Source: Patescibacteria group bacterium
GTDB taxonomy: Bacteria; Patescibacteriota; Microgenomatia; UBA8517
DNA length: 64,000 nt
Assembly (NCBI GenBank): GCA_035549555.1
Contig: DASZQR010000010.1
Coordinates: 620,001 to 684,000 of the forward strand
Direction of reading: 5' to 3'
Shown here: positions 1-64,000 of the stretch, in pieces
How positions within the stretch are numbered: position 1 is the stretch's first letter
Layout of the letters: each line of letters begins with the position of its first letter
Made by a program: the position numbers and the translations under genes
Notes under the pieces: generated by a model
Seen by the model: only the letters and a program-made list of their open reading frames with translations
Database searches by the model: none
What the model was told of the DNA's origin: nothing

Positions 1-1028
1 CAGTTTCTCAAATCGGCCCAACAGATCCAAATCCAGTTGTTACTTCATCTTCTACTCCAGGCCCAAAAAGTAATTTAAAAAGAGTCGTCGTAACTATGTT
101 TAGCCTTCTACTTATGATTGGGGCATTAGTTGCAGGAGTCGCAGTTGTCAAAAATCAAAACAATAAACAATTAATTCCCCAGGAAGCAGCAGGAAATTGT
201 TCCAATATCTGCAGTGATGCTGGATCTTGTGCGGGCAGAGGTGGATCGTGGTCTGCAGCATCAAGCAGTAATCATCCTGAATGCGCACCTCAAGGAGGGT
301 TTTGTAATGGAGGAAACAATTGTGGCGGAGGCGGAGGAAGCGGTTCAAATTGGAATGCATCGGGAAGTTGTATTAATGTAACATCAGGCACAGTCCAGAT
401 CCAAAGATTCAGTGGTCCAAATTGTCCTACCTCTCAAAACAATCAAGGTACCCAAACAGTTGGTACTGGTACTTATTGTACAACCCCAGCTGCAGGTTCC
501 TGTCAACAAATAGATGTTGTCGGTTCAGGCAATGGTGTTTGCAGTTGCGCCGCAGCTCAAACTCCAGCCCCAACACCAATACCAACTCCAGTTCCTCAAT
601 GTGGAAGTACTTGTACAACAAATGCTAACTGTGCAAATGGTATGACTTGCTCTGCAGGAGTTTGTCGAAATCCTTCTTGTATAACTTCCGCAACGTGTGT
701 CTGTCAAACACCTACTCCAACACCATCAACAATTACTGCTTCCTGTTCAAATATACAAGCATATGACACAAACTGGGCACCTTTAACAATCGCCCAACTT
801 TCTCAGCTTACTCCAGGTACAAACGTTAATCTTGCAGTAACCGGAACGACAACTGGTACTCTAGACATGGCAAGATTCACGATCAATGGCAGCCTCCAAC
901 CATCAGTTACATCAACAAAGCCGGGTGACGCTTCAACTTTTTATATGGTCTATACAATTCCATCAGGAGTTTCAAGTTTCAGTATTACAGCAGAAGTTCA
1001 TGAAGCAAGCTTAAATCAATGGTTCTAA
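1..1028 (+). CDS. Cys-rich membrane-anchored surface protein, 5' end cut by the window
   Basis: The frame is open from base 3, so the true start lies upstream. The Met codon at 96 falls inside the membrane segment and is probably internal. In order there is a Pro/Ser/Thr stretch, one transmembrane helix (about bases 80-150), a Gly/Cys-rich region, a Pro-Thr linker, an eight-Cys module (bases 597-705; spacing C-x3-C-x5-C-x5-C-x4-C-x4-C-x5-C-x-C), a second PT linker and a C-terminal domain of about 100 residues. The Cys module recurs with identical spacing in the next gene, one base downstream, so the two genes look like an operon of extracellular proteins with disulfide-rich knots. No enzymatic motif is visible. 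The function is unknown; surface display or adhesion is inference. Confidence 0.8.
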   Translation, partial: VSQIGPTDPNPVVTSSSTPGPKSNLKRVVVTMFSLLLMIGALVAGVAVVKNQNNKQLIPQEAAGNCSNICSDAGSCAGRGGSWSAASSSNHPECAPQGGFCNGGNNCGGGGGSGSNWNASGSCINVTSGTVQIQRFSGPNCPTSQNNQGTQTVGTGTYCTTPAAGSCQQIDVVGSGNGVCSCAAAQTPAPTPIPTPVPQCGSTCTTNANCANGMTCSAGVCRNPSCITSATCVCQTPTPTPSTITASCSNIQAYDTNWAPLTIAQLSQLTPGTNVNLAVTGTTTGTLDMARFTINGSLQPSVTSTKPGDASTFYMVYTIPSGVSSFSITAEVHEASLNQWF

Positions 1029-1029
1029 T

Positions 1030-1590
1030 ATGCAAGATTTTTTAAAGAAAAATATTATCACAATAATAATTGTCATCGCAACTCTTGTTTTAGCAGGAAT
1101 TGCGGTCTTTACTGCTATCAAGCTTTATCAATCTCGCCAAACTGCAGTTGCACCAAATGCACCTGTCAGTGAGCCTCATGCAGCAACTCCAGCACCAGCT
1201 TGCACTGCCTTAACTTTCACTATTGCAACACCTACCCCAACAGCGTCAGCTAGCCCAACGCCAACAGTTTCTCCAACCCCCACCCCAACTCCAGTTCCCC
1301 AGTGTGGAACAACATGTTCAACCAATTCAGATTGTATATCAGGAATGGCTTGCTCAGGCGGAGTTTGTAGAAATCCATCATGTACTGATAGTACTTCCTG
1401 TGTTTGCCAAACAGCATCACCAACACCGTCACCAACGCCAACATCTACTGCAACAGCAACACCGTTTATCGCAACAGCGTCTCCAACCCCAGCCCCTCAA
1501 TTGCCAAACTCTGGTACAGTTGAACCAACAATTATCGGTATTGGTGCAGGAGCTGTACTGTTAGTTATAAGCCTTGCATTAGTACTTTAA
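1030..1590 (+). CDS. Cys-rich PT-linker surface protein with LPxSG-like C-terminus
   Basis: 186 residues. An N-terminal transmembrane helix (about residues 8-31) is followed by a low-complexity Pro/Thr linker. Then comes an eight-Cys module with the same spacing as in the upstream gene, a second PT linker, and a C-terminal LPNSG followed by a 22-residue hydrophobic helix. The LPNSG-plus-helix layout resembles a sortase sorting signal, but the usual basic tail after the helix is absent because the protein ends in the helix. It starts one base after the preceding stop, so co-translation is likely. It may be anchored at both ends or processed. No catalytic residues are visible and the function is unknown. 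Confidence 0.75.
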   Translation: MQDFLKKNIITIIIVIATLVLAGIAVFTAIKLYQSRQTAVAPNAPVSEPHAATPAPACTALTFTIATPTPTASASPTPTVSPTPTPTPVPQCGTTCSTNSDCISGMACSGGVCRNPSCTDSTSCVCQTASPTPSPTPTSTATATPFIATASPTPAPQLPNSGTVEPTIIGIGAGAVLLVISLALVL

Positions 1591-1689
1591 TGCCAAACTT
1601 CATCAGTTACTCAGGTTTATTTGCAGCTCCTTTTTTAATCAAATTTTATTGGCTCCGGAATTTTATTTTCAACTTTCTGGGTTTTAAGT

Positions 1690-1718
1690 TTTTACCTTAT
1701 TAAATAAAATTATATAAT
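1690..1718 (+). promoter_or_regulatory. Promoter, -10 TATAAT six bases before the start
   Basis: TTTTAC (1690-1695), a 17-base spacer and TATAAT (1713-1718), then only six bases to the ATG at 1725. A transcript from this box would have almost no leader. Confidence 0.5.
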
Positions 1719-1724
1719 TCCAAT

Positions 1725-2150
1725 ATGGAATTGCCTTCTAATGTAAAAATCAAAACTTTTCCATGGACAGCTTTGCCACTTCTTGGCAAATATACAGCTC
1801 ACGCAATTTATCCAAATATTTATATTCCAAAAAATATTTACGAAAACTTAAAGTCAAAAAATCCAAATCCAGAATACGTTTCAGTTTTATTACACGAACA
1901 AACTCACATCAAAAGACAAAAACAAGCTGGCTGGTTTATTTGGGGTTTAAAATACTGTTTCTCGAGAAACTTTCGTTTTAATGAAGAATTTGAAGCAATA
2001 AAAACGCAAATAAAATATCTAAAGAGTAAAAATATGAAATTCGATACAGCTCGCAGAGCAAAATATTTATCAGGCCCACTTTATCTTTGGTGTATTAGTT
2101 ACAAAGAAGCAAAAGAAAAATTAGATTATCTCCAGCTTGGGAACCAGTAA
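1725..2150 (+). CDS. Small HExxH metallopeptidase-like protein
   Basis: 141 residues. The visible signature is HEQTH (about residues 58-62), a zincin-type HExxH motif in a short hydrophobic helix, followed about 30 residues later by an acidic pair (NEEFEA) that could give the third zinc ligand. No signal peptide is obvious; a Trp/Phe-rich stretch follows the motif. A consensus -10 lies six bases before the ATG. The last 25 bases overlap the 3' end of the convergent glycosyltransferase gene. The family is not recognised beyond the motif, so a zinc-dependent peptidase is an inference; the substrate is unknown. Confidence 0.65.
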   Translation: MELPSNVKIKTFPWTALPLLGKYTAHAIYPNIYIPKNIYENLKSKNPNPEYVSVLLHEQTHIKRQKQAGWFIWGLKYCFSRNFRFNEEFEAIKTQIKYLKSKNMKFDTARRAKYLSGPLYLWCISYKEAKEKLDYLQLGNQ

Positions 2151-4645
2151 TATGAAGTATCAAGTTGCAATGGAATTTTAAGTCCCGCCCAGTGTGGATA
2201 AAAATAAATAAATAAAATTAGGGCAAGAACAAAAAATGGAATTCTCCATTCTTTAAATCTTCTTAAAACATATGCAATTAAAATCGCCATAAAGGGAATT
2301 GAGGGCAGATAGTGATACAAAAACATAATGCGCGGAGATAGTGCCCATGGCGTAAAGAAAACTAAATAAGAAAAAACAACCAGTCCTAGTTTTTTGTTAC
2401 GTTCTTTAATTGCAAAATAAGATGTAACAACAACTGCAACTGCCCCTCCCCAAAAAACAATTGGATTTCCCATCATATAAATTCTTGACACTTGCCCATT
2501 TACTTCATCACTTGTATACAAATAGATTGGGCGTATTAGAAAAGGCCAGGTATACCACATAGATGAATAAGGATGAGTCGCTCGAAGGTTGGTATGATAC
2601 CACCACATTTGTTTTTGTACATCAATCACCATATCCAAGGGAACTATTCCCGTCTTAAAATCGGTTCTTGTAGCATATCCAGTATTTTGAATATATTCAG
2701 TCTGTATTTGTTTGTTTGTAAAAATTGGAAAATAAGCAGATAAATAAATAATTGGCGGGATTATAAAAAAGAAAATATAAGTCCAGTTTAATTTTCGCTT
2801 ATATACAAAATGAGCTACAAAAATAATTGGAGCAACCCAAAGCCCACTCCATTTAGAAACACATGCAAGTCCAAAAAATACTGCAGCCCAAAAATTTTTC
2901 TTTTTTAAGTAAGAATAGACCGATGCAAGGCTAAAAAACAATATATACGAATCATTCATTCCAATACGGCTTGTAACAAGCGCCAGCCCATCAAGAGAAA
3001 TTACAGCTGATGCAATAAGCGCCAATAATTCATCGTCAAAAATTTCTTTTGCAATAAAAAAAGTAAGTATTACAGACCCCACTCCAAGAAGCGCTCCCGG
3101 AAATCTCCAACCAAAAGAATTCTCTCCCAAGAAAAGCATCCCGACAACCATTCCCTCTTTTGCCAATGGAGGATGTGTCCATTCGTATGCGAACCCCGAA
3201 GGGTTTGGATTCCACCATTCCCAGGCTTTTGTAATCCCATGCAACATATTTTGCGCGGTAAACGCATGATAAACTTCATCAAAATAATGAGTCTGAGGAT
3301 AAGGCAAATTATAAAATCTCGTCACCGCCGCAAAAATGACCACCCCAATGAAAAGTATTTTTATTTTTTTACTTGAAATTTCTGGTTTTTCAAAAATAAA
3401 TATACTTTCTTTTTTTTGCGAATTTCCAGCAAACGCCGCGACAGGCCAGGAGGTAATCCGACTCCGAAGAAGCAAGTTTGTGAAATTCGCAGTGTTATCT
3501 TTAATTTTTTCTGGAATCATAAATATTCCAAGTAATAAAACATTTATTAAACTTAAAAGCTTTACTACTCCATCTCCAAATACCTCCTGAAAATTATTCG
3601 TCACCCAATTCCAAGCCCAATAAAGATTAGCGATATAAACAAAAGAAAATCCAACAAGAGCAAGAATAAAAATTGGGTCAAGCGCAACAGCAATCGAAAG
3701 CGGAGCAAAAACAGGCAACATATGCCTCTCATGCATTCGCGTCATAAATAAAAAACTGGCCGCAAAAGTAAATGCAAGTAAAATATATTCACCACCTCTA
3801 ATTTTTAAAAATCTAAACGCAAAAACAAAAAATAAGATAGCGAGTATTAATCCGCCCACTATATTTAAATACATGTCAGGCTTCCAGGTTCCAATTATCG
3901 CCCAAAAATTAAACGCGTTCACTGAAGTATACGGATATTGATTGAGGCTTACATTAAGTCGATCAATTATAAAATTAATAATATTACCCCCGTTTGCAAA
4001 TGGAACAAATCCAAAAACAAAAATAACAGCTCCTTCCAAAATATAAGTGAATATTTTTTGTACTTTCCATTTTCGCTGAATCATTAAAATAAAAATAATT
4101 AAAGAAATGATTGCCATTTGCGGCTTTATTAAAGTCCCAAAGGCAAGTGCAGCGCTTGACAACCAAAAATTACTTTCTAGAGTATAAAAAGAAAACAAAG
4201 CAAAAAGCGAAGTTAATCCATCAACCTGTCCCCAAATTGTAGAATTAGCTATTACTGCCGGATTAAACAAATAAATAAAAGCAGCAATTCTTGCCCAAGT
4301 TTCGTCTTTTAAGTTTTTTGTAATTTTATAAATTAAATATCCAGTATCAATATCGCTTAATATTGCAGGCAATTTATAAATTGTTGTTTGTGGTGTTTGT
4401 GTTAATGAATTTGCGTTTGCAATTTGTGAAACAAATCGAAGTAAATATAAATATCCAGGCAAATAATCGCTCCATCCACCAAAATAAAATTTGGAAAATC
4501 CAACTGTTACAAGTCTATTTCCCCAAGCTATAAAAGTATTTTGATCAAGTGTAAGTGTCCCAAACGGTGATAAAATTAATCGTAAAATGAAAGCACTAAA
4601 GAGTAAAATTATAATATTCGGAATATTTTTAATTAGTTTCTGCAT
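2126..4645 (-). CDS. Large membrane glycosyltransferase, two GT-C units (PMT-type C-terminal half)
   Basis: 839 residues with many transmembrane helices. The C-terminal half (from about residue 430) matches the dolichyl-phosphate-mannose protein mannosyltransferase (PMT, GT39) family: an Asp-Glu pair in the first extracytoplasmic loop (HYFDEVYHA, about residue 455), THPP, and the SRIGMND and CVSKWSG segments. The N-terminal half (about residues 1-390) is a second polytopic GT-C-like unit, so the protein looks like a fusion of two membrane glycosyltransferases. The likely role is transfer of a sugar from a polyprenyl-phosphate donor to protein or cell-surface polymer outside the membrane. The first 59 bases overlap the divergent gene beginning at 4587. 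TAAAAT lies five bases upstream of the start. Confidence 0.85.
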   Translation of the reverse strand: MQKLIKNIPNIIILLFSAFILRLILSPFGTLTLDQNTFIAWGNRLVTVGFSKFYFGGWSDYLPGYLYLLRFVSQIANANSLTQTPQTTIYKLPAILSDIDTGYLIYKITKNLKDETWARIAAFIYLFNPAVIANSTIWGQVDGLTSLFALFSFYTLESNFWLSSAALAFGTLIKPQMAIISLIIFILMIQRKWKVQKIFTYILEGAVIFVFGFVPFANGGNIINFIIDRLNVSLNQYPYTSVNAFNFWAIIGTWKPDMYLNIVGGLILAILFFVFAFRFLKIRGGEYILLAFTFAASFLFMTRMHERHMLPVFAPLSIAVALDPIFILALVGFSFVYIANLYWAWNWVTNNFQEVFGDGVVKLLSLINVLLLGIFMIPEKIKDNTANFTNLLLRSRITSWPVAAFAGNSQKKESIFIFEKPEISSKKIKILFIGVVIFAAVTRFYNLPYPQTHYFDEVYHAFTAQNMLHGITKAWEWWNPNPSGFAYEWTHPPLAKEGMVVGMLFLGENSFGWRFPGALLGVGSVILTFFIAKEIFDDELLALIASAVISLDGLALVTSRIGMNDSYILFFSLASVYSYLKKKNFWAAVFFGLACVSKWSGLWVAPIIFVAHFVYKRKLNWTYIFFFIIPPIIYLSAYFPIFTNKQIQTEYIQNTGYATRTDFKTGIVPLDMVIDVQKQMWWYHTNLRATHPYSSMWYTWPFLIRPIYLYTSDEVNGQVSRIYMMGNPIVFWGGAVAVVVTSYFAIKERNKKLGLVVFSYLVFFTPWALSPRIMFLYHYLPSIPFMAILIAYVLRRFKEWRIPFFVLALILFIYFYPHWAGLKIPLQLDTSYYWFPSWR

Positions 4646-5732
4646 TTTTTATTTTAGTGGCAATGGTCCAACTCCTTACAACTATTTTACCCGTTTGGCG
4701 GATTCTTTTCTTCATGGAAGATATTATATTACAGATAATCCTCCTTGGCTAAGCGAATTAATTCTAATTGCGCGGGATAAATTTGCAGTTGTATATCCTC
4801 CTGCTCCAGCTATTTTATTAATACCTTTCCTTATTTTATTTGGCTCAAATTTTTCTCAAACTATTTTTGCAAATTTAATCGGAGCGGCAATTGTTTGTGT
4901 TTCTGCAATTCTTAGTTTTGAAATAACAAAAAATAAATTAAAAACTCTTTATATTATTCTTTTAACAGCTCTAGGAAACATTCTGTGGTTCATGTCATCA
5001 GTCGGATCTGTCTGGTTATTAGGCCAAACTGTCGCGATCTTATTCCTGCTTCTTGCAATACTGACTTTAGAAAAAAACAAAAATAGTGTTTTAGTTGGAA
5101 TATTTTTAGGGATTGCTTTTTTGTCTCGAGTAGAAATAATTCTTGCTTTCCCATTTTTTTATTTTTTGCTTGAAAAGCACAAAACGAAATTTCTAATAGG
5201 CCTCTTCCCATCAATTTCGTTTTACTTATTTTATAATTTTCTTCGTTTCGGTAATTTTTTCCAAACAGGTTATTCTTTAATTCCAGGCGTTCTTCAAGAG
5301 CCATGGTATTCAAATGGAATTATTAGTCCTTTTTATATTTTAAGAAATTTGAAAATTATGTTTACTTCTTTACCAAGTTTCAAAAACACATTTCCTTTCA
5401 TTGTTCCTTCTTGGGGAGGGTTATCTATTGCAATTACTTCTCCCGTTTTTATTTATGCATTTCTCAACAACTTAAAGAAAAAGGAAATATATCTTTCAAT
5501 TATTTCAATAATTGCAATTCTATTTTTAGTTTTCATGCACGGGGAATCAGGTTATGCTCAGTTTGGATTTAGGTTTGCCGCAGATTTTTATCCATTTATT
5601 TTTTATTTAATTATTAAGTATCTGCAAAAAAACAATTTAAAATGGCATCACTGGCTGCTATTATTTTTTAGTATTTTAGTAAATTTCTGGGGAGTATTAC
5701 TAATCAATAAACTAGGAATTGTCGCTCCGTAA
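4587..5732 (+). CDS. Polytopic membrane protein, GT-C glycosyltransferase-like
   Basis: 381 residues with about ten predicted membrane helices. An extracytoplasmic segment after helix 1 is followed by VYPPAPA before helix 2, the layout expected of GT-C sugar transferases using lipid-phosphate sugar donors. The start at 4587 is the only in-frame start before the first helix, so its 5' end truly overlaps the divergent gene at 2126-4645 by 59 bases. The next gene starts one base after the stop, suggesting a two-gene unit. The family assignment rests on topology and context rather than on a diagnostic motif. Donor and acceptor are unknown. Confidence 0.65.
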   Translation: MKALKSKIIIFGIFLISFCIFYFSGNGPTPYNYFTRLADSFLHGRYYITDNPPWLSELILIARDKFAVVYPPAPAILLIPFLILFGSNFSQTIFANLIGAAIVCVSAILSFEITKNKLKTLYIILLTALGNILWFMSSVGSVWLLGQTVAILFLLLAILTLEKNKNSVLVGIFLGIAFLSRVEIILAFPFFYFLLEKHKTKFLIGLFPSISFYLFYNFLRFGNFFQTGYSLIPGVLQEPWYSNGIISPFYILRNLKIMFTSLPSFKNTFPFIVPSWGGLSIAITSPVFIYAFLNNLKKKEIYLSIISIIAILFLVFMHGESGYAQFGFRFAADFYPFIFYLIIKYLQKNNLKWHHWLLLFFSILVNFWGVLLINKLGIVAP

Positions 5733-5733
5733 T

Positions 5734-6738
5734 ATGCTGAATTTCTTACAAAATTTTGTCTCTCGTTGGGATGGCCACAGTTATTTATTTTTGGCACAAA
5801 ATGGTTATGTAACAACCGGTGACGAAAAATATTTTATAGTTTTCCCCCCTCTTTATCCTTCGTTAATTAAAATTCTAAATTTATTAATTAACAATCCTTA
5901 TTTATCAGCTTTTATAATTTCTCTTATTTCAATAATATTGGCCCTTTTCATTTTCTATAAATTGCTTTTACTTGATTACAATAAGTCAAAATCTATTTGG
6001 ATAACATTAACTGTCGCAATCTTCCCGACAAGTTATTTCTTTTTAACAGCTTATCCTGAAAGTCTATTTTTTTTATTAATTGTTTTATCTTTATACTTTG
6101 CCCGCACCAATAAATTTAAATATTCAAGCATTGCTGCTTTTTTTGCGACTCTAACCCGTCCTTTTGGAATCTTAATCTGGCCAAGTATTTTAATAGAATG
6201 GTTCTTAAACAAAAAACGAAACTATTTAGATCTCATTTTAATTTTAAGTTTCTCATTTCTTGCAAGTTCAATTTATTTATCAATTAATTATTCTCTCTTT
6301 GGTAATCCTCTAATGTTTGAGGTTTTTCTAAAAACTCATTGGCAAAAATCATTTGCCTTCCCGTGGCAAGGAATTATTAGTAGTTGGCAAAGAGGGTTTA
6401 ATACGCCGTCAACCAATCCAGAATATAAATATATTGTCGGATTCGCCGAAGCTTTTGCTTCAACAATTCCCTACACTTTTATTTTTTTAAATTTAATCTT
6501 TAAAAAAATTAGAATGCGTTTTTCCTATTTCGCTTATTTTATTTTGGCAACAATTATGATGACATCAACTTCCTTTCTCTTAAGTACTCCAAGATATTTA
6601 TTATCTATTCCGCCTTTTTTTATAACTTTAGGAATCTTAACAAACAAAAAAATATTAAGAATTATTTGGGGAATTATTTCAATTAGTTTACTGATTTATT
6701 TTGGATACCTCTTTACAATTGGTCACTGGGCATTTTAA
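5734..6738 (+). CDS. PIG-V-like membrane mannosyltransferase
   Basis: About 334 residues from ATG 5734; a TTG at 5719 is an alternative overlapping the previous stop. The visible hallmarks of the PIG-V/GPI-mannosyltransferase-2-like family are SRWDGHSY near the N-terminus, a PPLYP segment, a helix with FPTSYFFLTAYPESL, and TRPFG. In eukaryotes PIG-V adds mannose to GPI precursors. Bacterial relatives are taken to be polyprenyl-phosphate-sugar-dependent GT-C enzymes acting outside the membrane. The gene is tightly coupled to the upstream GT-C gene and converges with the LCP-family gene, so a role in envelope glycan assembly is a reasonable inference. Confidence 0.75.
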   Translation: MLNFLQNFVSRWDGHSYLFLAQNGYVTTGDEKYFIVFPPLYPSLIKILNLLINNPYLSAFIISLISIILALFIFYKLLLLDYNKSKSIWITLTVAIFPTSYFFLTAYPESLFFLLIVLSLYFARTNKFKYSSIAAFFATLTRPFGILIWPSILIEWFLNKKRNYLDLILILSFSFLASSIYLSINYSLFGNPLMFEVFLKTHWQKSFAFPWQGIISSWQRGFNTPSTNPEYKYIVGFAEAFASTIPYTFIFLNLIFKKIRMRFSYFAYFILATIMMTSTSFLLSTPRYLLSIPPFFITLGILTNKKILRIIWGIISISLLIYFGYLFTIGHWAF

Positions 6739-7796
6739 TTTAAAACACTACTTACCCATTTTTGTATATCACTCCAGTCTTCGCTCCCGCTAATACTTTT
6801 TTTGTTATTTGGAATAAATACAAAAGCGTGAGTAAAAAACTGGTTGTGGTAAAGATATTCATTAGAAGGTGTATAAAGTAAATCATCAGGAATCGTATAA
6901 CTTATTTTATTATTTTTTGCATCAATTATATATCTAGCAACACTCCCCGCATTTTTCAGTGTCATGTCAGTCAAAATATTATTTCGCAAAACATTAAACA
7001 ATTTTTCATCTATTGAAGTATTTGTCAAAACTTGAGGTGTTACAATTTTTTTCAAAATTGCATCGATAATAAGTTGTTGTCTTGCTTCTCTTGCAATATC
7101 ATTCCCTTCAACTCCGCTTGCATGTCGGCTTCGTACAAATTCAAGTGCCGTATCCCCATTCATTGTTTGCAAACCCTTCTGAAAACTTACAGTCATATAA
7201 CGACAACTTATACACGGATTATTTTCTTGGCCGGCTACTGGATACTGTGTATCAGTAAAACTATTAGCTACATTAACTTGCACTCCTCCAATCGCATCAA
7301 CTATATCTTTAAAGGAACTAAAATCAACGACAACTCCGTAATCAATCTGCTGTCCAGTAATTTCTTCAATAGTCGATTTGGCAAGTATTATTCCAGTTTG
7401 TGCCCCACCTTTCTGTTTCCCATACATATATGCGCTATTCACTTTATCCTTAAGGTCATCTACCCAAATATCCCGCGGTATGGAAATCAATGCCATTTTT
7501 TTGTTTTGAGTATTAATAGAAACTAAAATCATTGTGTCTGTTAAGTCTGGTCCGTCACCACTTTCTCCGCGTACACCCATAAGTAAAATATTTATTCGCT
7601 TATTTTGTGTATCAGGCAAAATAAAATTCTTTGCAGCAACAAGTTCCTCACCCAAAACGCTATTTGAAACAGTTTTAAAAAGAAACAAAAGAGAACCAAT
7701 AATTAAAACAAAAAATGCCCCCAGTATTACAAATCTTGTAAGTTGAATGTGAGCGAAAATAAATCTTTTGAGTCTTTTAGTGTTAAAATTTTTCAT
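6735..7796 (-). CDS. LytR-CpsA-Psr (LCP) family protein
   Basis: 353 residues: a short basic cytoplasmic tail, one membrane helix (about residues 19-41), then the LCP catalytic domain (about 68-260). Visible motifs are DLTDTM, SIPRDIW with the conserved arginine, and VRSRHASG, all in the expected order. LCP enzymes transfer undecaprenyl-linked glycopolymers onto peptidoglycan or other acceptors at the outer face of the membrane. Two cysteines in an insertion (NPCISCRY) are unusual and could form a local disulfide. The gene overlaps the convergent PIG-V-like gene by four bases and lies back to back with a helicase gene, separated by 14 bases. Confidence 0.9.
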   Translation of the reverse strand: MKNFNTKRLKRFIFAHIQLTRFVILGAFFVLIIGSLLFLFKTVSNSVLGEELVAAKNFILPDTQNKRINILLMGVRGESGDGPDLTDTMILVSINTQNKKMALISIPRDIWVDDLKDKVNSAYMYGKQKGGAQTGIILAKSTIEEITGQQIDYGVVVDFSSFKDIVDAIGGVQVNVANSFTDTQYPVAGQENNPCISCRYMTVSFQKGLQTMNGDTALEFVRSRHASGVEGNDIAREARQQLIIDAILKKIVTPQVLTNTSIDEKLFNVLRNNILTDMTLKNAGSVARYIIDAKNNKISYTIPDDLLYTPSNEYLYHNQFFTHAFVFIPNNKKSISGSEDWSDIQKWVSSVLN

Positions 7797-7810
7797 ATAG
7801 TATTGTTTCT

Positions 7811-9643
7811 ATGGATATTTTAGCATCATTAAACGACAAACAATTAGAAGCAGTTACTTTTGAGGGGGATAAATTACTTGTCCTTGCTGGAGCAGGCTCA
7901 GGAAAAACAAAAGTCCTCACTCATCGCGCTGCTTGGTTTATTCAAGAAAAAAAAGTTTCCCCAAGTTCCGTAATTTTATTAACCTTCACAAATAAAGCTG
8001 CTTCCGAAATGAAAGAAAGAATCGGCAATCTAATTTCCGATATGCCTGGTTTTGCGGGAACTTTTCATTCTTTTTGTGTCAGAGTTTTGCGAATTGACGG
8101 CAAAAGTATTGGTATTGATAGCAATTTTATAATTTACGACGACTCAGATCAAAAAGAATTAGTAAAAGAGATAATCGAAGATTTTAATTTGCCTGATGAT
8201 TCTTACAATCCAGGAAGTATTTTAAATGAAATAAGTAATTCCAAATCTCAAATGATAACAAGCCTTGAATATGGCGAAATTGCTCAAGGCGATTACCAGG
8301 AAAATATTTTTAAAATTTATGCTGCATATGAAAAAGAACTAAAAACAATTAATGCGCTCGACTTCGACGATATTTTAATGAAAGTTGTAGAAATTTTTCG
8401 CAATAATCCAGAAGTTTTATCTAAATGGCAAAAAAATCTAACTCATATTCTTGTAGATGAATGGCAAGATACAAATAAAATTCAATACAGTCTAACCAAA
8501 TTATTAGTTGGCAAAACTGGAAATTTAACAGCTGTTGGCGATGCTTCTCAAAGTATCTATTCCTGGCGTGGTGCAGATTATAGAAATATAAATAATCTAT
8601 CTTTGGATTATCCAAATTTAAAAACAATTAATTTGGAACAAAATTATCGTTCAACTAAAAAAATTCTTAGTGCAGCAAATTCTGTTATTAGTAAAAATAC
8701 CAATCATCCAATTTTACAGCTCTGGACTAACAACGTTGACGGCGAAAAGATAAAATTATATGCCGCAAGAAACGGCCTTGATGAGGCAAGTTTCATTGTA
8801 AATACTTTGTACGAATTTAATCGCCCGTATAGCGACTATGCTATTCTTTATAGAACAAATGCTCAGTCTCGTGTTTTAGAAGAAGCTCTTCTTCATGCAG
8901 GAATTCCTTATGTTTTAGTCGGCGGCACAAAATTTTACGAAAGAAAAGAAATTAAAGATATTATTTCGTATTTGCGAGTTTTAGCCAATCCAAAAGATAA
9001 AATTTCTTATAAACGCCTAGAAAAGCTCGGAGTTCGCCGTCTTGCAAAATTTAATACTTTAAAAGATTCATTACAAAATCTGGATGAATTCTCAACATTA
9101 GATATTATGGATAAAGTTTTAAAAGAAAGCGGCTATCTGGATTTATTTAATAAAAATACTGAAGAAAATATGGCAAGATTAGAAAATATAAAAGAGCTTC
9201 GAAGTGTTGCAACTCAATTTCCTTTAATTAATGAATTTTTAGAAAACGTCGCGCTTGTTGAGCAGGAAGAAAGTTCTAAATTAAAGGGAGATGAAGGCAA
9301 CCGTGTAACTCTAATGACTTTACATGCCGCAAAAGGTCTCGAATTTCCGGTTGTTTTTTTGGTTGGATTAGAAGAGGGAATATTCCCCCATTCACGATCT
9401 CTTTTTGATAGTGCGCAATTAGAAGAGGAGCGTCGTCTTGCTTATGTTGGAATAACTCGCGCTAAAGAAATTTTATTTCTAACATATGCTAATCAAAGAT
9501 TGTTCTTTGGTCAAACAACAAGCAATCCTCCGAGCAGATTTATCATTGATATTCCAGAAAATTTATTAGAAGCAGCAGGTGTTAAATTAAAATACCAAAA
9601 AGAATATGTATTCGACGATGATAATGATGATATTAATTGGTAA
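7811..9643 (+). CDS. UvrD/PcrA-type superfamily 1A DNA helicase
   Basis: 610 residues, shorter than typical PcrA/UvrD (about 720). Helicase motifs appear in order: Q motif (LNDKQLEAV), Walker A AGAGSGKT (about 26-33), motif Ia (TFTNKAASEM), motif II LVDEWQDT (the usual Phe is Trp here), motif III (GDASQSIYSWRGA), motif IV (QNYRS), motif V (TLHAAKGLEFPVVF) and motif VI (YVGITRAKE). It ends soon after motif VI in an acidic tail, so the usual C-terminal RNAP/UvrB-interacting region is missing. Expected role: 3'-5' unwinding in repair and replication restart. TATAGT lies nine bases before the ATG. A second UvrD-type enzyme lies at 12751-15615. Confidence 0.92.
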   Translation: MDILASLNDKQLEAVTFEGDKLLVLAGAGSGKTKVLTHRAAWFIQEKKVSPSSVILLTFTNKAASEMKERIGNLISDMPGFAGTFHSFCVRVLRIDGKSIGIDSNFIIYDDSDQKELVKEIIEDFNLPDDSYNPGSILNEISNSKSQMITSLEYGEIAQGDYQENIFKIYAAYEKELKTINALDFDDILMKVVEIFRNNPEVLSKWQKNLTHILVDEWQDTNKIQYSLTKLLVGKTGNLTAVGDASQSIYSWRGADYRNINNLSLDYPNLKTINLEQNYRSTKKILSAANSVISKNTNHPILQLWTNNVDGEKIKLYAARNGLDEASFIVNTLYEFNRPYSDYAILYRTNAQSRVLEEALLHAGIPYVLVGGTKFYERKEIKDIISYLRVLANPKDKISYKRLEKLGVRRLAKFNTLKDSLQNLDEFSTLDIMDKVLKESGYLDLFNKNTEENMARLENIKELRSVATQFPLINEFLENVALVEQEESSKLKGDEGNRVTLMTLHAAKGLEFPVVFLVGLEEGIFPHSRSLFDSAQLEEERRLAYVGITRAKEILFLTYANQRLFFGQTTSNPPSRFIIDIPENLLEAAGVKLKYQKEYVFDDDNDDINW

Positions 9644-10175
9644 ATCTAAAAGTAGAAACTATTGTACTCAAAATATTCCATGTTGCTCCTTCATTTTGTC
9701 CAGTATCTATTTCAATAGAATCTTTCCCTTTAGGAAAAATATAATCAATTCCTAGAGAATTATACAACTCATGAGCCATCAAATTACCTACTACAACAGT
9801 TTTCTCATCAGCTCCAGGTGATTGACTTCTCAAAATATTAACAGTACTTTCCTCTGTTTGATTATTCCAGAAATTTATAATAAGCGGACTATCTAATACA
9901 CCGCTGGTTGGAATTGGTTTAGGTGAAAAATGAACCCAAATTGGGGTACCACTACTTACCACAGAAAAATACCAGTTAGATGGATATTCTATAGAATATC
10001 CATAATCAGAGTTAATGTAATTTTTCCAGCCATCAGTTGACACAGAAGCAAAAATAGGAACAGGAGATGACTCTGTAACACTATTATTTTTACCAGGTCT
10101 CGCAACAAAATAAAAAGCCAGAATTGAAAAAGACACTACAATAAGAATTAGATAAACTTTTAAATTTAATTTCAT
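9633..10175 (-). CDS. Membrane-anchored PsbP-like protein
   Basis: 180 residues: an N-terminal membrane helix (about residues 7-25), a short Ser/Pro linker, then a globular domain beginning WKNYINSDYGYSIEYPSNW. The F/Y-x-I-x-YP-x-W pattern is typical of PsbP-like or lipoprotein-type domains widespread in CPR bacteria. No Cys lipobox is seen. Its 3' end overlaps the convergent helicase gene by 11 bases. Such domains are extracytoplasmic and bind unknown ligands; no enzymatic function can be read from the sequence. Confidence 0.7.
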   Translation of the reverse strand: MKLNLKVYLILIVVSFSILAFYFVARPGKNNSVTESSPVPIFASVSTDGWKNYINSDYGYSIEYPSNWYFSVVSSGTPIWVHFSPKPIPTSGVLDSPLIINFWNNQTEESTVNILRSQSPGADEKTVVVGNLMAHELYNSLGIDYIFPKGKDSIEIDTGQNEGATWNILSTIVSTFRFTN

Positions 10176-10209
10176 GGCAAGCGAGTCTAAATAATTGTAT
10201 TATATATTC

Positions 10210-11130
10210 ATGCAAATAGTCCATCCACTTCAAACAAAAGAATGGGAAGAATTTAGAAGAGTTTGGGGCAACGAAGTTGTCCGCATTGATGGCAATCTTT
10301 TAACTCTCCATAAAATCCCTTTTTTAAATAAAAAATTAGGAATTTTTGAAAAAGGTCCTGCTCCAACCAAAGAAATGCTAGAAAACCTAAAAAAATTTGG
10401 ACAAGAAAACAATTTAATTTTCATTAAATTAGAACCAAACGTTGAAAAATCAGATAAATTAATTTCTATATTAAAAAATTCTGGCGCAGTTTCTGGAAAA
10501 ACAATATTTACACCATCCACCTTTGAAATCGATTTAACCAAAAGTGAAGATGAATTACTAAAAGGTTTTGAAAGCAAAACTCGATATAACATTCGCTTGG
10601 CAACTAAAAAAGGCGTTACAGTTCATGAAGACAATAGCGAAAAAGCTTTTGAAAAATACTTGGAACTCACAAAAGAAACCACTCAAAGAGATAAATTCTT
10701 TGCCCATAGCGAAAACTATCACAAACTAATGTGGAAATTCCTAAAAAATAAAATTGCTCACCTCTTAGTTGCAAAATATAATGGCGAAATTATTGTCACT
10801 TGGATTTTATTTGAATTCGATAAAGTCCTCTATTATCCTTACGGCGCCTCAACTCATAAATATAAAAATGTCATGGCTCCAAATTTAATGATGTGGAAAA
10901 CTATAAAATTTGGTAAAAAATTAGGATGTACGAAATTTGATTTATGGGGACGTGAACCCGGAAAAGGATTCACCAAATTTAAAGAAGGTTACAAACCACG
11001 TGTTGTAGAATTTATTGGAACATGGGATTTAGTTATAGATAAAAATGCATATCAACTTTATAAATTTATGGATTTCATTCGCTGGCACACTTTAAGATTC
11101 AAATCTAAATTTATAAAACCCCAGTTTTAA
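10210..11130 (+). CDS. FemAB/FemX-type aminoacyl-tRNA-dependent peptide-bridge transferase
   Basis: 306 residues from ATG 10210; a TTG at 10195 would add five residues but overlaps the -10 box TATTAT (10198-10203), so ATG is preferred. The protein has a double GNAT-like Fem fold: an N-terminal region with LQTKEWEEFR, ESKTRYNIRLATKKGV in the middle (the conserved TRYNIR helix) and LWGREPGKGFTKFKEGY near the C-terminus (the F-T-x-F-K-x-G signature). Fem enzymes add amino acids from aminoacyl-tRNA to the lipid II stem peptide. A second, divergent family member follows two bases downstream, so a two-residue or mixed cross-bridge is conceivable. Confidence 0.88.
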   Translation: MQIVHPLQTKEWEEFRRVWGNEVVRIDGNLLTLHKIPFLNKKLGIFEKGPAPTKEMLENLKKFGQENNLIFIKLEPNVEKSDKLISILKNSGAVSGKTIFTPSTFEIDLTKSEDELLKGFESKTRYNIRLATKKGVTVHEDNSEKAFEKYLELTKETTQRDKFFAHSENYHKLMWKFLKNKIAHLLVAKYNGEIIVTWILFEFDKVLYYPYGASTHKYKNVMAPNLMMWKTIKFGKKLGCTKFDLWGREPGKGFTKFKEGYKPRVVEFIGTWDLVIDKNAYQLYKFMDFIRWHTLRFKSKFIKPQF

Positions 11131-11132
11131 AT

Positions 11133-11978
11133 ATGGCAGATCTTCGTCAATCCCCTGACTGGGCAAATTATCTAAAATCTATCAATTGGAAAATAGAAAA
11201 AATTAATAATATTTATATTTACATTAAGTATTTTCCAGTTCTCGGAAGTTTTGTCAAACTTCAACGCTCTGAAATTTTAAATCAAAAAATTATTACATTT
11301 ATTGAAAATAAATACCATCCATTTCAATTCTCAATCGAACCTGGAGTGTACCCACGACATCCTGAGCGAGTTTTACGAGTCGAAGGATTTCATCCCTCAA
11401 ACTCTCCATCCCTTCCAACCAAAACTTTAATTATTAATTTAAACAAATCAGAAAACGAACTACTAAAATCTTTCTCCCAAAAAGTTCGCTACAACATCAC
11501 GCGCACATCCTTTTTAAAACGTGTTGAAATAGTTGAGAGTGACAACGTCTTAGACTTCACTAATTTTTGGAGAGAAAATTTCGAGAAAAATCGTTTTCCT
11601 TTTTTTAGTCAGCAAAAAAATATTATCGCTATGCAAAAATCCTTTGGAGAAAATTCAAAAATCCTTCTCGCTAAAAAAGATAACAAAATAATTGCAGTTC
11701 TATTTCTATTATTTTTTGATAAAGTCAGTTATTATATGTACGCCGCAGCAAATAATGAAGGCCGCAAAAATTTCGCCCCCACTCTTTTAACCTGGCATGC
11801 AATTTTACTGTCTAAAAAATTAGGAATGAAAACTTTCGATTTCGATGGCATTTACGACACAAGGTTTCCATTAGAGAGTTGGCAGGGCTTTACCAAATTC
11901 AAATCTGGTTTTAGTAAAACTGAAGTTAGTTATCCAGGCCTGTTTGTAAAATCCAAATTTAATATTAAAATATTCTAA
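11133..11978 (+). CDS. Second FemAB-family transferase, carrying an in-frame palindromic insertion
   Basis: 281 residues. The Fem signatures are present: SQKVRYNITRT (conserved R-Y-N-I), a GNAT-like core, and GFTKFKSGFSK at the C-terminus. It is divergent from, and slightly shorter than, the upstream Fem protein. Residues 76-86 (HPERVLRVEGF) are encoded by a dispersed palindromic repeat (11359-11388), which would form a surface loop before the TKTLIINL strand. The gene overlaps nothing but is packed two bases after its neighbour and abuts the next ATG. Predicted role: cytoplasmic-face modification of peptidoglycan precursors. Confidence 0.85.
   Translation: MADLRQSPDWANYLKSINWKIEKINNIYIYIKYFPVLGSFVKLQRSEILNQKIITFIENKYHPFQFSIEPGVYPRHPERVLRVEGFHPSNSPSLPTKTLIINLNKSENELLKSFSQKVRYNITRTSFLKRVEIVESDNVLDFTNFWRENFEKNRFPFFSQQKNIIAMQKSFGENSKILLAKKDNKIIAVLFLLFFDKVSYYMYAAANNEGRKNFAPTLLTWHAILLSKKLGMKTFDFDGIYDTRFPLESWQGFTKFKSGFSKTEVSYPGLFVKSKFNIKIF
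11359..11388. repeat. Dispersed imperfect palindrome, copy 1 (inside a femAB gene)
   Basis: A 30-base element with ends ATCCT and AGGAT and core GAGCGAG...CGAGTCGA. It is 29/30 identical to the copy at 14536-14565 in an unrelated helicase gene. It keeps the reading frame and encodes HPERVLRVEG. Confidence 0.75.
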
Positions 11979-12440
11979 ATGAAAACAATTTATCCCTTTA
12001 GTCCCATCAAAAATGAAAAAGATTTAAACAAGGCTTTAGAATATATAACTTCAGAACTTGAAAAACTTTCATTAGAAATCTTTCAAGAGAAACTTCCCAT
12101 TACAACCCTCAAAATATTTCCTCATTATTTTGATGAATATGATTATTTATATGATTTAATTTCCAAAAAAGGTCCAAGGGAACCGTTTAGTTCCGAAACT
12201 AGTTTATATATTAAAGTCCAAGAAAAAATACTAAATTATAATATTAATTATTTAGGTGTTCGAATCGTTGATCCATATCGTCTCCAAGTTGGTTGTGGTG
12301 ATTATGAAATAGATAATTTTCAAGAATTCAAAAATAAATGGAAGGATAAATCACCATTCATTAGAAATTTCAAAGAAGACATGATTGAAATTTGGCACCC
12401 AGATTTCGATGTTTTGGGGTATGTTATCCCAAAACTATGA
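11979..12440 (+). CDS. Hypothetical cytoplasmic protein
   Basis: 153 residues, soluble, with no signal peptide or membrane segment. The start directly follows the stop of the femAB gene, and the stop overlaps the ATG of the ASCH-domain gene in an ATGA arrangement, so all four genes from 10210 to 12769 look co-transcribed. It has a helical N-terminal third (LNKALEYITSELEKLS) and a mixed, aromatic-rich remainder ending HPDFDVLGYVIP. No family is recognised. Confidence 0.6.
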   Translation: MKTIYPFSPIKNEKDLNKALEYITSELEKLSLEIFQEKLPITTLKIFPHYFDEYDYLYDLISKKGPREPFSSETSLYIKVQEKILNYNINYLGVRIVDPYRLQVGCGDYEIDNFQEFKNKWKDKSPFIRNFKEDMIEIWHPDFDVLGYVIPKL

Positions 12441-12769
12441 AAGCCATCTCTCTCAAACAGCCTTACGCTAATTTAATAAGAGATGGAATTAAAACAATTG
12501 AAACAAGGAAATGGAAAACAAATTATCGGGGAGACTTACTAATTTGCTCCTCACAAAATCCCAAAATAGAACCAGCTGGTTTTGCTCTTTGCATAGTCAA
12601 TCTCTACGATATTCGAAGAATGAAAAAAAGTGATGAAAAAGCAGCATGCTTTAAATATTCTCCAAAATTATATGCTTGGTTAATTAGAAATTTAAGAGTA
12701 ATAAAACCTTTTCCAGTCAAGGGTCAATTAAATATTTACGAAGTCGATAATCACTCTAAATCCGCCTGA
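12437..12769 (+). CDS. ASCH-domain protein
   Basis: 110 residues from ATG 12437, which overlaps the previous stop by two bases; an upstream in-frame codon at 12392 is inside the previous gene and is unlikely. The sequence opens with MKAISLKQPYANLI, then GIKTIETRKWKTNYRGDLLI, the classic ASCH/PUA-like signature (K-Q-P-x-A, E-x-R, Y-R-G). ASCH proteins bind RNA or nucleotides; some are N4-acetylcytidine amidohydrolases. The substrate here is unknown. The 3' end overlaps the convergent helicase-nuclease gene by 19 bases. Confidence 0.82.
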   Translation: MKAISLKQPYANLIRDGIKTIETRKWKTNYRGDLLICSSQNPKIEPAGFALCIVNLYDIRRMKKSDEKAACFKYSPKLYAWLIRNLRVIKPFPVKGQLNIYEVDNHSKSA

Positions 12770-15615
12770 CAAAACATTTTGAACTCACAAAATTCACAAA
12801 GCATACTTCCACTACATTTAAACTCTGATTTCTCGATTTCTTTTTTTATTCTTAAAATCTCTTCTTTTGCTTTTATCAAATCGCTTTTTGTTCTCACTGT
12901 TGTAATTTTTTTTTGGTTCTCAAAATAGTACAAAGATAATTTAACCTTTTCTGGTTTTTTCTTAAACAAATCCTGTGCAGCAAGCGCATAAATAGTTAAT
13001 TGCAAATTGCGATCTATCTCTTTTTGAGTTGGGACATTCATACCTGTTTTATAGTCCCAGATTTCAATAGTTCCATCAGGCAATTTATCAACACGATCAA
13101 TTCTCCCTCCAACTTTCAAATCTTTGCTAATTGGTATAACAAAATCTTGTTCCAAAAATGTTGGCAATTTATTTTTATCAAATTGTAATTTGTAAAAATC
13201 TTTTAGATATTTTTTCCCTTTATCAAAAAATTCTTGGTTCTGTTTTTTATCCAAAAACCCTTCATGTATCCAGTTTTTCTTAAAAAGTTTAAGTAAATCT
13301 TTTTCAGCATTTTTTTTGCTTTCATAGAAATCACGAAGCGTATTGTGAATACTTGTTCCAAAGCTTGCTGCAGCAATTGGCTGTGTTGGAATTTTTAAAA
13401 TATATTTTAATTTAAAATGAAGTGGACAAATCTCAAAAGTTTCAATTTGCGAATAAGACAAATAGTTAATTTTTAGCCTCGCATTATTCTCATCTTTTTT
13501 GTTTTCCGCAATTTCATTTTTGTTTGCAAAACTTAAAAAACTCAGTTGTTCTATTTTTGCGTTCTGCTTTACCGATGCGTCAGCATCGAGAGCTGATTTG
13601 CCCAGCGATTCGAATATAAAGGGTGACAACTTTTTTTCTCTTTTTGCCTCCCCGTAAAAATTGGCTGCGCTAAAATAAAGTTTATCTTTTGCACGTGTCA
13701 TTCCCACATAAAAAAGCCTTCTCTCTTCTTGTTGGTGAAAATCTCCAGTTGGTAAAACTTCTTTTATGAGTGCATCAGGAATTGGAATCTGCTCGCGTCG
13801 CTCAATTGTTGGAAATCTTTGTGCCACCAAGTTAACTAAAAACACAACAGGAAATTCTAGTCCTTTAGAAGAATGCACCGTTAAAATATTTACAACGTTT
13901 ATTTCATTCCAATCGCTGTCAGCGGCAAGCGGTGATTCCCCTACATCCATTGCAAGATTTATATAATCAACAACATCAAAAACACCTGTACTTCCTGGAT
14001 GATCAACTTCATAAGTTTTTATTTTATCAAAAAATTTAGAAATATTATTTGCTCTCTTTGCAGCTTCAGCATTTTCTGGGTTTAATAAATCATTAAGTAA
14101 TTTTGTCTCCTCCAAAAAATAATACAAAATTTGTCCCGCACTTTCTTTATTAACTAACCCCAAATGTTTGTGGACCATCTCAACAATTTTTTTAATTTTT
14201 TCTTTAGAGTCAATGCTTATGTTTATTTCACCTGCTTTTTCAGCTGCTTCAAAATAACTTAAGTTTTGCCTTCTTGCAAAATTACTAATCTTAGCCAAAT
14301 CTCTTGAGTTAACACCAAACACTGATAAAGAAAAAATCCGAAACGCAGCCGTACTGTTATCAAAATCATAAAGAACTTGAAGATAAGAAATTAAATCAAC
14401 TATTTCACTTTGCCGGAAAAGTTTTCCAGGTCCTAAAAATTGATAAGGAATTCCTTGTCTCTGTAATGCTCTAATGAATGGTTCTGCGTGATTATTCGCT
14501 CGCACCAAAATCGCAAAATCTCGATATTCATATCGATCCTGAGGGAGTTTTACGAGTCGAAGGATTTCTTTAGCAACCATTTCAGCTTCATTTTCAACCC
14601 GTCCTGTGTGAATAAATTCTATTTTCTCTCCATCTTTTTTGTTTGAAATTAATTTTTTGTTAACATTCTCAATTACTTCCAATCTATCTGGATTATTGTG
14701 TTGTATAAGTTCATATGCTCTATCCAATATCTCTTGTGTCGATCGATAGTTTTGAGTAAGAGTGACAACTTTTGTCTTAGGAAAATTTTTTCTAAATTGA
14801 ATAATATTACTTATCGCCGCTCCCCGAAATCGATAAACGCTTTGATCATCATCACCCACTACTGTTATATTCTGTGTTTTGTTTTGTTTTGCCAAAATGA
14901 GCGCCAGCTCATTTTGAGAGAAATTCGTATCCTGAAATTCATCAATCAAAATATATTTAAATTGGCGTTTGTATTCTTTCAAAACATTTGGCCTGTCACG
15001 AAAAAGTTTTATAGTTTTTGTAATCAAATCTCCAAAATCCATAAAACCATTTGCAATTTTTAATTCCTCATATGTGCGATATGCATTGGCTAGTTCCAAC
15101 CATTTTTTGTCCTCTTGTTTCCTTGCCCATTTTAAATATTCATCAGTTTTAATATCTTCATCTTGAAGTCTGGAAAAATGTTGTATCATCCCATCAATAA
15201 ATTTATAAGGATTTCCAAGCGGTCGATAATAACTTAATTTAAATTTAAACAAATTTTGGCGAATCAACTGCACAGTCTCGCCCGTTGTCATCAATTTAAA
15301 TCTTGGATCCATTCCAATCTGTAGCGCTTCCCTTCTTAAGATTCTCTCGCAAAATGCATGGAAAGTAAGAATCCACATATTGGTATATCCATATGGGAGT
15401 GCAATATCAATTCTCTCTTCCATTTCTCGAGCCGCCTTTTCTGTAAAGGTAAGTGCAAGTATCTCTTCGGGTTTTGCCAATTTTTTTTCAATTAAAAATT
15501 TAACTCGTTCAGTAATAACAGTAGTTTTCCCAGTTCCAGCTCCAGCAATTACAAGTAAGGGACCATTTTTATGTTTTATCGCCTGAAGTTGTTGTTTATT
15601 GAGAGTTTTCTCCAC
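12751..15615 (-). CDS. UvrD-type helicase fused to RecB/AddB-like Fe-S nuclease
   Basis: 954 residues, GTG start at 15615. The N-terminal two thirds is a superfamily 1 helicase: Walker A AGAGTGKT (24-31), TFTEKAAREM, LIDEFQDT, GDDDQSVYRFRGA, TVHSSKGLEFPVVF, YVGMTRAKD. The C-terminal about 230 residues form a PD-(D/E)XK RecB-family nuclease: SYSQIETFEIC, GGRIDRVD and EIWDYKTG (about 835-860). Cysteines flank this domain (one in FEIC, then C-x2-C-x5-C at the end), matching the AddB-type 4Fe-4S staple. It likely resects or repairs double-strand breaks as a single-chain AddAB-like enzyme. TACAAT lies six bases before the GTG. Two small palindromic insertions lie in frame (14536-14565; 13573-13588). 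Confidence 0.92.
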   Translation of the reverse strand: MEKTLNKQQLQAIKHKNGPLLVIAGAGTGKTTVITERVKFLIEKKLAKPEEILALTFTEKAAREMEERIDIALPYGYTNMWILTFHAFCERILRREALQIGMDPRFKLMTTGETVQLIRQNLFKFKLSYYRPLGNPYKFIDGMIQHFSRLQDEDIKTDEYLKWARKQEDKKWLELANAYRTYEELKIANGFMDFGDLITKTIKLFRDRPNVLKEYKRQFKYILIDEFQDTNFSQNELALILAKQNKTQNITVVGDDDQSVYRFRGAAISNIIQFRKNFPKTKVVTLTQNYRSTQEILDRAYELIQHNNPDRLEVIENVNKKLISNKKDGEKIEFIHTGRVENEAEMVAKEILRLVKLPQDRYEYRDFAILVRANNHAEPFIRALQRQGIPYQFLGPGKLFRQSEIVDLISYLQVLYDFDNSTAAFRIFSLSVFGVNSRDLAKISNFARRQNLSYFEAAEKAGEINISIDSKEKIKKIVEMVHKHLGLVNKESAGQILYYFLEETKLLNDLLNPENAEAAKRANNISKFFDKIKTYEVDHPGSTGVFDVVDYINLAMDVGESPLAADSDWNEINVVNILTVHSSKGLEFPVVFLVNLVAQRFPTIERREQIPIPDALIKEVLPTGDFHQQEERRLFYVGMTRAKDKLYFSAANFYGEAKREKKLSPFIFESLGKSALDADASVKQNAKIEQLSFLSFANKNEIAENKKDENNARLKINYLSYSQIETFEICPLHFKLKYILKIPTQPIAAASFGTSIHNTLRDFYESKKNAEKDLLKLFKKNWIHEGFLDKKQNQEFFDKGKKYLKDFYKLQFDKNKLPTFLEQDFVIPISKDLKVGGRIDRVDKLPDGTIEIWDYKTGMNVPTQKEIDRNLQLTIYALAAQDLFKKKPEKVKLSLYYFENQKKITTVRTKSDLIKAKEEILRIKKEIEKSEFKCSGSMLCEFCEFKMFCQADLE
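13573..13588. repeat. Short perfect hairpin inside the helicase-nuclease linker
   Basis: CGATGC, loop GTCA, GCATCG. It lies in the non-conserved linker between helicase and nuclease and is read through in frame. Confidence 0.45.
14536..14565. repeat. Dispersed imperfect palindrome, copy 2 (inside the helicase-nuclease gene)
   Basis: A 30-base element differing from the copy at 11359-11388 at one position. It is read on the minus strand as ILRLVKLPQD, about residues 351-360 of the host protein. Confidence 0.75.
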
Positions 15616-15634
15616 GAAGCCATTGTATCACTAG

Positions 15635-16144
15635 TTATTTAGTAACTTCATAATGAAGTTGTATTCCATTTTTTCCTACTTTTTTTGTTCCTATTAACTT
15701 CAAATTTAAGTTCATATCGGACTCTGCAAAGAGATTAATTCCTTTTCCAAAAATAAATGGTTCCACATCTAAAAATATTTCATCAATTTTTCCCGATTCC
15801 AAAGCAACTTTATTCATTTTTCCTCCACCTGCAATAAGCATGTTTTCAAACTTTTTTTCCTGAGAAACTTTAATTGCTTCATTAAAACTTTTTACAAAAA
15901 TTGTATTTTTATTTCTTGGTTTGTCACCAGAAGTTGTTAAAACAACAATAAACGGATTTCTCAAATTATCAAAACCATTATCCTCAATAGTTAAATCATA
16001 AGTAGTTTTGCCAATTACTAAATTTCCAATTTCAATTACTTTGTTTTTATAACTTTCAAATTCATCATCACTCCATGGAGTGTCATGATCAGCTTTCGCA
16101 ATCATTCCGTTTGCAGAAATAGCCATATATAAAATTATTTTCAT
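15635..16144 (-). CDS. RibD C-terminal / dihydrofolate-reductase-fold protein
   Basis: 169 residues. The order of motifs fits the RibD_C family: N-terminal IILYMAISANGMIA, a GNLVIGKTTYD segment, and LIAGGGKMN (NADPH-binding Gly-rich loop), followed by DEIFLDVEPFIFGKGINLF. Members reduce pteridine- or ribitylamino-pyrimidine-like substrates with NADPH. The neighbourhood lacks riboflavin or folate genes, so the substrate is open. TACAAT lies six bases upstream of the ATG. The start region is back to back with a candidate non-coding RNA promoter on the other strand. Confidence 0.82.
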   Translation of the reverse strand: MKIILYMAISANGMIAKADHDTPWSDDEFESYKNKVIEIGNLVIGKTTYDLTIEDNGFDNLRNPFIVVLTTSGDKPRNKNTIFVKSFNEAIKVSQEKKFENMLIAGGGKMNKVALESGKIDEIFLDVEPFIFGKGINLFAESDMNLNLKLIGTKKVGKNGIQLHYEVTK

Positions 16145-16164
16145 AAACCAATTGTATCACGCTG

Positions 16165-16323
16165 TATAATTATCAAAGTAAGCCCATAAATTATGGAAGA
16201 ATTTGTAATTTTTCTTTAAATAATAAAATCCATAATTTGAATTGGAAGGAGATTAATTGTCAGCCTCTCATTAAAAAGTCCGAAGAGTAAGATAAATTCG
16301 AACCGGTACTCCAATTCCTTACT
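16165..16323 (+). ncRNA. Candidate structured RNA with a nested three-way junction
   Basis: The intergenic stretch between the ribD-like and rmuC genes has three nested, abutting inverted repeats. P1 pairs AGTAAG (16177-16182) with CTTACT (16318-16323). P2 pairs AAATTATGGA (16188-16197) with TCCATAATTT (16229-16238). P3 pairs GAATTGGA (16239-16246) with TCCAATTC (16310-16317). P2 directly adjoins P3, and P3 directly adjoins the 3' side of P1. TATAAT at 16165-16170 predicts transcription starting at about 16177, the first base of P1. The orientation is opposite to both neighbours. No known RNA family is recognised; tRNA, SRP RNA and tmRNA signatures are absent. Confidence 0.45.
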
Positions 16324-16326
16324 AAT

Positions 16327-17247
16327 CTAGATTTTTGTATCTTCTCCCAAATTCTTCGTTGCAGAAATTTTTCCACCTAACTTTCCAAATGAATTAAATA
16401 CATCATTCATTTTATTAACTGCACTATTTAAATGTCTTTGCATAACATTTAAATCTTCTTCTGTCTTCTCATAATCTTGTTTTATCGCCCGAAGGGCGTT
16501 TAATATTTCTTTCGCTTTCGCTTCAATTTTTTGCCCTTCAAAACTCATCAGTATCGCTCGCATATATGCATAAAAAGTTGTTGGAGAAACCGGAAGTACT
16601 CTCATCTTTTGTGAATATTCAAACAAACTTACATTGTTTACAATTTCATAATAAATCGCTTCATTTGGAACATACATCAGTGCATAATCAATTGTTCCTT
16701 CATCAGTTAAAATATATTTTTTAGAAATATCATCAATATGATGTTTTACATCTCTCTCGAAATCTTTTTCAGCAATTCTTTTTTCAGTTTCTAATTTTGC
16801 ACTATTTAATTTTCTGAAATTTTCTAATGGGAACTTGGAATCCACAGGAATTATTCCAGCAGAAGTTTTTATCGCAACGTCTACTTTCTGGCCATTTTTA
16901 AAGGCATACTGCAAATTAAAAGAAGATTTTGGCAAATTTTGCTCAAGTATTTCATTCAAAATATGTTCTCCAACATTTCCTCGCAGTTTTGGAGATTGTA
17001 AAAGTTCTTGAAAATCGCGCATACTGCGCCCTATTTCGCTCATCTCTCCGATGTTTTTTTGGACATCAGAAATTACGCGCGCTGCATTATCAAGTCTTTG
17101 ATTAAAATCCATTCCTTGGCGATCTAATCTATTATTTGTAGATTTCAAATACTCGAGTAAATCGTTTGAAGTTTTTGGCTTTTGAATAAGCAAATAAATA
17201 ACAATTCCAAATCCAATTATTAAAACTAATATCAGTAGTAATTCCAT
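16327..17247 (-). CDS. rmuC: RmuC-family DNA recombination protein
   Basis: 306 residues, shorter than E. coli RmuC (about 475) mainly because the coiled-coil is reduced. An N-terminal membrane helix (about residues 3-22) is followed by a short coiled coil, then the conserved core: LRGNVGEHILNEILEQ, KVDVAIKTSAGIIPVDSKFPLENF, YVPNEAIYYEI and PVSPTTFYAYM. The core is a PD-(D/E)XK-related nuclease-like fold linked to limiting inversions and rearrangements. TATTAT lies five bases before the ATG and overlaps the -10 of the divergent gene, which begins only 15 bases away. Confidence 0.9.
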   Translation of the reverse strand: MELLLILVLIIGFGIVIYLLIQKPKTSNDLLEYLKSTNNRLDRQGMDFNQRLDNAARVISDVQKNIGEMSEIGRSMRDFQELLQSPKLRGNVGEHILNEILEQNLPKSSFNLQYAFKNGQKVDVAIKTSAGIIPVDSKFPLENFRKLNSAKLETEKRIAEKDFERDVKHHIDDISKKYILTDEGTIDYALMYVPNEAIYYEIVNNVSLFEYSQKMRVLPVSPTTFYAYMRAILMSFEGQKIEAKAKEILNALRAIKQDYEKTEEDLNVMQRHLNSAVNKMNDVFNSFGKLGGKISATKNLGEDTKI

Positions 17248-17251
17248 AGGT

Positions 17252-17258
17252 TATAATA
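17252..17258. promoter_or_regulatory. Overlapping back-to-back -10 boxes in a 15-base divergent spacer
   Basis: TATAAT on the plus strand (17252-17257) and TATTAT on the minus strand (17258-17253) overlap almost completely. They lie five bases from ATG 17263 and five bases from ATG 17247 respectively. Confidence 0.55.
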
Positions 17259-17262
17259 CATT

Positions 17263-17601
17263 ATGCCTCCTTCTCGCCGAAGAAAACAAGAACAAAAAAC
17301 CGAAACCAAGAAATTTAATTTCCCAATTTCAAAAATTCTAATTCCTCTTTTTTTCTGGTTAATTCTGGCGTTTATTATTTATTTTATAGACCCGAAAACT
17401 TTTGGCATTATTCCCTTTTTCTTTTTTGTATTTTTCTTATGCGTTTATTTTTCTATCAAAAACTTAATTATCACAATTGCCTTAACCATTTTTGTAATCT
17501 TGCGATATTTTGGTCTTGGTAATTTCGTAAACTTCTTTCTTTTAACGGCAATCGTGATTACAATACTCCTGTATGAATCCAACTCTAAAAAAGCAAATTG
17601 A
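17263..17601 (+). CDS. Small integral membrane protein
   Basis: 112 residues: a basic N-terminal tail (about 20 residues) followed by about three hydrophobic helices rich in Phe/Ile. The basic-tail-then-helices layout suggests the N-terminus is cytoplasmic. The last 29 bases overlap the start of the YerC-like regulator, so the two are probably translationally coupled. No motif identifies a family. Confidence 0.6.
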   Translation: MPPSRRRKQEQKTETKKFNFPISKILIPLFFWLILAFIIYFIDPKTFGIIPFFFFVFFLCVYFSIKNLIITIALTIFVILRYFGLGNFVNFFLLTAIVITILLYESNSKKAN

Positions 17602-17911
17602 AAAAACTTTAGCTCTTACCTTTTCGGACTTCAAAAACGAAGAAGAAACTCTAAATTTTTTAAAATCTTTTTTAACAGACAAAGAACTGGAAACTTTATC
17701 CAAAAGATTATCGGTTCTTTATTGGTTAAGTAAAAAAAGAACTCAGGAAAATATCAAAAATAATTTGCACGTAACTTCTAAATTTATTTCAGAAAACGAG
17801 AATTTATTAAATAAAAAAGAAGTCAAAGAAGTCGTAAAAAAAATTGACGCAGACGCCTGGGCAACAAAATGGAGCTCTCGTTTAAGAGAGCTCCTTAAAA
17901 CTAAAAATTAG
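17573..17911 (+). CDS. TrpR/YerC-YecD-like DNA-binding regulator
   Basis: 112 residues. The central part (FLTDKELETLSKRLSVLYWL, then a second helix pair KRTQENIKNNLHVTSKFIS) matches the TrpR-like helix-turn-helix layout of YerC/YecD proteins, in which a TDKE-E-L-x-x-R-L helix precedes the HTH. The recognition helix is less conserved than usual. It overlaps the membrane-protein gene upstream by 29 bases. Its target is unknown; in other bacteria members act as small repressors. The 3' end of the gene contains a strong hairpin. Confidence 0.72.
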   Translation: MNPTLKKQIEKTLALTFSDFKNEEETLNFLKSFLTDKELETLSKRLSVLYWLSKKRTQENIKNNLHVTSKFISENENLLNKKEVKEVVKKIDADAWATKWSSRLRELLKTKN

Positions 17912-17917
17912 TTTTTT
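17871..17917. terminator. Double hairpin between convergent genes
   Basis: The first stem is GGAGCTCTC (17871-17879) with GAGAGCTCC (17886-17894), inside the end of the regulator gene. The second stem is AAAACTAA (17897-17904) with TTAGTTTT (17908-17915) followed by TT. The placement between convergent stops at 17911 and 17926 suggests a bidirectional terminator. Confidence 0.6.
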
Positions 17918-17925
17918 CCTGAGAC

Positions 17926-18522
17926 TTATAACGCGACGTTTAATCCTGCAGCATTGGTAATATTAACAGTCGACGAACTATCTCCGCCTGTTACGCTAAC
18001 ATCGCCTGAGCCGGTATTTCCGTTTGCGCTATTATTGCTTCCTCCGTTTCCGGTGTTAACTGTATTATTTACAGTAGTAACATTTGTCTGGCTAACGGTT
18101 GTTACGCAGTTTGTCCAAACATTAACTCCGTTTGATGATTTTGCACCATTATTTTTAATGGTCACATCGCCTGTCGTGTTGCATGGGCAGCAAGAATTTG
18201 GATCAACGCTAACATTTACGCTTCCCAAATTTGTAATATTTACTTTGCTTGTTGAACTGCCTCCTGTAACTGTAACACTTCCTTTTCCGGTATTATTATT
18301 GGCACTGTTTTTTGTGCCTTTGTTTGATCCGGTAGTAACGTTATTCGTAAAAGTTGTTACATTAGTTTGGCTTGTCGACGAATAAGTCGAACTGCTTGTG
18401 TTCACATAATTGTGTGTGTCATAACCGTTTCCGCTTATTGTCACATTAGAAGCAAAAGCGCTTCCGGCAGTAAGCATAAGTCCGGCAAATGAAATAGCAC
18501 CAGCTATTAAAAGTTTTTTCGT
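17926..18522 (-). CDS. Secreted Asn/Thr-rich repeat protein, probable ACG start
   Basis: Mature region of about 175 residues after a clean signal peptide (KKLLIAGAISFAGLM...AFA). It contains two long repeats, each with SQTNVTT, a run of Asn/Thr/Gly, an NTGxGxVxVTGG segment, and VNIT followed by a short V/L-N-V ending. A CCPC motif lies between them. The spacing suggests a beta-solenoid-like or fibrous surface protein; this is inference. Start choice: an excellent Shine-Dalgarno (AAAGGGGGTG) lies eight bases upstream of ACG 18522, exactly where ATG would be expected. In-frame GTG 18531 overlaps the Shine-Dalgarno, and ATG 18579 has none and would spoil the signal peptide. Confidence 0.7.
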   Translation of the reverse strand, partial: TKKLLIAGAISFAGLMLTAGSAFASNVTISGNGYDTHNYVNTSSSTYSSTSQTNVTTFTNNVTTGSNKGTKNSANNNTGKGSVTVTGGSSTSKVNITNLGSVNVSVDPNSCCPCNTTGDVTIKNNGAKSSNGVNVWTNCVTTVSQTNVTTVNNTVNTGNGGSNNSANGNTGSGDVSVTGGDSSSTVNITNAAGLNVAL

Positions 18523-18566
18523 ATTAATCACCCCCTTTTTAGCCCAAAAGGGTATGAATTTTGGGC
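18523..18566 (-). promoter_or_regulatory. Leader with two mutually exclusive hairpins around the Shine-Dalgarno
   Basis: On the minus strand GCCCAAAA pairs with TTTTGGGC (18566-18559 with 18549-18542). The loop-side CCCTTTT can instead pair with AAAAGGG of the Shine-Dalgarno. Only one of the two pairings can form, so the ribosome site could be switched. Confidence 0.4.
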
Positions 18567-18650
18567 AGATATTTATCATTGTTGTAGTTTTATTACAAGC
18601 TTTTCAAGTCCCCAAAATGTCTCATAATTAAGGCGTTTTGTATCTAGCGT

Positions 18651-18679
18651 TTGACAAGCAAATTAATTATTGTTTTAAT
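18651..18679 (+). promoter_or_regulatory. Near-consensus promoter TTGACA-17-TTTAAT
   Basis: TTGACA (18651-18656), a 17-base spacer and TTTAAT (18674-18679). The ATG at 18691 is 11 bases further on, leaving a leader of only a few bases. Confidence 0.7.
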
Positions 18680-18690
18680 ATCAACTTAAT

Positions 18691-19056
18691 ATGCCAGAAA
18701 GAGAAATAAGATACAGCAAAGGAGACGGCTCAAAGGAAAATCCTTACACTTTCACACCTGGTTCTACAGCCATGGATGTTATTAAAGAAGGAGCAAAGTT
18801 CTCATGGAAAAATTGTCTTGAAAACAATGAATACATACACTTCGAAATAAATACAGCATCATTCCTCATTAGACGCTCAAACTATGATTCAAAAAAAGCA
18901 ATATTTATCGCAGAATGGACAGATAAAGAAAATAGTGCAAACACAACAATAAGAGACTTAACTCTTTGGGGCAGTTATGCATCTTCTATTTTTACTTTAA
19001 CCGCATTGTCAGCAAATTTCTGGGAACTGTCCGCAATGTTCGATCATCTTTCTTAA
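18691..19056 (+). CDS. Hypothetical protein with a strong own promoter
   Basis: 121 residues. The sequence is hydrophilic in the first 85 residues and more hydrophobic towards the end. It opens with EIRYSKGDGSKENPYTF, and a WTDKENSANTT stretch lies in the middle. No signal peptide and no recognised domain. It stands alone between the divergent repeat-protein gene and metG, with the best -35/-10 pair seen in this region directly in front, so it is probably expressed well. Confidence 0.55.
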   Translation: MPEREIRYSKGDGSKENPYTFTPGSTAMDVIKEGAKFSWKNCLENNEYIHFEINTASFLIRRSNYDSKKAIFIAEWTDKENSANTTIRDLTLWGSYASSIFTLTALSANFWELSAMFDHLS

Positions 19057-19104
19057 AATTCATAAAAATAGTCTTTTTTGCTTCAAAACTATATAATATG
19101 TGTT

Positions 19105-20529
19105 ATGTCCGACAAAAATTTTTACATCACCACAGCTATTCCTTATGTAAACGGTAAACCTCATATCGGCCACACCTTTGAATATTTTATGGCTGATACA
19201 ATCAGAAAATATCACCAGGCTTTAGGAGAAGATGTTTTATTGCTCTCTGGAGCTGACGAAAACGCTCTTAAAAATGTCCAGGCTGCAGAAAAAGAAGGCA
19301 TTTCAACGAAAAAGTATTTAGATAAATATTCAAAAATTTGGCAGGAAACTTACGATGCAGTTGGTGTTCCTTTAGACGTTTTCCAAAGAGGGTCTGATGA
19401 AAAAAAACATTGGCCCGGAGTTCAGAAATTATGGGAATTGTGTAATAAAAACGGCGACATATATAAAAAATCTTACGAAGGTTGGTATTGTGTTGGCTGT
19501 GAATCTTTTAAAACAGAAAAAGAATTAGTTGACGGTCTTTGCCCTATTCACAATAAAAAACCGGATTACATAAAAGAAGAAAATTATTTTTTCAAATTAT
19601 CCAAATACCAGGAAAAATTAATAGAATTAATTGAATCAGATATTTTGCAAATTATTCCTACAAACAAGCGGAATGAAACACTGTCATTCATCAAGGAAGG
19701 TCTAGAAGATTTCTCTATCTCAAGATCAAATGAAAGAGCGCAAGGAGTTGGTGTTCCAGTTCCAGGAGATGACACTCAAAAAATTTATGTATGGTTTGAC
19801 GCTCTTGATATTTACATGACTGGTATTGGTTTCGGTTGGGATGAAGAAAAATGGAAAAAATATTGGCCAGCAAATATTCATGTAATAGGAAAAGACATCA
19901 ACAGATTCCATACAGTTTATTGGCCTGCAATGCTTTTGTCGGCAAATCTTCCATTGCCAAAATTAATTTTGATTCACGGTTTCGTAAATATTGATGGCCA
20001 AAAAATAAGTAAGTCACTGGGAAATGTCATCGATCCAATAGAATTTATTAAAGAATTTGGCCTCGAGCCTTTAAGATACTATTTATTATCTCAAGTTTCT
20101 TTAGACGCCGACCACAATTTCACAATCGAAAGATTTAAAGAGGTTTACAATTCAGACCTTGCCAATGGTCTGGGCAATCTAATTGCCCGTGTCGCAGCTC
20201 TCTGCGAAAAATCTGGTTTTGAATTTCCTGTTTCAAAAAACTCTTTTGATATTGAATTAGAAATCCCTCTTAAAAAATATGAATTTAATAATTCTCTCAA
20301 AACAATTTGGGACAAAATAAGAGAACTGGATATTTTAATCAATCACAAAAAAGTCTGGACTTTAAGTGGTGAAGAACTTCAAAAGGTTTTAGAGTTTTTG
20401 GTTTCAGATATCAGGCAAATTGCAGTTGATTTAGAACCATTTTTGCCAGAAACTGCTCAAAAAATTCAAAAACAATTTAATACTGATAAAATTAAATCTG
20501 ATAAACCATTATTCCCTCGCTTAAAATAA
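19105..20529 (+). CDS. metG: Methionyl-tRNA synthetase
   Basis: 474 residues from ATG 19105; an upstream in-frame codon at 19078 is rejected because TATAAT (19092-19097) lies inside it, seven bases before the ATG. Class I signatures are PYVNGKPHIGH (HIGH box) and KISKSLGN (KMSKS box). A single zinc knuckle (CVGC ... CPIH) sits in the connective peptide. The anticodon-binding domain follows, and no C-terminal tRNA-binding dimerisation domain is present, so this is a short form. It charges initiator and elongator tRNA-Met. A large glycosyltransferase gene starts three bases after the stop. Confidence 0.95.
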   Translation: MSDKNFYITTAIPYVNGKPHIGHTFEYFMADTIRKYHQALGEDVLLLSGADENALKNVQAAEKEGISTKKYLDKYSKIWQETYDAVGVPLDVFQRGSDEKKHWPGVQKLWELCNKNGDIYKKSYEGWYCVGCESFKTEKELVDGLCPIHNKKPDYIKEENYFFKLSKYQEKLIELIESDILQIIPTNKRNETLSFIKEGLEDFSISRSNERAQGVGVPVPGDDTQKIYVWFDALDIYMTGIGFGWDEEKWKKYWPANIHVIGKDINRFHTVYWPAMLLSANLPLPKLILIHGFVNIDGQKISKSLGNVIDPIEFIKEFGLEPLRYYLLSQVSLDADHNFTIERFKEVYNSDLANGLGNLIARVAALCEKSGFEFPVSKNSFDIELEIPLKKYEFNNSLKTIWDKIRELDILINHKKVWTLSGEELQKVLEFLVSDIRQIAVDLEPFLPETAQKIQKQFNTDKIKSDKPLFPRLK

Positions 20530-20532
20530 TTT

Positions 20533-22026
20533 ATGTTTAAAAAGTTTGCCCTCAAACATGCCCATGGAATCCAAAGAGCTCTTGAAATTCTTCCCGGGTT
20601 TGTAAGTTGGAATTTAATTTTATTTCCTTATTGGGGAATTTTTGTAATTCCAACTTTCGTCGCCTATTTTATTCTTCTTTTCAATATCTATTGGTTTTAC
20701 CAAAGCTTTACTATTGGTATCACCATCATTATTTCCCATTTAAGAATTCAAGCTGCCATGAATTACGACTGGGTTGGTGATTTAAAATCTTTTCCCGACG
20801 CTGACAAGGTCAAACATGTAATTATTATTCCAACATACAAAGAGCCACTACATATCCTTCAAAGAACACTAAATTCTCTTAAAAACCAGGAATTAGATCG
20901 CAAACAATTAATCGTAGTTTTAGCGATGGAATTTAAAGAAGACGAAAAAGAGCGTCTTATAAAAGTTGATGCATTAAATAAAGAGTTTAAAAACATTTTT
21001 GGCGAATTATTAGTAACAGTTCACAAATTAACAGAAGGGGAGGTGGCAGGTAAAGCAAGCAATGAAAGATTTGCTGCAATTTGGGTAAGAGATAACTTCA
21101 TCAAGAAAAATAAATTAAATATGGATTATTTCACAATTACAAGTTGTGATGCAGATCACGTTTATCACAAAAAACATTTCGCTTGTCTGACATATAAGTT
21201 TTTAGACAATCCAAAAAGATATAACTTTTTCTGGCAGCCAGGTGTCCTTTTTTACAACAACATTTGGGAAATTCCAGCAATTACAAGGGTGCAAAACACT
21301 TTAGGATCTATTTGGAATTTAAGTCAACTTCCCAGAAAGGACCGTTTAATAAATCAGCAAAACTATTCTTTATCTTTTAAGTTGGCAGACGAAGTTGATT
21401 ATTGGGACGCAGATAAAATTCCAGAAGATTGGGGAATTTTCTTCAAGGCATATTTCAAAATGAAAGGCAAAGTCGAAGTCGAACCAATTTATCTTCCAAT
21501 TTACGCTGACGCAGCTCAATCAACATCAACTATTAAAACTCTTAAAGTCCAATACGAACAACTAAAGCGTTGGGCTTGGGGAACTTCAGACGATCCATGG
21601 ATTATAAAATATTACTTTTTAACTCCCGATGTTCCTTTTTGGGACAAAACCATGCGCTTGCTTTATATAATCCAATCTCATTTTTTATGGCCAGTTAACT
21701 GGTTTTTCATAACAATCGGATTAACCATTCCTACATTAATAAATCCTGCTTTTGGTCGTACAACTCTTGGCTTTTTAGTTCCTAAAATCTCCTCCACTAT
21801 TCTAACAGTTGCCCTAGTCTTCTTAGTTTTAATGATTATTATTGATTATTTTTACAAGCCAAAACGCCCAGCAACTTTTCCTTTATGGCGTGCATTATTA
21901 ACTCCGTTTGAGTTTGTATTAATGCCAGTTGCCGGCTTTTTCTTTTCGGCATTACCAGGAATTGATGCACACACTCGTTTAATGCTTGGAAAATACATTG
22001 AATACAAAGTCACAGAAAAAGTATAA
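20533..22026 (+). CDS. Membrane GT2-family glycosyltransferase
   Basis: 497 residues. Two N-terminal helices (about 20-75) are followed by a cytosolic GT-A catalytic domain and then C-terminal helices (about 375-480). Visible motifs are IIPTYKEP (nucleotide-sugar pocket, about residue 98), a CDAD pair (about 204, metal/UDP binding) and QLKRW (about 342, the Q-x-x-R-W family motif). This layout resembles processive or exopolysaccharide-type GT2 synthases such as BcsA relatives, but no c-di-GMP PilZ domain is present. It lies just downstream of metG and upstream of other envelope glycan genes. Confidence 0.85.
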   Translation: MFKKFALKHAHGIQRALEILPGFVSWNLILFPYWGIFVIPTFVAYFILLFNIYWFYQSFTIGITIIISHLRIQAAMNYDWVGDLKSFPDADKVKHVIIIPTYKEPLHILQRTLNSLKNQELDRKQLIVVLAMEFKEDEKERLIKVDALNKEFKNIFGELLVTVHKLTEGEVAGKASNERFAAIWVRDNFIKKNKLNMDYFTITSCDADHVYHKKHFACLTYKFLDNPKRYNFFWQPGVLFYNNIWEIPAITRVQNTLGSIWNLSQLPRKDRLINQQNYSLSFKLADEVDYWDADKIPEDWGIFFKAYFKMKGKVEVEPIYLPIYADAAQSTSTIKTLKVQYEQLKRWAWGTSDDPWIIKYYFLTPDVPFWDKTMRLLYIIQSHFLWPVNWFFITIGLTIPTLINPAFGRTTLGFLVPKISSTILTVALVFLVLMIIIDYFYKPKRPATFPLWRALLTPFEFVLMPVAGFFFSALPGIDAHTRLMLGKYIEYKVTEKV

Positions 22027-22032
22027 TAAATT

Positions 22033-22278
22033 ATGTCAGAACCAAATTTTGATAAACCAGTAATGGGTAAACCCCGAATAATAAGAAATAGTGAACCTAG
22101 AATATCCCAACAAGAGACAATTTTAGTACAAGATAAAGATCTTAAATTCAAACCCATAGAAGAAATAAAAGATCCGAGAATAAAAACAAAAGCCGCAACA
22201 CAAACATTTGAAGAAAAAACCAGTCGCCTTCAATACGATAAAACCCCAGAAATAATAGAAATTACAAAAAATAAATAA
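22033..22278 (+). CDS. Small hydrophilic hypothetical protein
   Basis: 81 residues, highly charged (Lys, Glu, Arg, Pro), with no hydrophobic segment, probably disordered. TATAAT (22022-22027) overlaps the stop codon of the preceding glycosyltransferase and sits five bases before the ATG. The intact frame and promoter favour a real gene, but no homology can be recognised by eye. Confidence 0.45.
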   Translation: MSEPNFDKPVMGKPRIIRNSEPRISQQETILVQDKDLKFKPIEEIKDPRIKTKAATQTFEEKTSRLQYDKTPEIIEITKNK

Positions 22279-22322
22279 ACTTATTGCTCCAAACAAAAAT
22301 CCTTCATATAATGAAATATCTA

Positions 22323-23804
22323 ATGCTCAAGAAAATAGATCGTTTTATCGCTAAAATCGAGCCACCAAATTGGGTCTTATTGATTTCAAGCTTTGTCTTT
22401 CTTCTTCGCATCCCTTCTCTTTTTGAGCCTTATTATTACGGTGACGAAATGATTTATTTAACTCTCGGAAATGCAGTTCGTAATGGTCTAACCCTTTACT
22501 CCCAAATCCACGATAACAAACCTCCTCTTATTTATATTCTGGCAGCAGTTGCTGGAAACCTAGCAATTTATAGAGCAATTCTTCTTTTTTGGATGTTGGT
22601 TACAATTGCTATTTTCTGGCATTTGACCAAAGTTCTCTTTGAAAAAAATGTTCGTGCCCAGCAAGTTGCAGTCACAATTTTCGCTTTTCTCACCACTCTT
22701 CCTTTACTGGAAGGCCAGATTGTAAACGCGGAAATTTTTTTAATTGGCCCGACAATTTTGGCAATTTTGCTTTTATTAAAAGATCCAACCAAAAAACACA
22801 TAATTATTGCAGGGGTCGCTTTTGCTGTTGCAGCTCTCTTTAAAATTCCGGCAGTTTTTGATATTCCAGTTGTAATTATTTATTGGTTAATAAATGCAGT
22901 AAATTCTAAGGACATAAAAATTATTATTAAAAGAACTGTCACTTTATTTATCGCATTCATTATTCCCATCGCTCTTACATTTGTTTGGTACGCTCTCCAT
23001 AATGCTGCCCTCGATTATTTCAAAGCTGCATTTTTAGAAAACATTGGATATCTTTCTTCCTGGAGTGGTAACAATCAAACATCTTTTGTTGTAAGAAATG
23101 CTCCGCTTTTTATAAAAGGAGGAATTGTTTTATTAGGTCTTATCATTTTGCGTATCAAGTCGTCAAAACTATCTAAAAGTTTTTTAATAGCGGCGATCTG
23201 GCTTTTAACAAGTCTCTTTGCAGCAACTCTTTCAGGTCGTCCATATCCTCATTACATGATCCAAGTTGTTCCAGCTTTTTCTCTTCTTATAGCAATTCTT
23301 GTTACTTCTCAAAAATTCGAGCAGGTCTTAGCAATTATTCCTCTGAGCTTAGTTCCATTAGCTCTTGTTTACTATCATTTTTGGTATTATCCAACCTTTC
23401 CTTACTATGAAAATTTCATTTCTTTTGCAACTGGTCAGGAAAGCAAATGGCAATATTTTAACAATATCGACAAAAGTACAGAAGATAATTACAATACTGC
23501 AAAATTAATAATGCTAACTTCTGCAAATAGCGATAAAGTTTTCGTTTGGGGTGAAGAAGCTCCTACAATTTACGCATTATCACATAGGTTACCTCCAATA
23601 AAATATGCAGCAGATTACCATATCACAGATTTTTCAAGCCTTCCTGCAACCGTTGATACATTATCTAATAATCCCCCAAAATTAATCGTCTTATTACATG
23701 GTTCACCCGAAATACCAGGATTAAATATATTACTAAATAAGGAATATGCGCAGATCTCAAACAGTGAAATAAATAGCCAAATTTGGAAACTCCTCAAAAA
23801 CTAA
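22323..23804 (+). CDS. GT-C (ArnT/PMT-like) membrane glycosyltransferase
   Basis: About 493 residues from ATG 22323, the start ten bases after TATAAT 22307-22312; ATG 22311 overlaps that box. The signature loop YYYGDEMIYLTLGNAV (acidic pair after helix 1) and HDNKPPLIY match the ArnT/PMT_2 family, in which the acidic residues bind the polyprenyl-phosphate sugar donor and the KPPL segment lies near the active site. About eleven helices are followed by a soluble C-terminal domain of about 110 residues. The acceptor is unknown; lipid-linked or surface polymer is likely given the neighbours. Confidence 0.85.
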   Translation: MLKKIDRFIAKIEPPNWVLLISSFVFLLRIPSLFEPYYYGDEMIYLTLGNAVRNGLTLYSQIHDNKPPLIYILAAVAGNLAIYRAILLFWMLVTIAIFWHLTKVLFEKNVRAQQVAVTIFAFLTTLPLLEGQIVNAEIFLIGPTILAILLLLKDPTKKHIIIAGVAFAVAALFKIPAVFDIPVVIIYWLINAVNSKDIKIIIKRTVTLFIAFIIPIALTFVWYALHNAALDYFKAAFLENIGYLSSWSGNNQTSFVVRNAPLFIKGGIVLLGLIILRIKSSKLSKSFLIAAIWLLTSLFAATLSGRPYPHYMIQVVPAFSLLIAILVTSQKFEQVLAIIPLSLVPLALVYYHFWYYPTFPYYENFISFATGQESKWQYFNNIDKSTEDNYNTAKLIMLTSANSDKVFVWGEEAPTIYALSHRLPPIKYAADYHITDFSSLPATVDTLSNNPPKLIVLLHGSPEIPGLNILLNKEYAQISNSEINSQIWKLLKN

Positions 23805-23818
23805 GTAAAATTGTGTAA

Positions 23819-24145
23819 ATGAGCAAAAGTTTCAAACTAGTAAGTATCACCTGCGCCTTTCTAAATGTTCTTAGTATTCTTTTTATTTTTATAAGTAAAA
23901 AAAGTCTTCCGCCAATAGTCCCTCTTCTTTATGGCCTTCCAGTAAGCCCAAATATTTTAGTTTCATCAACTTTTCTTTCAATCCCATCAATTGTCTCAAT
24001 TATTTTAATAGTTATAAATACATCGGTAACTAAAATTTCAAAAGATAAGTTTTTAGAAAAAATATTATTAGGCCTTAATATCACGCTTACTGCTTTAAGT
24101 TTAATTACTATCATAAAAATAATTTTTCTCGTCGGCAGTTTCTAA
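23819..24145 (+). CDS. Small three-helix membrane protein
   Basis: 108 residues with three predicted helices (about 7-27, 50-70, 85-106). A Pro-rich loop (LPPIVPLLYGLP) follows helix 1. It is five bases upstream of the WecA-like gene and probably in the same operon. The function is unknown. Confidence 0.6.
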   Translation: MSKSFKLVSITCAFLNVLSILFIFISKKSLPPIVPLLYGLPVSPNILVSSTFLSIPSIVSIILIVINTSVTKISKDKFLEKILLGLNITLTALSLITIIKIIFLVGSF

Positions 24146-24149
24146 ATAA

Positions 24150-25169
24150 ATGATTAATTTAATTATTGTACCGCTAATTATTTCCGCCATTATTTCCTTT
24201 TTATCAACTCCGCTTGTTATTAAGTTTGCGTGGATTTGCGGCCTCATAGATGATCCCAAAAAAAATAAACATCCCAAAGTTTTGCACACTCATCCAATTC
24301 CTCGCGGCGGCGGCTTAGCAATTTTCATTGCCATTTTAATTACAAGTCTGCTTTTTTTGCCATTAACTAAAGAATTCTCAGCAATTCTTATTGGTGCATC
24401 AATTATTTTAATAATGGGTTTATTAGACGATAAATATAATTTAAATCCCTATTTAAGATTAATCATTCAATTTATTTGTGCAGCTATTGTTGTCTTTTCA
24501 GGAACAACAATTAATTTTATTACAAATCCAGGAGGCGGAATTATAAATTTACCTTTTGCAATAGGAGCTGGAATCTCGGTTTTTTGGATAGTCTTTTTAA
24601 TGAACGGTCTAAATTTTGGCGCCAAAGGTGTCGACGGTCAATTGTCAGGAGTTGTAGCAATAGCAGCTATTACAATTGTTCTTCTCACCTTAAAGCTTGG
24701 TGTAAACCTTACTCAAATCCCTGTTTTAATTTTAGGCAGTATTTTGGCAGGAAGTTTTTTAGGATTTCTTCCTTGGCATATTTATCCTCAAAAAATCATG
24801 CCAAGTTTCTCCGGGAGCAATTTAGCAGGTTTTTTTCTGGGGATCTTATCAATTCTCTCAACAGCAAAAGTCGGAACATTACTTGTGGTTCTAGCAATTC
24901 CCTTAATAGATACTGGTTATGTAATCATAAGGAGAATTATTTCCGGCAAGTCACCTTTTTGGGGGGATAGAGGTCATTTGCATCACAGATTATTGGATAG
25001 CGGCCATTTAACAATTCCGCAGGTGGCAATTTTTTATTGGGTAGGTACAGCTCTTTTAGGTTTAATTAGTTTAAGTTTGAATACCAGTACTAAGTTCTAT
25101 ACAATAATTGGGGCAGGAATATTTATTGGAGGTCTAATATTGTGGCTAACATACAAACCCAAATCATAA
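24150..25169 (+). CDS. MraY/WecA-like polyprenyl-phosphate sugar-1-phosphate transferase
   Basis: 339 residues with about ten or eleven helices. Diagnostic cytosolic loops are present: PRGGGLAIF, GLLDDKYNLNP (the DD metal motif), NGLNFGAKGVDGQLSG (the N-x3-N-x5-D motif, with the GVDGQ form rather than GLDGL), and GDRGHLHHRLLDSG (the HHRLL motif of GlcNAc-1-P transferases). The enzyme should start glycan assembly by moving a sugar-1-phosphate from a UDP-sugar onto undecaprenyl phosphate. A UbiA-type gene overlaps its last 28 bases, so the two are coupled. Confidence 0.88.
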   Translation: MINLIIVPLIISAIISFLSTPLVIKFAWICGLIDDPKKNKHPKVLHTHPIPRGGGLAIFIAILITSLLFLPLTKEFSAILIGASIILIMGLLDDKYNLNPYLRLIIQFICAAIVVFSGTTINFITNPGGGIINLPFAIGAGISVFWIVFLMNGLNFGAKGVDGQLSGVVAIAAITIVLLTLKLGVNLTQIPVLILGSILAGSFLGFLPWHIYPQKIMPSFSGSNLAGFFLGILSILSTAKVGTLLVVLAIPLIDTGYVIIRRIISGKSPFWGDRGHLHHRLLDSGHLTIPQVAIFYWVGTALLGLISLSLNTSTKFYTIIGAGIFIGGLILWLTYKPKS

Positions 25170-26089
25170 ATGCAGTTAAGGTAACAAGACCAATCCAGTG
25201 GGTCAAAAATTTGAGTGTCTTCGCAAGTTTAGTTTTTGCAGGTGAACTTTACAATAAACCGCTTTTCATAAACGTATTCTGGACTTTTTGGATATTTTGT
25301 TTTGCAGCAAGTTCTACATACATTTTTAATGATATTTTCGATGCACCAAAAGATCGTTTGCATCCAATCAAAAAGAACCGTCCTATCGCAAGTGGAAAAT
25401 TATCAGTTCCTGTGGCAATTTTAGAATGCATACTTTTAGCTGCAATTTCTTTAAGTCTTGCAAGCGCTATCTCAAGTCTTCTATTCATTTTGACCTTGAC
25501 TTATTTAATAATCCAGGTTGCTTATTCTCTTTTCCTCAAAAAGTTGGCAATTATAGATATCATTATCATCGCTACAGGTTTTGTAATCAGAGTTTACGCT
25601 GGAGCTTTCGCAATCAACGCTCATTTATCTGTTTGGTTTTTGCTTTGTGTAATTTCAACAGCACTTTTTCTTGCATCAGGCAAACGTCTTGCAGAGTTGG
25701 GTAATCTTGGCAGAGATTCAAAAACTCGCGCAAGTCTTGGCCGTTATCCAAGAGGATTGTTAAGTTCATATGTGACAATGTTTGCAAATGCCGCTTGGAT
25801 GTCCTGGGCGCTTTTTACTTTTTTCGAAACTCCAGCAGTTCCAAAAAATCTTTTACTTTTCCTTGCTGAGTTTAGTAAAACAACAACTATTTCCAAACTT
25901 CTGATGCTAACAATTCCTTTTGCTATCTTTGCTATTATGCGTTATCAGGGTCTTATTTTTGAAGGCCGCTCCGAAGCTCCTGAAAAAGTTTTACTGAAAG
26001 ATATTTCTCTAATGGCCTCTGTTGGAATTTGGACACTTCTTGTCATTTGGATCCTCTACGGAGGAATCCAATTAGGTTTTAATCCTTAG
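25142..26089 (+). CDS. UbiA-family prenyltransferase, decaprenyl-phosphate phosphoribosyltransferase-like
   Basis: 315 residues, GTG start at 25142 supported by GGAGG at 25128-25132 with good spacing. The opening VTRPIQWVKNL and the loop YIFNDIFDAPKDRLHPIKKNRPIASG closely match DPPR-synthase-type UbiA proteins, which transfer phosphoribose from PRPP to a polyprenyl phosphate. In mycobacteria this is the first step of decaprenyl-phosphoarabinose synthesis. That a pentose donor is made for the GT-C enzymes nearby is inference; no epimerase gene is seen here. It overlaps the WecA-like gene by 28 bases and the convergent PEGA gene by 11. Confidence 0.85.
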   Translation: MANIQTQIINAVKVTRPIQWVKNLSVFASLVFAGELYNKPLFINVFWTFWIFCFAASSTYIFNDIFDAPKDRLHPIKKNRPIASGKLSVPVAILECILLAAISLSLASAISSLLFILTLTYLIIQVAYSLFLKKLAIIDIIIIATGFVIRVYAGAFAINAHLSVWFLLCVISTALFLASGKRLAELGNLGRDSKTRASLGRYPRGLLSSYVTMFANAAWMSWALFTFFETPAVPKNLLLFLAEFSKTTTISKLLMLTIPFAIFAIMRYQGLIFEGRSEAPEKVLLKDISLMASVGIWTLLVIWILYGGIQLGFNP

Positions 26090-26888
26090 TTTCTCCGGAA
26101 CTCGTTGATGCATATACATTAGAAATCCATCCTGATTTGCTGGCCGTTAGTTGTATTTCAAACCATCCGCTTTTTTTGTCTATCGTGACAAGTGGAAATT
26201 TATCTCCTTGATGAACTCTCGCAATTTCGCTGCTTGCAGTATCTGGTTGGCTGCGTACTCTTAAAAATCCGTTTGGTGTTGATAATATTTCAACTTCAGC
26301 TTGAGTTAACTCTTGTTGCGTGACGTTTTGTAGCTGCGTCGTTACCTCAGGCGATAAATCTACCTGCAAAGTTAATTTATATCCATTGTACAAATTTATA
26401 TTAAACTTTTTATCTTCATATCCTTGTAAATTTACCTCCAAACCATGACTTCCCTCCTTCAAATTATCAAGTTCGTAAGGCGTATTACCAATCACGTTTC
26501 CATCAAAACTAATAGACGCGCCTCCCGGATCAGTTATCACAACAAGTTGTGAATTATTTATTCCAGTTTTTTCAAAGGAAATAACGCTTCCAAAAGATTC
26601 TGATAAGTCATCATTGAAATCTCTCTGCACAATTGTTTTAATCATTGGTTGCAAGGTTACTTGTGTTTCATAACTTCCAATATCAAGCGTTATCTGTTTT
26701 GCAGCAATTATTTGCGTATAAGGAGTTTTCCCAACATTTTTCCCATCAATATAAACATCGACAGTTTTATTCGAATCAATTTCGATACTGGCAAGATCAC
26801 TAACAAACACTCTTTTATAAAAAACAATTCCAACAACGACTAAAACAATAACTATAAAAATTAAAATAAAAATACGATTGCTTTTCAT
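26079..26888 (-). CDS. Membrane-anchored PEGA-domain and SH3-domain protein
   Basis: 269 residues. An N-terminal helix (about 5-25) is followed by two PEGA domains (VDVYIDGKNVGKTPY and ASISFDGNVIGNTPY), about 90 residues apart. A bacterial SH3 domain (FLRVRSQPDTASSEIARVHQGDKFPL ... GWFEIQL ... GWISNVYAS) forms the C-terminus. PEGA domains are surface beta-sandwiches, and SH3b domains often bind cell-wall peptides, so an extracytoplasmic wall-binding role is likely. TATAAT on the minus strand (26905-26900) lies 11 bases before the ATG. Confidence 0.88.
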   Translation of the reverse strand: MKSNRIFILIFIVIVLVVVGIVFYKRVFVSDLASIEIDSNKTVDVYIDGKNVGKTPYTQIIAAKQITLDIGSYETQVTLQPMIKTIVQRDFNDDLSESFGSVISFEKTGINNSQLVVITDPGGASISFDGNVIGNTPYELDNLKEGSHGLEVNLQGYEDKKFNINLYNGYKLTLQVDLSPEVTTQLQNVTQQELTQAEVEILSTPNGFLRVRSQPDTASSEIARVHQGDKFPLVTIDKKSGWFEIQLTASKSGWISNVYASTSSGETKD

Positions 26889-26899
26889 GGAATAGTCTA

Positions 26900-26914
26900 A
26901 TTATATGCTAAAAT
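26900..26914. promoter_or_regulatory. Abutting divergent -10 boxes for the PEGA gene and tRNA-Cys
   Basis: The minus-strand TATAAT (26905-26900) serves the PEGA gene. The plus-strand extended -10 TGCTAAAAT (26906-26914) serves tRNA-Cys, which starts 22 bases further on. Confidence 0.5.
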
Positions 26915-26935
26915 ACACTTGTTTAGTTGAGTCAA

Positions 26936-27007
26936 GGCCAGATGGCGAAGTGGAAACGCTGCGGTCTGCAAAACCGCCATGCGCGGGTTCGATTCCCGCT
27001 CTGGCCT
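26936..27007 (+). tRNA. tRNA-Cys (GCA)
   Basis: 72 bases. Acceptor stem GGCCAGA / TCTGGCC, anticodon stem GCGGT / ACCGC with loop CTGCAAA (anticodon GCA), T arm GCGGG TTCGATT CCCGC, and discriminator U, as expected for cysteine. The CCA end is not encoded. The last base coincides with the last base of the convergent dprA stop codon. Confidence 0.97.
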
Positions 27008-27882
27008 CAGACTTTCGAAATAAAATATTTTCCTCCAATTTCGTTAACAATTCCTTTTATTGCCATCATTGTTAAAGTAGCGCTTATTTCAACAATATCC
27101 TTTCCAAGTTTCATAGAAATTTCATCAATCGACAAGTTTTCGTTTTCTATTATCGCATAAACTTCGGCTTCCAAACCGTCGAGTTTCAGCTGAATTTTTT
27201 CTTCAGTTTGTTTACTCAAAGATACAATATCAGCTGGACTAGTCGCCATTTTCGCTAGTCCTTTTTTGATAAGATAATTCGTTCCATTGCTCGACTTTGA
27301 CGTTATTTGCCCAGGAATTGCCCATACATTTTTCTTCTGCTCGTAAGCTATCTTTGCAGTTATCATCGAGCCGCTATCAATATCTGCTTCTATTACTAAA
27401 ACTCCAATTGTAGATAAAGCGCTCACAATTCTGTTGCGCGCTGGGTATGTCCAAAGTTGCGGTTTCATATCTTTTTCATACTCACTCATCACTATTCCCT
27501 TATTTTCCAAAATCTTCAGATACAATTTATCGTTTTCAGGAGGATAAACATAATCAAGCCCATTACCAAATATGGAGATCGTTCTACCTCCGTATTCCAA
27601 AGTTTTATTATGTACTTCAGTATCCACTCCATACATAAATCCAGAAATTGTTGTAACACCTTGAGAAACAAAGGCACTTACAAATTCATCAATCGCTTGC
27701 TTTCCGTAATTTGTCACTTGTCGTGTCCCAACAATTGCAATTGTTTTCTCCAAAATATTGTTGCTTAGCTCACCTCGATAAAAAATTTCCTTCGGCGGCT
27801 TCTTTATTTTAGATAAGTTTTTTGGATAACTTTTATCTCCAAACTTAATATTTTGAATCGAATAGTCAAGAAATGTTTTCAT
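27007..27882 (-). CDS. dprA: DNA-processing protein DprA/Smf
   Basis: 291 residues. The Rossmann-like DprA core is clear: IVGTRQVTNYG, TISGFMYGVDTEVH (usual form SGxARGID), GNGLDYVYPPEN, SEYEKDMKP, YPARNRIVSALS and GSMITAKIAYEQKKNVWAIPG. A short C-terminal winged-helix (DprA_WH-like) segment follows. DprA loads RecA onto incoming single-stranded DNA in transformation. With the ComM homologue nearby this supports natural DNA uptake. Its first 17 bases overlap the yraN-like gene upstream, and its stop overlaps tRNA-Cys by one base. Confidence 0.95.
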   Translation of the reverse strand: MKTFLDYSIQNIKFGDKSYPKNLSKIKKPPKEIFYRGELSNNILEKTIAIVGTRQVTNYGKQAIDEFVSAFVSQGVTTISGFMYGVDTEVHNKTLEYGGRTISIFGNGLDYVYPPENDKLYLKILENKGIVMSEYEKDMKPQLWTYPARNRIVSALSTIGVLVIEADIDSGSMITAKIAYEQKKNVWAIPGQITSKSSNGTNYLIKKGLAKMATSPADIVSLSKQTEEKIQLKLDGLEAEVYAIIENENLSIDEISMKLGKDIVEISATLTMMAIKGIVNEIGGKYFISKV

Positions 27883-28237
27883 AATGATTTATTCTTATAA
27901 TATTGTGATTTTCATCAGTTACAATACATATTGCATCTATTTGAAGTGATTCATAAAACTTCTCATATTCTGGATATTTTAATAAAAAGCTTTGTCCTGT
28001 CATCTCAATTTGTCTTATTTTATGTCTATTTATCATTTCCTCCGGAGTCCCAAAATCCTCCCCAACTTTTAATTTTACTTCAACAAAAATTAGTTTATTA
28101 TTTTTAGAAAAAATTAAATCAATTTCGCCAAACCTTGTATGAAAATTTCTCGCAATCAATTTATAATTATTTTTCGTCAAGAAGTCCTCTGCAATTCTTT
28201 CCCCCAACTTCCCAGTTTCATAATTCTTCTGTTTCAT
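27866..28237 (-). CDS. YraN/UPF0102 endonuclease-like protein
   Basis: 123 residues. Visible motifs are GKLGERIAEDFL, LIARNFHTRFGEIDLIF and LIFVEVKLKVG, the E / G-E-I-D-L-I / V-E-V-K pattern of the UPF0102 family with a PD-(D/E)XK-like fold. Family members sit next to dprA in many genomes, as here (17-base overlap). Nuclease activity is suggested by the fold only. Confidence 0.92.
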   Translation of the reverse strand: MKQKNYETGKLGERIAEDFLTKNNYKLIARNFHTRFGEIDLIFSKNNKLIFVEVKLKVGEDFGTPEEMINRHKIRQIEMTGQSFLLKYPEYEKFYESLQIDAICIVTDENHNIIRINHYENIS

Positions 28238-28246
28238 TTATTAATT

Positions 28247-28252
28247 TATAAT
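28247..28252 (+). promoter_or_regulatory. -10 box TATAAT seven bases before the interrupted gene
   Basis: TATAAT at 28247-28252, then seven bases, then ATG 28260. The promoter of the broken gene therefore looks intact. Confidence 0.45.
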
Positions 28253-28259
28253 AATACAA

Positions 28260-28772
28260 ATGCACGAGCACTTCGATGGAAATAAAACATATCAATATTC
28301 TAGTGACTTCATTTATTTAACATCAAGTTTCGAAACAGATATTGAAGATGTTTTTCTTGGTCGAAAAATGTTCAATGAATTAGTAAGTTTGTAGGAAAAA
28401 AGAACTGGACTATATCGACATATATGCTTCAAAGCGCATGGAACAGAAAGAAATAAAACCGAATGGACTTATATTGATAATGGAAATGAATTACCATTGC
28501 AAGAATGGGTGGACAGTCAAGATGGTAAGGGGTCAGTACTAATGTTAACTTGTTGTAATCCAAATGATTTTAATTTAACTTCAAAAAAATCTCTTCTAAT
28601 CTATTTCAAAGACATTACCAGTTTATACAAAGCATCTCTGGGAGGTCACTTAAAATTATATATTCCAGAAATTGGATATTTCGATAAAAACTACAAAAAT
28701 CTAAGAAAAGCAATTAATTCTCTACACGAATACGATACTGAAGTGCCTCAGCAACATGTTTATCCAAAATAG
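28260..28772 (+). pseudogene. Unknown gene interrupted by one in-frame amber codon
   Basis: A single continuous frame runs from ATG 28260 to the stop at 28772 (170 codons), broken only by TAG at 28392-28394 after 44 codons. Reading on gives a normal-looking protein with no further stops: KRTGLYRHICFKAHGT, LPLQEWVDSQDGKG, ending QQHVYPK. TAG terminates other genes here (for example 17911 and 26089), so reassignment is unlikely. A recent nonsense mutation or a sequencing or assembly difference is the simplest reading. A downstream in-frame TTG at 28497 could restart a 91-residue product. The 3' end overlaps the convergent comM gene by 59 bases. No family is recognised. Confidence 0.55.
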
Positions 28773-30255
28773 AATTTGCCATCTCAAGATCTGCAATAGT
28801 TTGGCTGACTTTTATTAATCTAAAATAAGTTCTTGCTGATAAATTATAAGCGTTTACTGCTTGCTTAAGAATTAAAAGGGCAGAAGGTTCTATCTTTAAA
28901 TTCTTCACATGTTTATTCTTCATATGTGCATTCATAAAAATCTTCTCTTTTTTAAATCGATTCTGCTGAATTTTCCTGGCATTCATTACTTTCTCACGTA
29001 TTTCTTTTGAAGTTTGCGTTTTTATATTTTGTTTTGTATCAATAAGTTTATCAACATCTACTGCCGGCACATTAATATGCAAATCAATACGGTCCATCAG
29101 AGGTCCAGAAAGTTTTGAAGTATATTTCATAATCATCCGTGGTGAGCATTTACATTCTCTTTTCGGATCACCTAAGTATCCACATGGACATGGGTTTGCC
29201 GCAGCAACTAGCATAAATTGAGCTGGATACGAAATACTTCCTGCAGCACGTGATATGTTTACAATTCCATCTTCCATTGGTTGCCTAAGCGCTTCCAAAG
29301 TTGATCTTGAAAATTCAGGAAATTCATCTAGAAATAAAACTCCCAAATGAGCAAGCGATATTTCCCCAGGATGAGGATTACTTCCTCCGCCAACTAGTCC
29401 AATTCTACTAGTTGTATGATGGCAGCTTCTAAAAGGTCTATCAAAAATAAGCGAAGAGCCGGATGGAATATTTCCGGTTACTGAATAAATTTTTGTAACT
29501 TCAAGACTTTCGTCAATAGAAAGTGGCGGAAGTATTCCAGAAAGCGCTCTTGCAAGCATTGTTTTGCCGCTTCCTGGCGGCCCTTGCATAAAAATATTAT
29601 GTCCTCCAGCTGCAGCAATCATTAAAGCTCTCTTTGCCTGCTCCTGTCCAATAATTTCAGCAAAATCAAATTCAGGGTTAAGTGTTTTTGCACTTTCTTT
29701 TATTTTAATATTTTTAACAGGTTTTATTTGTTCTCCACCATTTAAATGAATTATTAATTGCTGAAGGGTTTCAACTGGATAAATATTCACACCGTTTACT
29801 GCAGATGCCTCATTGGAAGATTCTTTTGGAATAAAAACATTTTTAATATTGTTTTCTTTTGCACAAAGCGCGAGTAAAAAAGTTCCTTTCGTATGCCGAA
29901 GCGATCCGTCAAGCGAAAGTTCCCCAAAGAAATACGATTTTTCTTTCGGTAATTTTATCGCTTCCAAACTATTCAAAATTCCAATAGCAATTGCCAAATC
30001 AAAAGCACTTCCTTCTTTTGGAATATCAGCCGGCGCCAAGTTTACAATAATCTTTAAATTAGGAAAATCTACTCCAGAGTTTATTAATGCAGTTTTTACT
30101 CTCTCTTTAGCTTCTTCAATGCTTTTATTTGGAAGTCCAATAATTGTAAATCCAGGAAATCCTTTTTTGAAGACATTAACTTCCACTTCAATTGGAATAG
30201 TTTTTAGCCCAAAATTACTGGCAGAAAGTATCTTGGTTAACACGTATACTTTCAT
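28714..30255 (-). CDS. comM: YifB/ComM-family AAA ATPase
   Basis: 513 residues, near the usual family length. An N-terminal Lon-protease-like (ChlI) domain (IEVEVNVFKKGFPGFTIIGLPN, PADIPKEGSAFDLAIA) is followed by the Mg-chelatase-type AAA core with Walker A GPPGSGKTMLARAL, FRSCHHTTSRIGLVGGG, Walker B GVLFLDEFPEF, and ANPCPCGYLG with Cys residues. A C-terminal Mg_chelatase_C domain ends the protein. ComM is a hexameric branch-migration helicase that promotes integration of DNA taken up by transformation. It starts 14 bases from the divergent ART-like gene. Confidence 0.95.
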   Translation of the reverse strand: MKVYVLTKILSASNFGLKTIPIEVEVNVFKKGFPGFTIIGLPNKSIEEAKERVKTALINSGVDFPNLKIIVNLAPADIPKEGSAFDLAIAIGILNSLEAIKLPKEKSYFFGELSLDGSLRHTKGTFLLALCAKENNIKNVFIPKESSNEASAVNGVNIYPVETLQQLIIHLNGGEQIKPVKNIKIKESAKTLNPEFDFAEIIGQEQAKRALMIAAAGGHNIFMQGPPGSGKTMLARALSGILPPLSIDESLEVTKIYSVTGNIPSGSSLIFDRPFRSCHHTTSRIGLVGGGSNPHPGEISLAHLGVLFLDEFPEFSRSTLEALRQPMEDGIVNISRAAGSISYPAQFMLVAAANPCPCGYLGDPKRECKCSPRMIMKYTSKLSGPLMDRIDLHINVPAVDVDKLIDTKQNIKTQTSKEIREKVMNARKIQQNRFKKEKIFMNAHMKNKHVKNLKIEPSALLILKQAVNAYNLSARTYFRLIKVSQTIADLEMANSILDKHVAEALQYRIRVEN

Positions 30256-30269
30256 GTTAAACTTTCAAT

Positions 30270-31028
30270 GTGACAGAAACAACATCTCAAATTGAAGAGC
30301 CAGAAACAACTTATTACTCAGGAATTTTGTATCACGGAGCAAAAGAGCCTTTTAATTTTGATCCAAAATATGATTACAATACAGCAACAACAGACGGAAG
30401 TTGGACTCTTGGTCCTGGTTTATATTCACTTCACACAGAAGAAGAGGCAAAAAAATACTCTCATGTAAGACAGGGTCATTATGACTATAGCACTCATAAA
30501 AAACCACCAACTCACGTTTATTCAGTCTATGCAAATGACTGCAAATTTCTAGATTTTAGAAACGAGGAAGGCGGAAATACATTTACTCCTCCAAACATAA
30601 TCAAAAAATGGAAAAGTTATTTTGAAAAAAGATTTAATCAAGAAAAAGAAGAAAAGCCAGATTTAGGACCAGAAATAGCTCATGTTGAAGGTAAAAATGG
30701 AATAGGAAGAAGAATTATAAATAGAGCATATATCGATCGAGATAAAAAAGAAAAATATTTAAAATATCTAGAAGAAATAGAAGATAAATCTAATATTCAC
30801 CTTCGAAAAATGTTAGGAACTCAGCCAATAATTAATTCACCATCAGGTTTCAACGGAAATAACTATGGAGTTCAATGGGGAAACTGGTTTGCAGATTTTG
30901 TGGTTAAAGATTTAGGATATGATGGAATAATTTACATAGAAGGAACAGAATACGAAAAAGGCGACGCATCAACTTTCATAATTTATAACCTAGATAGTAT
31001 TAAAGTATCAGAAAAACCAATCCAATAA
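30270..31028 (+). CDS. Putative ADP-ribosyltransferase-fold protein
   Basis: 252 residues, GTG start at 30270. Near the N-terminus LYHGAKEPFNFDP (His22) is followed by GPGLYSLHTEEEAKKYSH (Tyr52). Near the C-terminus comes LGYDGIIYIEG then DASTFIIYNLDSIK. This spacing (YHG; G-x-G-L-Y with A-x-x-Y; then YDGIIY and a terminal beta strand before IK) resembles ART/PolyVal-type ADP-ribosyltransferase domains found in phage and toxin proteins. A charged helical insertion (about 110-190) separates the halves. The catalytic Glu is not obvious. There is no signal peptide, so it is intracellular unless exported by another route. Activity is inferred from pattern only. Confidence 0.5.
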   Translation: MTETTSQIEEPETTYYSGILYHGAKEPFNFDPKYDYNTATTDGSWTLGPGLYSLHTEEEAKKYSHVRQGHYDYSTHKKPPTHVYSVYANDCKFLDFRNEEGGNTFTPPNIIKKWKSYFEKRFNQEKEEKPDLGPEIAHVEGKNGIGRRIINRAYIDRDKKEKYLKYLEEIEDKSNIHLRKMLGTQPIINSPSGFNGNNYGVQWGNWFADFVVKDLGYDGIIYIEGTEYEKGDASTFIIYNLDSIKVSEKPIQ

Positions 31029-31029
31029 T

Positions 31030-31620
31030 TTATCTATTATCCAAATTGCGCCATATATACCATGAAGCAACAGTTCTATAAGGCTTCCATCTCTCAGCAA
31101 ATTTCTCCATTTCTTCAGGTTTCATTTCTTTTCCTGTTAACTTTTTAATTCCATTTTTAATTCCCAAATCGCCAGATGGAAATATGTCAGCTCGCCCTAA
31201 AGTAAACATCAAAAACATTTGTGCAGTCCATTTTCCTATTCCTTTTACTGCTGTAAGTTCTTTTTCGATGTTCTCATCGCTCAAATTTGATAAATTTTTT
31301 GTTTCCAAACTTCCCTCATGTGTTCTTTTTGCTAAATCTTTAATATATTTCACTTTTGCCCAAGACAATCCTGAATTTCTCAAAGCTTGATCCTCAACTT
31401 TCAAAATAGCTTCAGGTGTAATCTCTATCACAGTTTTCTTGAATTTTGCAAAAATAGCATCAGCCGCTTTTCCAGATAATTGCTGTCCAACAATTGCACT
31501 ACAAAGATCTTCAAAATAATCGTCTTCTAACCTAACATTTATAGTACAATGCCCATACTTTTCTATCAGTTTTTTTAGGTATTTATCCTTAGACAATTCC
31601 TCCTCAGCTTGCTGCCACAT
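31030..31620 (-). CDS. AlkA-type DNA-3-methyladenine glycosylase (HhH-GPD)
   Basis: 196 residues. The HhH-GPD core is seen as DLCSAIVGQQLSGKAADAIF, the helix-hairpin-helix VKGIGKWTAQMFLMF, and the catalytic-Asp region FPSGDLGIKNGI. There is no 4Fe-4S Cys cluster, as in the AlkA/MAG branch. It lacks the N-terminal AlkA domain, so it is a short form. It removes alkylated purines in base excision repair. TATAAT on the minus strand lies eight bases before the ATG and overlaps the -35 of the divergent promoter. Confidence 0.9.
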   Translation of the reverse strand: MWQQAEEELSKDKYLKKLIEKYGHCTINVRLEDDYFEDLCSAIVGQQLSGKAADAIFAKFKKTVIEITPEAILKVEDQALRNSGLSWAKVKYIKDLAKRTHEGSLETKNLSNLSDENIEKELTAVKGIGKWTAQMFLMFTLGRADIFPSGDLGIKNGIKKLTGKEMKPEEMEKFAERWKPYRTVASWYIWRNLDNR

Positions 31621-31623
31621 TAC

Positions 31624-31652
31624 TTGACATTATACCTTATTTTCCTTATACT
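31624..31652 (+). promoter_or_regulatory. Consensus-like promoter TTGACA-17-TATACT
   Basis: TTGACA (31624-31629), 17 bases, TATACT (31647-31652). The predicted transcription start (about 31659) falls two bases before a terminator-like hairpin. The minus-strand -10 of the AlkA-type gene overlaps this -35. Confidence 0.7.
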
Positions 31653-31660
31653 TGTGCCTA

Positions 31661-31684
31661 TCCCGATTAAAATCGGGATTTTTT
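31661..31684 (+). terminator. Terminator-like hairpin at the very start of a leader
   Basis: TCCCGATT (31661-31668) pairs with AATCGGGA (31671-31678), followed by a run of T. A second stem, GAGGC with GCCTC, follows before ATG 31721. The arrangement suggests attenuation or a short abortive RNA. Confidence 0.5.
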
Positions 31685-31720
31685 GTGAGTTGAAGAGGCA
31701 CGCAAGTAGGCGCCTCAACG

Positions 31721-32323
31721 ATGATAAAAAAGACTGACATTTTGGGACGTGTAAAAACCTTTTTAGCAGGGAACCTTGCCTTTGCTTTAATCACTTTACC
31801 CATAGCTTCTCCTATAAATTCTATTTCAGGAAGCTCTCCAAGCATGGTAATTCCAGAGCAAAAGCTAGATATTGCCTTTAATATCGCAAATAAAACTGAT
31901 ACCCCTCAAATTCAAATTCCAGTCAATTTCTGGTACATTAGCCAATTTTTCACCAGTTATCATCCAGGGATTGATTTACCAAACGCTTATGGAAATCCTA
32001 TTAAATCTATCGCATCAGGAACCGTTGAATTTGCGGGTTACACTACAGACGGTTATGGAAATGAAGTTTTAATAGATAATGGCAACGGTATGGAAAGTTT
32101 ATATGCTCATTTATCAAAAATATTCGTTAAAAAGGGCGATACAGTTGATATGAATACTATTATTGGCCTTATTGGAGCAACAGGGCATGCAACAGGTCCT
32201 CATTTACATTTAGAAATTCATATAAACGGCAAAGCAGTAAATCCTTTGACTATTTTGCCGCCTTTTCCAAAAGCAGGTCCACACATGCTCACAGATAATA
32301 TCACTACTTCGACCCAACAGTAA
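31721..32323 (+). CDS. M23-family (LytM-type) metallopeptidase
   Basis: 200 residues: a hydrophobic N-terminal segment (about 15-35) that may be a signal or anchor, then the M23 domain from about residue 65. Zinc ligands are visible in YHPGIDLPN (H-x3-D) and HLHLEIHING (the second H of H-x-H), with YAHLS between them. M23 enzymes cut glycyl or other peptide bonds in peptidoglycan; a degenerate form may act as an activator, but the ligands are intact. The long leader with a hairpin just after the promoter suggests controlled expression. It overlaps the convergent LytR_C gene by 20 bases. Confidence 0.92.
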   Translation: MIKKTDILGRVKTFLAGNLAFALITLPIASPINSISGSSPSMVIPEQKLDIAFNIANKTDTPQIQIPVNFWYISQFFTSYHPGIDLPNAYGNPIKSIASGTVEFAGYTTDGYGNEVLIDNGNGMESLYAHLSKIFVKKGDTVDMNTIIGLIGATGHATGPHLHLEIHINGKAVNPLTILPPFPKAGPHMLTDNITTSTQQ

Positions 32324-32981
32324 TCACAATATCAAAATTACTATTTGCATCAAGTGGATCTCCCATAGCTACAGAATAATTTGCAGAGAGAGCGTTTTTA
32401 ATTTTCTCAACTACATCGCTTGGGACAGTACTTTTTACTTGGACTAAGGTATCTGTAAAATTGAAATTATCAGCATTCCCAACATCCGTCACTGTAAATC
32501 CAGCTTTTTCAATCACAGCTTTTGCAGCAGTTGCTACACCAATTCCTCCATTACCGTTCAAAACTGAAATCTTGAAAGTTGAAAGATCTGCTGTCGGAGT
32601 AGGCGTCGGCGTAGGTTCAGTAATTGCCTCAGTTGTTGGAGTAGGAGTTGGACTAACACTTCCACCTTTTATCCCAGTCAAATAGACATAAATTCCTCCA
32701 GCAAGTAAAAATGCCAAAAGTGTAGCAAAAAAGGTGACAAAAAATATTTTTACAAAAGCTCCACGTTCTTCTTTTCTATTTAAATCAATATTTTGCGTCT
32801 CGCGTACTCCAAATCTCGGTTCGTCTTTACTCACTTCATCTACTGGTACCTCTTCAACTATTTTTGTTTCCTCTGGAGTTTCCATTTGCTTAACTTCTTC
32901 AATTTTCGCTTCAGGTTCCGCTGTTACTTCTTCAGTTACCACTCGAAGTTTTTTCTTGTATTCTTTTTCCTCTTTGGGCAT
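32304..32981 (-). CDS. Membrane protein with C-terminal LytR_C domain
   Basis: 225 residues. An acidic, Lys/Glu-rich cytosolic tail (about 1-80) is followed by one helix (about 83-105), a PT linker (SPTPTPTTEAITEPTPTPTPT) and a LytR C-terminal-type domain (FKISVLNGNGGIGVATAAKAVIEKAGF). In many bacteria this domain is attached to LCP enzymes; here it stands alone on its own anchor and may partner the LCP protein at 6735-7796. TATAAT lies six bases before the ATG. Confidence 0.82.
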   Translation of the reverse strand: MPKEEKEYKKKLRVVTEEVTAEPEAKIEEVKQMETPEETKIVEEVPVDEVSKDEPRFGVRETQNIDLNRKEERGAFVKIFFVTFFATLLAFLLAGGIYVYLTGIKGGSVSPTPTPTTEAITEPTPTPTPTADLSTFKISVLNGNGGIGVATAAKAVIEKAGFTVTDVGNADNFNFTDTLVQVKSTVPSDVVEKIKNALSANYSVAMGDPLDANSNFDIVITVGSK

Positions 32982-32993
32982 AAAAAAATTATA

Positions 32994-33185
32994 TCACCTT
33001 TTTCCAGAAGAATGCGATCTCAACATTGATCTTCTTACATCCTTACCAAGAGGTATATTATAAGCAAATAAATCATAAACTTCCTCCGACACATGTTTTA
33101 AATCTTTAGAATAATTCTTCCAAAACTTTCCTCTTGCAAAATGTCCGCCTTTATCAGAATAATGTCGGTTAAATTCAGCGGTCAT
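32994..33185 (-). CDS. Small basic hypothetical protein
   Basis: 63 residues, rich in His, Lys, Arg and Ser, with no hydrophobic segment (SDKGGHFARGKFWKNYSKDLKH). TACTAT lies five bases before the ATG. It sits in the short space between groEL and the LytR_C gene. No family is recognised, and coding status rests on the clean frame and promoter. Confidence 0.45.
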   Translation of the reverse strand: MTAEFNRHYSDKGGHFARGKFWKNYSKDLKHVSEEVYDLFAYNIPLGKDVRRSMLRSHSSGKR

Positions 33186-33227
33186 AAAATATAGTAACTA
33201 AAAAAGGGATATTTATTCAAGAAGCAA

Positions 33228-35109
<1,882 letters not shown>

Positions 35110-35111
35110 AA

Positions 35112-35396
35112 TTAATTACCAAACCTTTCTTTGGCTGCTCCCATTGCTCTAGAGTTCTCCACCAAATCTTTCCTTCTATCACATTCAGCAACAAATTCTC
35201 GATAAGAAATTCCAAAAACTTCATTAGCAATTCTTTTTTCTCCACCAATTTCAGAACCCATCAAACTCCAGAGTTGTCTAATTGCAGTTGGAAAAGCCAA
35301 GGCAGTTGCTTCTGCTCGCGTAAACCTACCATCCATTTCAACCATCAAGTCAGTAGTCTCATTCAAAATTTGTTTAAATCCATTTAATTTTTTCAT
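35112..35396 (-). CDS. Unknown small protein between groES and groEL (first)
   Basis: 94 residues, helical, with FTRAEATALAFPTAIRQLW and ISYREFVAECDRRKDLVENS. It starts one base after the groES stop. No signal peptide or membrane segment. It may be a distant paralogue of the next gene. Possible roles are as a chaperonin client, cofactor or regulator, but nothing in the sequence decides this. Confidence 0.7.
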   Translation of the reverse strand: MKKLNGFKQILNETTDLMVEMDGRFTRAEATALAFPTAIRQLWSLMGSEIGGEKRIANEVFGISYREFVAECDRRKDLVENSRAMGAAKERFGN

Positions 35397-35397
35397 A

Positions 35398-35697
35398 TTA
35401 CTTTATAATCGCTAGTATATCCTCAAACTTTATAAAAGTATATTCTTTTCCTTCATGTTTATATTCATTTCCTCCCCATTTTTTATAAACAACTTCGTCT
35501 CCTTTTTGAGCAGGAGATTCTTTTTTGCCGTCTTTTTCTCCAACTGCAAGTACTTTTCCTTTTTGTGGTTTTTCTGCGTTTACATTTTCTGCTAAATAAA
35601 TTCCTCCAGAAGTTTTTGTTTGTACTTCCTGCGGTTCTATTAATAAATATCCTGGAGCAGGGGTGATATTCAATTTTGAAGTATTTGCTTTAGCCAT
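35398..35697 (-). CDS. groES: 10-kDa co-chaperonin GroES
   Basis: 99 residues. Family features are PAPGYLLIEPQEVQTKTSGGIYL (mobile loop region), KGKVLAVGEKDGK, GDEVVYKKWGG and KFEDILAII. It caps GroEL. The first 12 residues extend slightly beyond the usual start. The operon promoter lies 12 bases upstream. Confidence 0.95.
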   Translation of the reverse strand: MAKANTSKLNITPAPGYLLIEPQEVQTKTSGGIYLAENVNAEKPQKGKVLAVGEKDGKKESPAQKGDEVVYKKWGGNEYKHEGKEYTFIKFEDILAIIK

Positions 35698-35709
35698 ATC
35701 TAGACTTGA

Positions 35710-35738
35710 AATTTATCAAATCAAATTAGCAAAGTCAA
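35710..35738 (-). promoter_or_regulatory. Promoter of the groES operon, TTGACT-17-TAAATT
   Basis: On the minus strand, TTGACT (35738-35733), a 17-base spacer and TAAATT (35715-35710); ATG 35697 follows after 12 bases. No inverted repeat of the CIRCE type is present. Confidence 0.6.
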
Positions 35739-35757
35739 TACCTAAGTGCTGCTATAG

Positions 35758-35777
35758 CCCTGAGTGTAGTCGAACGG
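35758..35777. repeat. Dispersed imperfect palindrome, intergenic copy
   Basis: A degenerate copy, CCCTGAGTGTAGTCGAACGG, directly after the stop of the solute-binding-protein gene. It is the only copy seen outside a coding region. Confidence 0.5.
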
Positions 35778-35778
35778 A

Positions 35779-37248
35779 TCAAGGAGTTGAAGACGGCACT
35801 GGAGCAACTAATCCATAAGAAGCAAGTATGAGCTGCAATGCTGTCTGCGCAGTTGCTATTGCACCATTTCCTCCAGAATTTCCATTTGCAGCATCAATTG
35901 CATCCGAATAGGCTTTAGCTACTTGTGAATTTATTCCGCTATCTCCGTCAAATGTTTTATCAGCAAGGTACCAGCTTTGTGCAAAGCTTGCTTGATAAGC
36001 AAATGCAGAAGCTGTCTGATCAGTTAATTGTACATTTTGCATATCAGCTCTCGGATAAATTATTCCATATCCCCTTGTTTGTTGTTCATTTTTATTAAGT
36101 TCTTGCAAAGTTTGCTGCGTAGTCAAAAATTGCAAGAATTTCCATGCCATAGAAGAATTCGCACTTTGTTTAGAAACTGCATCTGCAAAATAACTCGCAT
36201 AAGAAACGCTTGGAATAGTCGATGCATCGCTTGGAAGTTGTGGAACTGGAACTATTTCAAAATGTAAATTTGGAAATTGTTTTCTTATCGTTTCAGCATC
36301 AGTATATTTCCCAAAATACATAGCAAGTTTCCCGTTTTCAAAATCAAGTGTTGATTGCGGCAAAGTATCATCCCAAACATGGTAAATATTAGAAAACTTA
36401 GTATAAAAAGTAAGTGCACTTTCTCCGTTCGTAGAATTTGGCTGATTAAGATTCACTCCATTTTGGAGTGCTAGTGTCGCAAATATATCCTGCCAATAAT
36501 CAATATTACTTGTTGTCCCGATAGCAGCACCAGCTTGTGTAATATTCCCGCTTGCATCCCTTAGTGTTAAAGATTGCGCCAAATTTACAAAATCATCCCA
36601 AGTCTTGGGAGCAGTCTTTCCATAAGATTGTAAGATATCCTGATTTACAAAAAGGGCAATTCCATCATACGAAAGCGGTGCCGCATAAAATTTATTATTA
36701 ACTTTAAAATTACTTCCAACTATTGCATAAAAATCATTACTAAAATCAGTATTTGAAGGACTCAAACTATTAATAAACATTGGCATCCAGCTATTATGTA
36801 TTTCAAAAATGTCCGGTCCTTTCCCTTGCTGCAAAGCATTTGCAAGTCTTATTCGATAATCAGTTTGAGATTGTGATTCAAAATTAATGGTCACGTTCGG
36901 ATTCTGCTGCTCAAATTCTTGAATAATTGGGTTAACTGCAGCTTGGTCTAAAGTCGTATTCCACCAGGTTAAAGTTACATTTTTGTTTTGGTTAACTTTT
37001 GTAAACAAAGCTTTTCCAATAAGTAAAATAATTAAAATTAAAACAACAGCTCCAAGTGCAATTAATATTTTCTTGCCTCCAAAACTTTTTGGCCCAGCAA
37101 CATTTTGAATAATTCGATTCTTATCGTCCTGAGCCAGTCCACGAGTCGAAGGATCTTGCACATTTTGTCCAGAAGTAAAGATATTTTGATTTACTGGAAC
37201 AGTAGGATTCGGTTGTTGAAGTGGTTGTGTTGGGTTTGGTTCATTCAT
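35779..37248 (-). CDS. Membrane-anchored extracellular solute-binding protein
   Basis: About 489 residues from ATG 37248, where a TATATA box lies six bases upstream; ATG 37269 is an alternative that leaves no room for a promoter. A Pro/Asn/Gln-rich cytosolic tail (about 1-55) is followed by one helix (about 63-83), then an ABC-type family 1 solute-binding fold: VTLTWWNTTLDQAAVNPIIQEFEQQNPNV, GPDIFEIHNSW, and a Pro/Ala-rich C-terminus. Such folds usually bind sugars. No permease or ATPase gene lies nearby, and anchoring by an N-terminal helix instead of a lipobox is unusual. A palindromic repeat (37127-37153) adds DPSTRGLAQ to the cytosolic tail. Confidence 0.85.
   Translation of the reverse strand: MNEPNPTQPLQQPNPTVPVNQNIFTSGQNVQDPSTRGLAQDDKNRIIQNVAGPKSFGGKKILIALGAVVLILIILLIGKALFTKVNQNKNVTLTWWNTTLDQAAVNPIIQEFEQQNPNVTINFESQSQTDYRIRLANALQQGKGPDIFEIHNSWMPMFINSLSPSNTDFSNDFYAIVGSNFKVNNKFYAAPLSYDGIALFVNQDILQSYGKTAPKTWDDFVNLAQSLTLRDASGNITQAGAAIGTTSNIDYWQDIFATLALQNGVNLNQPNSTNGESALTFYTKFSNIYHVWDDTLPQSTLDFENGKLAMYFGKYTDAETIRKQFPNLHFEIVPVPQLPSDASTIPSVSYASYFADAVSKQSANSSMAWKFLQFLTTQQTLQELNKNEQQTRGYGIIYPRADMQNVQLTDQTASAFAYQASFAQSWYLADKTFDGDSGINSQVAKAYSDAIDAANGNSGGNGAIATAQTALQLILASYGLVAPVPSSTP
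37127..37153. repeat. Dispersed imperfect palindrome inside the solute-binding-protein gene
   Basis: TCCTGAGCCAG ... CGAGTCGAAGGA, 27 bases, in frame in the non-conserved cytosolic tail. Confidence 0.65.
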
Positions 37249-37254
37249 ATTCTG

Positions 37255-37264
37255 TATATATAAT
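37255..37264. promoter_or_regulatory. Overlapping divergent -10 boxes, solute-binding protein / VanW
   Basis: Plus strand TATAAT (37259-37264), seven bases before ATG 37272. Minus strand TATATA (37260-37255), six bases before ATG 37248. The whole divergent spacer is 23 bases. Confidence 0.5.
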
Positions 37265-37271
37265 ATCAAGT

Positions 37272-38624
37272 ATGGCTAAAAAAAAGAAACCGAAGACAAA
37301 AATCCTTCTTCCAATTTTCTTAGGAGTTATCACCACTCTTATCATTCTTGTAATTAGTATTGTTATTTTTTTCTCAAATCGCATTTATCCAAACATTTAT
37401 ATAAATAGTGTCAATGTATCTGGAAAAACATTTAATGAAGTAAATAAAATTATTAATCCCAGTTTAAACATTCCCGTCTCGCTTACATTAACTTACAACG
37501 GGAAAGTTTATCAGATTGATACATCTTTATTAAATCTTACTATAGACAAAGAGTCAACCATAAATAAAGCATATAACGTCAGCAAACCTCAACATTTGAT
37601 CAGCTTGTTGACACATAAAGTAAATTATCCTATAGAAATAAACTACGATCAAAATGTTTTGCAAAACAATCTAGATCAGATCGCCAATTCCATTAATATC
37701 TATCCTAAAAATGGCGTCTTCACAGTTTCAAATGGCAAGGTGACAGCATTTCAGGAAGATTCAAATGGTCAGGAAATGGATGTCAATAAACTCCAAACTG
37801 AAATTAATAATGCTCTTCAAAAAAACACAACTGATCCAATTGTTTTAGAAATTCCTGTAAATAAGATGAGTGCTCAAATAAAAACTTCAGACATCAATAA
37901 TTTAGGTATCAAAGAATTAATAGGAAGCGGTACTTCTCATTTCGCTGGTTCCATTGCAACTCGCGTTTACAATATTGGTCTTGCTGCAAGCAGAATTAAT
38001 AATACTTTGATAGCTCCAGGCGATATTTTTTCATTTGATAAAACAGTCGGTGATATTTCTTCCCTTTCAGGTTATAAACAAGCATATATTATTCAAAATG
38101 GTCAAACAGTCTTAGGTGATGGCGGCGGAGTTTGCCAGGTTAGTACCACTATGTTCCGCGCGGCCATGAATACTGGTCTCCCAATTACAGAGCGCCATGC
38201 ACACGCTTATCAAGTTCATTATTACGAAGAAGATGCTCCAGCTGGATTAGACGCTACTATTTATAGTCCCACAGTAGATTTCAAATTCAAAAACGACACC
38301 GGAAATTACATTTTAATCGAATCAGATTTTGATGCCAAAAATGAAGTCTTAACTTTCAATTTCTACGGCACTTCAGATGGCCGTGTTGCAACAATCAGTA
38401 AACCAAAACTTTGGGGATATTCGCCTGCTCCGGATCCTTTATATACCGACGACCCAGATTTGCCAGTAGGAACTATTCAGCAAGTAGATTTTGCAGCAAC
38501 AGGTCTAAAATCTCAGTTTGACTATACTGTCACCAAAGATGGAAATATAATTAATCAACAAACTTTTTACAGCAATTACCAGCCCTGGCAGGCAAAATAT
38601 CTTCGTGGCACAAAAACTTCTTAA
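37272..38624 (+). CDS. VanW-family protein with peptidoglycan-binding-like domain
   Basis: 450 residues from ATG 37272; an in-frame codon at 37221 lies inside the divergent gene. A Lys-rich N-terminus and one helix (about 10-35) are followed by a PG_binding_4-type domain (INSVNVSGKTFNEVNKII, about 45-150). The VanW domain (about 215-335) has GSGTSHF, NIGLAASRINNTLIAPGDIFSFDKTVG, the GGGVCQVSTTMFRAA core and ERHAHAYQVHYY. VanW proteins are extracytoplasmic and linked to the cell wall; their chemistry is not established. The Cys and His of the core are conserved here. Confidence 0.92.
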   Translation: MAKKKKPKTKILLPIFLGVITTLIILVISIVIFFSNRIYPNIYINSVNVSGKTFNEVNKIINPSLNIPVSLTLTYNGKVYQIDTSLLNLTIDKESTINKAYNVSKPQHLISLLTHKVNYPIEINYDQNVLQNNLDQIANSINIYPKNGVFTVSNGKVTAFQEDSNGQEMDVNKLQTEINNALQKNTTDPIVLEIPVNKMSAQIKTSDINNLGIKELIGSGTSHFAGSIATRVYNIGLAASRINNTLIAPGDIFSFDKTVGDISSLSGYKQAYIIQNGQTVLGDGGGVCQVSTTMFRAAMNTGLPITERHAHAYQVHYYEEDAPAGLDATIYSPTVDFKFKNDTGNYILIESDFDAKNEVLTFNFYGTSDGRVATISKPKLWGYSPAPDPLYTDDPDLPVGTIQQVDFAATGLKSQFDYTVTKDGNIINQQTFYSNYQPWQAKYLRGTKTS

Positions 38625-38633
38625 TTTATAAAA

Positions 38634-38891
38634 CTAATACGGGGCATACTCATCAAAATCATTTGGTTCTCCTCTAAGTTCTTTGTAATATTCAGCTCTA
38701 TTTTCTTCAGCTATTTGAGCTCGTGATCTCATAAACCAAATATTGATTACATGCTGTACATCATCTGATCTTTTTTCGCCAACCGGACTCGTATCAATAC
38801 TTCCGCAATATGCTCTTAATTCTTCAAGAGGCATTTCGTAAAGTTTCACATCTTCTTCTGAAAGTTGGTATTTATTTCTCTCGTCCGCCAT
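38634..38891 (-). CDS. Small acidic hypothetical protein
   Basis: 85 residues, soluble, acidic, with LSEEDVKLYEMPLEELRAYCG at the N-terminus and ENRAEYYKELRGEPNDFDEYAPY at the end. TATTAT lies six bases before the ATG. It converges with vanW, ending nine bases from it, and is back to back with tsaD. No family is recognised. Confidence 0.55.
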   Translation of the reverse strand: MADERNKYQLSEEDVKLYEMPLEELRAYCGSIDTSPVGEKRSDDVQHVINIWFMRSRAQIAEENRAEYYKELRGEPNDFDEYAPY

Positions 38892-38918
38892 TTATTTATA
38901 ATATCATTCATGTCAAGG

Positions 38919-38924
38919 TATAAT
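38919..38924 (+). promoter_or_regulatory. -10 box TATAAT five bases before tsaD
   Basis: TATAAT at 38919-38924 and ATG at 38930. With initiation at the usual distance, the mRNA would begin at or next to the ATG. Confidence 0.5.
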
Positions 38925-38929
38925 AAGCT

Positions 38930-39958
38930 ATGAAAATCCTATCAATTGAAACCAGCTGTGATGAAACATCTGCAGCAATAATTGAAAAAGATAAAAATAA
39001 TAATTTAAAAATTATTTCAAACATAATCGCAAGTTCTAGTGAAATGCACGCATTAACTGATGGAGTTATTCCTGAAAATGCGGCCCGCGAACAAATAAAA
39101 AGTATTATCCCTGTAATCGAAGAAGCAATGAAAAATCACTCTTCAAAAGATATCGATGCAATTGCAGTAACTGTTGGCCCTGGTTTAATTGGTTCTCTTT
39201 TAGTTGGCGTTGAAACAGCCAAAACTTTATCCATGCTTTGGAATAAGCCTCTTATTCCTGTGAATCATTTACTCGGCCATATCTACGCTAATTTTATAGA
39301 CAATTCTCCCCAATTCCCTTTATTAGCTCTTGTTGTTTCAGGCGGTCATACTGATTTAGTTTTAATGAAATCTCACGACAATATTAAATTAATCGGATCC
39401 ACTCGCGATGATGCAGCTGGCGAAGCTTTTGATAAAACTGCAAGATTACTCAATCTTCCTTACCCAGGTGGTCCTAATTTATCTAAACTCGCTGGAAAAT
39501 TTATTGACAAAAATCCTGATGTAAAGTTAAATTTCTTTCCAAGACCAATGATTAACGAAAATAATTTTGACTGGTCTTTTTCAGGACTTAAAACTGCAGT
39601 TCTTCGCGAAGTACAAAAAGAAAAAAACATTGATAAAGAAAAATTAGCCGCCGAAGTCCAGGAAGCAATTGTCGATTCTCTTGTTATAAAAACTATGCAT
39701 GCTGCAGAGAAATATAAAGTAAATTCTTTATTAATTGGCGGTGGTGTTTCAGCAAACTCACGACTAAGAAGCAAATTCAGTGAAGAATGCCTTCGGCATT
39801 CGGGTAAATTTAAAGACTTGCGTTTGTACGTTCCAGAAGTTGTTTTATGCACTGATAATGCCGCTGCAATAGGAGCCGCAGCATTTTTCCAAAATAAAAA
39901 AGTAAGTTGGGAAAATGTTTCAGCAAACCCTGAATTAATAATTACAGATTTGATATAA
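38930..39958 (+). CDS. tsaD: tRNA threonylcarbamoyladenosine transferase TsaD
   Basis: 342 residues. Kae1/TsaD signatures are SIETSCDETSAAI, GVIPENAAREQ, VTVGPGLIGSLLVG, the metal-binding HLLGH (H-x3-H), VVSGGHTDLV, GEAFDKTARLL and IGGGVSANSRLR. With TsaB, C and E it makes t6A37 on ANN-decoding tRNAs; those partners are not in this window. A short palindromic hairpin (39785-39801) adds a few residues (EECLRHSG) before the conserved CTDNAAAIG motif. The next gene, valS, starts ten bases downstream. Confidence 0.96.
   Translation: MKILSIETSCDETSAAIIEKDKNNNLKIISNIIASSSEMHALTDGVIPENAAREQIKSIIPVIEEAMKNHSSKDIDAIAVTVGPGLIGSLLVGVETAKTLSMLWNKPLIPVNHLLGHIYANFIDNSPQFPLLALVVSGGHTDLVLMKSHDNIKLIGSTRDDAAGEAFDKTARLLNLPYPGGPNLSKLAGKFIDKNPDVKLNFFPRPMINENNFDWSFSGLKTAVLREVQKEKNIDKEKLAAEVQEAIVDSLVIKTMHAAEKYKVNSLLIGGGVSANSRLRSKFSEECLRHSGKFKDLRLYVPEVVLCTDNAAAIGAAAFFQNKKVSWENVSANPELIITDLI
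39785..39801. repeat. Short perfect hairpin inside tsaD
   Basis: GAATGCC, loop TTC, GGCATTC. It lies where TsaD proteins vary in length and is read in frame. Confidence 0.45.
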
Positions 39959-39968
39959 TAGGCTCATA

Positions 39969-42167
39969 ATGGACAAAACCTACAACCACAAAGATCACGA
40001 AGAAAAAATTTATTCTCTCTGGGAAAACTCAGGTGCTTTTAAAGAATCAAAAGCAGAAAAAAAATATACCATATTAATGCCTCCTCCAAATGCAAACGCT
40101 TCTCTTCACGCAGGCCACGCAATGTATACAGTTGATGATATTTTAGTTAGATGGCGTCGTATGCAAGGATTTTCTGCTCTTTGGATTCCAGGTCGTGATC
40201 ATGCAGGTTTTGAAACTCAATTTGTTTACGAAAAAAATCTGGCAAAAGAAGGAAAAAGCAGAATGGATTATGACAGAAAAACTTTATACGAAAATATTTT
40301 CAAATTTGTCGAAGACAATTCTGGTTTAATTTTTAAACAAATGAAACGTCTTGGTTTCTCAGCCGATTGGGATAGAAGTGTTTTTACTTTAGATAAAAAA
40401 GTTGTCGATTACGTTTATCAAACCTTTATCAAAATGGAGTCTGAAGGTTTAGTTTACAGAGATGATTACATAGTTAACTTCTGCGTTTATGATGGAACAT
40501 CTCTTGCAGAGCTTGAAGTAAAGCATGTAGACAGAATTGACCCTCTTTATTTTATTAAATATAAATTAGTGGATAGCAGTGGATTTATAACTGTAGCGAC
40601 AACTCGCCCTGAACCAATTTTTGTCGACACTCACCTTGCAGTAAATCCTAAAGATAAGAAAAATTCTAAATTAATCGGTAAAAAAGTTTTAAATCCCTTA
40701 ACGGATAAAGTCATGGAAATTATTAGTGATGATTTCGTAGATCCAGATTTCGGAACCGGAATTGTAAAGTTAACTCCAGCCCATGATGCAAACGATTATG
40801 CCGTCGCCAAAAAGCATGGTCTTCCAATAATCGCATGTATCGATACTTTTGGCCGCATCAAAGAAAATGGTGGCAAATATGCAGGGATGAAAGTTAAAGC
40901 GGCCCGTGAAGAAGTTTTAAAAGATTTAAAAGCAAAAGATCTAATTGATCATATCGATGAAAAATATAATCACAGTGTTTTAACTTGTTATAAATGTGGT
41001 CGTGATTTAGAACCCATGACTACTCCAAATTGGTTCATTAAAGTAGACAGTTTAAAATCAAAGGTTAAAGACATCGTCGAAAAAGAACAGGTAAAATTTC
41101 ATCCAAAAAGATTCAAAACCCACATGCTCAATTGGCTTAATATTATGCACGACTGGCCAATCAGCCGCCAAATTGTTTGGGGAATTAGAATTCCAGTTTG
41201 GTATAAAGTTGATGAAAACCCAGAATTAGAAGTTACTTTTATAAATAAAAACGGCGAGAAAAAATTTGGCAAAGTAACAGATTTTGATTTTGAAGAAGTT
41301 GAAAAAGGTCTACAGTCAGTTCGTGCTAATGCAAATTCAAAATATGTAGTTAGTATAGATAAGCCAGAAGGAAAATATCTGCCAGAAACCGATACTTTTG
41401 ACACTTGGTTCTCTTCAGGCCAATGGCCATTAGTCACCAATCCACCTGATTATCCAACAGATGTTTTAGGAACTTTATCAGACATTTTAAAATTCTGGGT
41501 TTCTCGTATGATTATGTTTAGCTTATATCTTAAAAATGAAATTCCTTTTAAAGATGTTTATATGTGGTCAATGGTCGCAGATGCCAAAGGCGTCAAAATG
41601 AGCAAATCAAAAGGCAATGTTATTAATCCGTTAGACCTTGTAGACAAATACGGAGCTGATGCGCTTCGCATGTCTTTAATGTATGGAACACCCGCAGGAA
41701 GCAAAGTTATTTTATCTGACGACAAGGTCCGCTCAATGAGAAATTTTTCCAATAAAGTTTGGAATGCCGGTCGATATCTTACAAGTGATTTTAAAAAAGA
41801 TGATTCAGACACTAAAGATAAAGCATTCGCAAATACCAATAATCCAAAATCAGAGATTGAAATTAATAACAAAAAAGCAAAAGAAAAAATGCAAAAAAAT
41901 ATAAAAGAAATTACTGAATCTCTAGAGAGATTTAGATTAGATAAAGCGTCTGAGCAAGTATATGCAGAGTTCTGGCATTGGTTTTGCGATCAATTAATAG
42001 AACAAGAAAAGCAAAATTGGTTAAGCAAAGATATATTAAAAGAAATATATCTGGAATTTCTTAAGCTTCTTCATCCTTTCATGCCATTTGTTACAGAAAG
42101 TATTTATCAGGAGCTTTTTTCAAAAGGCAAGAAAGATTTACTTATAACCTCAAATTGGCCTAAATAA
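39969..42167 (+). CDS. valS: Valyl-tRNA synthetase
   Basis: 732 residues, shorter than the usual 880-950 because the C-terminal coiled-coil arm is missing. Class I motifs: PPPNANASLHAGHAMY (HIGH-type box, here HAGH), GRDHAGFETQ, the zinc-ribbon-like CYKCGRD, and KMSKSKGNVINPLDLVDKYGADALR. The editing domain (about 180-330) contains TTRPEPIFVDTHLAVNP and the TPAHDANDYAVAKKHGL motif. It charges tRNA-Val and edits Thr. TATAAT (39954-39959) lies nine bases before the ATG. The 3' end overlaps a convergent small gene by 18 bases. Confidence 0.95.
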   Translation: MDKTYNHKDHEEKIYSLWENSGAFKESKAEKKYTILMPPPNANASLHAGHAMYTVDDILVRWRRMQGFSALWIPGRDHAGFETQFVYEKNLAKEGKSRMDYDRKTLYENIFKFVEDNSGLIFKQMKRLGFSADWDRSVFTLDKKVVDYVYQTFIKMESEGLVYRDDYIVNFCVYDGTSLAELEVKHVDRIDPLYFIKYKLVDSSGFITVATTRPEPIFVDTHLAVNPKDKKNSKLIGKKVLNPLTDKVMEIISDDFVDPDFGTGIVKLTPAHDANDYAVAKKHGLPIIACIDTFGRIKENGGKYAGMKVKAAREEVLKDLKAKDLIDHIDEKYNHSVLTCYKCGRDLEPMTTPNWFIKVDSLKSKVKDIVEKEQVKFHPKRFKTHMLNWLNIMHDWPISRQIVWGIRIPVWYKVDENPELEVTFINKNGEKKFGKVTDFDFEEVEKGLQSVRANANSKYVVSIDKPEGKYLPETDTFDTWFSSGQWPLVTNPPDYPTDVLGTLSDILKFWVSRMIMFSLYLKNEIPFKDVYMWSMVADAKGVKMSKSKGNVINPLDLVDKYGADALRMSLMYGTPAGSKVILSDDKVRSMRNFSNKVWNAGRYLTSDFKKDDSDTKDKAFANTNNPKSEIEINNKKAKEKMQKNIKEITESLERFRLDKASEQVYAEFWHWFCDQLIEQEKQNWLSKDILKEIYLEFLKLLHPFMPFVTESIYQELFSKGKKDLLITSNWPK

Positions 42168-42368
42168 TTTTAAATAAACAAGATCTAATCTATTTAGATT
42201 CTTCTCTATTCCATCCGGTACAAATAAATTTTGTCCCGAAGAATTTCTATTGTATGTCCCCCAAACTTTAACACCATTAAACTCATCAAAATACCAACCT
42301 TTACACAATTTTTCAGTAGTTCCTTGAATTGGTAAATATTTGTTATCTGAGATAATTCTTTCAACCAT
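42150..42368 (-). CDS. Small hypothetical protein
   Basis: 72 residues from ATG 42368, chosen because TATAAT lies six bases upstream; the longer start at 42383 contains that box. Polar, with a WYFDEFNGVKVWGTYNR stretch rich in aromatics, as in small beta domains. No family is recognised. It overlaps the 3' end of valS. Confidence 0.5.
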   Translation of the reverse strand: MVERIISDNKYLPIQGTTEKLCKGWYFDEFNGVKVWGTYNRNSSGQNLFVPDGIEKNLNRLDLVYLKLFRPI

Positions 42369-42434
42369 TTTCGTATTATACAACTAATCCCCTCTTGCAT
42401 TTATTTTTCATGCCCGCTAAATTGGTAAATACAA

Positions 42435-42809
42435 ATGCCCGCCAAAAAAACTAAAGTTAAAAGTAAAAAAAGCAAAAAAGTAAATTACAAAATCTATTTT
42501 ATTCACTATAGCTATTGTCTAATAATTATTGTTTTACTTTTAGTAGCAGGATTTAATATTAATAATTTTTTAAATGATCAAAAAGTTCTTGGAGCATCAG
42601 TTGATGTTACACCACTTCAAAACGAAAAAAACTATTGGGAAAATTTAATTCACCAAAATCCTTCATATGTTGATGGTTATTTGCAAATTGCCAAAGTTGA
42701 TGTTGAAATGTCAAACAAAAAAGAAGCCTATCTTTACATTCAAAAAGCTCTCGAATTAGATCCAAATTCCACTAAAATTCCTGAGGTTATAAAAGCATTA
42801 AGCCTTTGA
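42435..42809 (+). CDS. Membrane-anchored TPR-like protein
   Basis: 124 residues: a very basic cytosolic N-terminus (KKTKVKSKKSKK), one helix (about 28-48), then an extracytoplasmic region with a TPR-like repeat (ENLIHQNPSYVDGYLQIAKVDVEMSN and KKEAYLYIQKALELDPNS). It probably scaffolds a partner. The 3' end overlaps convergent rplY by 12 bases. Confidence 0.7.
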   Translation: MPAKKTKVKSKKSKKVNYKIYFIHYSYCLIIIVLLLVAGFNINNFLNDQKVLGASVDVTPLQNEKNYWENLIHQNPSYVDGYLQIAKVDVEMSNKKEAYLYIQKALELDPNSTKIPEVIKALSL

Positions 42810-43472
42810 TTCTTCTGGTTTAGTTTCCTCTGCAGGAGCCGCTTCACCTTCGGCCGCTACTGGAGTTTCTCCTTCGGCTGGAGTTTCTGCAACTGGTGTT
42901 TCAATTACCTCTTCTTTCTGTGGTGGTTCTACTTTAACAACCATTGCCTCAGGATCTTCTTTAACTTCAACTTTTGTGCCATCAATTTTAAGACCTGAAA
43001 CTTTTACAACTTGGTCAACTTGAGTCAACTCTTCAGCTTTGATTTCAAATTTCTCTGGAAGGTCAGTTGGAAGTGCTTCAACTTCAAGTTCCTGCAAAAG
43101 AAGAACTACTGTTCCCTCTCCGCTCTTTTCAACTGGGGATTCACCAGTAACTTCAACTGGAATTTGTGCAGTAACTTTTTCTTTCAAATTAACTTGCTTA
43201 AAATCGATATGAAGAATATCTCCGGTTGCAGGATGTGTTTGAATATTTGAAACCAAAACTGGTCTTTCATCCTTTTCGACCATCAAATAAACAATCGCAG
43301 TTTCTCCTGCTTTTTTAAATGTTTCTCTAAATTCCTTCTCATCAACTGTGATAGAAACGCTTTTTACGTCCTTTCCGTAGATGTTTGCTGGAACTTTTCC
43401 CGACTTTCGAAGGTTTCTGGCTTTTCGGCCAAGTTCTTTTCGCTTAGTTGCCGAAAGAGATATTTTTGTCAT
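42798..43472 (-). CDS. rplY: Ribosomal protein bL25 (CTC/TL5 type)
   Basis: 224 residues. The N-terminal 5S-rRNA-binding domain (KISLSATKRKELGRKARNLRKSGKVPANIYG) and the C-terminal TL5/CTC domain (VNLKEKVTAQIPVEVTGESP) are both present, followed by a low-complexity acidic Ala/Glu/Pro tail. It sits at the central protuberance of the 50S subunit. Its first 29 bases overlap the end of the DUF4012 gene upstream. Confidence 0.95.
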   Translation of the reverse strand: MTKISLSATKRKELGRKARNLRKSGKVPANIYGKDVKSVSITVDEKEFRETFKKAGETAIVYLMVEKDERPVLVSNIQTHPATGDILHIDFKQVNLKEKVTAQIPVEVTGESPVEKSGEGTVVLLLQELEVEALPTDLPEKFEIKAEELTQVDQVVKVSGLKIDGTKVEVKEDPEAMVVKVEPPQKEEVIETPVAETPAEGETPVAAEGEAAPAEETKPEESKA

Positions 43473-45345
43473 GTTGTAAGAATATATTATACCTTGTAGT
43501 ATTATTAATTACAACCTGGATAGGAAAGTTATCAACTCCAGGCTGTTTCCTCAAATTTAAATTATTATTTTTAGGCAAACTCCAGCTGAAACTCAATTTT
43601 GTATTCTTTCCAGGATTTAATTGAAAATATTTCTCTTGTATATTATTTCCTTCAATTATTCTGACATCATCTTTATAAACTAAATCTTTTGAAAGGTTTG
43701 TATAATCAATCTCCAAACTGTAATTATTACTATTAGTATTTGTTTTAATATTTAGTACCGCATTCTCTTTAATCTGGTTATTTCCTGCGTTTCCTACATT
43801 AGCATCAATTATTCCAAAAGAATTTGCCAAAATTCCCCCGTCCCAATTAAGTTCTACTAGTGTTGTTTCATCGTCCGTTTTATTCATAAATACTTGTACA
43901 TTTTTGCTATCTAAAAGAGAAATAATATTATCAAAATTAATATTATTAATATCCGTTGTTATTCCTATCACTCCATCAATATTTTGATTTGTTTCTTTAT
44001 TAAAAAACCATTCTGCTTTTGCGGACGCTTGCGAAAAATCAGGATCCCAATTTGAATTTGCAAGGTTCCAGGAAGCAAGTCCTGCATAATTTTTTAATGC
44101 ATCAGGTGGAGTTACAAATCCACGTAGTTGTGAATCAACATCATCGACATTAATTGCATTTTTGTTTATTAGTCTCCCATTATTAAAACTATAAACTATC
44201 AAATTAGTTATATATCCTCCAGTTGGTCGCAATTTATTTGGATCTTGCACAATAACCAAATAATTTTTCTGTCCGTTTATACCAAGTATGTTTGGTAAAT
44301 CTTTTGCAAGTTTACGCAAACTCTGTAAATAAAAACTAATATTCGTAAGGTTTGTATCAGGTAAAAAATCTTTAGAATTACTGGAGGCAGATAAAAATGC
44401 AGTTTCGCTATAAAGACTATCAATATTTAAATAAAACTGGTTTGCTTGTGTCTTTAAATCATAATCGTTATTTCCGTTTACTTCATTAAAAATCCTCTGT
44501 CCTAATAAAATTGTTTTATAAGCTTGTATTCCAATTTCGTCATATTTCAAAATATCGCTAGCAATCTGTTTTCCGTTATTTGAAAACGTAAAACCAACAC
44601 CAGCAATATTTGCAAACACCTTCGAAGTTTCAAAATAAATATTTGCTCCGTTTAAGTCCTTATTATTAATTTCATTAACACCGTTCTTTAATAAGAAAGA
44701 TGATATAAACAAAGATAAAAATGGCGTAGCTATAATCCACAAAATAATTATTATTAATATTCCGAAAGATCTAATCTTATTTTGCTTTCTTCTTTTCCTT
44801 TGAACTTTAATTGGTTTATTCTCAGGAATCAAAATTTTTCTTATAACGATATCGGGTTGTGCTTCAATTAATTTTTCTTTAATTTCCTCAATTTTCTCAA
44901 CTAATTTAAATCTATTTTCTCCAATTACAGTTTCGTTTTCTCCGTTATATCCAAAAAAACTATGCAATATTTTTTCAATCAATGCATCGTTAATTTCTGC
45001 TTCTCCTAAATAAATTATTTTAATTTTTAAGTTTCTTGCGTTCTCTTTTGCAAAATTTATCAATTCATTTTCAATTCCATACGGTAAAATAAGCACCGAC
45101 TTTGGCTTCAAATTTTGGACATCTTCAAAAATGGCACGTAAGCGTGTCATGGTGAGCGAAGTCGAACCATCTCTAAAACCAACAATTAAAAAAAGATAAA
45201 CAATATTATTTAAGTTTTCATCACGAAGTGACAAGCTCTGCTTATAAGAGGTGTGTAAGTGTTTGCGGGAAAGATTTTCAGAAAGTTTTTCTTGTAAATC
45301 TTTATAATCTGAAATAATTAACGCGAGTTGTAAATCATCTTTCAT
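43444..45345 (-). CDS. DUF4012-domain membrane protein
   Basis: 633 residues. An N-terminal soluble region (about 1-190) resembling a NAD-epimerase or receiver-like alpha/beta domain (KSVLILPYGIENELI; IKIIYLGEAEI) precedes one helix (about 200-222). The large extracytoplasmic part contains the DUF4012 core: NYLVIVQDPNKLRPTGGYI, DVDSQLRGFVTPPDALKNY, NSNWDPDFSQASAKAEWFF and IDGVIGITTDI. DUF4012 proteins are common in CPR and actinobacterial envelopes, with an LCP-like relationship suggested. A palindromic repeat (45149-45170) is read in frame near residue 60. Several -10-like boxes lie in the 99 bases upstream. Confidence 0.85.
   Translation of the reverse strand: MKDDLQLALIISDYKDLQEKLSENLSRKHLHTSYKQSLSLRDENLNNIVYLFLIVGFRDGSTSLTMTRLRAIFEDVQNLKPKSVLILPYGIENELINFAKENARNLKIKIIYLGEAEINDALIEKILHSFFGYNGENETVIGENRFKLVEKIEEIKEKLIEAQPDIVIRKILIPENKPIKVQRKRRKQNKIRSFGILIIIILWIIATPFLSLFISSFLLKNGVNEINNKDLNGANIYFETSKVFANIAGVGFTFSNNGKQIASDILKYDEIGIQAYKTILLGQRIFNEVNGNNDYDLKTQANQFYLNIDSLYSETAFLSASSNSKDFLPDTNLTNISFYLQSLRKLAKDLPNILGINGQKNYLVIVQDPNKLRPTGGYITNLIVYSFNNGRLINKNAINVDDVDSQLRGFVTPPDALKNYAGLASWNLANSNWDPDFSQASAKAEWFFNKETNQNIDGVIGITTDINNINFDNIISLLDSKNVQVFMNKTDDETTLVELNWDGGILANSFGIIDANVGNAGNNQIKENAVLNIKTNTNSNNYSLEIDYTNLSKDLVYKDDVRIIEGNNIQEKYFQLNPGKNTKLSFSWSLPKNNNLNLRKQPGVDNFPIQVVINNTTRYNIFLQHDKNISFGN
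45149..45170. repeat. Dispersed imperfect palindrome inside the DUF4012 gene
   Basis: ATGGTGAGCGAAG TCGAACCAT, 22 bases, with compensatory ends (ATGGT/ACCAT in place of ATCCT/AGGAT), in frame. Confidence 0.65.
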
Positions 45346-45444
45346 GGTGGGCTCTTATATCATATTAGAGCCTGAAAATTATATCCGCAAGCAGCTTGTG
45401 GTTTTGAAATATTATACACGCGCGTCTGTCTAAGTTTTCCCGTT

Positions 45445-45888
45445 CTAGTTGGCTCCGCGACGTGAAATTTCGTCCAACTTCACATTTACCATTTTATCCG
45501 CAATCGAATTCTCTTTTCGTGGAACATGAAGAAAAGTTATTTTTAATTTATTATCAGCAATTATTTTTTTAACTTCCATTGCTAGTGTTATCATGTTAAC
45601 ATCCTTGATTTTGTATTCCCCCTTTAGCTGTTTGACAACTAGTTCACTATCTAAGCGAAATTCTATTTCGCAATCCCGAGCGAAGTCGAGGGGCATTTTA
45701 ATCAATGCTTCAAGTGCAAGTACTACACCATTATACTCAGCAACATTATTAGTAGTTATTCCAAGATATTCAGAATCTTTTTTTACAATTTCCTGACCAA
45801 TATGAATTATATATGCACATGCAGCAGGTCCTGGGTTTCCCCTGCTCCCTCCATCTGAAAAAATAACTATTCTTGAAGAGTTCTCCAC
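45445..45888 (-). CDS. RNase H type-1 family protein
   Basis: 147 residues, GTG start one base after the jag stop. RNase H signatures are FSDGGSRGNPGPAACAYII (first Asp), NNVAEYNGVVLALEAL (catalytic Glu), FRLDSELVVKQLKGEYK (second Asp) and a late VPRKENSIADKMVN (last Asp). This is the bacterial/archaeal short RNase HI branch that cuts RNA in RNA-DNA hybrids. A palindromic repeat (45673-45696) lies in frame between the Glu and second Asp motifs. Confidence 0.88.
   Translation of the reverse strand: MENSSRIVIFSDGGSRGNPGPAACAYIIHIGQEIVKKDSEYLGITTNNVAEYNGVVLALEALIKMPLDFARDCEIEFRLDSELVVKQLKGEYKIKDVNMITLAMEVKKIIADNKLKITFLHVPRKENSIADKMVNVKLDEISRRGAN
45673..45696. repeat. Dispersed imperfect palindrome inside the RNase H gene
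   Basis: ATCCCGAGCGAAGTCGAGGG plus four bases, in frame. On the minus strand it encodes MPLDFARD in a surface loop. Confidence 0.6.
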
Positions 45889-45889
45889 T

Positions 45890-46363
45890 TTATTTCTTTA
45901 ACTTCGTGTTATGCCTTACAACTAAGTAGCGGTCAATTCCTTCTCCCTCAGAAACTGTCTCAATATCTTTTTCTTCAGCTAAAGTCATATGAATAATTCT
46001 TCTACTGTTTGCATTCAAGTTATAAAGTTTTTCTTCTCCAGTTTGTCGTGCGCGCTCTGCGGTTTGTTTTGCAAGTTCAACAAGTCTTTCATTTTGTTTT
46101 TCGCTCCAGTGAGCAACATCTAAAGATATCTTTACCCAATCCCCTGTTTTTTGTTTCATAGCTATAGTCAAAAATGATTGAATAGATGACAAAGTCATTC
46201 CGTGTGCACCAATAAGAAGTCCTGTACTCTCTCCTGGGTCAAGTTCTATTTTGTAAAGAGTTCCTTCTTCCTGTTTTTCCTCTGTGATTTCAGCTTTTAC
46301 CTCAATACCAATAAGTTTAAATAACTCACTTAGAAGATTTTGTATTTCCTTTTGCGTTTCCAT
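45890..46363 (-). CDS. jag: Jag/KhpB RNA-binding protein (KH plus R3H)
   Basis: 157 residues. The KH-type domain (GESTGLLIGAHGMTLSSIQSFL) and R3H domain (NANSRRIIHMTLAEEKDIETVSEGEGIDRYLVV) are both present. The N-terminal Jag domain is shortened. Next to yidC, as in many genomes, where the operon is rpmH-rnpA-yidD-yidC-jag. It overlaps the end of yidC by 38 bases. It binds RNA and affects cell elongation and division in Firmicutes. Confidence 0.92.
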   Translation of the reverse strand: METQKEIQNLLSELFKLIGIEVKAEITEEKQEEGTLYKIELDPGESTGLLIGAHGMTLSSIQSFLTIAMKQKTGDWVKISLDVAHWSEKQNERLVELAKQTAERARQTGEEKLYNLNANSRRIIHMTLAEEKDIETVSEGEGIDRYLVVRHNTKLKK

Positions 46364-47174
46364 TCCCCGATTGTATCACACGAAGCGCTTTAATCCAAGA
46401 TTTTAGGCCTCCAAGCCCAGTTGTTCTGTATTGTTGAAACGCCTGATAAATCGAAAATGTTACCCAATAAATGGCAACGCCAGAAGGAAAACGTCCTCCA
46501 ACCAAAAGTGTCATAAGAGGTAGGGTATAAATCATTGAAGATTGCATAGCAACCATAGCATCATCCATTTCGCCTTTAGTCTTTTTTGCAATTTGTTCTT
46601 CTTTTTCAATATAAGGGCTGGCAATTTTTGCAGATATCATCTGTGAAACGCCGGCAAGAATTAGAAAAAGTCCCGGAATTGCAAAAGGAATTCCATGAAT
46701 ATTAAATGTATCAGGCTTAGTTAAATCTAAATATAAAAATTTTGTATTAATCATTTCGTGTGCGTCAAATTTAAGAGGTGAGTAGAGAATCGTATTAAAT
46801 TTTGTAACGCTTGCATTTGAAAGGTATTGAATAAAAACTTCAACAAGTCCATAAAACACAACCAGCTGCAGAATAATAGGCAAACATCCTCCAAGTCCAG
46901 GGTTGACTCCATATTGTTTATAGAGCTCGCTTTGAGCTTGGGTTAATTTCATTCTATCGTTTTTATATTTCTTTTTTAACTTATCCAGTTGAGGTTGTAT
47001 TTCGCGCATTTTTTTCATCGACTCCAATGATTTTTTAGTAAAGGGTCTAATAAGAAGTGCAAGTGCAATAGAAAAGCCAATAATAGCAAGTCCCATGTTA
47101 TTTCCAAGTAAGCGATAGAAGATAACAAGCCCGTTTGCCAAAGGTTGTATTAAGTATGTAGTAAAAATATTCAT
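46326..47174 (-). CDS. yidC: Membrane protein insertase YidC
   Basis: 282 residues, the short form without the large periplasmic domain of Gram-negative YidC, as in monoderm bacteria. Five helices are predicted. The family core is seen as NNMGLAIIGFSIALALLIRPF, a basic cytosolic loop (MKKMREIQPQLDKLKKKY), and GVNPGLGGCLPIILQLVVFYGL. It inserts small membrane proteins with or without Sec. The gene lies six bases downstream of yidD. Confidence 0.95.
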   Translation of the reverse strand: MNIFTTYLIQPLANGLVIFYRLLGNNMGLAIIGFSIALALLIRPFTKKSLESMKKMREIQPQLDKLKKKYKNDRMKLTQAQSELYKQYGVNPGLGGCLPIILQLVVFYGLVEVFIQYLSNASVTKFNTILYSPLKFDAHEMINTKFLYLDLTKPDTFNIHGIPFAIPGLFLILAGVSQMISAKIASPYIEKEEQIAKKTKGEMDDAMVAMQSSMIYTLPLMTLLVGGRFPSGVAIYWVTFSIYQAFQQYRTTGLGGLKSWIKALRVIQSGNGNAKGNTKSSK

Positions 47175-47179
47175 ATATT

Positions 47180-47383
47180 TTAAATTACCGGATCATAACC
47201 AGCTTTAGAAAGGGGATTACACCTCAAAATTCTCCAAGCACTCATAAACCCTCCTTTAACTATTCCATATTTCTGTATTGCCTGTGCAGCATATTCGCTG
47301 CAAGTTGGTGTAAATCGGCATGCATGTCCAAAATAAACCACAAAAATAGGGGATATATATTTTTTATAAAAATCTAAAAGCAT
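47180..47383 (-). CDS. yidD: Membrane protein insertion efficiency factor YidD
   Basis: 67 residues with the family's invariant core: [26 protein letters not shown] and [18 protein letters not shown]. Three Cys are present. It overlaps rnpA by 20 bases, as commonly seen. Confidence 0.95.
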
Positions 47384-47669
47384 TTTTCAACTCAGCCTCT
47401 ATTCTACCATAATTAAGTCTAGTTATGCTGGGCTTGACAATAATTACATAGTCATACGATTTCTCCATCAGTTTATTAATACGAACCGCTTCTTTTATCT
47501 GTCTTCTTATTTTATTACGGGTTACTGCTTTTGTAGATATTTTTTTACTAACAATTACTCCAATTCTTGCTTCTTCCTCGTCGAGTCTATTCAAAAAATT
47601 AATTGTAAAGTAGGGGAATGTACGAAAATTTCCTTGCGATCGGACAACATCAAAGTCCTTTTTGTTCAT
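47364..47669 (-). CDS. rnpA: RNase P protein component
   Basis: 101 residues. The conserved RNR helix ([17 protein letters not shown]) and the preceding strand ([11 protein letters not shown]) are clear, as is the late YDYVIIVKP strand. It partners RNase P RNA, which is not in this window. It starts three bases after rpmH. Confidence 0.93.
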
Positions 47670-47672
47670 TAA

Positions 47673-47813
47673 TTAAATAGTAATTCTTTTGCGCCCAATA
47701 GAAGTTCTGCGCTTAATTACTTGGCGTCCGCTTTTAGTTTTATTGCGAGCCCTAAATCCATGAACGCGTTTCCTGTGAATTTTGCTTGGTTGATATGTTC
47801 TCTTCGTTGCCAT
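47673..47813 (-). CDS. rpmH: Ribosomal protein bL34
   Basis: 46 residues, [20 protein letters not shown] then [16 protein letters not shown], ending RKRITI; the classic short basic protein of the 50S subunit next to rnpA. TATAAT (47825-47820 on the minus strand) lies six bases before the ATG. Confidence 0.96.
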
Positions 47814-47862
47814 ACGAAAATTATATCAAAATATTTCTCTTTTTGCTAATATAATTTCCCCC

Positions 47863-47891
47863 TTGACCATTTGTGGATAACTCGTTAAAAG
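47863..47891 (+). promoter_or_regulatory. dnaA promoter with a DnaA box in the spacer
   Basis: TTGACC (47863-47868), 17 bases, TAAAAG (47886-47891), 12 bases before ATG 47904. The spacer contains TGTGGATAA (47872-47880), a perfect DnaA box on the reverse strand (TTATCCACA). Confidence 0.6.
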
Positions 47892-47903
47892 AAGTGGACA
47901 AGT

Positions 47904-49283
47904 ATGAAGCAGGATAAAGTTCAAATCTGGCATGATGTTTTAGAATCTGTAAAAGTTTCAGTCTCCGCTGCAATCTTTTCAACTTGGATCTCTCAAACTG
48001 AATTAGGCAGTTTAAAAAAAGTAAATGACACTCGTTATCTTGCAACAATAGTTTGTAATTCTTATTTTGTTAAGCAAACAATTCAGGAAAGATATTTCGG
48101 CCTTCTTCAAGACTCTCTAATGAAAGCAGTTGATGCACCAGTCGATTTAGAATTCACAGTTGGAGCAGTCGCCTCAGTCGCTCCAAAAAAAGAAATTCCA
48201 ATCGCGCCTCTTTTTGCCGAAGATGACAAAGATGAAGATCTAACTCAAAAACTAGTTTCAAGTAATATTCGTTTAGGTTTCACTTTCGAAAACTTCGCTG
48301 TCTCAGGAAGCAATCAAATGGCCTACGCCGCAGCCCAAAGCATTGCAGCAACTCCTGGTATTGCATACAACCCGCTTTTTATTTGGGGAGGAGTTGGAGT
48401 AGGCAAAACCCATTTAATGCAAGCAGTTGGATTTAAAATGATTAAATCAAATCCAAATGCAAAAGTATTATTGTGTTCTGCAGAAGAATTCACAAATGAA
48501 GTAGTGCAGGGAATTAGAAATAAAACAACGCAAGCAGTAAGAGATAAATACAGAAAGCTTCAAGGCTTGTTTGTTGACGATATTCAGTTTATAAGCGGCA
48601 AAGAAGGTGTCCAGGAAGAGTTCTTCCACACCTTTAATGCTGTAGTCGGTTCTGGTGGGCAAATTATATTAACTTCAGATACAGAACCTTCAAAAATTAA
48701 AAATCTCGAAGACAGATTAAAAAGCAGATTTGAAGCGGGCTTAACTGTTGATATAGGAAAAGCTGACTTCGAATTAAAATGTGCCATCATTCAAATTAAA
48801 GGAAAAGAAAAGGGAATTGAACTACCAATAGAACTTGTAAGTATTATTGCAGGCAATATCGAAGGGGCAAGACAAATTCAAGGTTTTCTGACTCGCCTCT
48901 TTTCAGAAAGTAAGATAAAAAATATTCCCATCGACGAAAATCTCGTAAAATCATTATTAAGTAAAGGAGGGGATGGTATAGAAAATTTAACTCCAAAAGA
49001 AAAAGTAAGCCCAGAAAAAGTTTTTGATGCAGTCTCAACTCATTTTTCTGTAAGCAAGAAAGCTTTATTAAGTCATGTCCGTTCTCAATCAGTCGCGCGT
49101 CCAAGGCAAATATTAATGTATCTTCTCAGGATTGAATTAGGTTTGCCTTTTGATGAAATCGGCCAAACAATTGGCGGCCGCGATCATAGCACTGTCATGC
49201 ACGCTGTGGAAAAAGTAACTTCTCTAGCTTCAAGCGATGCCAAAACTCGTGAGGATATCATGGGGATAAAACAGATCCTTTGA
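47904..49283 (+). CDS. dnaA: Chromosomal replication initiator DnaA
   Basis: 459 residues. Domain I (about 1-80, WHDVLESVKVSVSAAIFSTWI), a short domain II, and AAA+ domain III with Walker A GGVGVGKT (about 162-169), Walker B LFVDDIQF (about 222-229) and the arginine-finger region. Domain IV has the DNA-binding signature GGRDHSTVMHAVEKV (about 422-436). It binds DnaA boxes in oriC directly downstream and one in its own promoter. The next gene on this strand is dnaN. Confidence 0.97.
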   Translation: MKQDKVQIWHDVLESVKVSVSAAIFSTWISQTELGSLKKVNDTRYLATIVCNSYFVKQTIQERYFGLLQDSLMKAVDAPVDLEFTVGAVASVAPKKEIPIAPLFAEDDKDEDLTQKLVSSNIRLGFTFENFAVSGSNQMAYAAAQSIAATPGIAYNPLFIWGGVGVGKTHLMQAVGFKMIKSNPNAKVLLCSAEEFTNEVVQGIRNKTTQAVRDKYRKLQGLFVDDIQFISGKEGVQEEFFHTFNAVVGSGGQIILTSDTEPSKIKNLEDRLKSRFEAGLTVDIGKADFELKCAIIQIKGKEKGIELPIELVSIIAGNIEGARQIQGFLTRLFSESKIKNIPIDENLVKSLLSKGGDGIENLTPKEKVSPEKVFDAVSTHFSVSKKALLSHVRSQSVARPRQILMYLLRIELGLPFDEIGQTIGGRDHSTVMHAVEKVTSLASSDAKTREDIMGIKQIL

Positions 49284-49487
49284 GGTTGTCCTGTGGACAA
49301 ACGCCAACAATTATCCACTTATCCACCATGAAAACTGCGTTATCCACAAAACTATCCACACCTCACCCGAAATTCACCTCAAAGCTATTATCCACATACC
49401 CACATTACTACTACTGCTTCTACTATTTAATTATATAAACTAACACTTTATTGACTAAAACTTATAAATTGCTATTATGTGGATTAA
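49284..49487. other. Replication origin (oriC) between dnaA and dnaN
   Basis: 204 bases. DnaA boxes on the plus strand: TTATCCACT (49311-49319), TTATCCACC (49319-49327), TTATCCACA (49340-49348), CTATCCACA (49352-49360) and TTATCCACA (49388-49396), plus inverted TGTGGACAA (49292-49300). The last box is followed by a short C-rich spacer and seven trinucleotides (49405-49425: TTA CTA CTA CTG CTT CTA CTA). Their complement matches the DnaA-trio pattern. An AT-rich stretch (49426-49487) then follows and is the likely unwinding site. Confidence 0.85.
49451..49478 (+). promoter_or_regulatory. dnaN promoter TTGACT-16-TATTAT
   Basis: TTGACT (49451-49456), a 16-base spacer and TATTAT (49473-49478), nine bases before ATG 49488. 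It lies within the AT-rich side of oriC. Confidence 0.6.
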
Positions 49488-50618
49488 ATGAAAGTCCAAG
49501 TACTTCAGGAAGATCTGAATAATAACTTACAAACAGCAATACGATTTATAGCGTCACGTACAACTCTCCCAATTCTTAGTAATTTCTTATTAGAAACAGA
49601 TAAAACAAAACTAAAAATCTCAGCAACCAATCTTGAAATGTCAATTTCAACTTCGATTGGCGCTAAAGTCGAAGAGGAAGGAAATATTACAATTCCGGCA
49701 AAATATTTTGAGGAAATCATTTCTAATTTAAATAAAGGCCAAATAGATTTAATTGCACAAAATGAAAAAATGGAAATAGTTTCCCAAAATTCAGAAATTA
49801 ATTTACCAGTAACACCTTCAAACGATTTTCCTAAAATCCCAAATGAAATAGATGATAAAAAAAGTTTTACTTTAGTTTTTGATGAATTAAAAGCTGCCTT
49901 AACTAAAATTCTTTTTGCAGTTGGAGCGGATGTTGCTCGCCCAGTTCTAACTGGTGTGTTATTTATATTTGAAAGTTCGAAATTAACTCTAGTAGCATCA
50001 GATGGCTTCCGTTTATCAAAAACCACAGTCAATTTATCCAAGGAAATATCCCTAAAGCCGGTTATAATTCCCAAAAACTCTCTTCTTGAGCTTTTAAAAA
50101 TAGGAAACAATGCCAAAGAGATTTTAATTGAATCTAAAGAAACAGAAAATCAGCTTGTTATAAAAATAAACGATGTCTTTTTTACGACCCGTTTAATTGA
50201 TGGTAACTTTCCTGATTTTGGAAAAATTATTCCCGTTTCATCAACTACTCTTGTAAGTGTTGATAAAAATGATCTTATTAAAAGTGTAAAGCTAGCAAGT
50301 ATTTTTGCTAAAGACGTTGGCAATTTAATCAAAATGACCATAGGTCATCCTGAGCGAAATTCTGATGGAGTCGAAGGGTCTCTCACAGTAACAAGCGAAG
50401 GAAAGGCTGGCAATGAAAAAGGGAGTATTGAAGCAGAGATAAAAGGCCCGTCGCTTGAAGTCTTGTTTAATTATAAATTTGTAGAAGATTTCCTGAATAA
50501 TGCAGAAGGGGATAGTGTTGAAATGAAATTAACAGATGCAGTTTCTCCTGTAATTTTTGTAGACAGTAAAAACGAAAACTTTCTTCATTTAATTATGCCA
50601 GTTAGAGTCCAAAGCTAA
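49488..50618 (+). CDS. dnaN: DNA polymerase III beta sliding clamp
   Basis: 376 residues, normal length. Three clamp domains are recognisable: TLPILSNFLLETDKTKLKISATNLEMSI (domain 1), ARPVLTGVLFIFESSKLTLVASDGFRLSKT (domain 2), and LIMPVRVQS at the C-terminus (usual P-V/M-R). Residues about 286-297 (GHPERNSDGVEG) are encoded by the dispersed palindrome at 50344-50379, a non-conserved loop in domain 3. The clamp tethers polymerase to DNA. Confidence 0.95.
   Translation: MKVQVLQEDLNNNLQTAIRFIASRTTLPILSNFLLETDKTKLKISATNLEMSISTSIGAKVEEEGNITIPAKYFEEIISNLNKGQIDLIAQNEKMEIVSQNSEINLPVTPSNDFPKIPNEIDDKKSFTLVFDELKAALTKILFAVGADVARPVLTGVLFIFESSKLTLVASDGFRLSKTTVNLSKEISLKPVIIPKNSLLELLKIGNNAKEILIESKETENQLVIKINDVFFTTRLIDGNFPDFGKIIPVSSTTLVSVDKNDLIKSVKLASIFAKDVGNLIKMTIGHPERNSDGVEGSLTVTSEGKAGNEKGSIEAEIKGPSLEVLFNYKFVEDFLNNAEGDSVEMKLTDAVSPVIFVDSKNENFLHLIMPVRVQS
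50344..50379. repeat. Dispersed imperfect palindrome inside dnaN
   Basis: Starts GTCATCCTGAGCGAA and ends GAGTCGAAGGGT, 36 bases. It is in the same reading frame as the femAB copy (HPER ... VEG). Confidence 0.7.
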
Positions 50619-50622
50619 TAAT

Positions 50623-51237
50623 TTATTTACTAGGAACTACCCTGTAAGTATGTGTTGAAGGGTCAACTCCGTTTGTGCTTACCCATGTTTTTACTTGCGA
50701 AATTGCATCTTGTGAACTAATAGCACTTTTAAGATCTATTTCCAGTGTAAGTGGTGCACTGTAAACTACTTTAAAATCAGCAGTTTCGTAAGGTGTAAGT
50801 GATGCAAGGGGATAATCTTTATTAAGATCTGACTGTAATTGTTGTAATTGCCGCGGATCGTTTTGGTCTTGAGCTGTTTTAAAATTTAATATTCCAATAG
50901 AGACTCCGCTTTGATTAATTGAGAGTTGATATGATGTGTTTTCTTGAAGATAAAGTGTATGGTTAATTGTAATTGTGGCTGGTGAATTTTGAGAAATACT
51001 CCAGTTTTCGTTTGGAGTTGATGTAACACCAATCAAAGCAGGATTTATATTTTGATTAAAAGTTATTGTAATTGGATCAAAAACATTAACATTACTTGCT
51101 TGGTTGGAAGGTACTGAGCTTGTTATAGTAAGCGGTCCTTGAATTTGGTTTTTTTGAGTTGAAGTCAGAAAAGAAATAATTATAATAACTATAAAAATTA
51201 CAACTCCAGCAATTATTATTTTCCATTTTCTACTCAT
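50623..51237 (-). CDS. Membrane-anchored Big_5 (bacterial Ig-like) protein
   Basis: 204 residues. An N-terminal helix (about 6-25), then an Ig-like Big_5 domain (LTITSSVPSNQASNVNVFDPITITFNQNI) and a C-terminal mixed domain of about 80 residues (YPLASLTPYETADFKVVYS). It begins three bases after the CHAP-protein gene and is the last gene of the secretion-like operon. An extracytoplasmic accessory protein is likely. Confidence 0.75.
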   Translation of the reverse strand: MSRKWKIIIAGVVIFIVIIIISFLTSTQKNQIQGPLTITSSVPSNQASNVNVFDPITITFNQNINPALIGVTSTPNENWSISQNSPATITINHTLYLQENTSYQLSINQSGVSIGILNFKTAQDQNDPRQLQQLQSDLNKDYPLASLTPYETADFKVVYSAPLTLEIDLKSAISSQDAISQVKTWVSTNGVDPSTHTYRVVPSK

Positions 51238-51240
51238 ATT

Positions 51241-54200
51241 CTATTGTTTTCTTAAATATCCAGTAATTTGTGATAACGCAAAACATCCATGAGCAACTCT
51301 CACCGCTCCAGGTCCAATATAATTAGCATCAGCACAGCTAATTAATGCTCCGTCAACTGATTCTACCACGCCAATATGCCCTGCTGTTCCAGAACTGCAA
51401 TTTGGAGTTCCATCAATTATAAAAAAATCTCCTGCAGCAATTCCTGCGGTTCCGTGTATTGCTGTATAACCGCTTGGTGGTGTATAAAGATAACCGCAAG
51501 CTTTTGGGTGATTAAGTAAAAAGTTTTGACTATAAGCATAAGCGGCGCTTGCTGCAACCAGAGCTGTACATTGAAGATTAAAATTATTTGCAGTAACATC
51601 GTGAATTGGTTTTACTACAGGAGCTGGTAATGAACTTACAAAACCGCTCCAATTTGTGGATGTAAACATAGTCGAATTTAGAGGATTTAAATTAGATTGA
51701 ATCAGGGCATCAACTATACAAACTGCAGCAGCAGCTGGATTTCCTGGAATAGAAGCAGTATCGCATGGCTCACTAATATTAACTCCTCCGCCTGTTCCTA
51801 GCGAAAAACCAGTCCCTTGAGGTACCACATAGGCTCCGCTATTTATAATAAATAAAATTAAAGCAACAATAACTGGAATTCCAATTAAAGCAGCAATAAA
51901 TGGCCCAATAATTGCCGTCGCAAACGCTGTTCCAAGTGCTGCAATTCCTCCAGTAACTGTCGCTACAGCTCCTTCTATTGTTCCAGCTGTTAATCCTCCT
52001 GCAAGTCCTGCCCCAACTACTGCCCCTCCCAAAACTCCGAATCCTCCAAAAACAACTCCTCCAACTAATGCACCAATTCCGGCAAAAATAGGAACAATAT
52101 ATTTCTTAATTAAAGGTAGAATTTTACTAACCAAAAATCCTGTAATTAAAGCTCCAAGAGGTGTTGCAATAAATCCGGCAAGTGCGCCTAATGCTCCGGT
52201 GGCAGCTGTAGCAGCCCCAGCTGCAGTGGTTGCGGTAGCGGCTGCAGCTCCAGTTCCTGCAACTGCTAGTTCTGTTCCGCCAACTGCCGTAGCAGCAACT
52301 ACTCCACCTTCTGCTCCAAGGCTTGCTGCAGTTGTTAATCCTTCAGCAAAAATTCCCGTTCCAAGCTCTGCTACACCACTTTCAGCGAGAGCTGCAACTG
52401 CTTGAGGAGCTCCCAAATAAAAAGTTGTTGCTCCTTCAGCAAGAAGTGTTGCTCCAGCCTGTCCTCCTGTAATAATAAAAACAGGTACCCCTTGCGCCCC
52501 TCCAAGTGATATGTACCCAGCAAGTTGTCCTACAACTCCTTCGCTTATCGTTACTCCTGTTGCACCAGGTAATGCAAAACTAGTTGATGGAAGCATTGCG
52601 TTTGAGATTTGCAGAAGTCGGGGATTAAAAACTTGTGTTGCTATTGCATTACTACTTGCTTCAGCTACAATTGACGATGCAATTGTAAATCCTGCATAAG
52701 ATCCAATACTTGCATCAAAAATAAAAGGAATAATTTCAGGCTGCGCTAGTTGTATTGCAGTTTCAGCAGAAGTAATAATAGTTTCTTGGTTCCTAAAAAA
52801 CTTTTGATATAAATCATATGCTTTATTAAAATCAAACTCATAACCTTTTTTATTTTCTTCTTCTTCAACTTCTTGAAATTTTTCAAGAGGATCTCCTCTC
52901 AAAGCAGTTATTATGTTTTTGTCATATTCTGCTGACAATCCATTTTCAATAAAATCTTCTTCAGTAGCAGCTCTTATTCTTAATTTCTCCATTTTCGCAG
53001 CTATAATTTGTGCATCTGGAATATTTTGATAGATAGACGATTTAGGGTCGGTTGCAGGTCCTAATATGGCAACTGGGTTAGCTGGTTTTTGTATTTGTGA
53101 AAGCAATACTTGTCTGTCTTCTATTGTTTTTCCTTCAACCTGCTTTGCTAAAGGTTCTAATTTTTCTGCATTGTCGCGAGAAATTTCTGTTGAAATCTGA
53201 TTAACTTGTTTGGGAGTCAAATTTTTTACCAGCCCTGAATTTCTTAAGTTACTCGCAATTTTAGTTGCCTTATCTTCAATAAATTGTTCTCTGCTAGTTT
53301 GTAATTCTTGAAGATCGTTATCTAAAATTCTTACTTCTTCTTTATTTAAAACAACAGGCACAGTTTTTTGTTCTGGCGCTACAATAATTGGCTCAGCAAG
53401 CCTTACTCTTGCGACTACCTCATCGTTATCAATTTTTCTTCCCTCCTTAATAACTTCATCAACTAATTTATCTACTTTTTCTTGAGCTTCTGCTGTTAAT
53501 TTTTCGCTTGCAGAACTAGTAACAGCCTGAATTATTTCCTCTCTTACTTCTTCTTTTGATTTAGGTTGATCTTCAAAAGCTTTTATTTTTCTTAAATCAG
53601 GAACAATTCCGCGATCAGTGTAATCATTTACAGCTTGTGTGATTCTTTCTTCTGTCTCTGCAGGAAGCACTTCATTTTTTACTGCAATACTTTTTCGCAG
53701 TTCTTCTGCAACTCTTGTTTTAAATTGAGGAGTTGTCTTATTTAAATTATTAATTCTTTGTTGAACTAACTCTTTTGCTTGTTCATTAGTTATTTTTTGT
53801 TGTTTTGCAGTTCGCTTTACAGTTTCCTGAATAAACCTTTGATCATCTTGACGGATCATTTGTCTGATTTGTGCTTCATCTTCAAGCTTCATTTGGTAAG
53901 CTTTTGCTTCCTCTTGTCTTTCAAAGCTGCCAACAAACTCATCGTAAAGTCTCGCTTGTTCTTTTTTGTCAGCAATATATTTATCAAGAGCTGCAACCAA
54001 ATCTTTTGAATTAAGTGGAACTGTTACGCTTGGTTGCGGGGGAGGAGCTACAGGTTTATTTTCTTCAGCAAGTTTTTCTCTATAAAGCTTATTTAATACA
54101 GAAATTGCTTTATTAATATCTTCTTGATTGGTTACATCTAAGATAAAATCAATAAGTTCATCTTTTTTTATCTTCCCATAAGATATTTCTTGAGGATGTT

Positions 54201-54270
54201 GTGTAAAGTATGAAAAAGATTCTAAAGCAAGTCCTAAATTCTCTGAATTAATAAGTTCAAGCGGAACCAT
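51241..54270 (-). CDS. Giant multidomain membrane protein with C-terminal CHAP domain
   Basis: 1009 residues. The N-terminal half (about 1-490) is charged and helical, rich in Gln/Glu/Lys, with coiled-coil-like stretches. A middle region (about 500-850) is strongly hydrophobic and Ala/Gly-rich (several helices). The C-terminus (about 880-1009) is a CHAP/NlpC-type amidase domain: Cys in NLQCTALVAAS (about 900), His in GHIGVVESVDG (about 963), and AGDFFIIDG. This fits a cell-wall-remodelling factor fused to a membrane channel, as in VirB6/TrbL-plus-hydrolase pairs. TATAAT lies five bases before the ATG. Confidence 0.82.
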   Translation of the reverse strand: MVPLELINSENLGLALESFSYFTQHPQEISYGKIKKDELIDFILDVTNQEDINKAISVLNKLYREKLAEENKPVAPPPQPSVTVPLNSKDLVAALDKYIADKKEQARLYDEFVGSFERQEEAKAYQMKLEDEAQIRQMIRQDDQRFIQETVKRTAKQQKITNEQAKELVQQRINNLNKTTPQFKTRVAEELRKSIAVKNEVLPAETEERITQAVNDYTDRGIVPDLRKIKAFEDQPKSKEEVREEIIQAVTSSASEKLTAEAQEKVDKLVDEVIKEGRKIDNDEVVARVRLAEPIIVAPEQKTVPVVLNKEEVRILDNDLQELQTSREQFIEDKATKIASNLRNSGLVKNLTPKQVNQISTEISRDNAEKLEPLAKQVEGKTIEDRQVLLSQIQKPANPVAILGPATDPKSSIYQNIPDAQIIAAKMEKLRIRAATEEDFIENGLSAEYDKNIITALRGDPLEKFQEVEEEENKKGYEFDFNKAYDLYQKFFRNQETIITSAETAIQLAQPEIIPFIFDASIGSYAGFTIASSIVAEASSNAIATQVFNPRLLQISNAMLPSTSFALPGATGVTISEGVVGQLAGYISLGGAQGVPVFIITGGQAGATLLAEGATTFYLGAPQAVAALAESGVAELGTGIFAEGLTTAASLGAEGGVVAATAVGGTELAVAGTGAAAATATTAAGAATAATGALGALAGFIATPLGALITGFLVSKILPLIKKYIVPIFAGIGALVGGVVFGGFGVLGGAVVGAGLAGGLTAGTIEGAVATVTGGIAALGTAFATAIIGPFIAALIGIPVIVALILFIINSGAYVVPQGTGFSLGTGGGVNISEPCDTASIPGNPAAAAVCIVDALIQSNLNPLNSTMFTSTNWSGFVSSLPAPVVKPIHDVTANNFNLQCTALVAASAAYAYSQNFLLNHPKACGYLYTPPSGYTAIHGTAGIAAGDFFIIDGTPNCSSGTAGHIGVVESVDGALISCADANYIGPGAVRVAHGCFALSQITGYLRKQ

Positions 54271-54276
54271 ACCATA

Positions 54277-56031
54277 TTATACCTTCTTGTCTATTACTTC
54301 GCTCGGCTTTGTAGTTATAAGTTTATATTCTTCAGGTGATGCAACCACGCGAATTGGTGCATGGTGTGGTCCTGCAAAAAATATTCCTTCGCCAACGTTT
54401 GCTGCCATGAGAAGTTGCCTTTCTCCTTGTGAAAGATAAAACAAATCTCCAACTTTATCAATTGCAGCAGGGGATTGTTTCAATAAAACACGAAGCGATG
54501 AATTTGTAACAATAGCTTTTCCAATATCTTGTCCCAAAAAATCTTCCACATCTTGAGTTATTGTAGTAAGCCCCAAAAAATATTTACGTGCCCGCTTCAC
54601 AACGCTCCATAAAAACTGTGCCGTATCTGGATATCTCATCATAATCCAGGCTTCATCAACAATTAATAAGCGTTTCTTTTTATCTTTTTTCACTTTTGTC
54701 CATATAAAGTCTAATATTATAAACATTGCAATCGGTCGAAGTACTTCCTGAAGGTCTTGAATAGAAAATACAGTAAAAGGGTTTGTAATATCAATATTTG
54801 TTTGTTGATCAAAAATTCCAACAAATGATCCTTTTACATATTTTTCAATTCGTGCAGCAAGGTCAAGTGCTTCAGGTACTTCCATTCCAATCAATGTTTT
54901 ATAAAGATCCTCAATAAGCGGCGGCTCTTTAGTTTGTGTCCCAGGGTCTTGTGTAATCCCTTTAGAGCGGTATGTCATTACAAGAGCGCGGTCAAGCATG
55001 GCATCCTGTGTTGCATTTAGTTCTCCCATAATAACTCTGAAAAGTGAATGCAGCGAAAGTATTTTAAGTCCAAGTTGGTTTTCTCCCTCTTCATAAATCT
55101 GCGACAAATCAAAAGGATTAATTTTAGCAGGACTATTAAAAGAAAAAGAAATATATTCTCCGCCCACTGCATCAGTTAAAGGTTTATATTCCGCCTCAGG
55201 GTCAATAATGATTATTTCGCTTCCAAGCATTAAAGATCGTACACTTTCAAGTTTCACAAAGAAAGATTTTCCAGCTCCAGAAGTAGCAAAGATTGTCATA
55301 TTATAATTTTCCAAACTAAAGCGATCAAAAATAATAAATGATTCATTTTGAGGATTTATTCCATAAAGAATTCCTGTATCAGAAGACAATTCTGCAGATG
55401 TAAAAGGAAATGTTGTGGCAAGAGAAGTTGTATCCATGTTTCTCGTTATTGAAAGTCTGTCAAATCCAATCGGTCCTGTAGACAAAAACCCTCTCTCCAT
55501 ATCAAGAGAAGCTTTTTTGCCTACAATCAAAAGTGATCCAAGCGTTGATTCTACTTGTTTTGTTACATGGTTAAGTTCTTCCAAGGTTGCAGCAGGAATA
55601 GTTATATAAAATGAAAACTCAAAAAATCTTTCAGCTCCTTTCACAAGCTGCTCCTGAAGCGCTCGCGCATCTTCTAGTTTTGCCTCAGTTGATGGATTAA
55701 CTATTTTCCCGCGCTGTATATCAGTTGATATTTCAGCTTCCATTTCTGTAATTTTTCTTTTCAAATCATCAAGTACATCTTTGCCTTCAACTGGATAAAT
55801 ATAAAAAGAAATATCCATTGAATGATTAAAATTAATAACAGGTTCAAGCCATCCTGGAGTTACAAATCTCGGATACCCTCCCACAAAAAGAGTTCGAAGA
55901 TAAGTGTCTCCAATTTTTACATAATCAAAATCAATCTCAAATTCTTTTGGAGCAATAATATCTTGAACGCTCATTTCACCTTTTGCATATTCAATTAATG
56001 GATTCGAAATCTGTGGTTTAGAGTTTTTCAT
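54277..56031 (-). CDS. VirB4/TraC-type conjugation ATPase
   Basis: 584 residues. Walker A is seen in ATSGAGKSFF (about 249-258), Walker B in LLIVDEAWIMM (about 460), and the RecA-like core motif IIDPEAEYKPL between them. The C-terminal VirB4 motif TITQDVEDFL follows. The N-terminal part (about 1-200) carries the VirB4 domain (IDFDYVKIGDTYLRTLFVGGYPR). The gene starts four bases inside the preceding TraC-like gene, so the ATPase appears split from an N-terminal partner. In type IV secretion VirB4 powers pilus assembly or substrate transfer. Confidence 0.92.
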   Translation of the reverse strand: MKNSKPQISNPLIEYAKGEMSVQDIIAPKEFEIDFDYVKIGDTYLRTLFVGGYPRFVTPGWLEPVINFNHSMDISFYIYPVEGKDVLDDLKRKITEMEAEISTDIQRGKIVNPSTEAKLEDARALQEQLVKGAERFFEFSFYITIPAATLEELNHVTKQVESTLGSLLIVGKKASLDMERGFLSTGPIGFDRLSITRNMDTTSLATTFPFTSAELSSDTGILYGINPQNESFIIFDRFSLENYNMTIFATSGAGKSFFVKLESVRSLMLGSEIIIIDPEAEYKPLTDAVGGEYISFSFNSPAKINPFDLSQIYEEGENQLGLKILSLHSLFRVIMGELNATQDAMLDRALVMTYRSKGITQDPGTQTKEPPLIEDLYKTLIGMEVPEALDLAARIEKYVKGSFVGIFDQQTNIDITNPFTVFSIQDLQEVLRPIAMFIILDFIWTKVKKDKKKRLLIVDEAWIMMRYPDTAQFLWSVVKRARKYFLGLTTITQDVEDFLGQDIGKAIVTNSSLRVLLKQSPAAIDKVGDLFYLSQGERQLLMAANVGEGIFFAGPHHAPIRVVASPEEYKLITTKPSEVIDKKV

Positions 56032-56768
56032 TTGATTCCTTTATCAGTAATTGCTGGCGGCGTCGGATTATAAAATTCATAAAATAATTCTATTAATTGG
56101 TTTGTATTTAATTGTGTTAATTTTATAGAAAGTCTTCCAGCCTGTCTTGTTAAATGATCTCGTTTTGGATAAAGCGCCACTTGTGCTTTTTTCAAAATAT
56201 AACTTTTAGGAAAGGGAAGTGGCCCTCGTTTTGTGACTGTCGAAAAAGATTGTTTAGCTCCAAGTTCCAGTGGAGAAAATGGTACAACGATAAAAAATCG
56301 CTTTCCTAAAACATTTTTCTTTTTAACAATCTCAGCAATAAAAGTCCTATAAGAGTTCATAACAACCTGTAGTTTAGGATTGGAAATCTTGTTAGCAGCT
56401 TCAGCTAAATAAGTTAAATAATTGCTTATATCTTTTCGCTGAGATCTAACAAGTATTTGTATTGAAAAAGAAAGTGAATTAAGAAGTGCAGCATATGAAT
56501 AAACTACGGCTTGTTGTTCTTTTTCAGATAACAATCCAAAGTTAAGTGAAGTAGTTTCCATGACCAAAGCTGCTCCTCCATCTTTAAATAAAACTAAATC
56601 GTCAGTTATATCAGCAATTGGAAGTTCATCCTGTGTTGTAGAAATAAGCGGTAAATCAGGAAGATTCAAAAAAGGAATCTTTCCAATCATGTTTTTTGCA
56701 TTATCAACTGTTTTGTTGGGAGTTTTTTGTATTGGTTGAGACTGATTTTGTTGATTGTTGTTTTGCAT
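56028..56768 (-). CDS. TraC-like (VirB4-N-terminal-like) protein
   Basis: 246 residues, no membrane helix. It resembles the N-terminal CagE/TrbE/VirB4-like half seen beside CPR VirB4 genes: IPFLNLPDLPLISTTQDELPIADITDDLVLFKDGGAALVMET, and SEKEQQAVVYSYAALLNSLSFSIQILV. It overlaps the VirB4 gene by four bases and starts one base after the PrgI gene. It probably forms the membrane-proximal part of the ATPase. Confidence 0.78.
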   Translation of the reverse strand: MQNNNQQNQSQPIQKTPNKTVDNAKNMIGKIPFLNLPDLPLISTTQDELPIADITDDLVLFKDGGAALVMETTSLNFGLLSEKEQQAVVYSYAALLNSLSFSIQILVRSQRKDISNYLTYLAEAANKISNPKLQVVMNSYRTFIAEIVKKKNVLGKRFFIVVPFSPLELGAKQSFSTVTKRGPLPFPKSYILKKAQVALYPKRDHLTRQAGRLSIKLTQLNTNQLIELFYEFYNPTPPAITDKGIK

Positions 56769-56769
56769 T

Positions 56770-57990
56770 TTAATTTATTGCTTTTGCTCGAATAGCAATT
56801 GGCTGAATAATACCTCCGTTTACTTCAAATTCAATCGGTTCAAAATTATATCCTTCTTTTTCAAGTACGATATTATATTTTCCGTTAATTAGCGGTGTAA
56901 CAATCAAAAAGTGTCCTGCCTTATTTGTGCGAAGTGCTCGTACAGCTCGTCCTTCAGCATCCTTTATTTCAAGTATAGCCCCTTCAATTATATGACTTGT
57001 TGAATCCATCACTTGACCAGAAATTGTATTAGGGATTGTAGGCAAAGAAGGTGGTGCAGCGTTCACTGAAAAGCTAGCTTGTTGTGCATCGCCAACTGCA
57101 CCCCCAATAAGTGTTGGGTTTACAGCAGTTTGAGTGATATCAATCTTTTCAACAGGTCTTTTAATTTCTTGTACTACAATTTTTGGTCTCTCTTCAATTG
57201 TTGGTTCAACAGATATTGGTCCGCTTGTTGGAACAACAACTTCCTTGGGTTGTTGTACGGACGGCGTAGCTTGTATTGGAGTTTCTCCGCCTTGAATGTG
57301 TTCTGTCAAAATATCTCCTGAGCTATTTGTGTTAAAGCTTGCTGTGACATTTATTCTTGAATTGTCAGTGTTTGCGTTTATCTGTGGAATTGTTTGCGTG
57401 TTTGTAGTTTGTGTTTGTGTTGAATCGCTCTGCGAAGCAGAATTAATAGGGTTAGGATTAAAGCTTGGGTGATTGATCACTGTTTCGTTATGTGTTTGTA
57501 TTTCTTGTTTTGTTTCTATAGCTGGAGTAGCGGTTTGTGAAACAGTTGGATTAAAAACCCCCGCAAGTTTAGATAGATACGAGCTCTCAGATGAATCGAG
57601 TTTATTCAAAAATGGAATATTTGAAACAGGGTTTGTTTTTGTATTTTGGGTTGATGCTCCAGTATTTTCAGTCGCGCTCTCATCTGCAAAATATTTAACG
57701 TCCTGTTTTTTATCCCAATGAAATTGAGTAGGCGAGTATACAGATCTAAAAAAGGCAAATATCCATTGTTCAAGTGGACGTTCCTCAAGTGGTACAAAAG
57801 CAAGTGCGGCGCCAAGTCCGCAAGATATTAAAATTAATGGAAGTTTAATTATCCCTGGAAGCCCAGTTGCATAAAATAAAACTGCAACCAAGACTCCTCC
57901 TCCAATTTCCAAAAACTGCTTCAGCGTCATGTCCCCCACAAGGTGAAACTGATAGCTACTAATATTTTGTGGTACTGGATGCTGTTCCAT
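56770..57990 (-). CDS. PrgI-family membrane protein with carboxypeptidase-regulatory-like C-terminus
   Basis: 406 residues. An N-terminal PrgI domain with two helices (about 20-70): FHLVGDMTLKQFLEIGGGVLVAVLFY and PLEERPLEQWIFAFFRSVYSP. A long, low-complexity Gln/Thr/Asn/Pro linker (about 100-320) follows, and then a carboxypeptidase D regulatory-like beta-sandwich (SGQVMDSTSHIIEGAILEIKDAEG; GKYNIVLEKEGYNF). PrgI sits beside VirB4 in Gram-positive and CPR T4SS loci. The cytosolic-loop topology of the fused domain is uncertain. Confidence 0.85.
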   Translation of the reverse strand: MEQHPVPQNISSYQFHLVGDMTLKQFLEIGGGVLVAVLFYATGLPGIIKLPLILISCGLGAALAFVPLEERPLEQWIFAFFRSVYSPTQFHWDKKQDVKYFADESATENTGASTQNTKTNPVSNIPFLNKLDSSESSYLSKLAGVFNPTVSQTATPAIETKQEIQTHNETVINHPSFNPNPINSASQSDSTQTQTTNTQTIPQINANTDNSRINVTASFNTNSSGDILTEHIQGGETPIQATPSVQQPKEVVVPTSGPISVEPTIEERPKIVVQEIKRPVEKIDITQTAVNPTLIGGAVGDAQQASFSVNAAPPSLPTIPNTISGQVMDSTSHIIEGAILEIKDAEGRAVRALRTNKAGHFLIVTPLINGKYNIVLEKEGYNFEPIEFEVNGGIIQPIAIRAKAIN

Positions 57991-58119
57991 TTTAAAAAAC
58001 TATGCCTTACTTTAACTTTACTCTGTGAAGCAGTTTAAGCAACCATTATAGCATTTTCACGCACAAAACACTCCTTGTTTTTAAAGAATGAAAGTTTAAT
58101 ATGAAAATTATCTTTGTGT

Positions 58120-58200
58120 TTAAGGAAGTAGGGTGTAATTCCCTCGCAGTGCCGCTACCGTATAGTCGGAAAACTAACAAGGGTTTAATTCCGAGCAGAT
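58120..58200 (+). promoter_or_regulatory. Cobalamin-riboswitch-like leader
   Basis: Upstream of the Zn-ribbon gene: AAGGAA then AGGGTGTAATTCCCT (GGTG-AATTCC core), GCAGTGCCGCTACCGTA (the GC-x-GT-x-CCGC-AC-GTA segment) and AGTCGGAA. In order these match the conserved core of cobalamin riboswitches in a compact, arm-deleted form like the AdoCbl variants. TCGGAA can pair with TTCCGA just before the ATG and could act as an expression platform. The downstream gene has no known B12 link, so the call is tentative. Confidence 0.45.
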
Positions 58201-59193
58201 ATGGTAGATCGTCAAGAAAAAATAAATTCTCAATTTGACTTCACAGAAACAAAAAAAGTATTTGATACTGCAATCTATAAAAAATATTCTTTAAAAAAAC
58301 GCAGCTGGGTTATTGCCCACGATCTTGCCGGCCTTGTCATTGAAGCAGGAGACAGAAACTTAGAAGAAAGAATTAATCCTTGGTATATTGCTATCACTCA
58401 AGAAGGTAAAATTATTAATCTAACCTCTCGCGAAGAAGTAGCTGTCAATTTTGGTAACAACAATGAATTATCATCTGCCGAGACTGCAGGCGCAATAGAT
58501 TTTTATTATCAAAAAGCTAAGCAAGCAAAAGAAAATGAATTTATTATTTCTTTTAGTCCTTCAGGAGGTAATTCTCCCTATAAAGAATCAAGAATTAATA
58601 TTGCTAAAGTAAGACATCTTTTGGGTATGAAAGTGCTGGAGTGTTACGGAATCCCTTCGAAATTGTCTCCCCAGGATTTATTATTACTTGCTGATAAATT
58701 ATTAATTAAAGAAGGTAAAGATTTGATTTTTAATCCGGATGATTTGCGCCAAGCTGCCTTTTTAACCTCCAATTTAGATTTTTTAGATCTTGATTCGAAA
58801 GCGTTAGAAGAAATAAAAAAAGGCGCCCCAAGAAAAATTAAAAGTAGGGCAGTATGGGATGCCTTGCCAATTGCAAAGCAAATGAGTATTGAATTGGAAT
58901 TTGCAGTTCACGAAAGAGATTATATCCGCTCCGGGGCGGCAGCAGAAAGGTTAATGCAGGAAAAAGGCTGGAAAATAAACACTTATGCTTGCCCAGGTTC
59001 GCTAAATCAGGAGCTTGAGTTTCGCTTTGGAAATTATGTCATGGACGGCATGGGCAATTTTAGACAAGCAAATTTAGGCGAGAAAAAAGCCAAATACGTC
59101 AAAGAATGCCCATATTGTCACAAAGTTATTGAAAAAAAGATTGAGCCAGGGTATCAATGTTCCTGTGGCCAGGTCTTTGAAGGTGTATGTTAA
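58201..59193 (+). CDS. Unknown protein with C-terminal zinc ribbon
   Basis: 330 residues, soluble. The C-terminal CPYCHKVIEKK ... CSCGQVF forms a four-Cys zinc ribbon (C-x2-C ... C-x-C). The body contains SFSPSGGNSPYKESRINI, the helical SRAVWDALPIAKQMSIELEF, and RSGAAAERLMQEKGW. There is no membrane segment or signal. It follows the riboswitch-like leader, lies between PrgI and VirB6-like genes on the opposite strand, and converges with the next gene. It may be a cytosolic partner of the secretion system. No family is recognised. Confidence 0.65.
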   Translation: MVDRQEKINSQFDFTETKKVFDTAIYKKYSLKKRSWVIAHDLAGLVIEAGDRNLEERINPWYIAITQEGKIINLTSREEVAVNFGNNNELSSAETAGAIDFYYQKAKQAKENEFIISFSPSGGNSPYKESRINIAKVRHLLGMKVLECYGIPSKLSPQDLLLLADKLLIKEGKDLIFNPDDLRQAAFLTSNLDFLDLDSKALEEIKKGAPRKIKSRAVWDALPIAKQMSIELEFAVHERDYIRSGAAAERLMQEKGWKINTYACPGSLNQELEFRFGNYVMDGMGNFRQANLGEKKAKYVKECPYCHKVIEKKIEPGYQCSCGQVFEGVC

Positions 59194-59196
59194 ATT

Positions 59197-59850
59197 TTAA
59201 CGGTAAGATAGAAAATTAACTAAACTTTGCTGAAGATTCTGCTTTGTACCACTCTCCGGAAAACTTACAGTTGTTCCGTTAAATTCAATTTTGTTTTCAA
59301 ACAACCTTAGATTAAACACGTCGACATCTATATTTTCATCCCAACTGTCATTAATACCTGTTCCTGTTGTAGTTGTTATGCGCTTAGTAAGTTTTTGCAT
59401 TGCAAAAACTTCCAAATATGTCGTCTTTCTTAACGAATCAAGTGTATAATTTTCCAAAAACTCCTTAATTTTAATATAGTCTCTGTGTGGACTAAACAAT
59501 TTATACCCTGCGCTTGTAATTATATAGTCTCTATTAAAAGCAATCCCGAATTCAACATCAGAAACACTGTCAGCGTCCGGAAAAACATCTTTCAGTTCGT
59601 GTAATAAATTATTTACACCAAGAATTTGGCATCGCTCTCTTAATATATTTAGTCTTTTAGTTAAAGAGTATTTTGCTTCAATTTCTCCTCTAAACATATC
59701 CTTTTCTTTCGATTTAGCATTTTCTGAAGAAGTTTTGTTTAAAGTCTTTAGTTCAGCAACTTGTTGTAACCAGTCTGGTGTATCTATATTACTTTTTTGT
59801 TTGATATTATCTTTTGGTTTCTTTCCAAAAAGTCTTTCTATAAATCTCAT
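59197..59850 (-). CDS. Hypothetical cytoplasmic protein in the secretion-like region
   Basis: 217 residues from ATG 59850, chosen because TATAAT lies seven bases upstream; the longer start at 59970 runs into the divergent gene. It begins MRFIERLFGKKPKD, a basic amphipathic N-terminus. The middle is helical, and the rest is mixed (FNRDYIITSAGYKLFSPHRDYI). No family is recognised. Confidence 0.55.
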   Translation of the reverse strand: MRFIERLFGKKPKDNIKQKSNIDTPDWLQQVAELKTLNKTSSENAKSKEKDMFRGEIEAKYSLTKRLNILRERCQILGVNNLLHELKDVFPDADSVSDVEFGIAFNRDYIITSAGYKLFSPHRDYIKIKEFLENYTLDSLRKTTYLEVFAMQKLTKRITTTTGTGINDSWDENIDVDVFNLRLFENKIEFNGTTVSFPESGTKQNLQQSLVNFLSYR

Positions 59851-59914
59851 GATCAGAATTATAATCCCATAATAAAAACTAGTCAATTTTTGCCAAAAAT
59901 GGTAAAATACACTT

Positions 59915-61921
59915 ATGCCCGATGGAGTTTCTCCAGATACAAACATGACACCAGAAAATATGGGTTTCAATCCTGATTTTGGAAAAAGGCCTGAAATGCC
60001 AAGGCCCAGTGGTCATCATGTTTTTGAAAGAGGCGGAAGTGGAGCAGAATCTAAACAAGAATTTCCTCGCCCTTTTAGCGAAGTCCAAAATGAATTAAAA
60101 ACTTTAATTAACAATCCTGATCCACAAAAAGAAAAAACATTAAAAACAGAAAGAGCTCGTATTATTCGTTCTGCACAAGAACAAGGCGTCTTTAAACAAC
60201 TTAAAAACGCATTAATAGATATCCAACTGAATAATGACTATAAAACTGCATACGGGAAAATAAACGCACTCAATGTTGAAGAATTAGAAGACTTTGAAAA
60301 AGGAGTAGAAGGCTGGAATGACGCTTATGATGGGATTCTAAGTGAATATAGAGATGTTGCTGTTTTAAATATGGCATTAGCTCTTGGAAGAGCAGGAGGA
60401 GCACCAGAAAACAGCCCCAAAATAGCACCTTTAAAAAGAGAAATCGGCGTTAGAGGTTGGGGTTTGCCACCACAAGCATTAGAAAGTCAGGCAAAATCAT
60501 ATCTTAATGAAGAACTTAAAAAACAACAACCTCCGAAACCAGATACTCAAGAACAATTAATGCAACAAATGATTGCTTATATACAAATGTTGCAGCAAGG
60601 TGGAGCGACAGGGCTTACAGCCGAAGATATTGCTCGTGGCTTTGCCATGGCCTCTGGAGAAGGTTCGCCGGAACAACAACTTGAAATATATGAAACAGTA
60701 GAAAGAGGTGCATATGCCCCAGTAGATATGACATTAAAAGTTCCAGCATTTTTACTTATTGGACATAATAATCCGAAAGAAAGAGAAATAATAACTAAAG
60801 AATGGAAAGCTCGTGCCTCTATATGGTCTTTTGCAGCTTATAAAAGAGCAGCAGTTTCATACGATAAACTAACAGACAACCAACTAGGATATCAGCTAGA
60901 GAATTCGACATTAGAAAATGGAATGAAAATAAATGGAGTATTTAACGCAGCGGCACTATACTCCACAGTCATCTCAGATGATAAGAGTATCAGATTTATA
61001 CATATTCCAAATAATGACATGAATAACCCTGGCGAAATAAGGAGTGTTTTTGATATTAAAACAAACGAACAGTTTGACTCTTTTAGAAAGGGTATGTGGC
61101 AATTCCTAATGGATAAAACAGGAGTGAACGAAGAAGATGCTAAAAAAGCAGAAGCTGTCGCTTGGAACCTTATATATGCTACAAGTGTTCTTGAAGAATA
61201 TGATAGTGTATATAACTACGATAATGAAGGCCACGTTGTAAAAAGAAATGATCGAAATAAACCAATTCCAAATGCAGCACCAAGTCATTTTAAAAGTCCA
61301 GCAATGTGGATGGTTATGCATCCACAAGAAAGGCTTTTTGCCAAAGCGACTGGTGGTACCCCTGAAGCTATGGGGCAAGCAGGTGAATGGTCATTACAAT
61401 ATAAAAATGTTAAAAATATCGATAAATTTCCTGTAGTTCTCCCTCGAAAAACTATTGGAAACGCTTTAAAAGCTATAACATTCAAACCAACTTCTGAAAT
61501 TGATGCATATGGAATAACTAAAGACAAAGACGGAAAAGTAAATCTGTTTGAAGTTCTACAACATGTAGGAAGAGAAATTTGGAGTAATGGCTCAGCTTCG
61601 GTCTCAGCAAACAATATTCCTTGGAAAGAAGTTGGGAATACTCCGTTTTCAGGATATTATTTAGAAGATCTTGGCTCCGCAAAAAAATTATACGACGTTA
61701 TTATGAAAGGACAAGGATCAGGGATAAACGGACAAGAGTTAAGCAACGTTGTCAAAAAACTAAAATTAGATAACTCTATTAGAGAAAATATCCTTAAGCT
61801 GTGGTTTGGAATTAAAAACAAATCAAAAGGTTTTAACTTCATTCAAAACGACGCATTTGGGCTTAACTGGATGCAAGCTAAATCTGCCTTTACATCTCAA
61901 CACCGCGATTATTTTAAATAA
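59915..61921 (+). CDS. Large hypothetical protein in the secretion-like region
   Basis: 668 residues, soluble, with no signal peptide or clear membrane helix. The N-terminal about 70 residues are Pro/Gly-rich and disordered. A helical region (about 70-220) ends in a Gln-rich stretch, and a mixed alpha/beta core follows (VERGAYAPVDMTLKVPAFLLIGHNNPKEREII). TAAAAT (59903-59908) is six bases before the ATG. It faces the VirB6-like gene (converging stops nine bases apart). It may be a cytosolic or exported factor of the secretion system; nothing in the sequence decides this. Confidence 0.65.
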   Translation: MPDGVSPDTNMTPENMGFNPDFGKRPEMPRPSGHHVFERGGSGAESKQEFPRPFSEVQNELKTLINNPDPQKEKTLKTERARIIRSAQEQGVFKQLKNALIDIQLNNDYKTAYGKINALNVEELEDFEKGVEGWNDAYDGILSEYRDVAVLNMALALGRAGGAPENSPKIAPLKREIGVRGWGLPPQALESQAKSYLNEELKKQQPPKPDTQEQLMQQMIAYIQMLQQGGATGLTAEDIARGFAMASGEGSPEQQLEIYETVERGAYAPVDMTLKVPAFLLIGHNNPKEREIITKEWKARASIWSFAAYKRAAVSYDKLTDNQLGYQLENSTLENGMKINGVFNAAALYSTVISDDKSIRFIHIPNNDMNNPGEIRSVFDIKTNEQFDSFRKGMWQFLMDKTGVNEEDAKKAEAVAWNLIYATSVLEEYDSVYNYDNEGHVVKRNDRNKPIPNAAPSHFKSPAMWMVMHPQERLFAKATGGTPEAMGQAGEWSLQYKNVKNIDKFPVVLPRKTIGNALKAITFKPTSEIDAYGITKDKDGKVNLFEVLQHVGREIWSNGSASVSANNIPWKEVGNTPFSGYYLEDLGSAKKLYDVIMKGQGSGINGQELSNVVKKLKLDNSIRENILKLWFGIKNKSKGFNFIQNDAFGLNWMQAKSAFTSQHRDYFK

Positions 61922-61929
61922 TCAATCTT

Positions 61930-63591
61930 TTACATAATGCCAGTTGATCGAAGGAATTGTGCGACTGGATCAACATATTTTGGATCGCCTCCTGGCAACG
62001 ATCTCTTATAAGTTTCATAACTTGCAGCACGAGATGCGAGTAGAGCTCGAACTGGACCGTGAGATTCTTTAACAGCACCTCCAACATCCACACCTTTACC
62101 TTTAATTATTCCTTCAACTACATCTGCAGCTTTTGGAATTAAAAATACAATTATAAAAGCTGCAAAAAAACCAATTATAGATGTACCAATAGGCATGCCA
62201 GGTAAATTAATCACACCAGACGTCCCATTTATATTAAGAGCAGAAATGGCATAAGTATTAAAAGGATTATTGGTAGGAAAAATCTGTGTAAGTGCACCAG
62301 CTGCCCATCCCCAAAAGAAATAGTGAGCCAAAAAAATCATGATTGTTACAGTTGGATAAACGGCTAAATTAGCAGCAAGTGTTCTAAACCAACTTATAAA
62401 TCCACCACCAATATCTAAAGTGTCACCTAAAATCATAAACGGAGAAGCAATAATTAAAAGAACAGTAATAACAGAGGTTTTAACCAAAAGCCAAATTAAA
62501 CGCAAAATAATCCACCCTACAAAAATAACTCCAACCAATACAATAATAATACCAACTGGTATACCTAATACACTTATACCACCAGAAATCACACCAGCAC
62601 TTATTGCTCCTAACGTTAATAAAGCTCCGCCGCCTACTAATAGCACGATAAAAATTAACATCCCGATAAAAAGGCTTGTTAGTCCGTTAATAGAATTAAG
62701 CTGACCAAAAAGATATAGAACCGAACCTGTACTTAAGGTAGAACCTCCTATTTTTACCATAACAGCAAACGCTCCAATAACTACATACATTAAATCAATC
62801 AAAAAACCAGCGATTGCATAAGAAAAAGTGATTAAAATTAATGCAACGGCAATACGTGGTAATATTGATTGAATAGAAGCTGTAAGCTGAGGAGACAATT
62901 TTAATCTAAACATTATTGCAAAGGCAGCAATAATTATTATTACAACCATTAAAGAATAAGAAATATCCCTCACTACTTGCCACAAAGATTGAACAGGAGA
63001 AAGCGTTGCAAAACCAGCGCTTGTGCTTTGAGCATAAGCTGGAGATATTACATGTAAATTAGAAGCGATTTGCTTGGTATAATTTACTCCAGATGCAGGT
63101 TTAAAATTCATTAATGTTCCACCTAAATAAGATAAAGCGGTAAAAGTTCCACCTTTCATTCCAGTATTATTACTTGTTTGGTTGCTTGGTAATAATTTTG
63201 CTGCACAAGTACCTATCGACGAGACGTTTCCGTTTGAGCCAGAAGAAATGCAGCTACTAATATCAGATCCAATAATCACCGCAATTAATGAATTAATAAT
63301 CCAGTTAACCTGTGCGTATGTGTATCTTTCTCCAAATATCTCATTTGGGTTAGAAGAGTCAAAAACTTTTGCAGACCACTGTCCAAAGTTCTGGTTATAC
63401 CATGGCCCTGGAGTTGCAGACGTAGTATTGGTAGAAGATTCTGGTGCTGCTCCTTGCAGTGCTTGTCCTACTCCTTGTGTTCCCACCTGTGCTGGATTTG
63501 GTGTTTGTGCCATTGCAGCAGGAACAATGCTGAAAACCAAAACCAAACTTGTAATTATAGAAATTAAAAATTTTGAAATTAATTTAGTCAT
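61930..63591 (-). CDS. VirB6/TrbL-like polytopic membrane protein
   Basis: 553 residues with a signal peptide (ISKFLISIITSLVLVFSIV, cut after AMA). A long extracytoplasmic N-terminal region with three Cys (SSCISSGS, GTCAAKLL) is followed by about eight helices in the C-terminal half. A Ser/Asn/Pro-rich tail contains KGVDVGGAVKES. This layout matches CPR TrbL/VirB6-like T4SS channel proteins. A partial secreted protein lies just upstream. It is separated from the PrgI-VirB4 operon by about 3.9 kb. Confidence 0.75.
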   Translation of the reverse strand: MTKLISKFLISIITSLVLVFSIVPAAMAQTPNPAQVGTQGVGQALQGAAPESSTNTTSATPGPWYNQNFGQWSAKVFDSSNPNEIFGERYTYAQVNWIINSLIAVIIGSDISSCISSGSNGNVSSIGTCAAKLLPSNQTSNNTGMKGGTFTALSYLGGTLMNFKPASGVNYTKQIASNLHVISPAYAQSTSAGFATLSPVQSLWQVVRDISYSLMVVIIIIAAFAIMFRLKLSPQLTASIQSILPRIAVALILITFSYAIAGFLIDLMYVVIGAFAVMVKIGGSTLSTGSVLYLFGQLNSINGLTSLFIGMLIFIVLLVGGGALLTLGAISAGVISGGISVLGIPVGIIIVLVGVIFVGWIILRLIWLLVKTSVITVLLIIASPFMILGDTLDIGGGFISWFRTLAANLAVYPTVTIMIFLAHYFFWGWAAGALTQIFPTNNPFNTYAISALNINGTSGVINLPGMPIGTSIIGFFAAFIIVFLIPKAADVVEGIIKGKGVDVGGAVKESHGPVRALLASRAASYETYKRSLPGGDPKYVDPVAQFLRSTGIM

Positions 63592-63626
63592 TTATTAAAG
63601 GTTCACAACAATTATACAATAAAAAA

Positions 63627-64000
63627 TTACTTACAGAAACTAAGCTTAGAAAGATTTGGACTGCTTGTAATGTTTAGATTTGAATAACTTCTTACTTCCA
63701 CATTTAATTTACATGCAGTACTTTGCGATATCGAAAGCTTACTCACAAAATCTTGCTCTGCCAGGTTTTGTGAATTAGGGTCTGAAGATAAAATTGTTAT
63801 TAAAAATTCTTGATTATTTGAAGTATATGCAATTTGGTAATAAGGGTTTTCGTCAATCACAGCATTTCCAGTAGGATAGGTAAAAGTATCGCTTTTGTAA
63901 AAATTATTTACTGTCTGGTTGTTAACATTAACTTTTACACCTGTTGGGGCTTTAAAATTATTTTGATCTGTCGAAACATTTTGTCCTCGTGAATTTAAAT
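63627..64000 (-). CDS. Extracytoplasmic protein, 5' end beyond the window
   Basis: The frame is open to the window edge, so the start lies beyond base 64000; GTG 63860 is internal. The visible C-terminal 124 residues have a beta-rich pattern (PTGVKVNVNNQTVNNFYKS, YPTGNAVIDENPYYQI, TILSSDPNS) and two Cys near the end (TACKLNVEVRS, LSFCK) that may pair. No membrane helix is seen in this part. It lies 35 bases upstream of the VirB6-like gene on the same strand, so it belongs to the secretion-like region. No family is recognised. Confidence 0.65.
   Translation of the reverse strand, partial: LNSRGQNVSTDQNNFKAPTGVKVNVNNQTVNNFYKSDTFTYPTGNAVIDENPYYQIAYTSNNQEFLITILSSDPNSQNLAEQDFVSKLSISQSTACKLNVEVRSYSNLNITSSPNLSKLSFCK

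Follow-up and report, generated by a model that had tools for sequence, protein, structure and literature searches.

A candidate small RNA gene with two stacked three-way junctions in a Patescibacteria genome and in one distant relative of the same class

A short intergenic region in the genome of a Patescibacteria group bacterium (assembly GCA_035549555.1, contig DASZQR010000010.1) probably contains an independent gene for a folded small RNA of about 147 nt, which has its own promoter on the plus strand and would function as a trans-acting accessory RNA with the conserved junction of two hairpins, P3a and P3b, as its working core. The DNA analyzed here, called the window, is the stretch of 64,000 nt from position 620,001 to 684,000 of the plus strand of this contig. 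The existence of the fold, and of a family outside Rfam, is well supported. With high probability we are dealing with a real new RNA family that is of a known general kind and has a very narrow known distribution. A preliminary description of the window had proposed an undescribed structured RNA at this place, and the proposal is supported by the lack of an Rfam match and by a relative in which paired letters of P1, P2, P3 and one more stem have changed together. The features of the window copy are collected in Table 1.

Table 1. Features of the RNA element in the window (positions of the window; two-sided changes are those in the relative from genome G305).
Feature	Position	Strand	Details and basis
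Predicted -10 box, TATAAT	16165-16170	+	start predicted 7 nt further on, at the first base of P1; sequence and the relative's equivalent
Structured RNA	16177-16323	+	about 147 nt; MFE fold and CM R1 relative in G305
P1, 5' strand, AGTAAG	16177-16182	+	pairs with 16318-16323 (6 bp); MFE fold; changed pairs in the relative
P1, 3' strand, CTTACT	16318-16323	+	MFE fold; relative
P2, 5' strand, AAATTATGGA	16188-16197	+	pairs with 16229-16238 (10/10); two-sided changes
P2, 3' strand, TCCATAATTT	16229-16238	+	10/10 paired
Possible hairpin P2a	16198-16215	+	AGAA 16198-16201 with UUCU 16212-16215; GGAG/CUCC in the relative
Conserved one-sided bulge between P2a and P2, UUAAAYAAUnnnA	16216-16228	+	two-copy alignment
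P3, 5' strand, GAATTGGA	16239-16246	+	pairs with 16310-16317 (8/8); two-sided change
P3, 3' strand, TCCAATTC	16310-16317	+	8/8 paired
Hairpin P3a	16247-16271	+	16247-16252 with 16266-16271; fold of the relative; two-sided changes
UCAGCCUC, part of P3a	16260-16267	+	identical in the relative; alignment
AAAAAGUCCGA, linker and 5' side of P3b	16273-16283	+	identical in the relative; alignment
Hairpin P3b	16278-16309	+	GUCCG 16278-16282 with CGGuAC 16304-16309, bulged U; folds and alignment
CGGUACUCCA	16304-16313	+	identical in the relative; alignment

The MFE fold of the plus strand is exactly the plan of P1, P2 and P3 (-26.8 kcal/mol, z -2.1, 4 of 200 shuffles equally good). In the preliminary description, these stems of 6, 10 and 8 bp nested without a gap around a single three-way junction. 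The nesting holds, as do the abutment of P2 on P3 and that of P3 on the 3' strand of P1, but five nucleotides (16183-16187) part the 5' strands of P1 and P2. The junction of the three stems stands as well, but since P3 opens into P3a and P3b, the refined fold consists of two stacked three-way junctions, the second lying within P3. Of 100,000 sequences drawn from a first-order Markov model at matching composition and length, 14 showed P2 next to P3 and none the full nest, for a pattern that was picked after the fact. P3a of the window copy contains one G.A mismatch and its loop ends in UCAGCC. A further hairpin, P2a, was seen by eye in the alignment with loop lengths differing between the two copies and is suggestive only.

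We built a covariance model (CM R1) with the window copy as its only sequence and searched 374 genomes of the class with it. It found one true relative, G305:C49:35516-35647, which is 132 nt long, spans the whole model and scores 47.0 bits (E 9e-9 per genome in these 374). Its genome, G305 (MAG casp150-mb.307), belongs to another family of the same class and is distantly related to the window bacterium. A sequence-only model scores the relative at 32.6 bits, so that structure adds about 14 bits. The two copies have the stretches UUAAAYAAU, UCAGCCUC, AAAAAGUCCGA and CGGUACUCCA in common, and the rest of the two sequences differs.

In the alignment made with the covariance model, 93% of the cells are paired and seven pairs have both partners changed: one each in P1 and P3, two in P3a and three in P2. 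Sliding the partners by one to three columns leaves only zero to two such pairs. In P1, a U-A pair has become C-G and a G-C pair G-U. The strength of the helices in the relative was examined as summed helix stacking, with the identical letters fixed and the relative's other letters permuted, and gave p ~2e-4 on a sequence-only MAFFT alignment and 2.4e-3 on the CM-fitted alignment. Simply counting the pairs kept, a cruder measure, gave p 0.005 with the CM-fitted alignment; with the MAFFT alignment p was 0.11, but there P2 is one base out of register. Folded alone with two flanking bases per side, the relative adopts the same plan (-44.9, z -1.9); trimmed to 132 nt, it has a competing fold. Covariation in relatives had been named beforehand as a check for P1 to P3, and it extends to P3a. 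With two members (n=2), the covariation is persuasive, short of formal proof. The stem of P3b is invariant, and its support is thus conservation and folding, not covariation; its loop is 21 nt long in one copy and 7 nt in the other.

Five G-U pairs of the relative would be A.C on the opposite strand, which assigns the RNA to the plus strand; the minus strand folds at chance level (z 0.1). The preliminary description had placed the transcription start on the first base of P1, which lies seven bases behind the -10 box, and the relative bears this out with a sigma-70-type promoter (TTGACG-16-TATAAT, 11/12) that is placed alike, its start falling on P1. In the window copy, no -35 box reaches the consensus in the scan, and the promoter there consists of a good -10 box only. 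A U8 tract (TATTTTTTTT) follows P1 in the relative, and a U-tract lies about 9 nt past P1 in the window. Judged by such signals only, the RNA would be transcribed from its own promoter.

The preliminary description had suggested the intergenic regions between ribD and rmuC of related genomes as the place to look for homologues. This did not hold, since the relative lies elsewhere and the element is not retained there in related genomes: in one of them (G030), rmuC and ribD_C are direct neighbors and leave no space for the RNA, and downstream of rmuC the gene order is not conserved in 30 genomes. The window genome has a single copy, between genes for RibD_C (PF01872) and RmuC (PF02646), both on the minus strand. 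The neighbors in G305 are a gene for a 377-aa protein without Pfam match and a 69-aa gene adjoining sufD. The flanking genes thus differ between the two genomes, which argues for an independent RNA gene, and no flanking genes common to both loci were found within the window itself. A homologous gene block in the same order occurs at 596-616 kb of contig C10 in the window genome (G000), which is 20 kb from the RNA, and at 14-62 kb of contig C49 in G305, where it encloses the RNA; it is a weak hint of an old common neighborhood of the two copies. Upstream of the RNA in G305 there are a RhuM-family gene (PF13310; L219 7048-7578, plus strand) and a MarR-like gene, in a stretch past suf that the congener G387 does not share. 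At the other locus, the string TGATACAAT occurs on the minus strand at 16152-16157 and 15615-15635 of the window, just 5' of the start codons of ribD_C and a uvrD-like helicase gene. This placement suggests candidate extended -10 promoters and leaderless mRNAs for the two genes.

In both genomes, the 3' end of the RNA lies only 3-13 nt from the stop codon of a convergent gene (rmuC in the window, the 69-aa gene in G305), as would be expected of a cis-acting element, that is, a bidirectional terminator or a 3'-end structure shared with the abutting gene. We regard this explanation as improbable: the conserved sequence and structure go far beyond what a terminator needs, the convergent genes are different ones in the two genomes, and both the chance-level fold of the minus strand and the G-U pairs point to an RNA of the plus strand.

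That the region is a short protein-coding gene is strongly disfavored and the least likely of the alternatives. One plus-strand frame is open in both copies over part of the element and partly alike in its reading, but it is stopped in the window copy and has no ATG or GTG there, and the substitutions, by codon position 7, 9 and 9, show no bias to the third position. The relative also has a 42-codon frame that overlaps the RNA (L051 1533-1650, plus strand, with a GTG start after GGAGGAGAAG), which is not open in the window copy.

Most of the RNA's invariant sequence belongs to P3a, P3b and the stretch between them; a second patch, UUAAAYAAU, is located in the one-sided bulge of P2. Invariant unpaired stretches cluster at the P3a/P3b junction, as they do in known ribozymes and aptamers, and this junction could be the catalytic or aptamer core of a ribozyme or ligand-binding RNA. 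Such a function is decidedly improbable, however, given that there is no downstream gene on the plus strand to control, that none of the known ribozymes or riboswitches in Rfam matches, and that the conserved letters are not limited to loops (identity between the copies is 66% at paired and 61% at unpaired positions). For the preferred independent RNA gene we propose the following organization. The RNA would be transcribed on the plus strand from its own promoter and end near the end of P1. P1 would close the three-way junction with P2 and P3, and P3 would open into the second junction with P3a and P3b. P1, P2 and P3 would be the scaffold of a stable accessory RNA that acts in trans, and the P3a/P3b junction would bind a partner, most likely a protein.

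Further members were sought widely. With the model built from both sequences, none was found in the class sample, in 380 genomes of the phylum or closer to G305, where 37 relatives and 88 members of its order, two congeners among them, were covered. About 85,000 genomes were scanned for the pattern; of the 94 places obtained, 80 were scored with the model, and the only one to score was the G305 copy itself (L082). Phages and plasmids gave no matches or short AT-rich ones, and all places in viral contigs scored as noise. The next-best place that the two-sequence model gave in the class sample (G078, 24 bits) was rejected as lying antisense inside a 427-aa coding ORF. DNA-similarity matches in the own genome and the order were likewise discarded, being AT-rich chance matches within the P2 loop. 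Such a rare and patchy occurrence marks the RNA as accessory, either gained by transfer or often lost. Its absence from congeners could in part stem from incomplete MAGs and from the restricted first stage of the genome search, by which strongly diverged members could be missed.

The same distribution, patchy in distant families and absent from congeners, would also fit a guide-like or RNP RNA of a defense system or mobile element, with the gene of its protein in another part of the genome. The G305 copy sits where the gene order beside suf breaks down in comparison with the congener G387, whose region beyond sufD differs, and the RhuM gene is about 2 kb away. We nevertheless hold this explanation to be unlikely, because no CRISPR-like array was found in 124 kb of the window's contig or on the relative's contig (80 kb), the ORFs near either copy include no recognized reverse transcriptase or cas gene, and no copy occurs in the phages, plasmids or viral contigs searched. 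There is also only a small chance that Patescibacteria have a new class of horizontally moving RNA machines (guide-like, ribozyme or RNP core), with this RNA as its founding member and the invariant P3a/P3b junction as its active center.

A stable RNA acting in trans, as we prefer to read the element, may be compared with the known families. No family of Rfam 15 comes near its gathering threshold for either copy, permissive thresholds included; a match here had been named in advance as a refuting result. The earlier statement that the element is no tRNA or tmRNA proved right, as neither ARAGORN nor an Rfam model matches it: the only tRNA that ARAGORN reports in the window is a tRNA-Cys at 26936, and the tmRNA of the genome is encoded at another place (C10:695158-695571). 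The 6S RNA has a long closing stem, a central bubble and a terminal stem, an architecture different from that found here, and Rfam gives no match to it. Retron msr-msd RNAs contain two hairpin domains within an outer inverted repeat. The present RNA also has an outer inverted repeat around two hairpin domains, but no reverse transcriptase gene was recognized beside either copy, among ORFs within about 3 kb (window) or 9 kb (G305) inspected by eye and in part with Pfam. An assignment to CRISPR tracrRNAs or scoutRNAs finds no array within the same 124 kb and 80 kb of contig sequence. The pRNA of phage phi29 (Rfam Phage_pRNA) is about 120-170 nt long, with paired ends and a central three-way junction. 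The present RNA resembles it in size range, paired ends and central three-way junction, but has no match to this Rfam family, lies among chromosomal housekeeping genes rather than in a phage, and has no recognized packaging genes nearby. The short string AAAGUCCG recalls conserved region I of bacterial RNase P RNA; the present RNA, however, is well under half the size of that RNA, has no Rfam match and contains no other of its conserved regions.

That the fold covaries in a relative found at another locus points to an independent structured ncRNA. The element is closest to the orphan structured bacterial ncRNAs obtained from comparative genomics (for example PMC2864571, PMC8632094), to which it is alike in a fold conserved through compensatory changes and in its stand-alone location. 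It differs from them in being absent from Rfam 15, and its members so far number only two, from a single class. No description of the present RNA was found in the literature. A search for work on non-coding RNAs of the Candidate Phyla Radiation likewise found nothing relevant, and very little appears to have been published on them. Standard tools annotate only the universal ncRNAs in these bacteria. Here, a single sequence led to a distinct RNA family, characterized by a promoter, a conserved core and a defined fold, and a second lineage confirmed it. This indicates that undescribed RNA genes are present in short intergenic regions of reduced Patescibacteria genomes. The analysis provides a covariance model as well as specific residues to test.

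Elsewhere in the window, at 58111-58183 on the plus strand, there is a candidate AdoCbl-II (cobalamin) riboswitch with an Rfam score of 40.6 bits (gathering threshold 36.5). It is located about 20 bases 5' of an ORF of 330 aa (58201-59193) and would be unexpected for a reduced genome.
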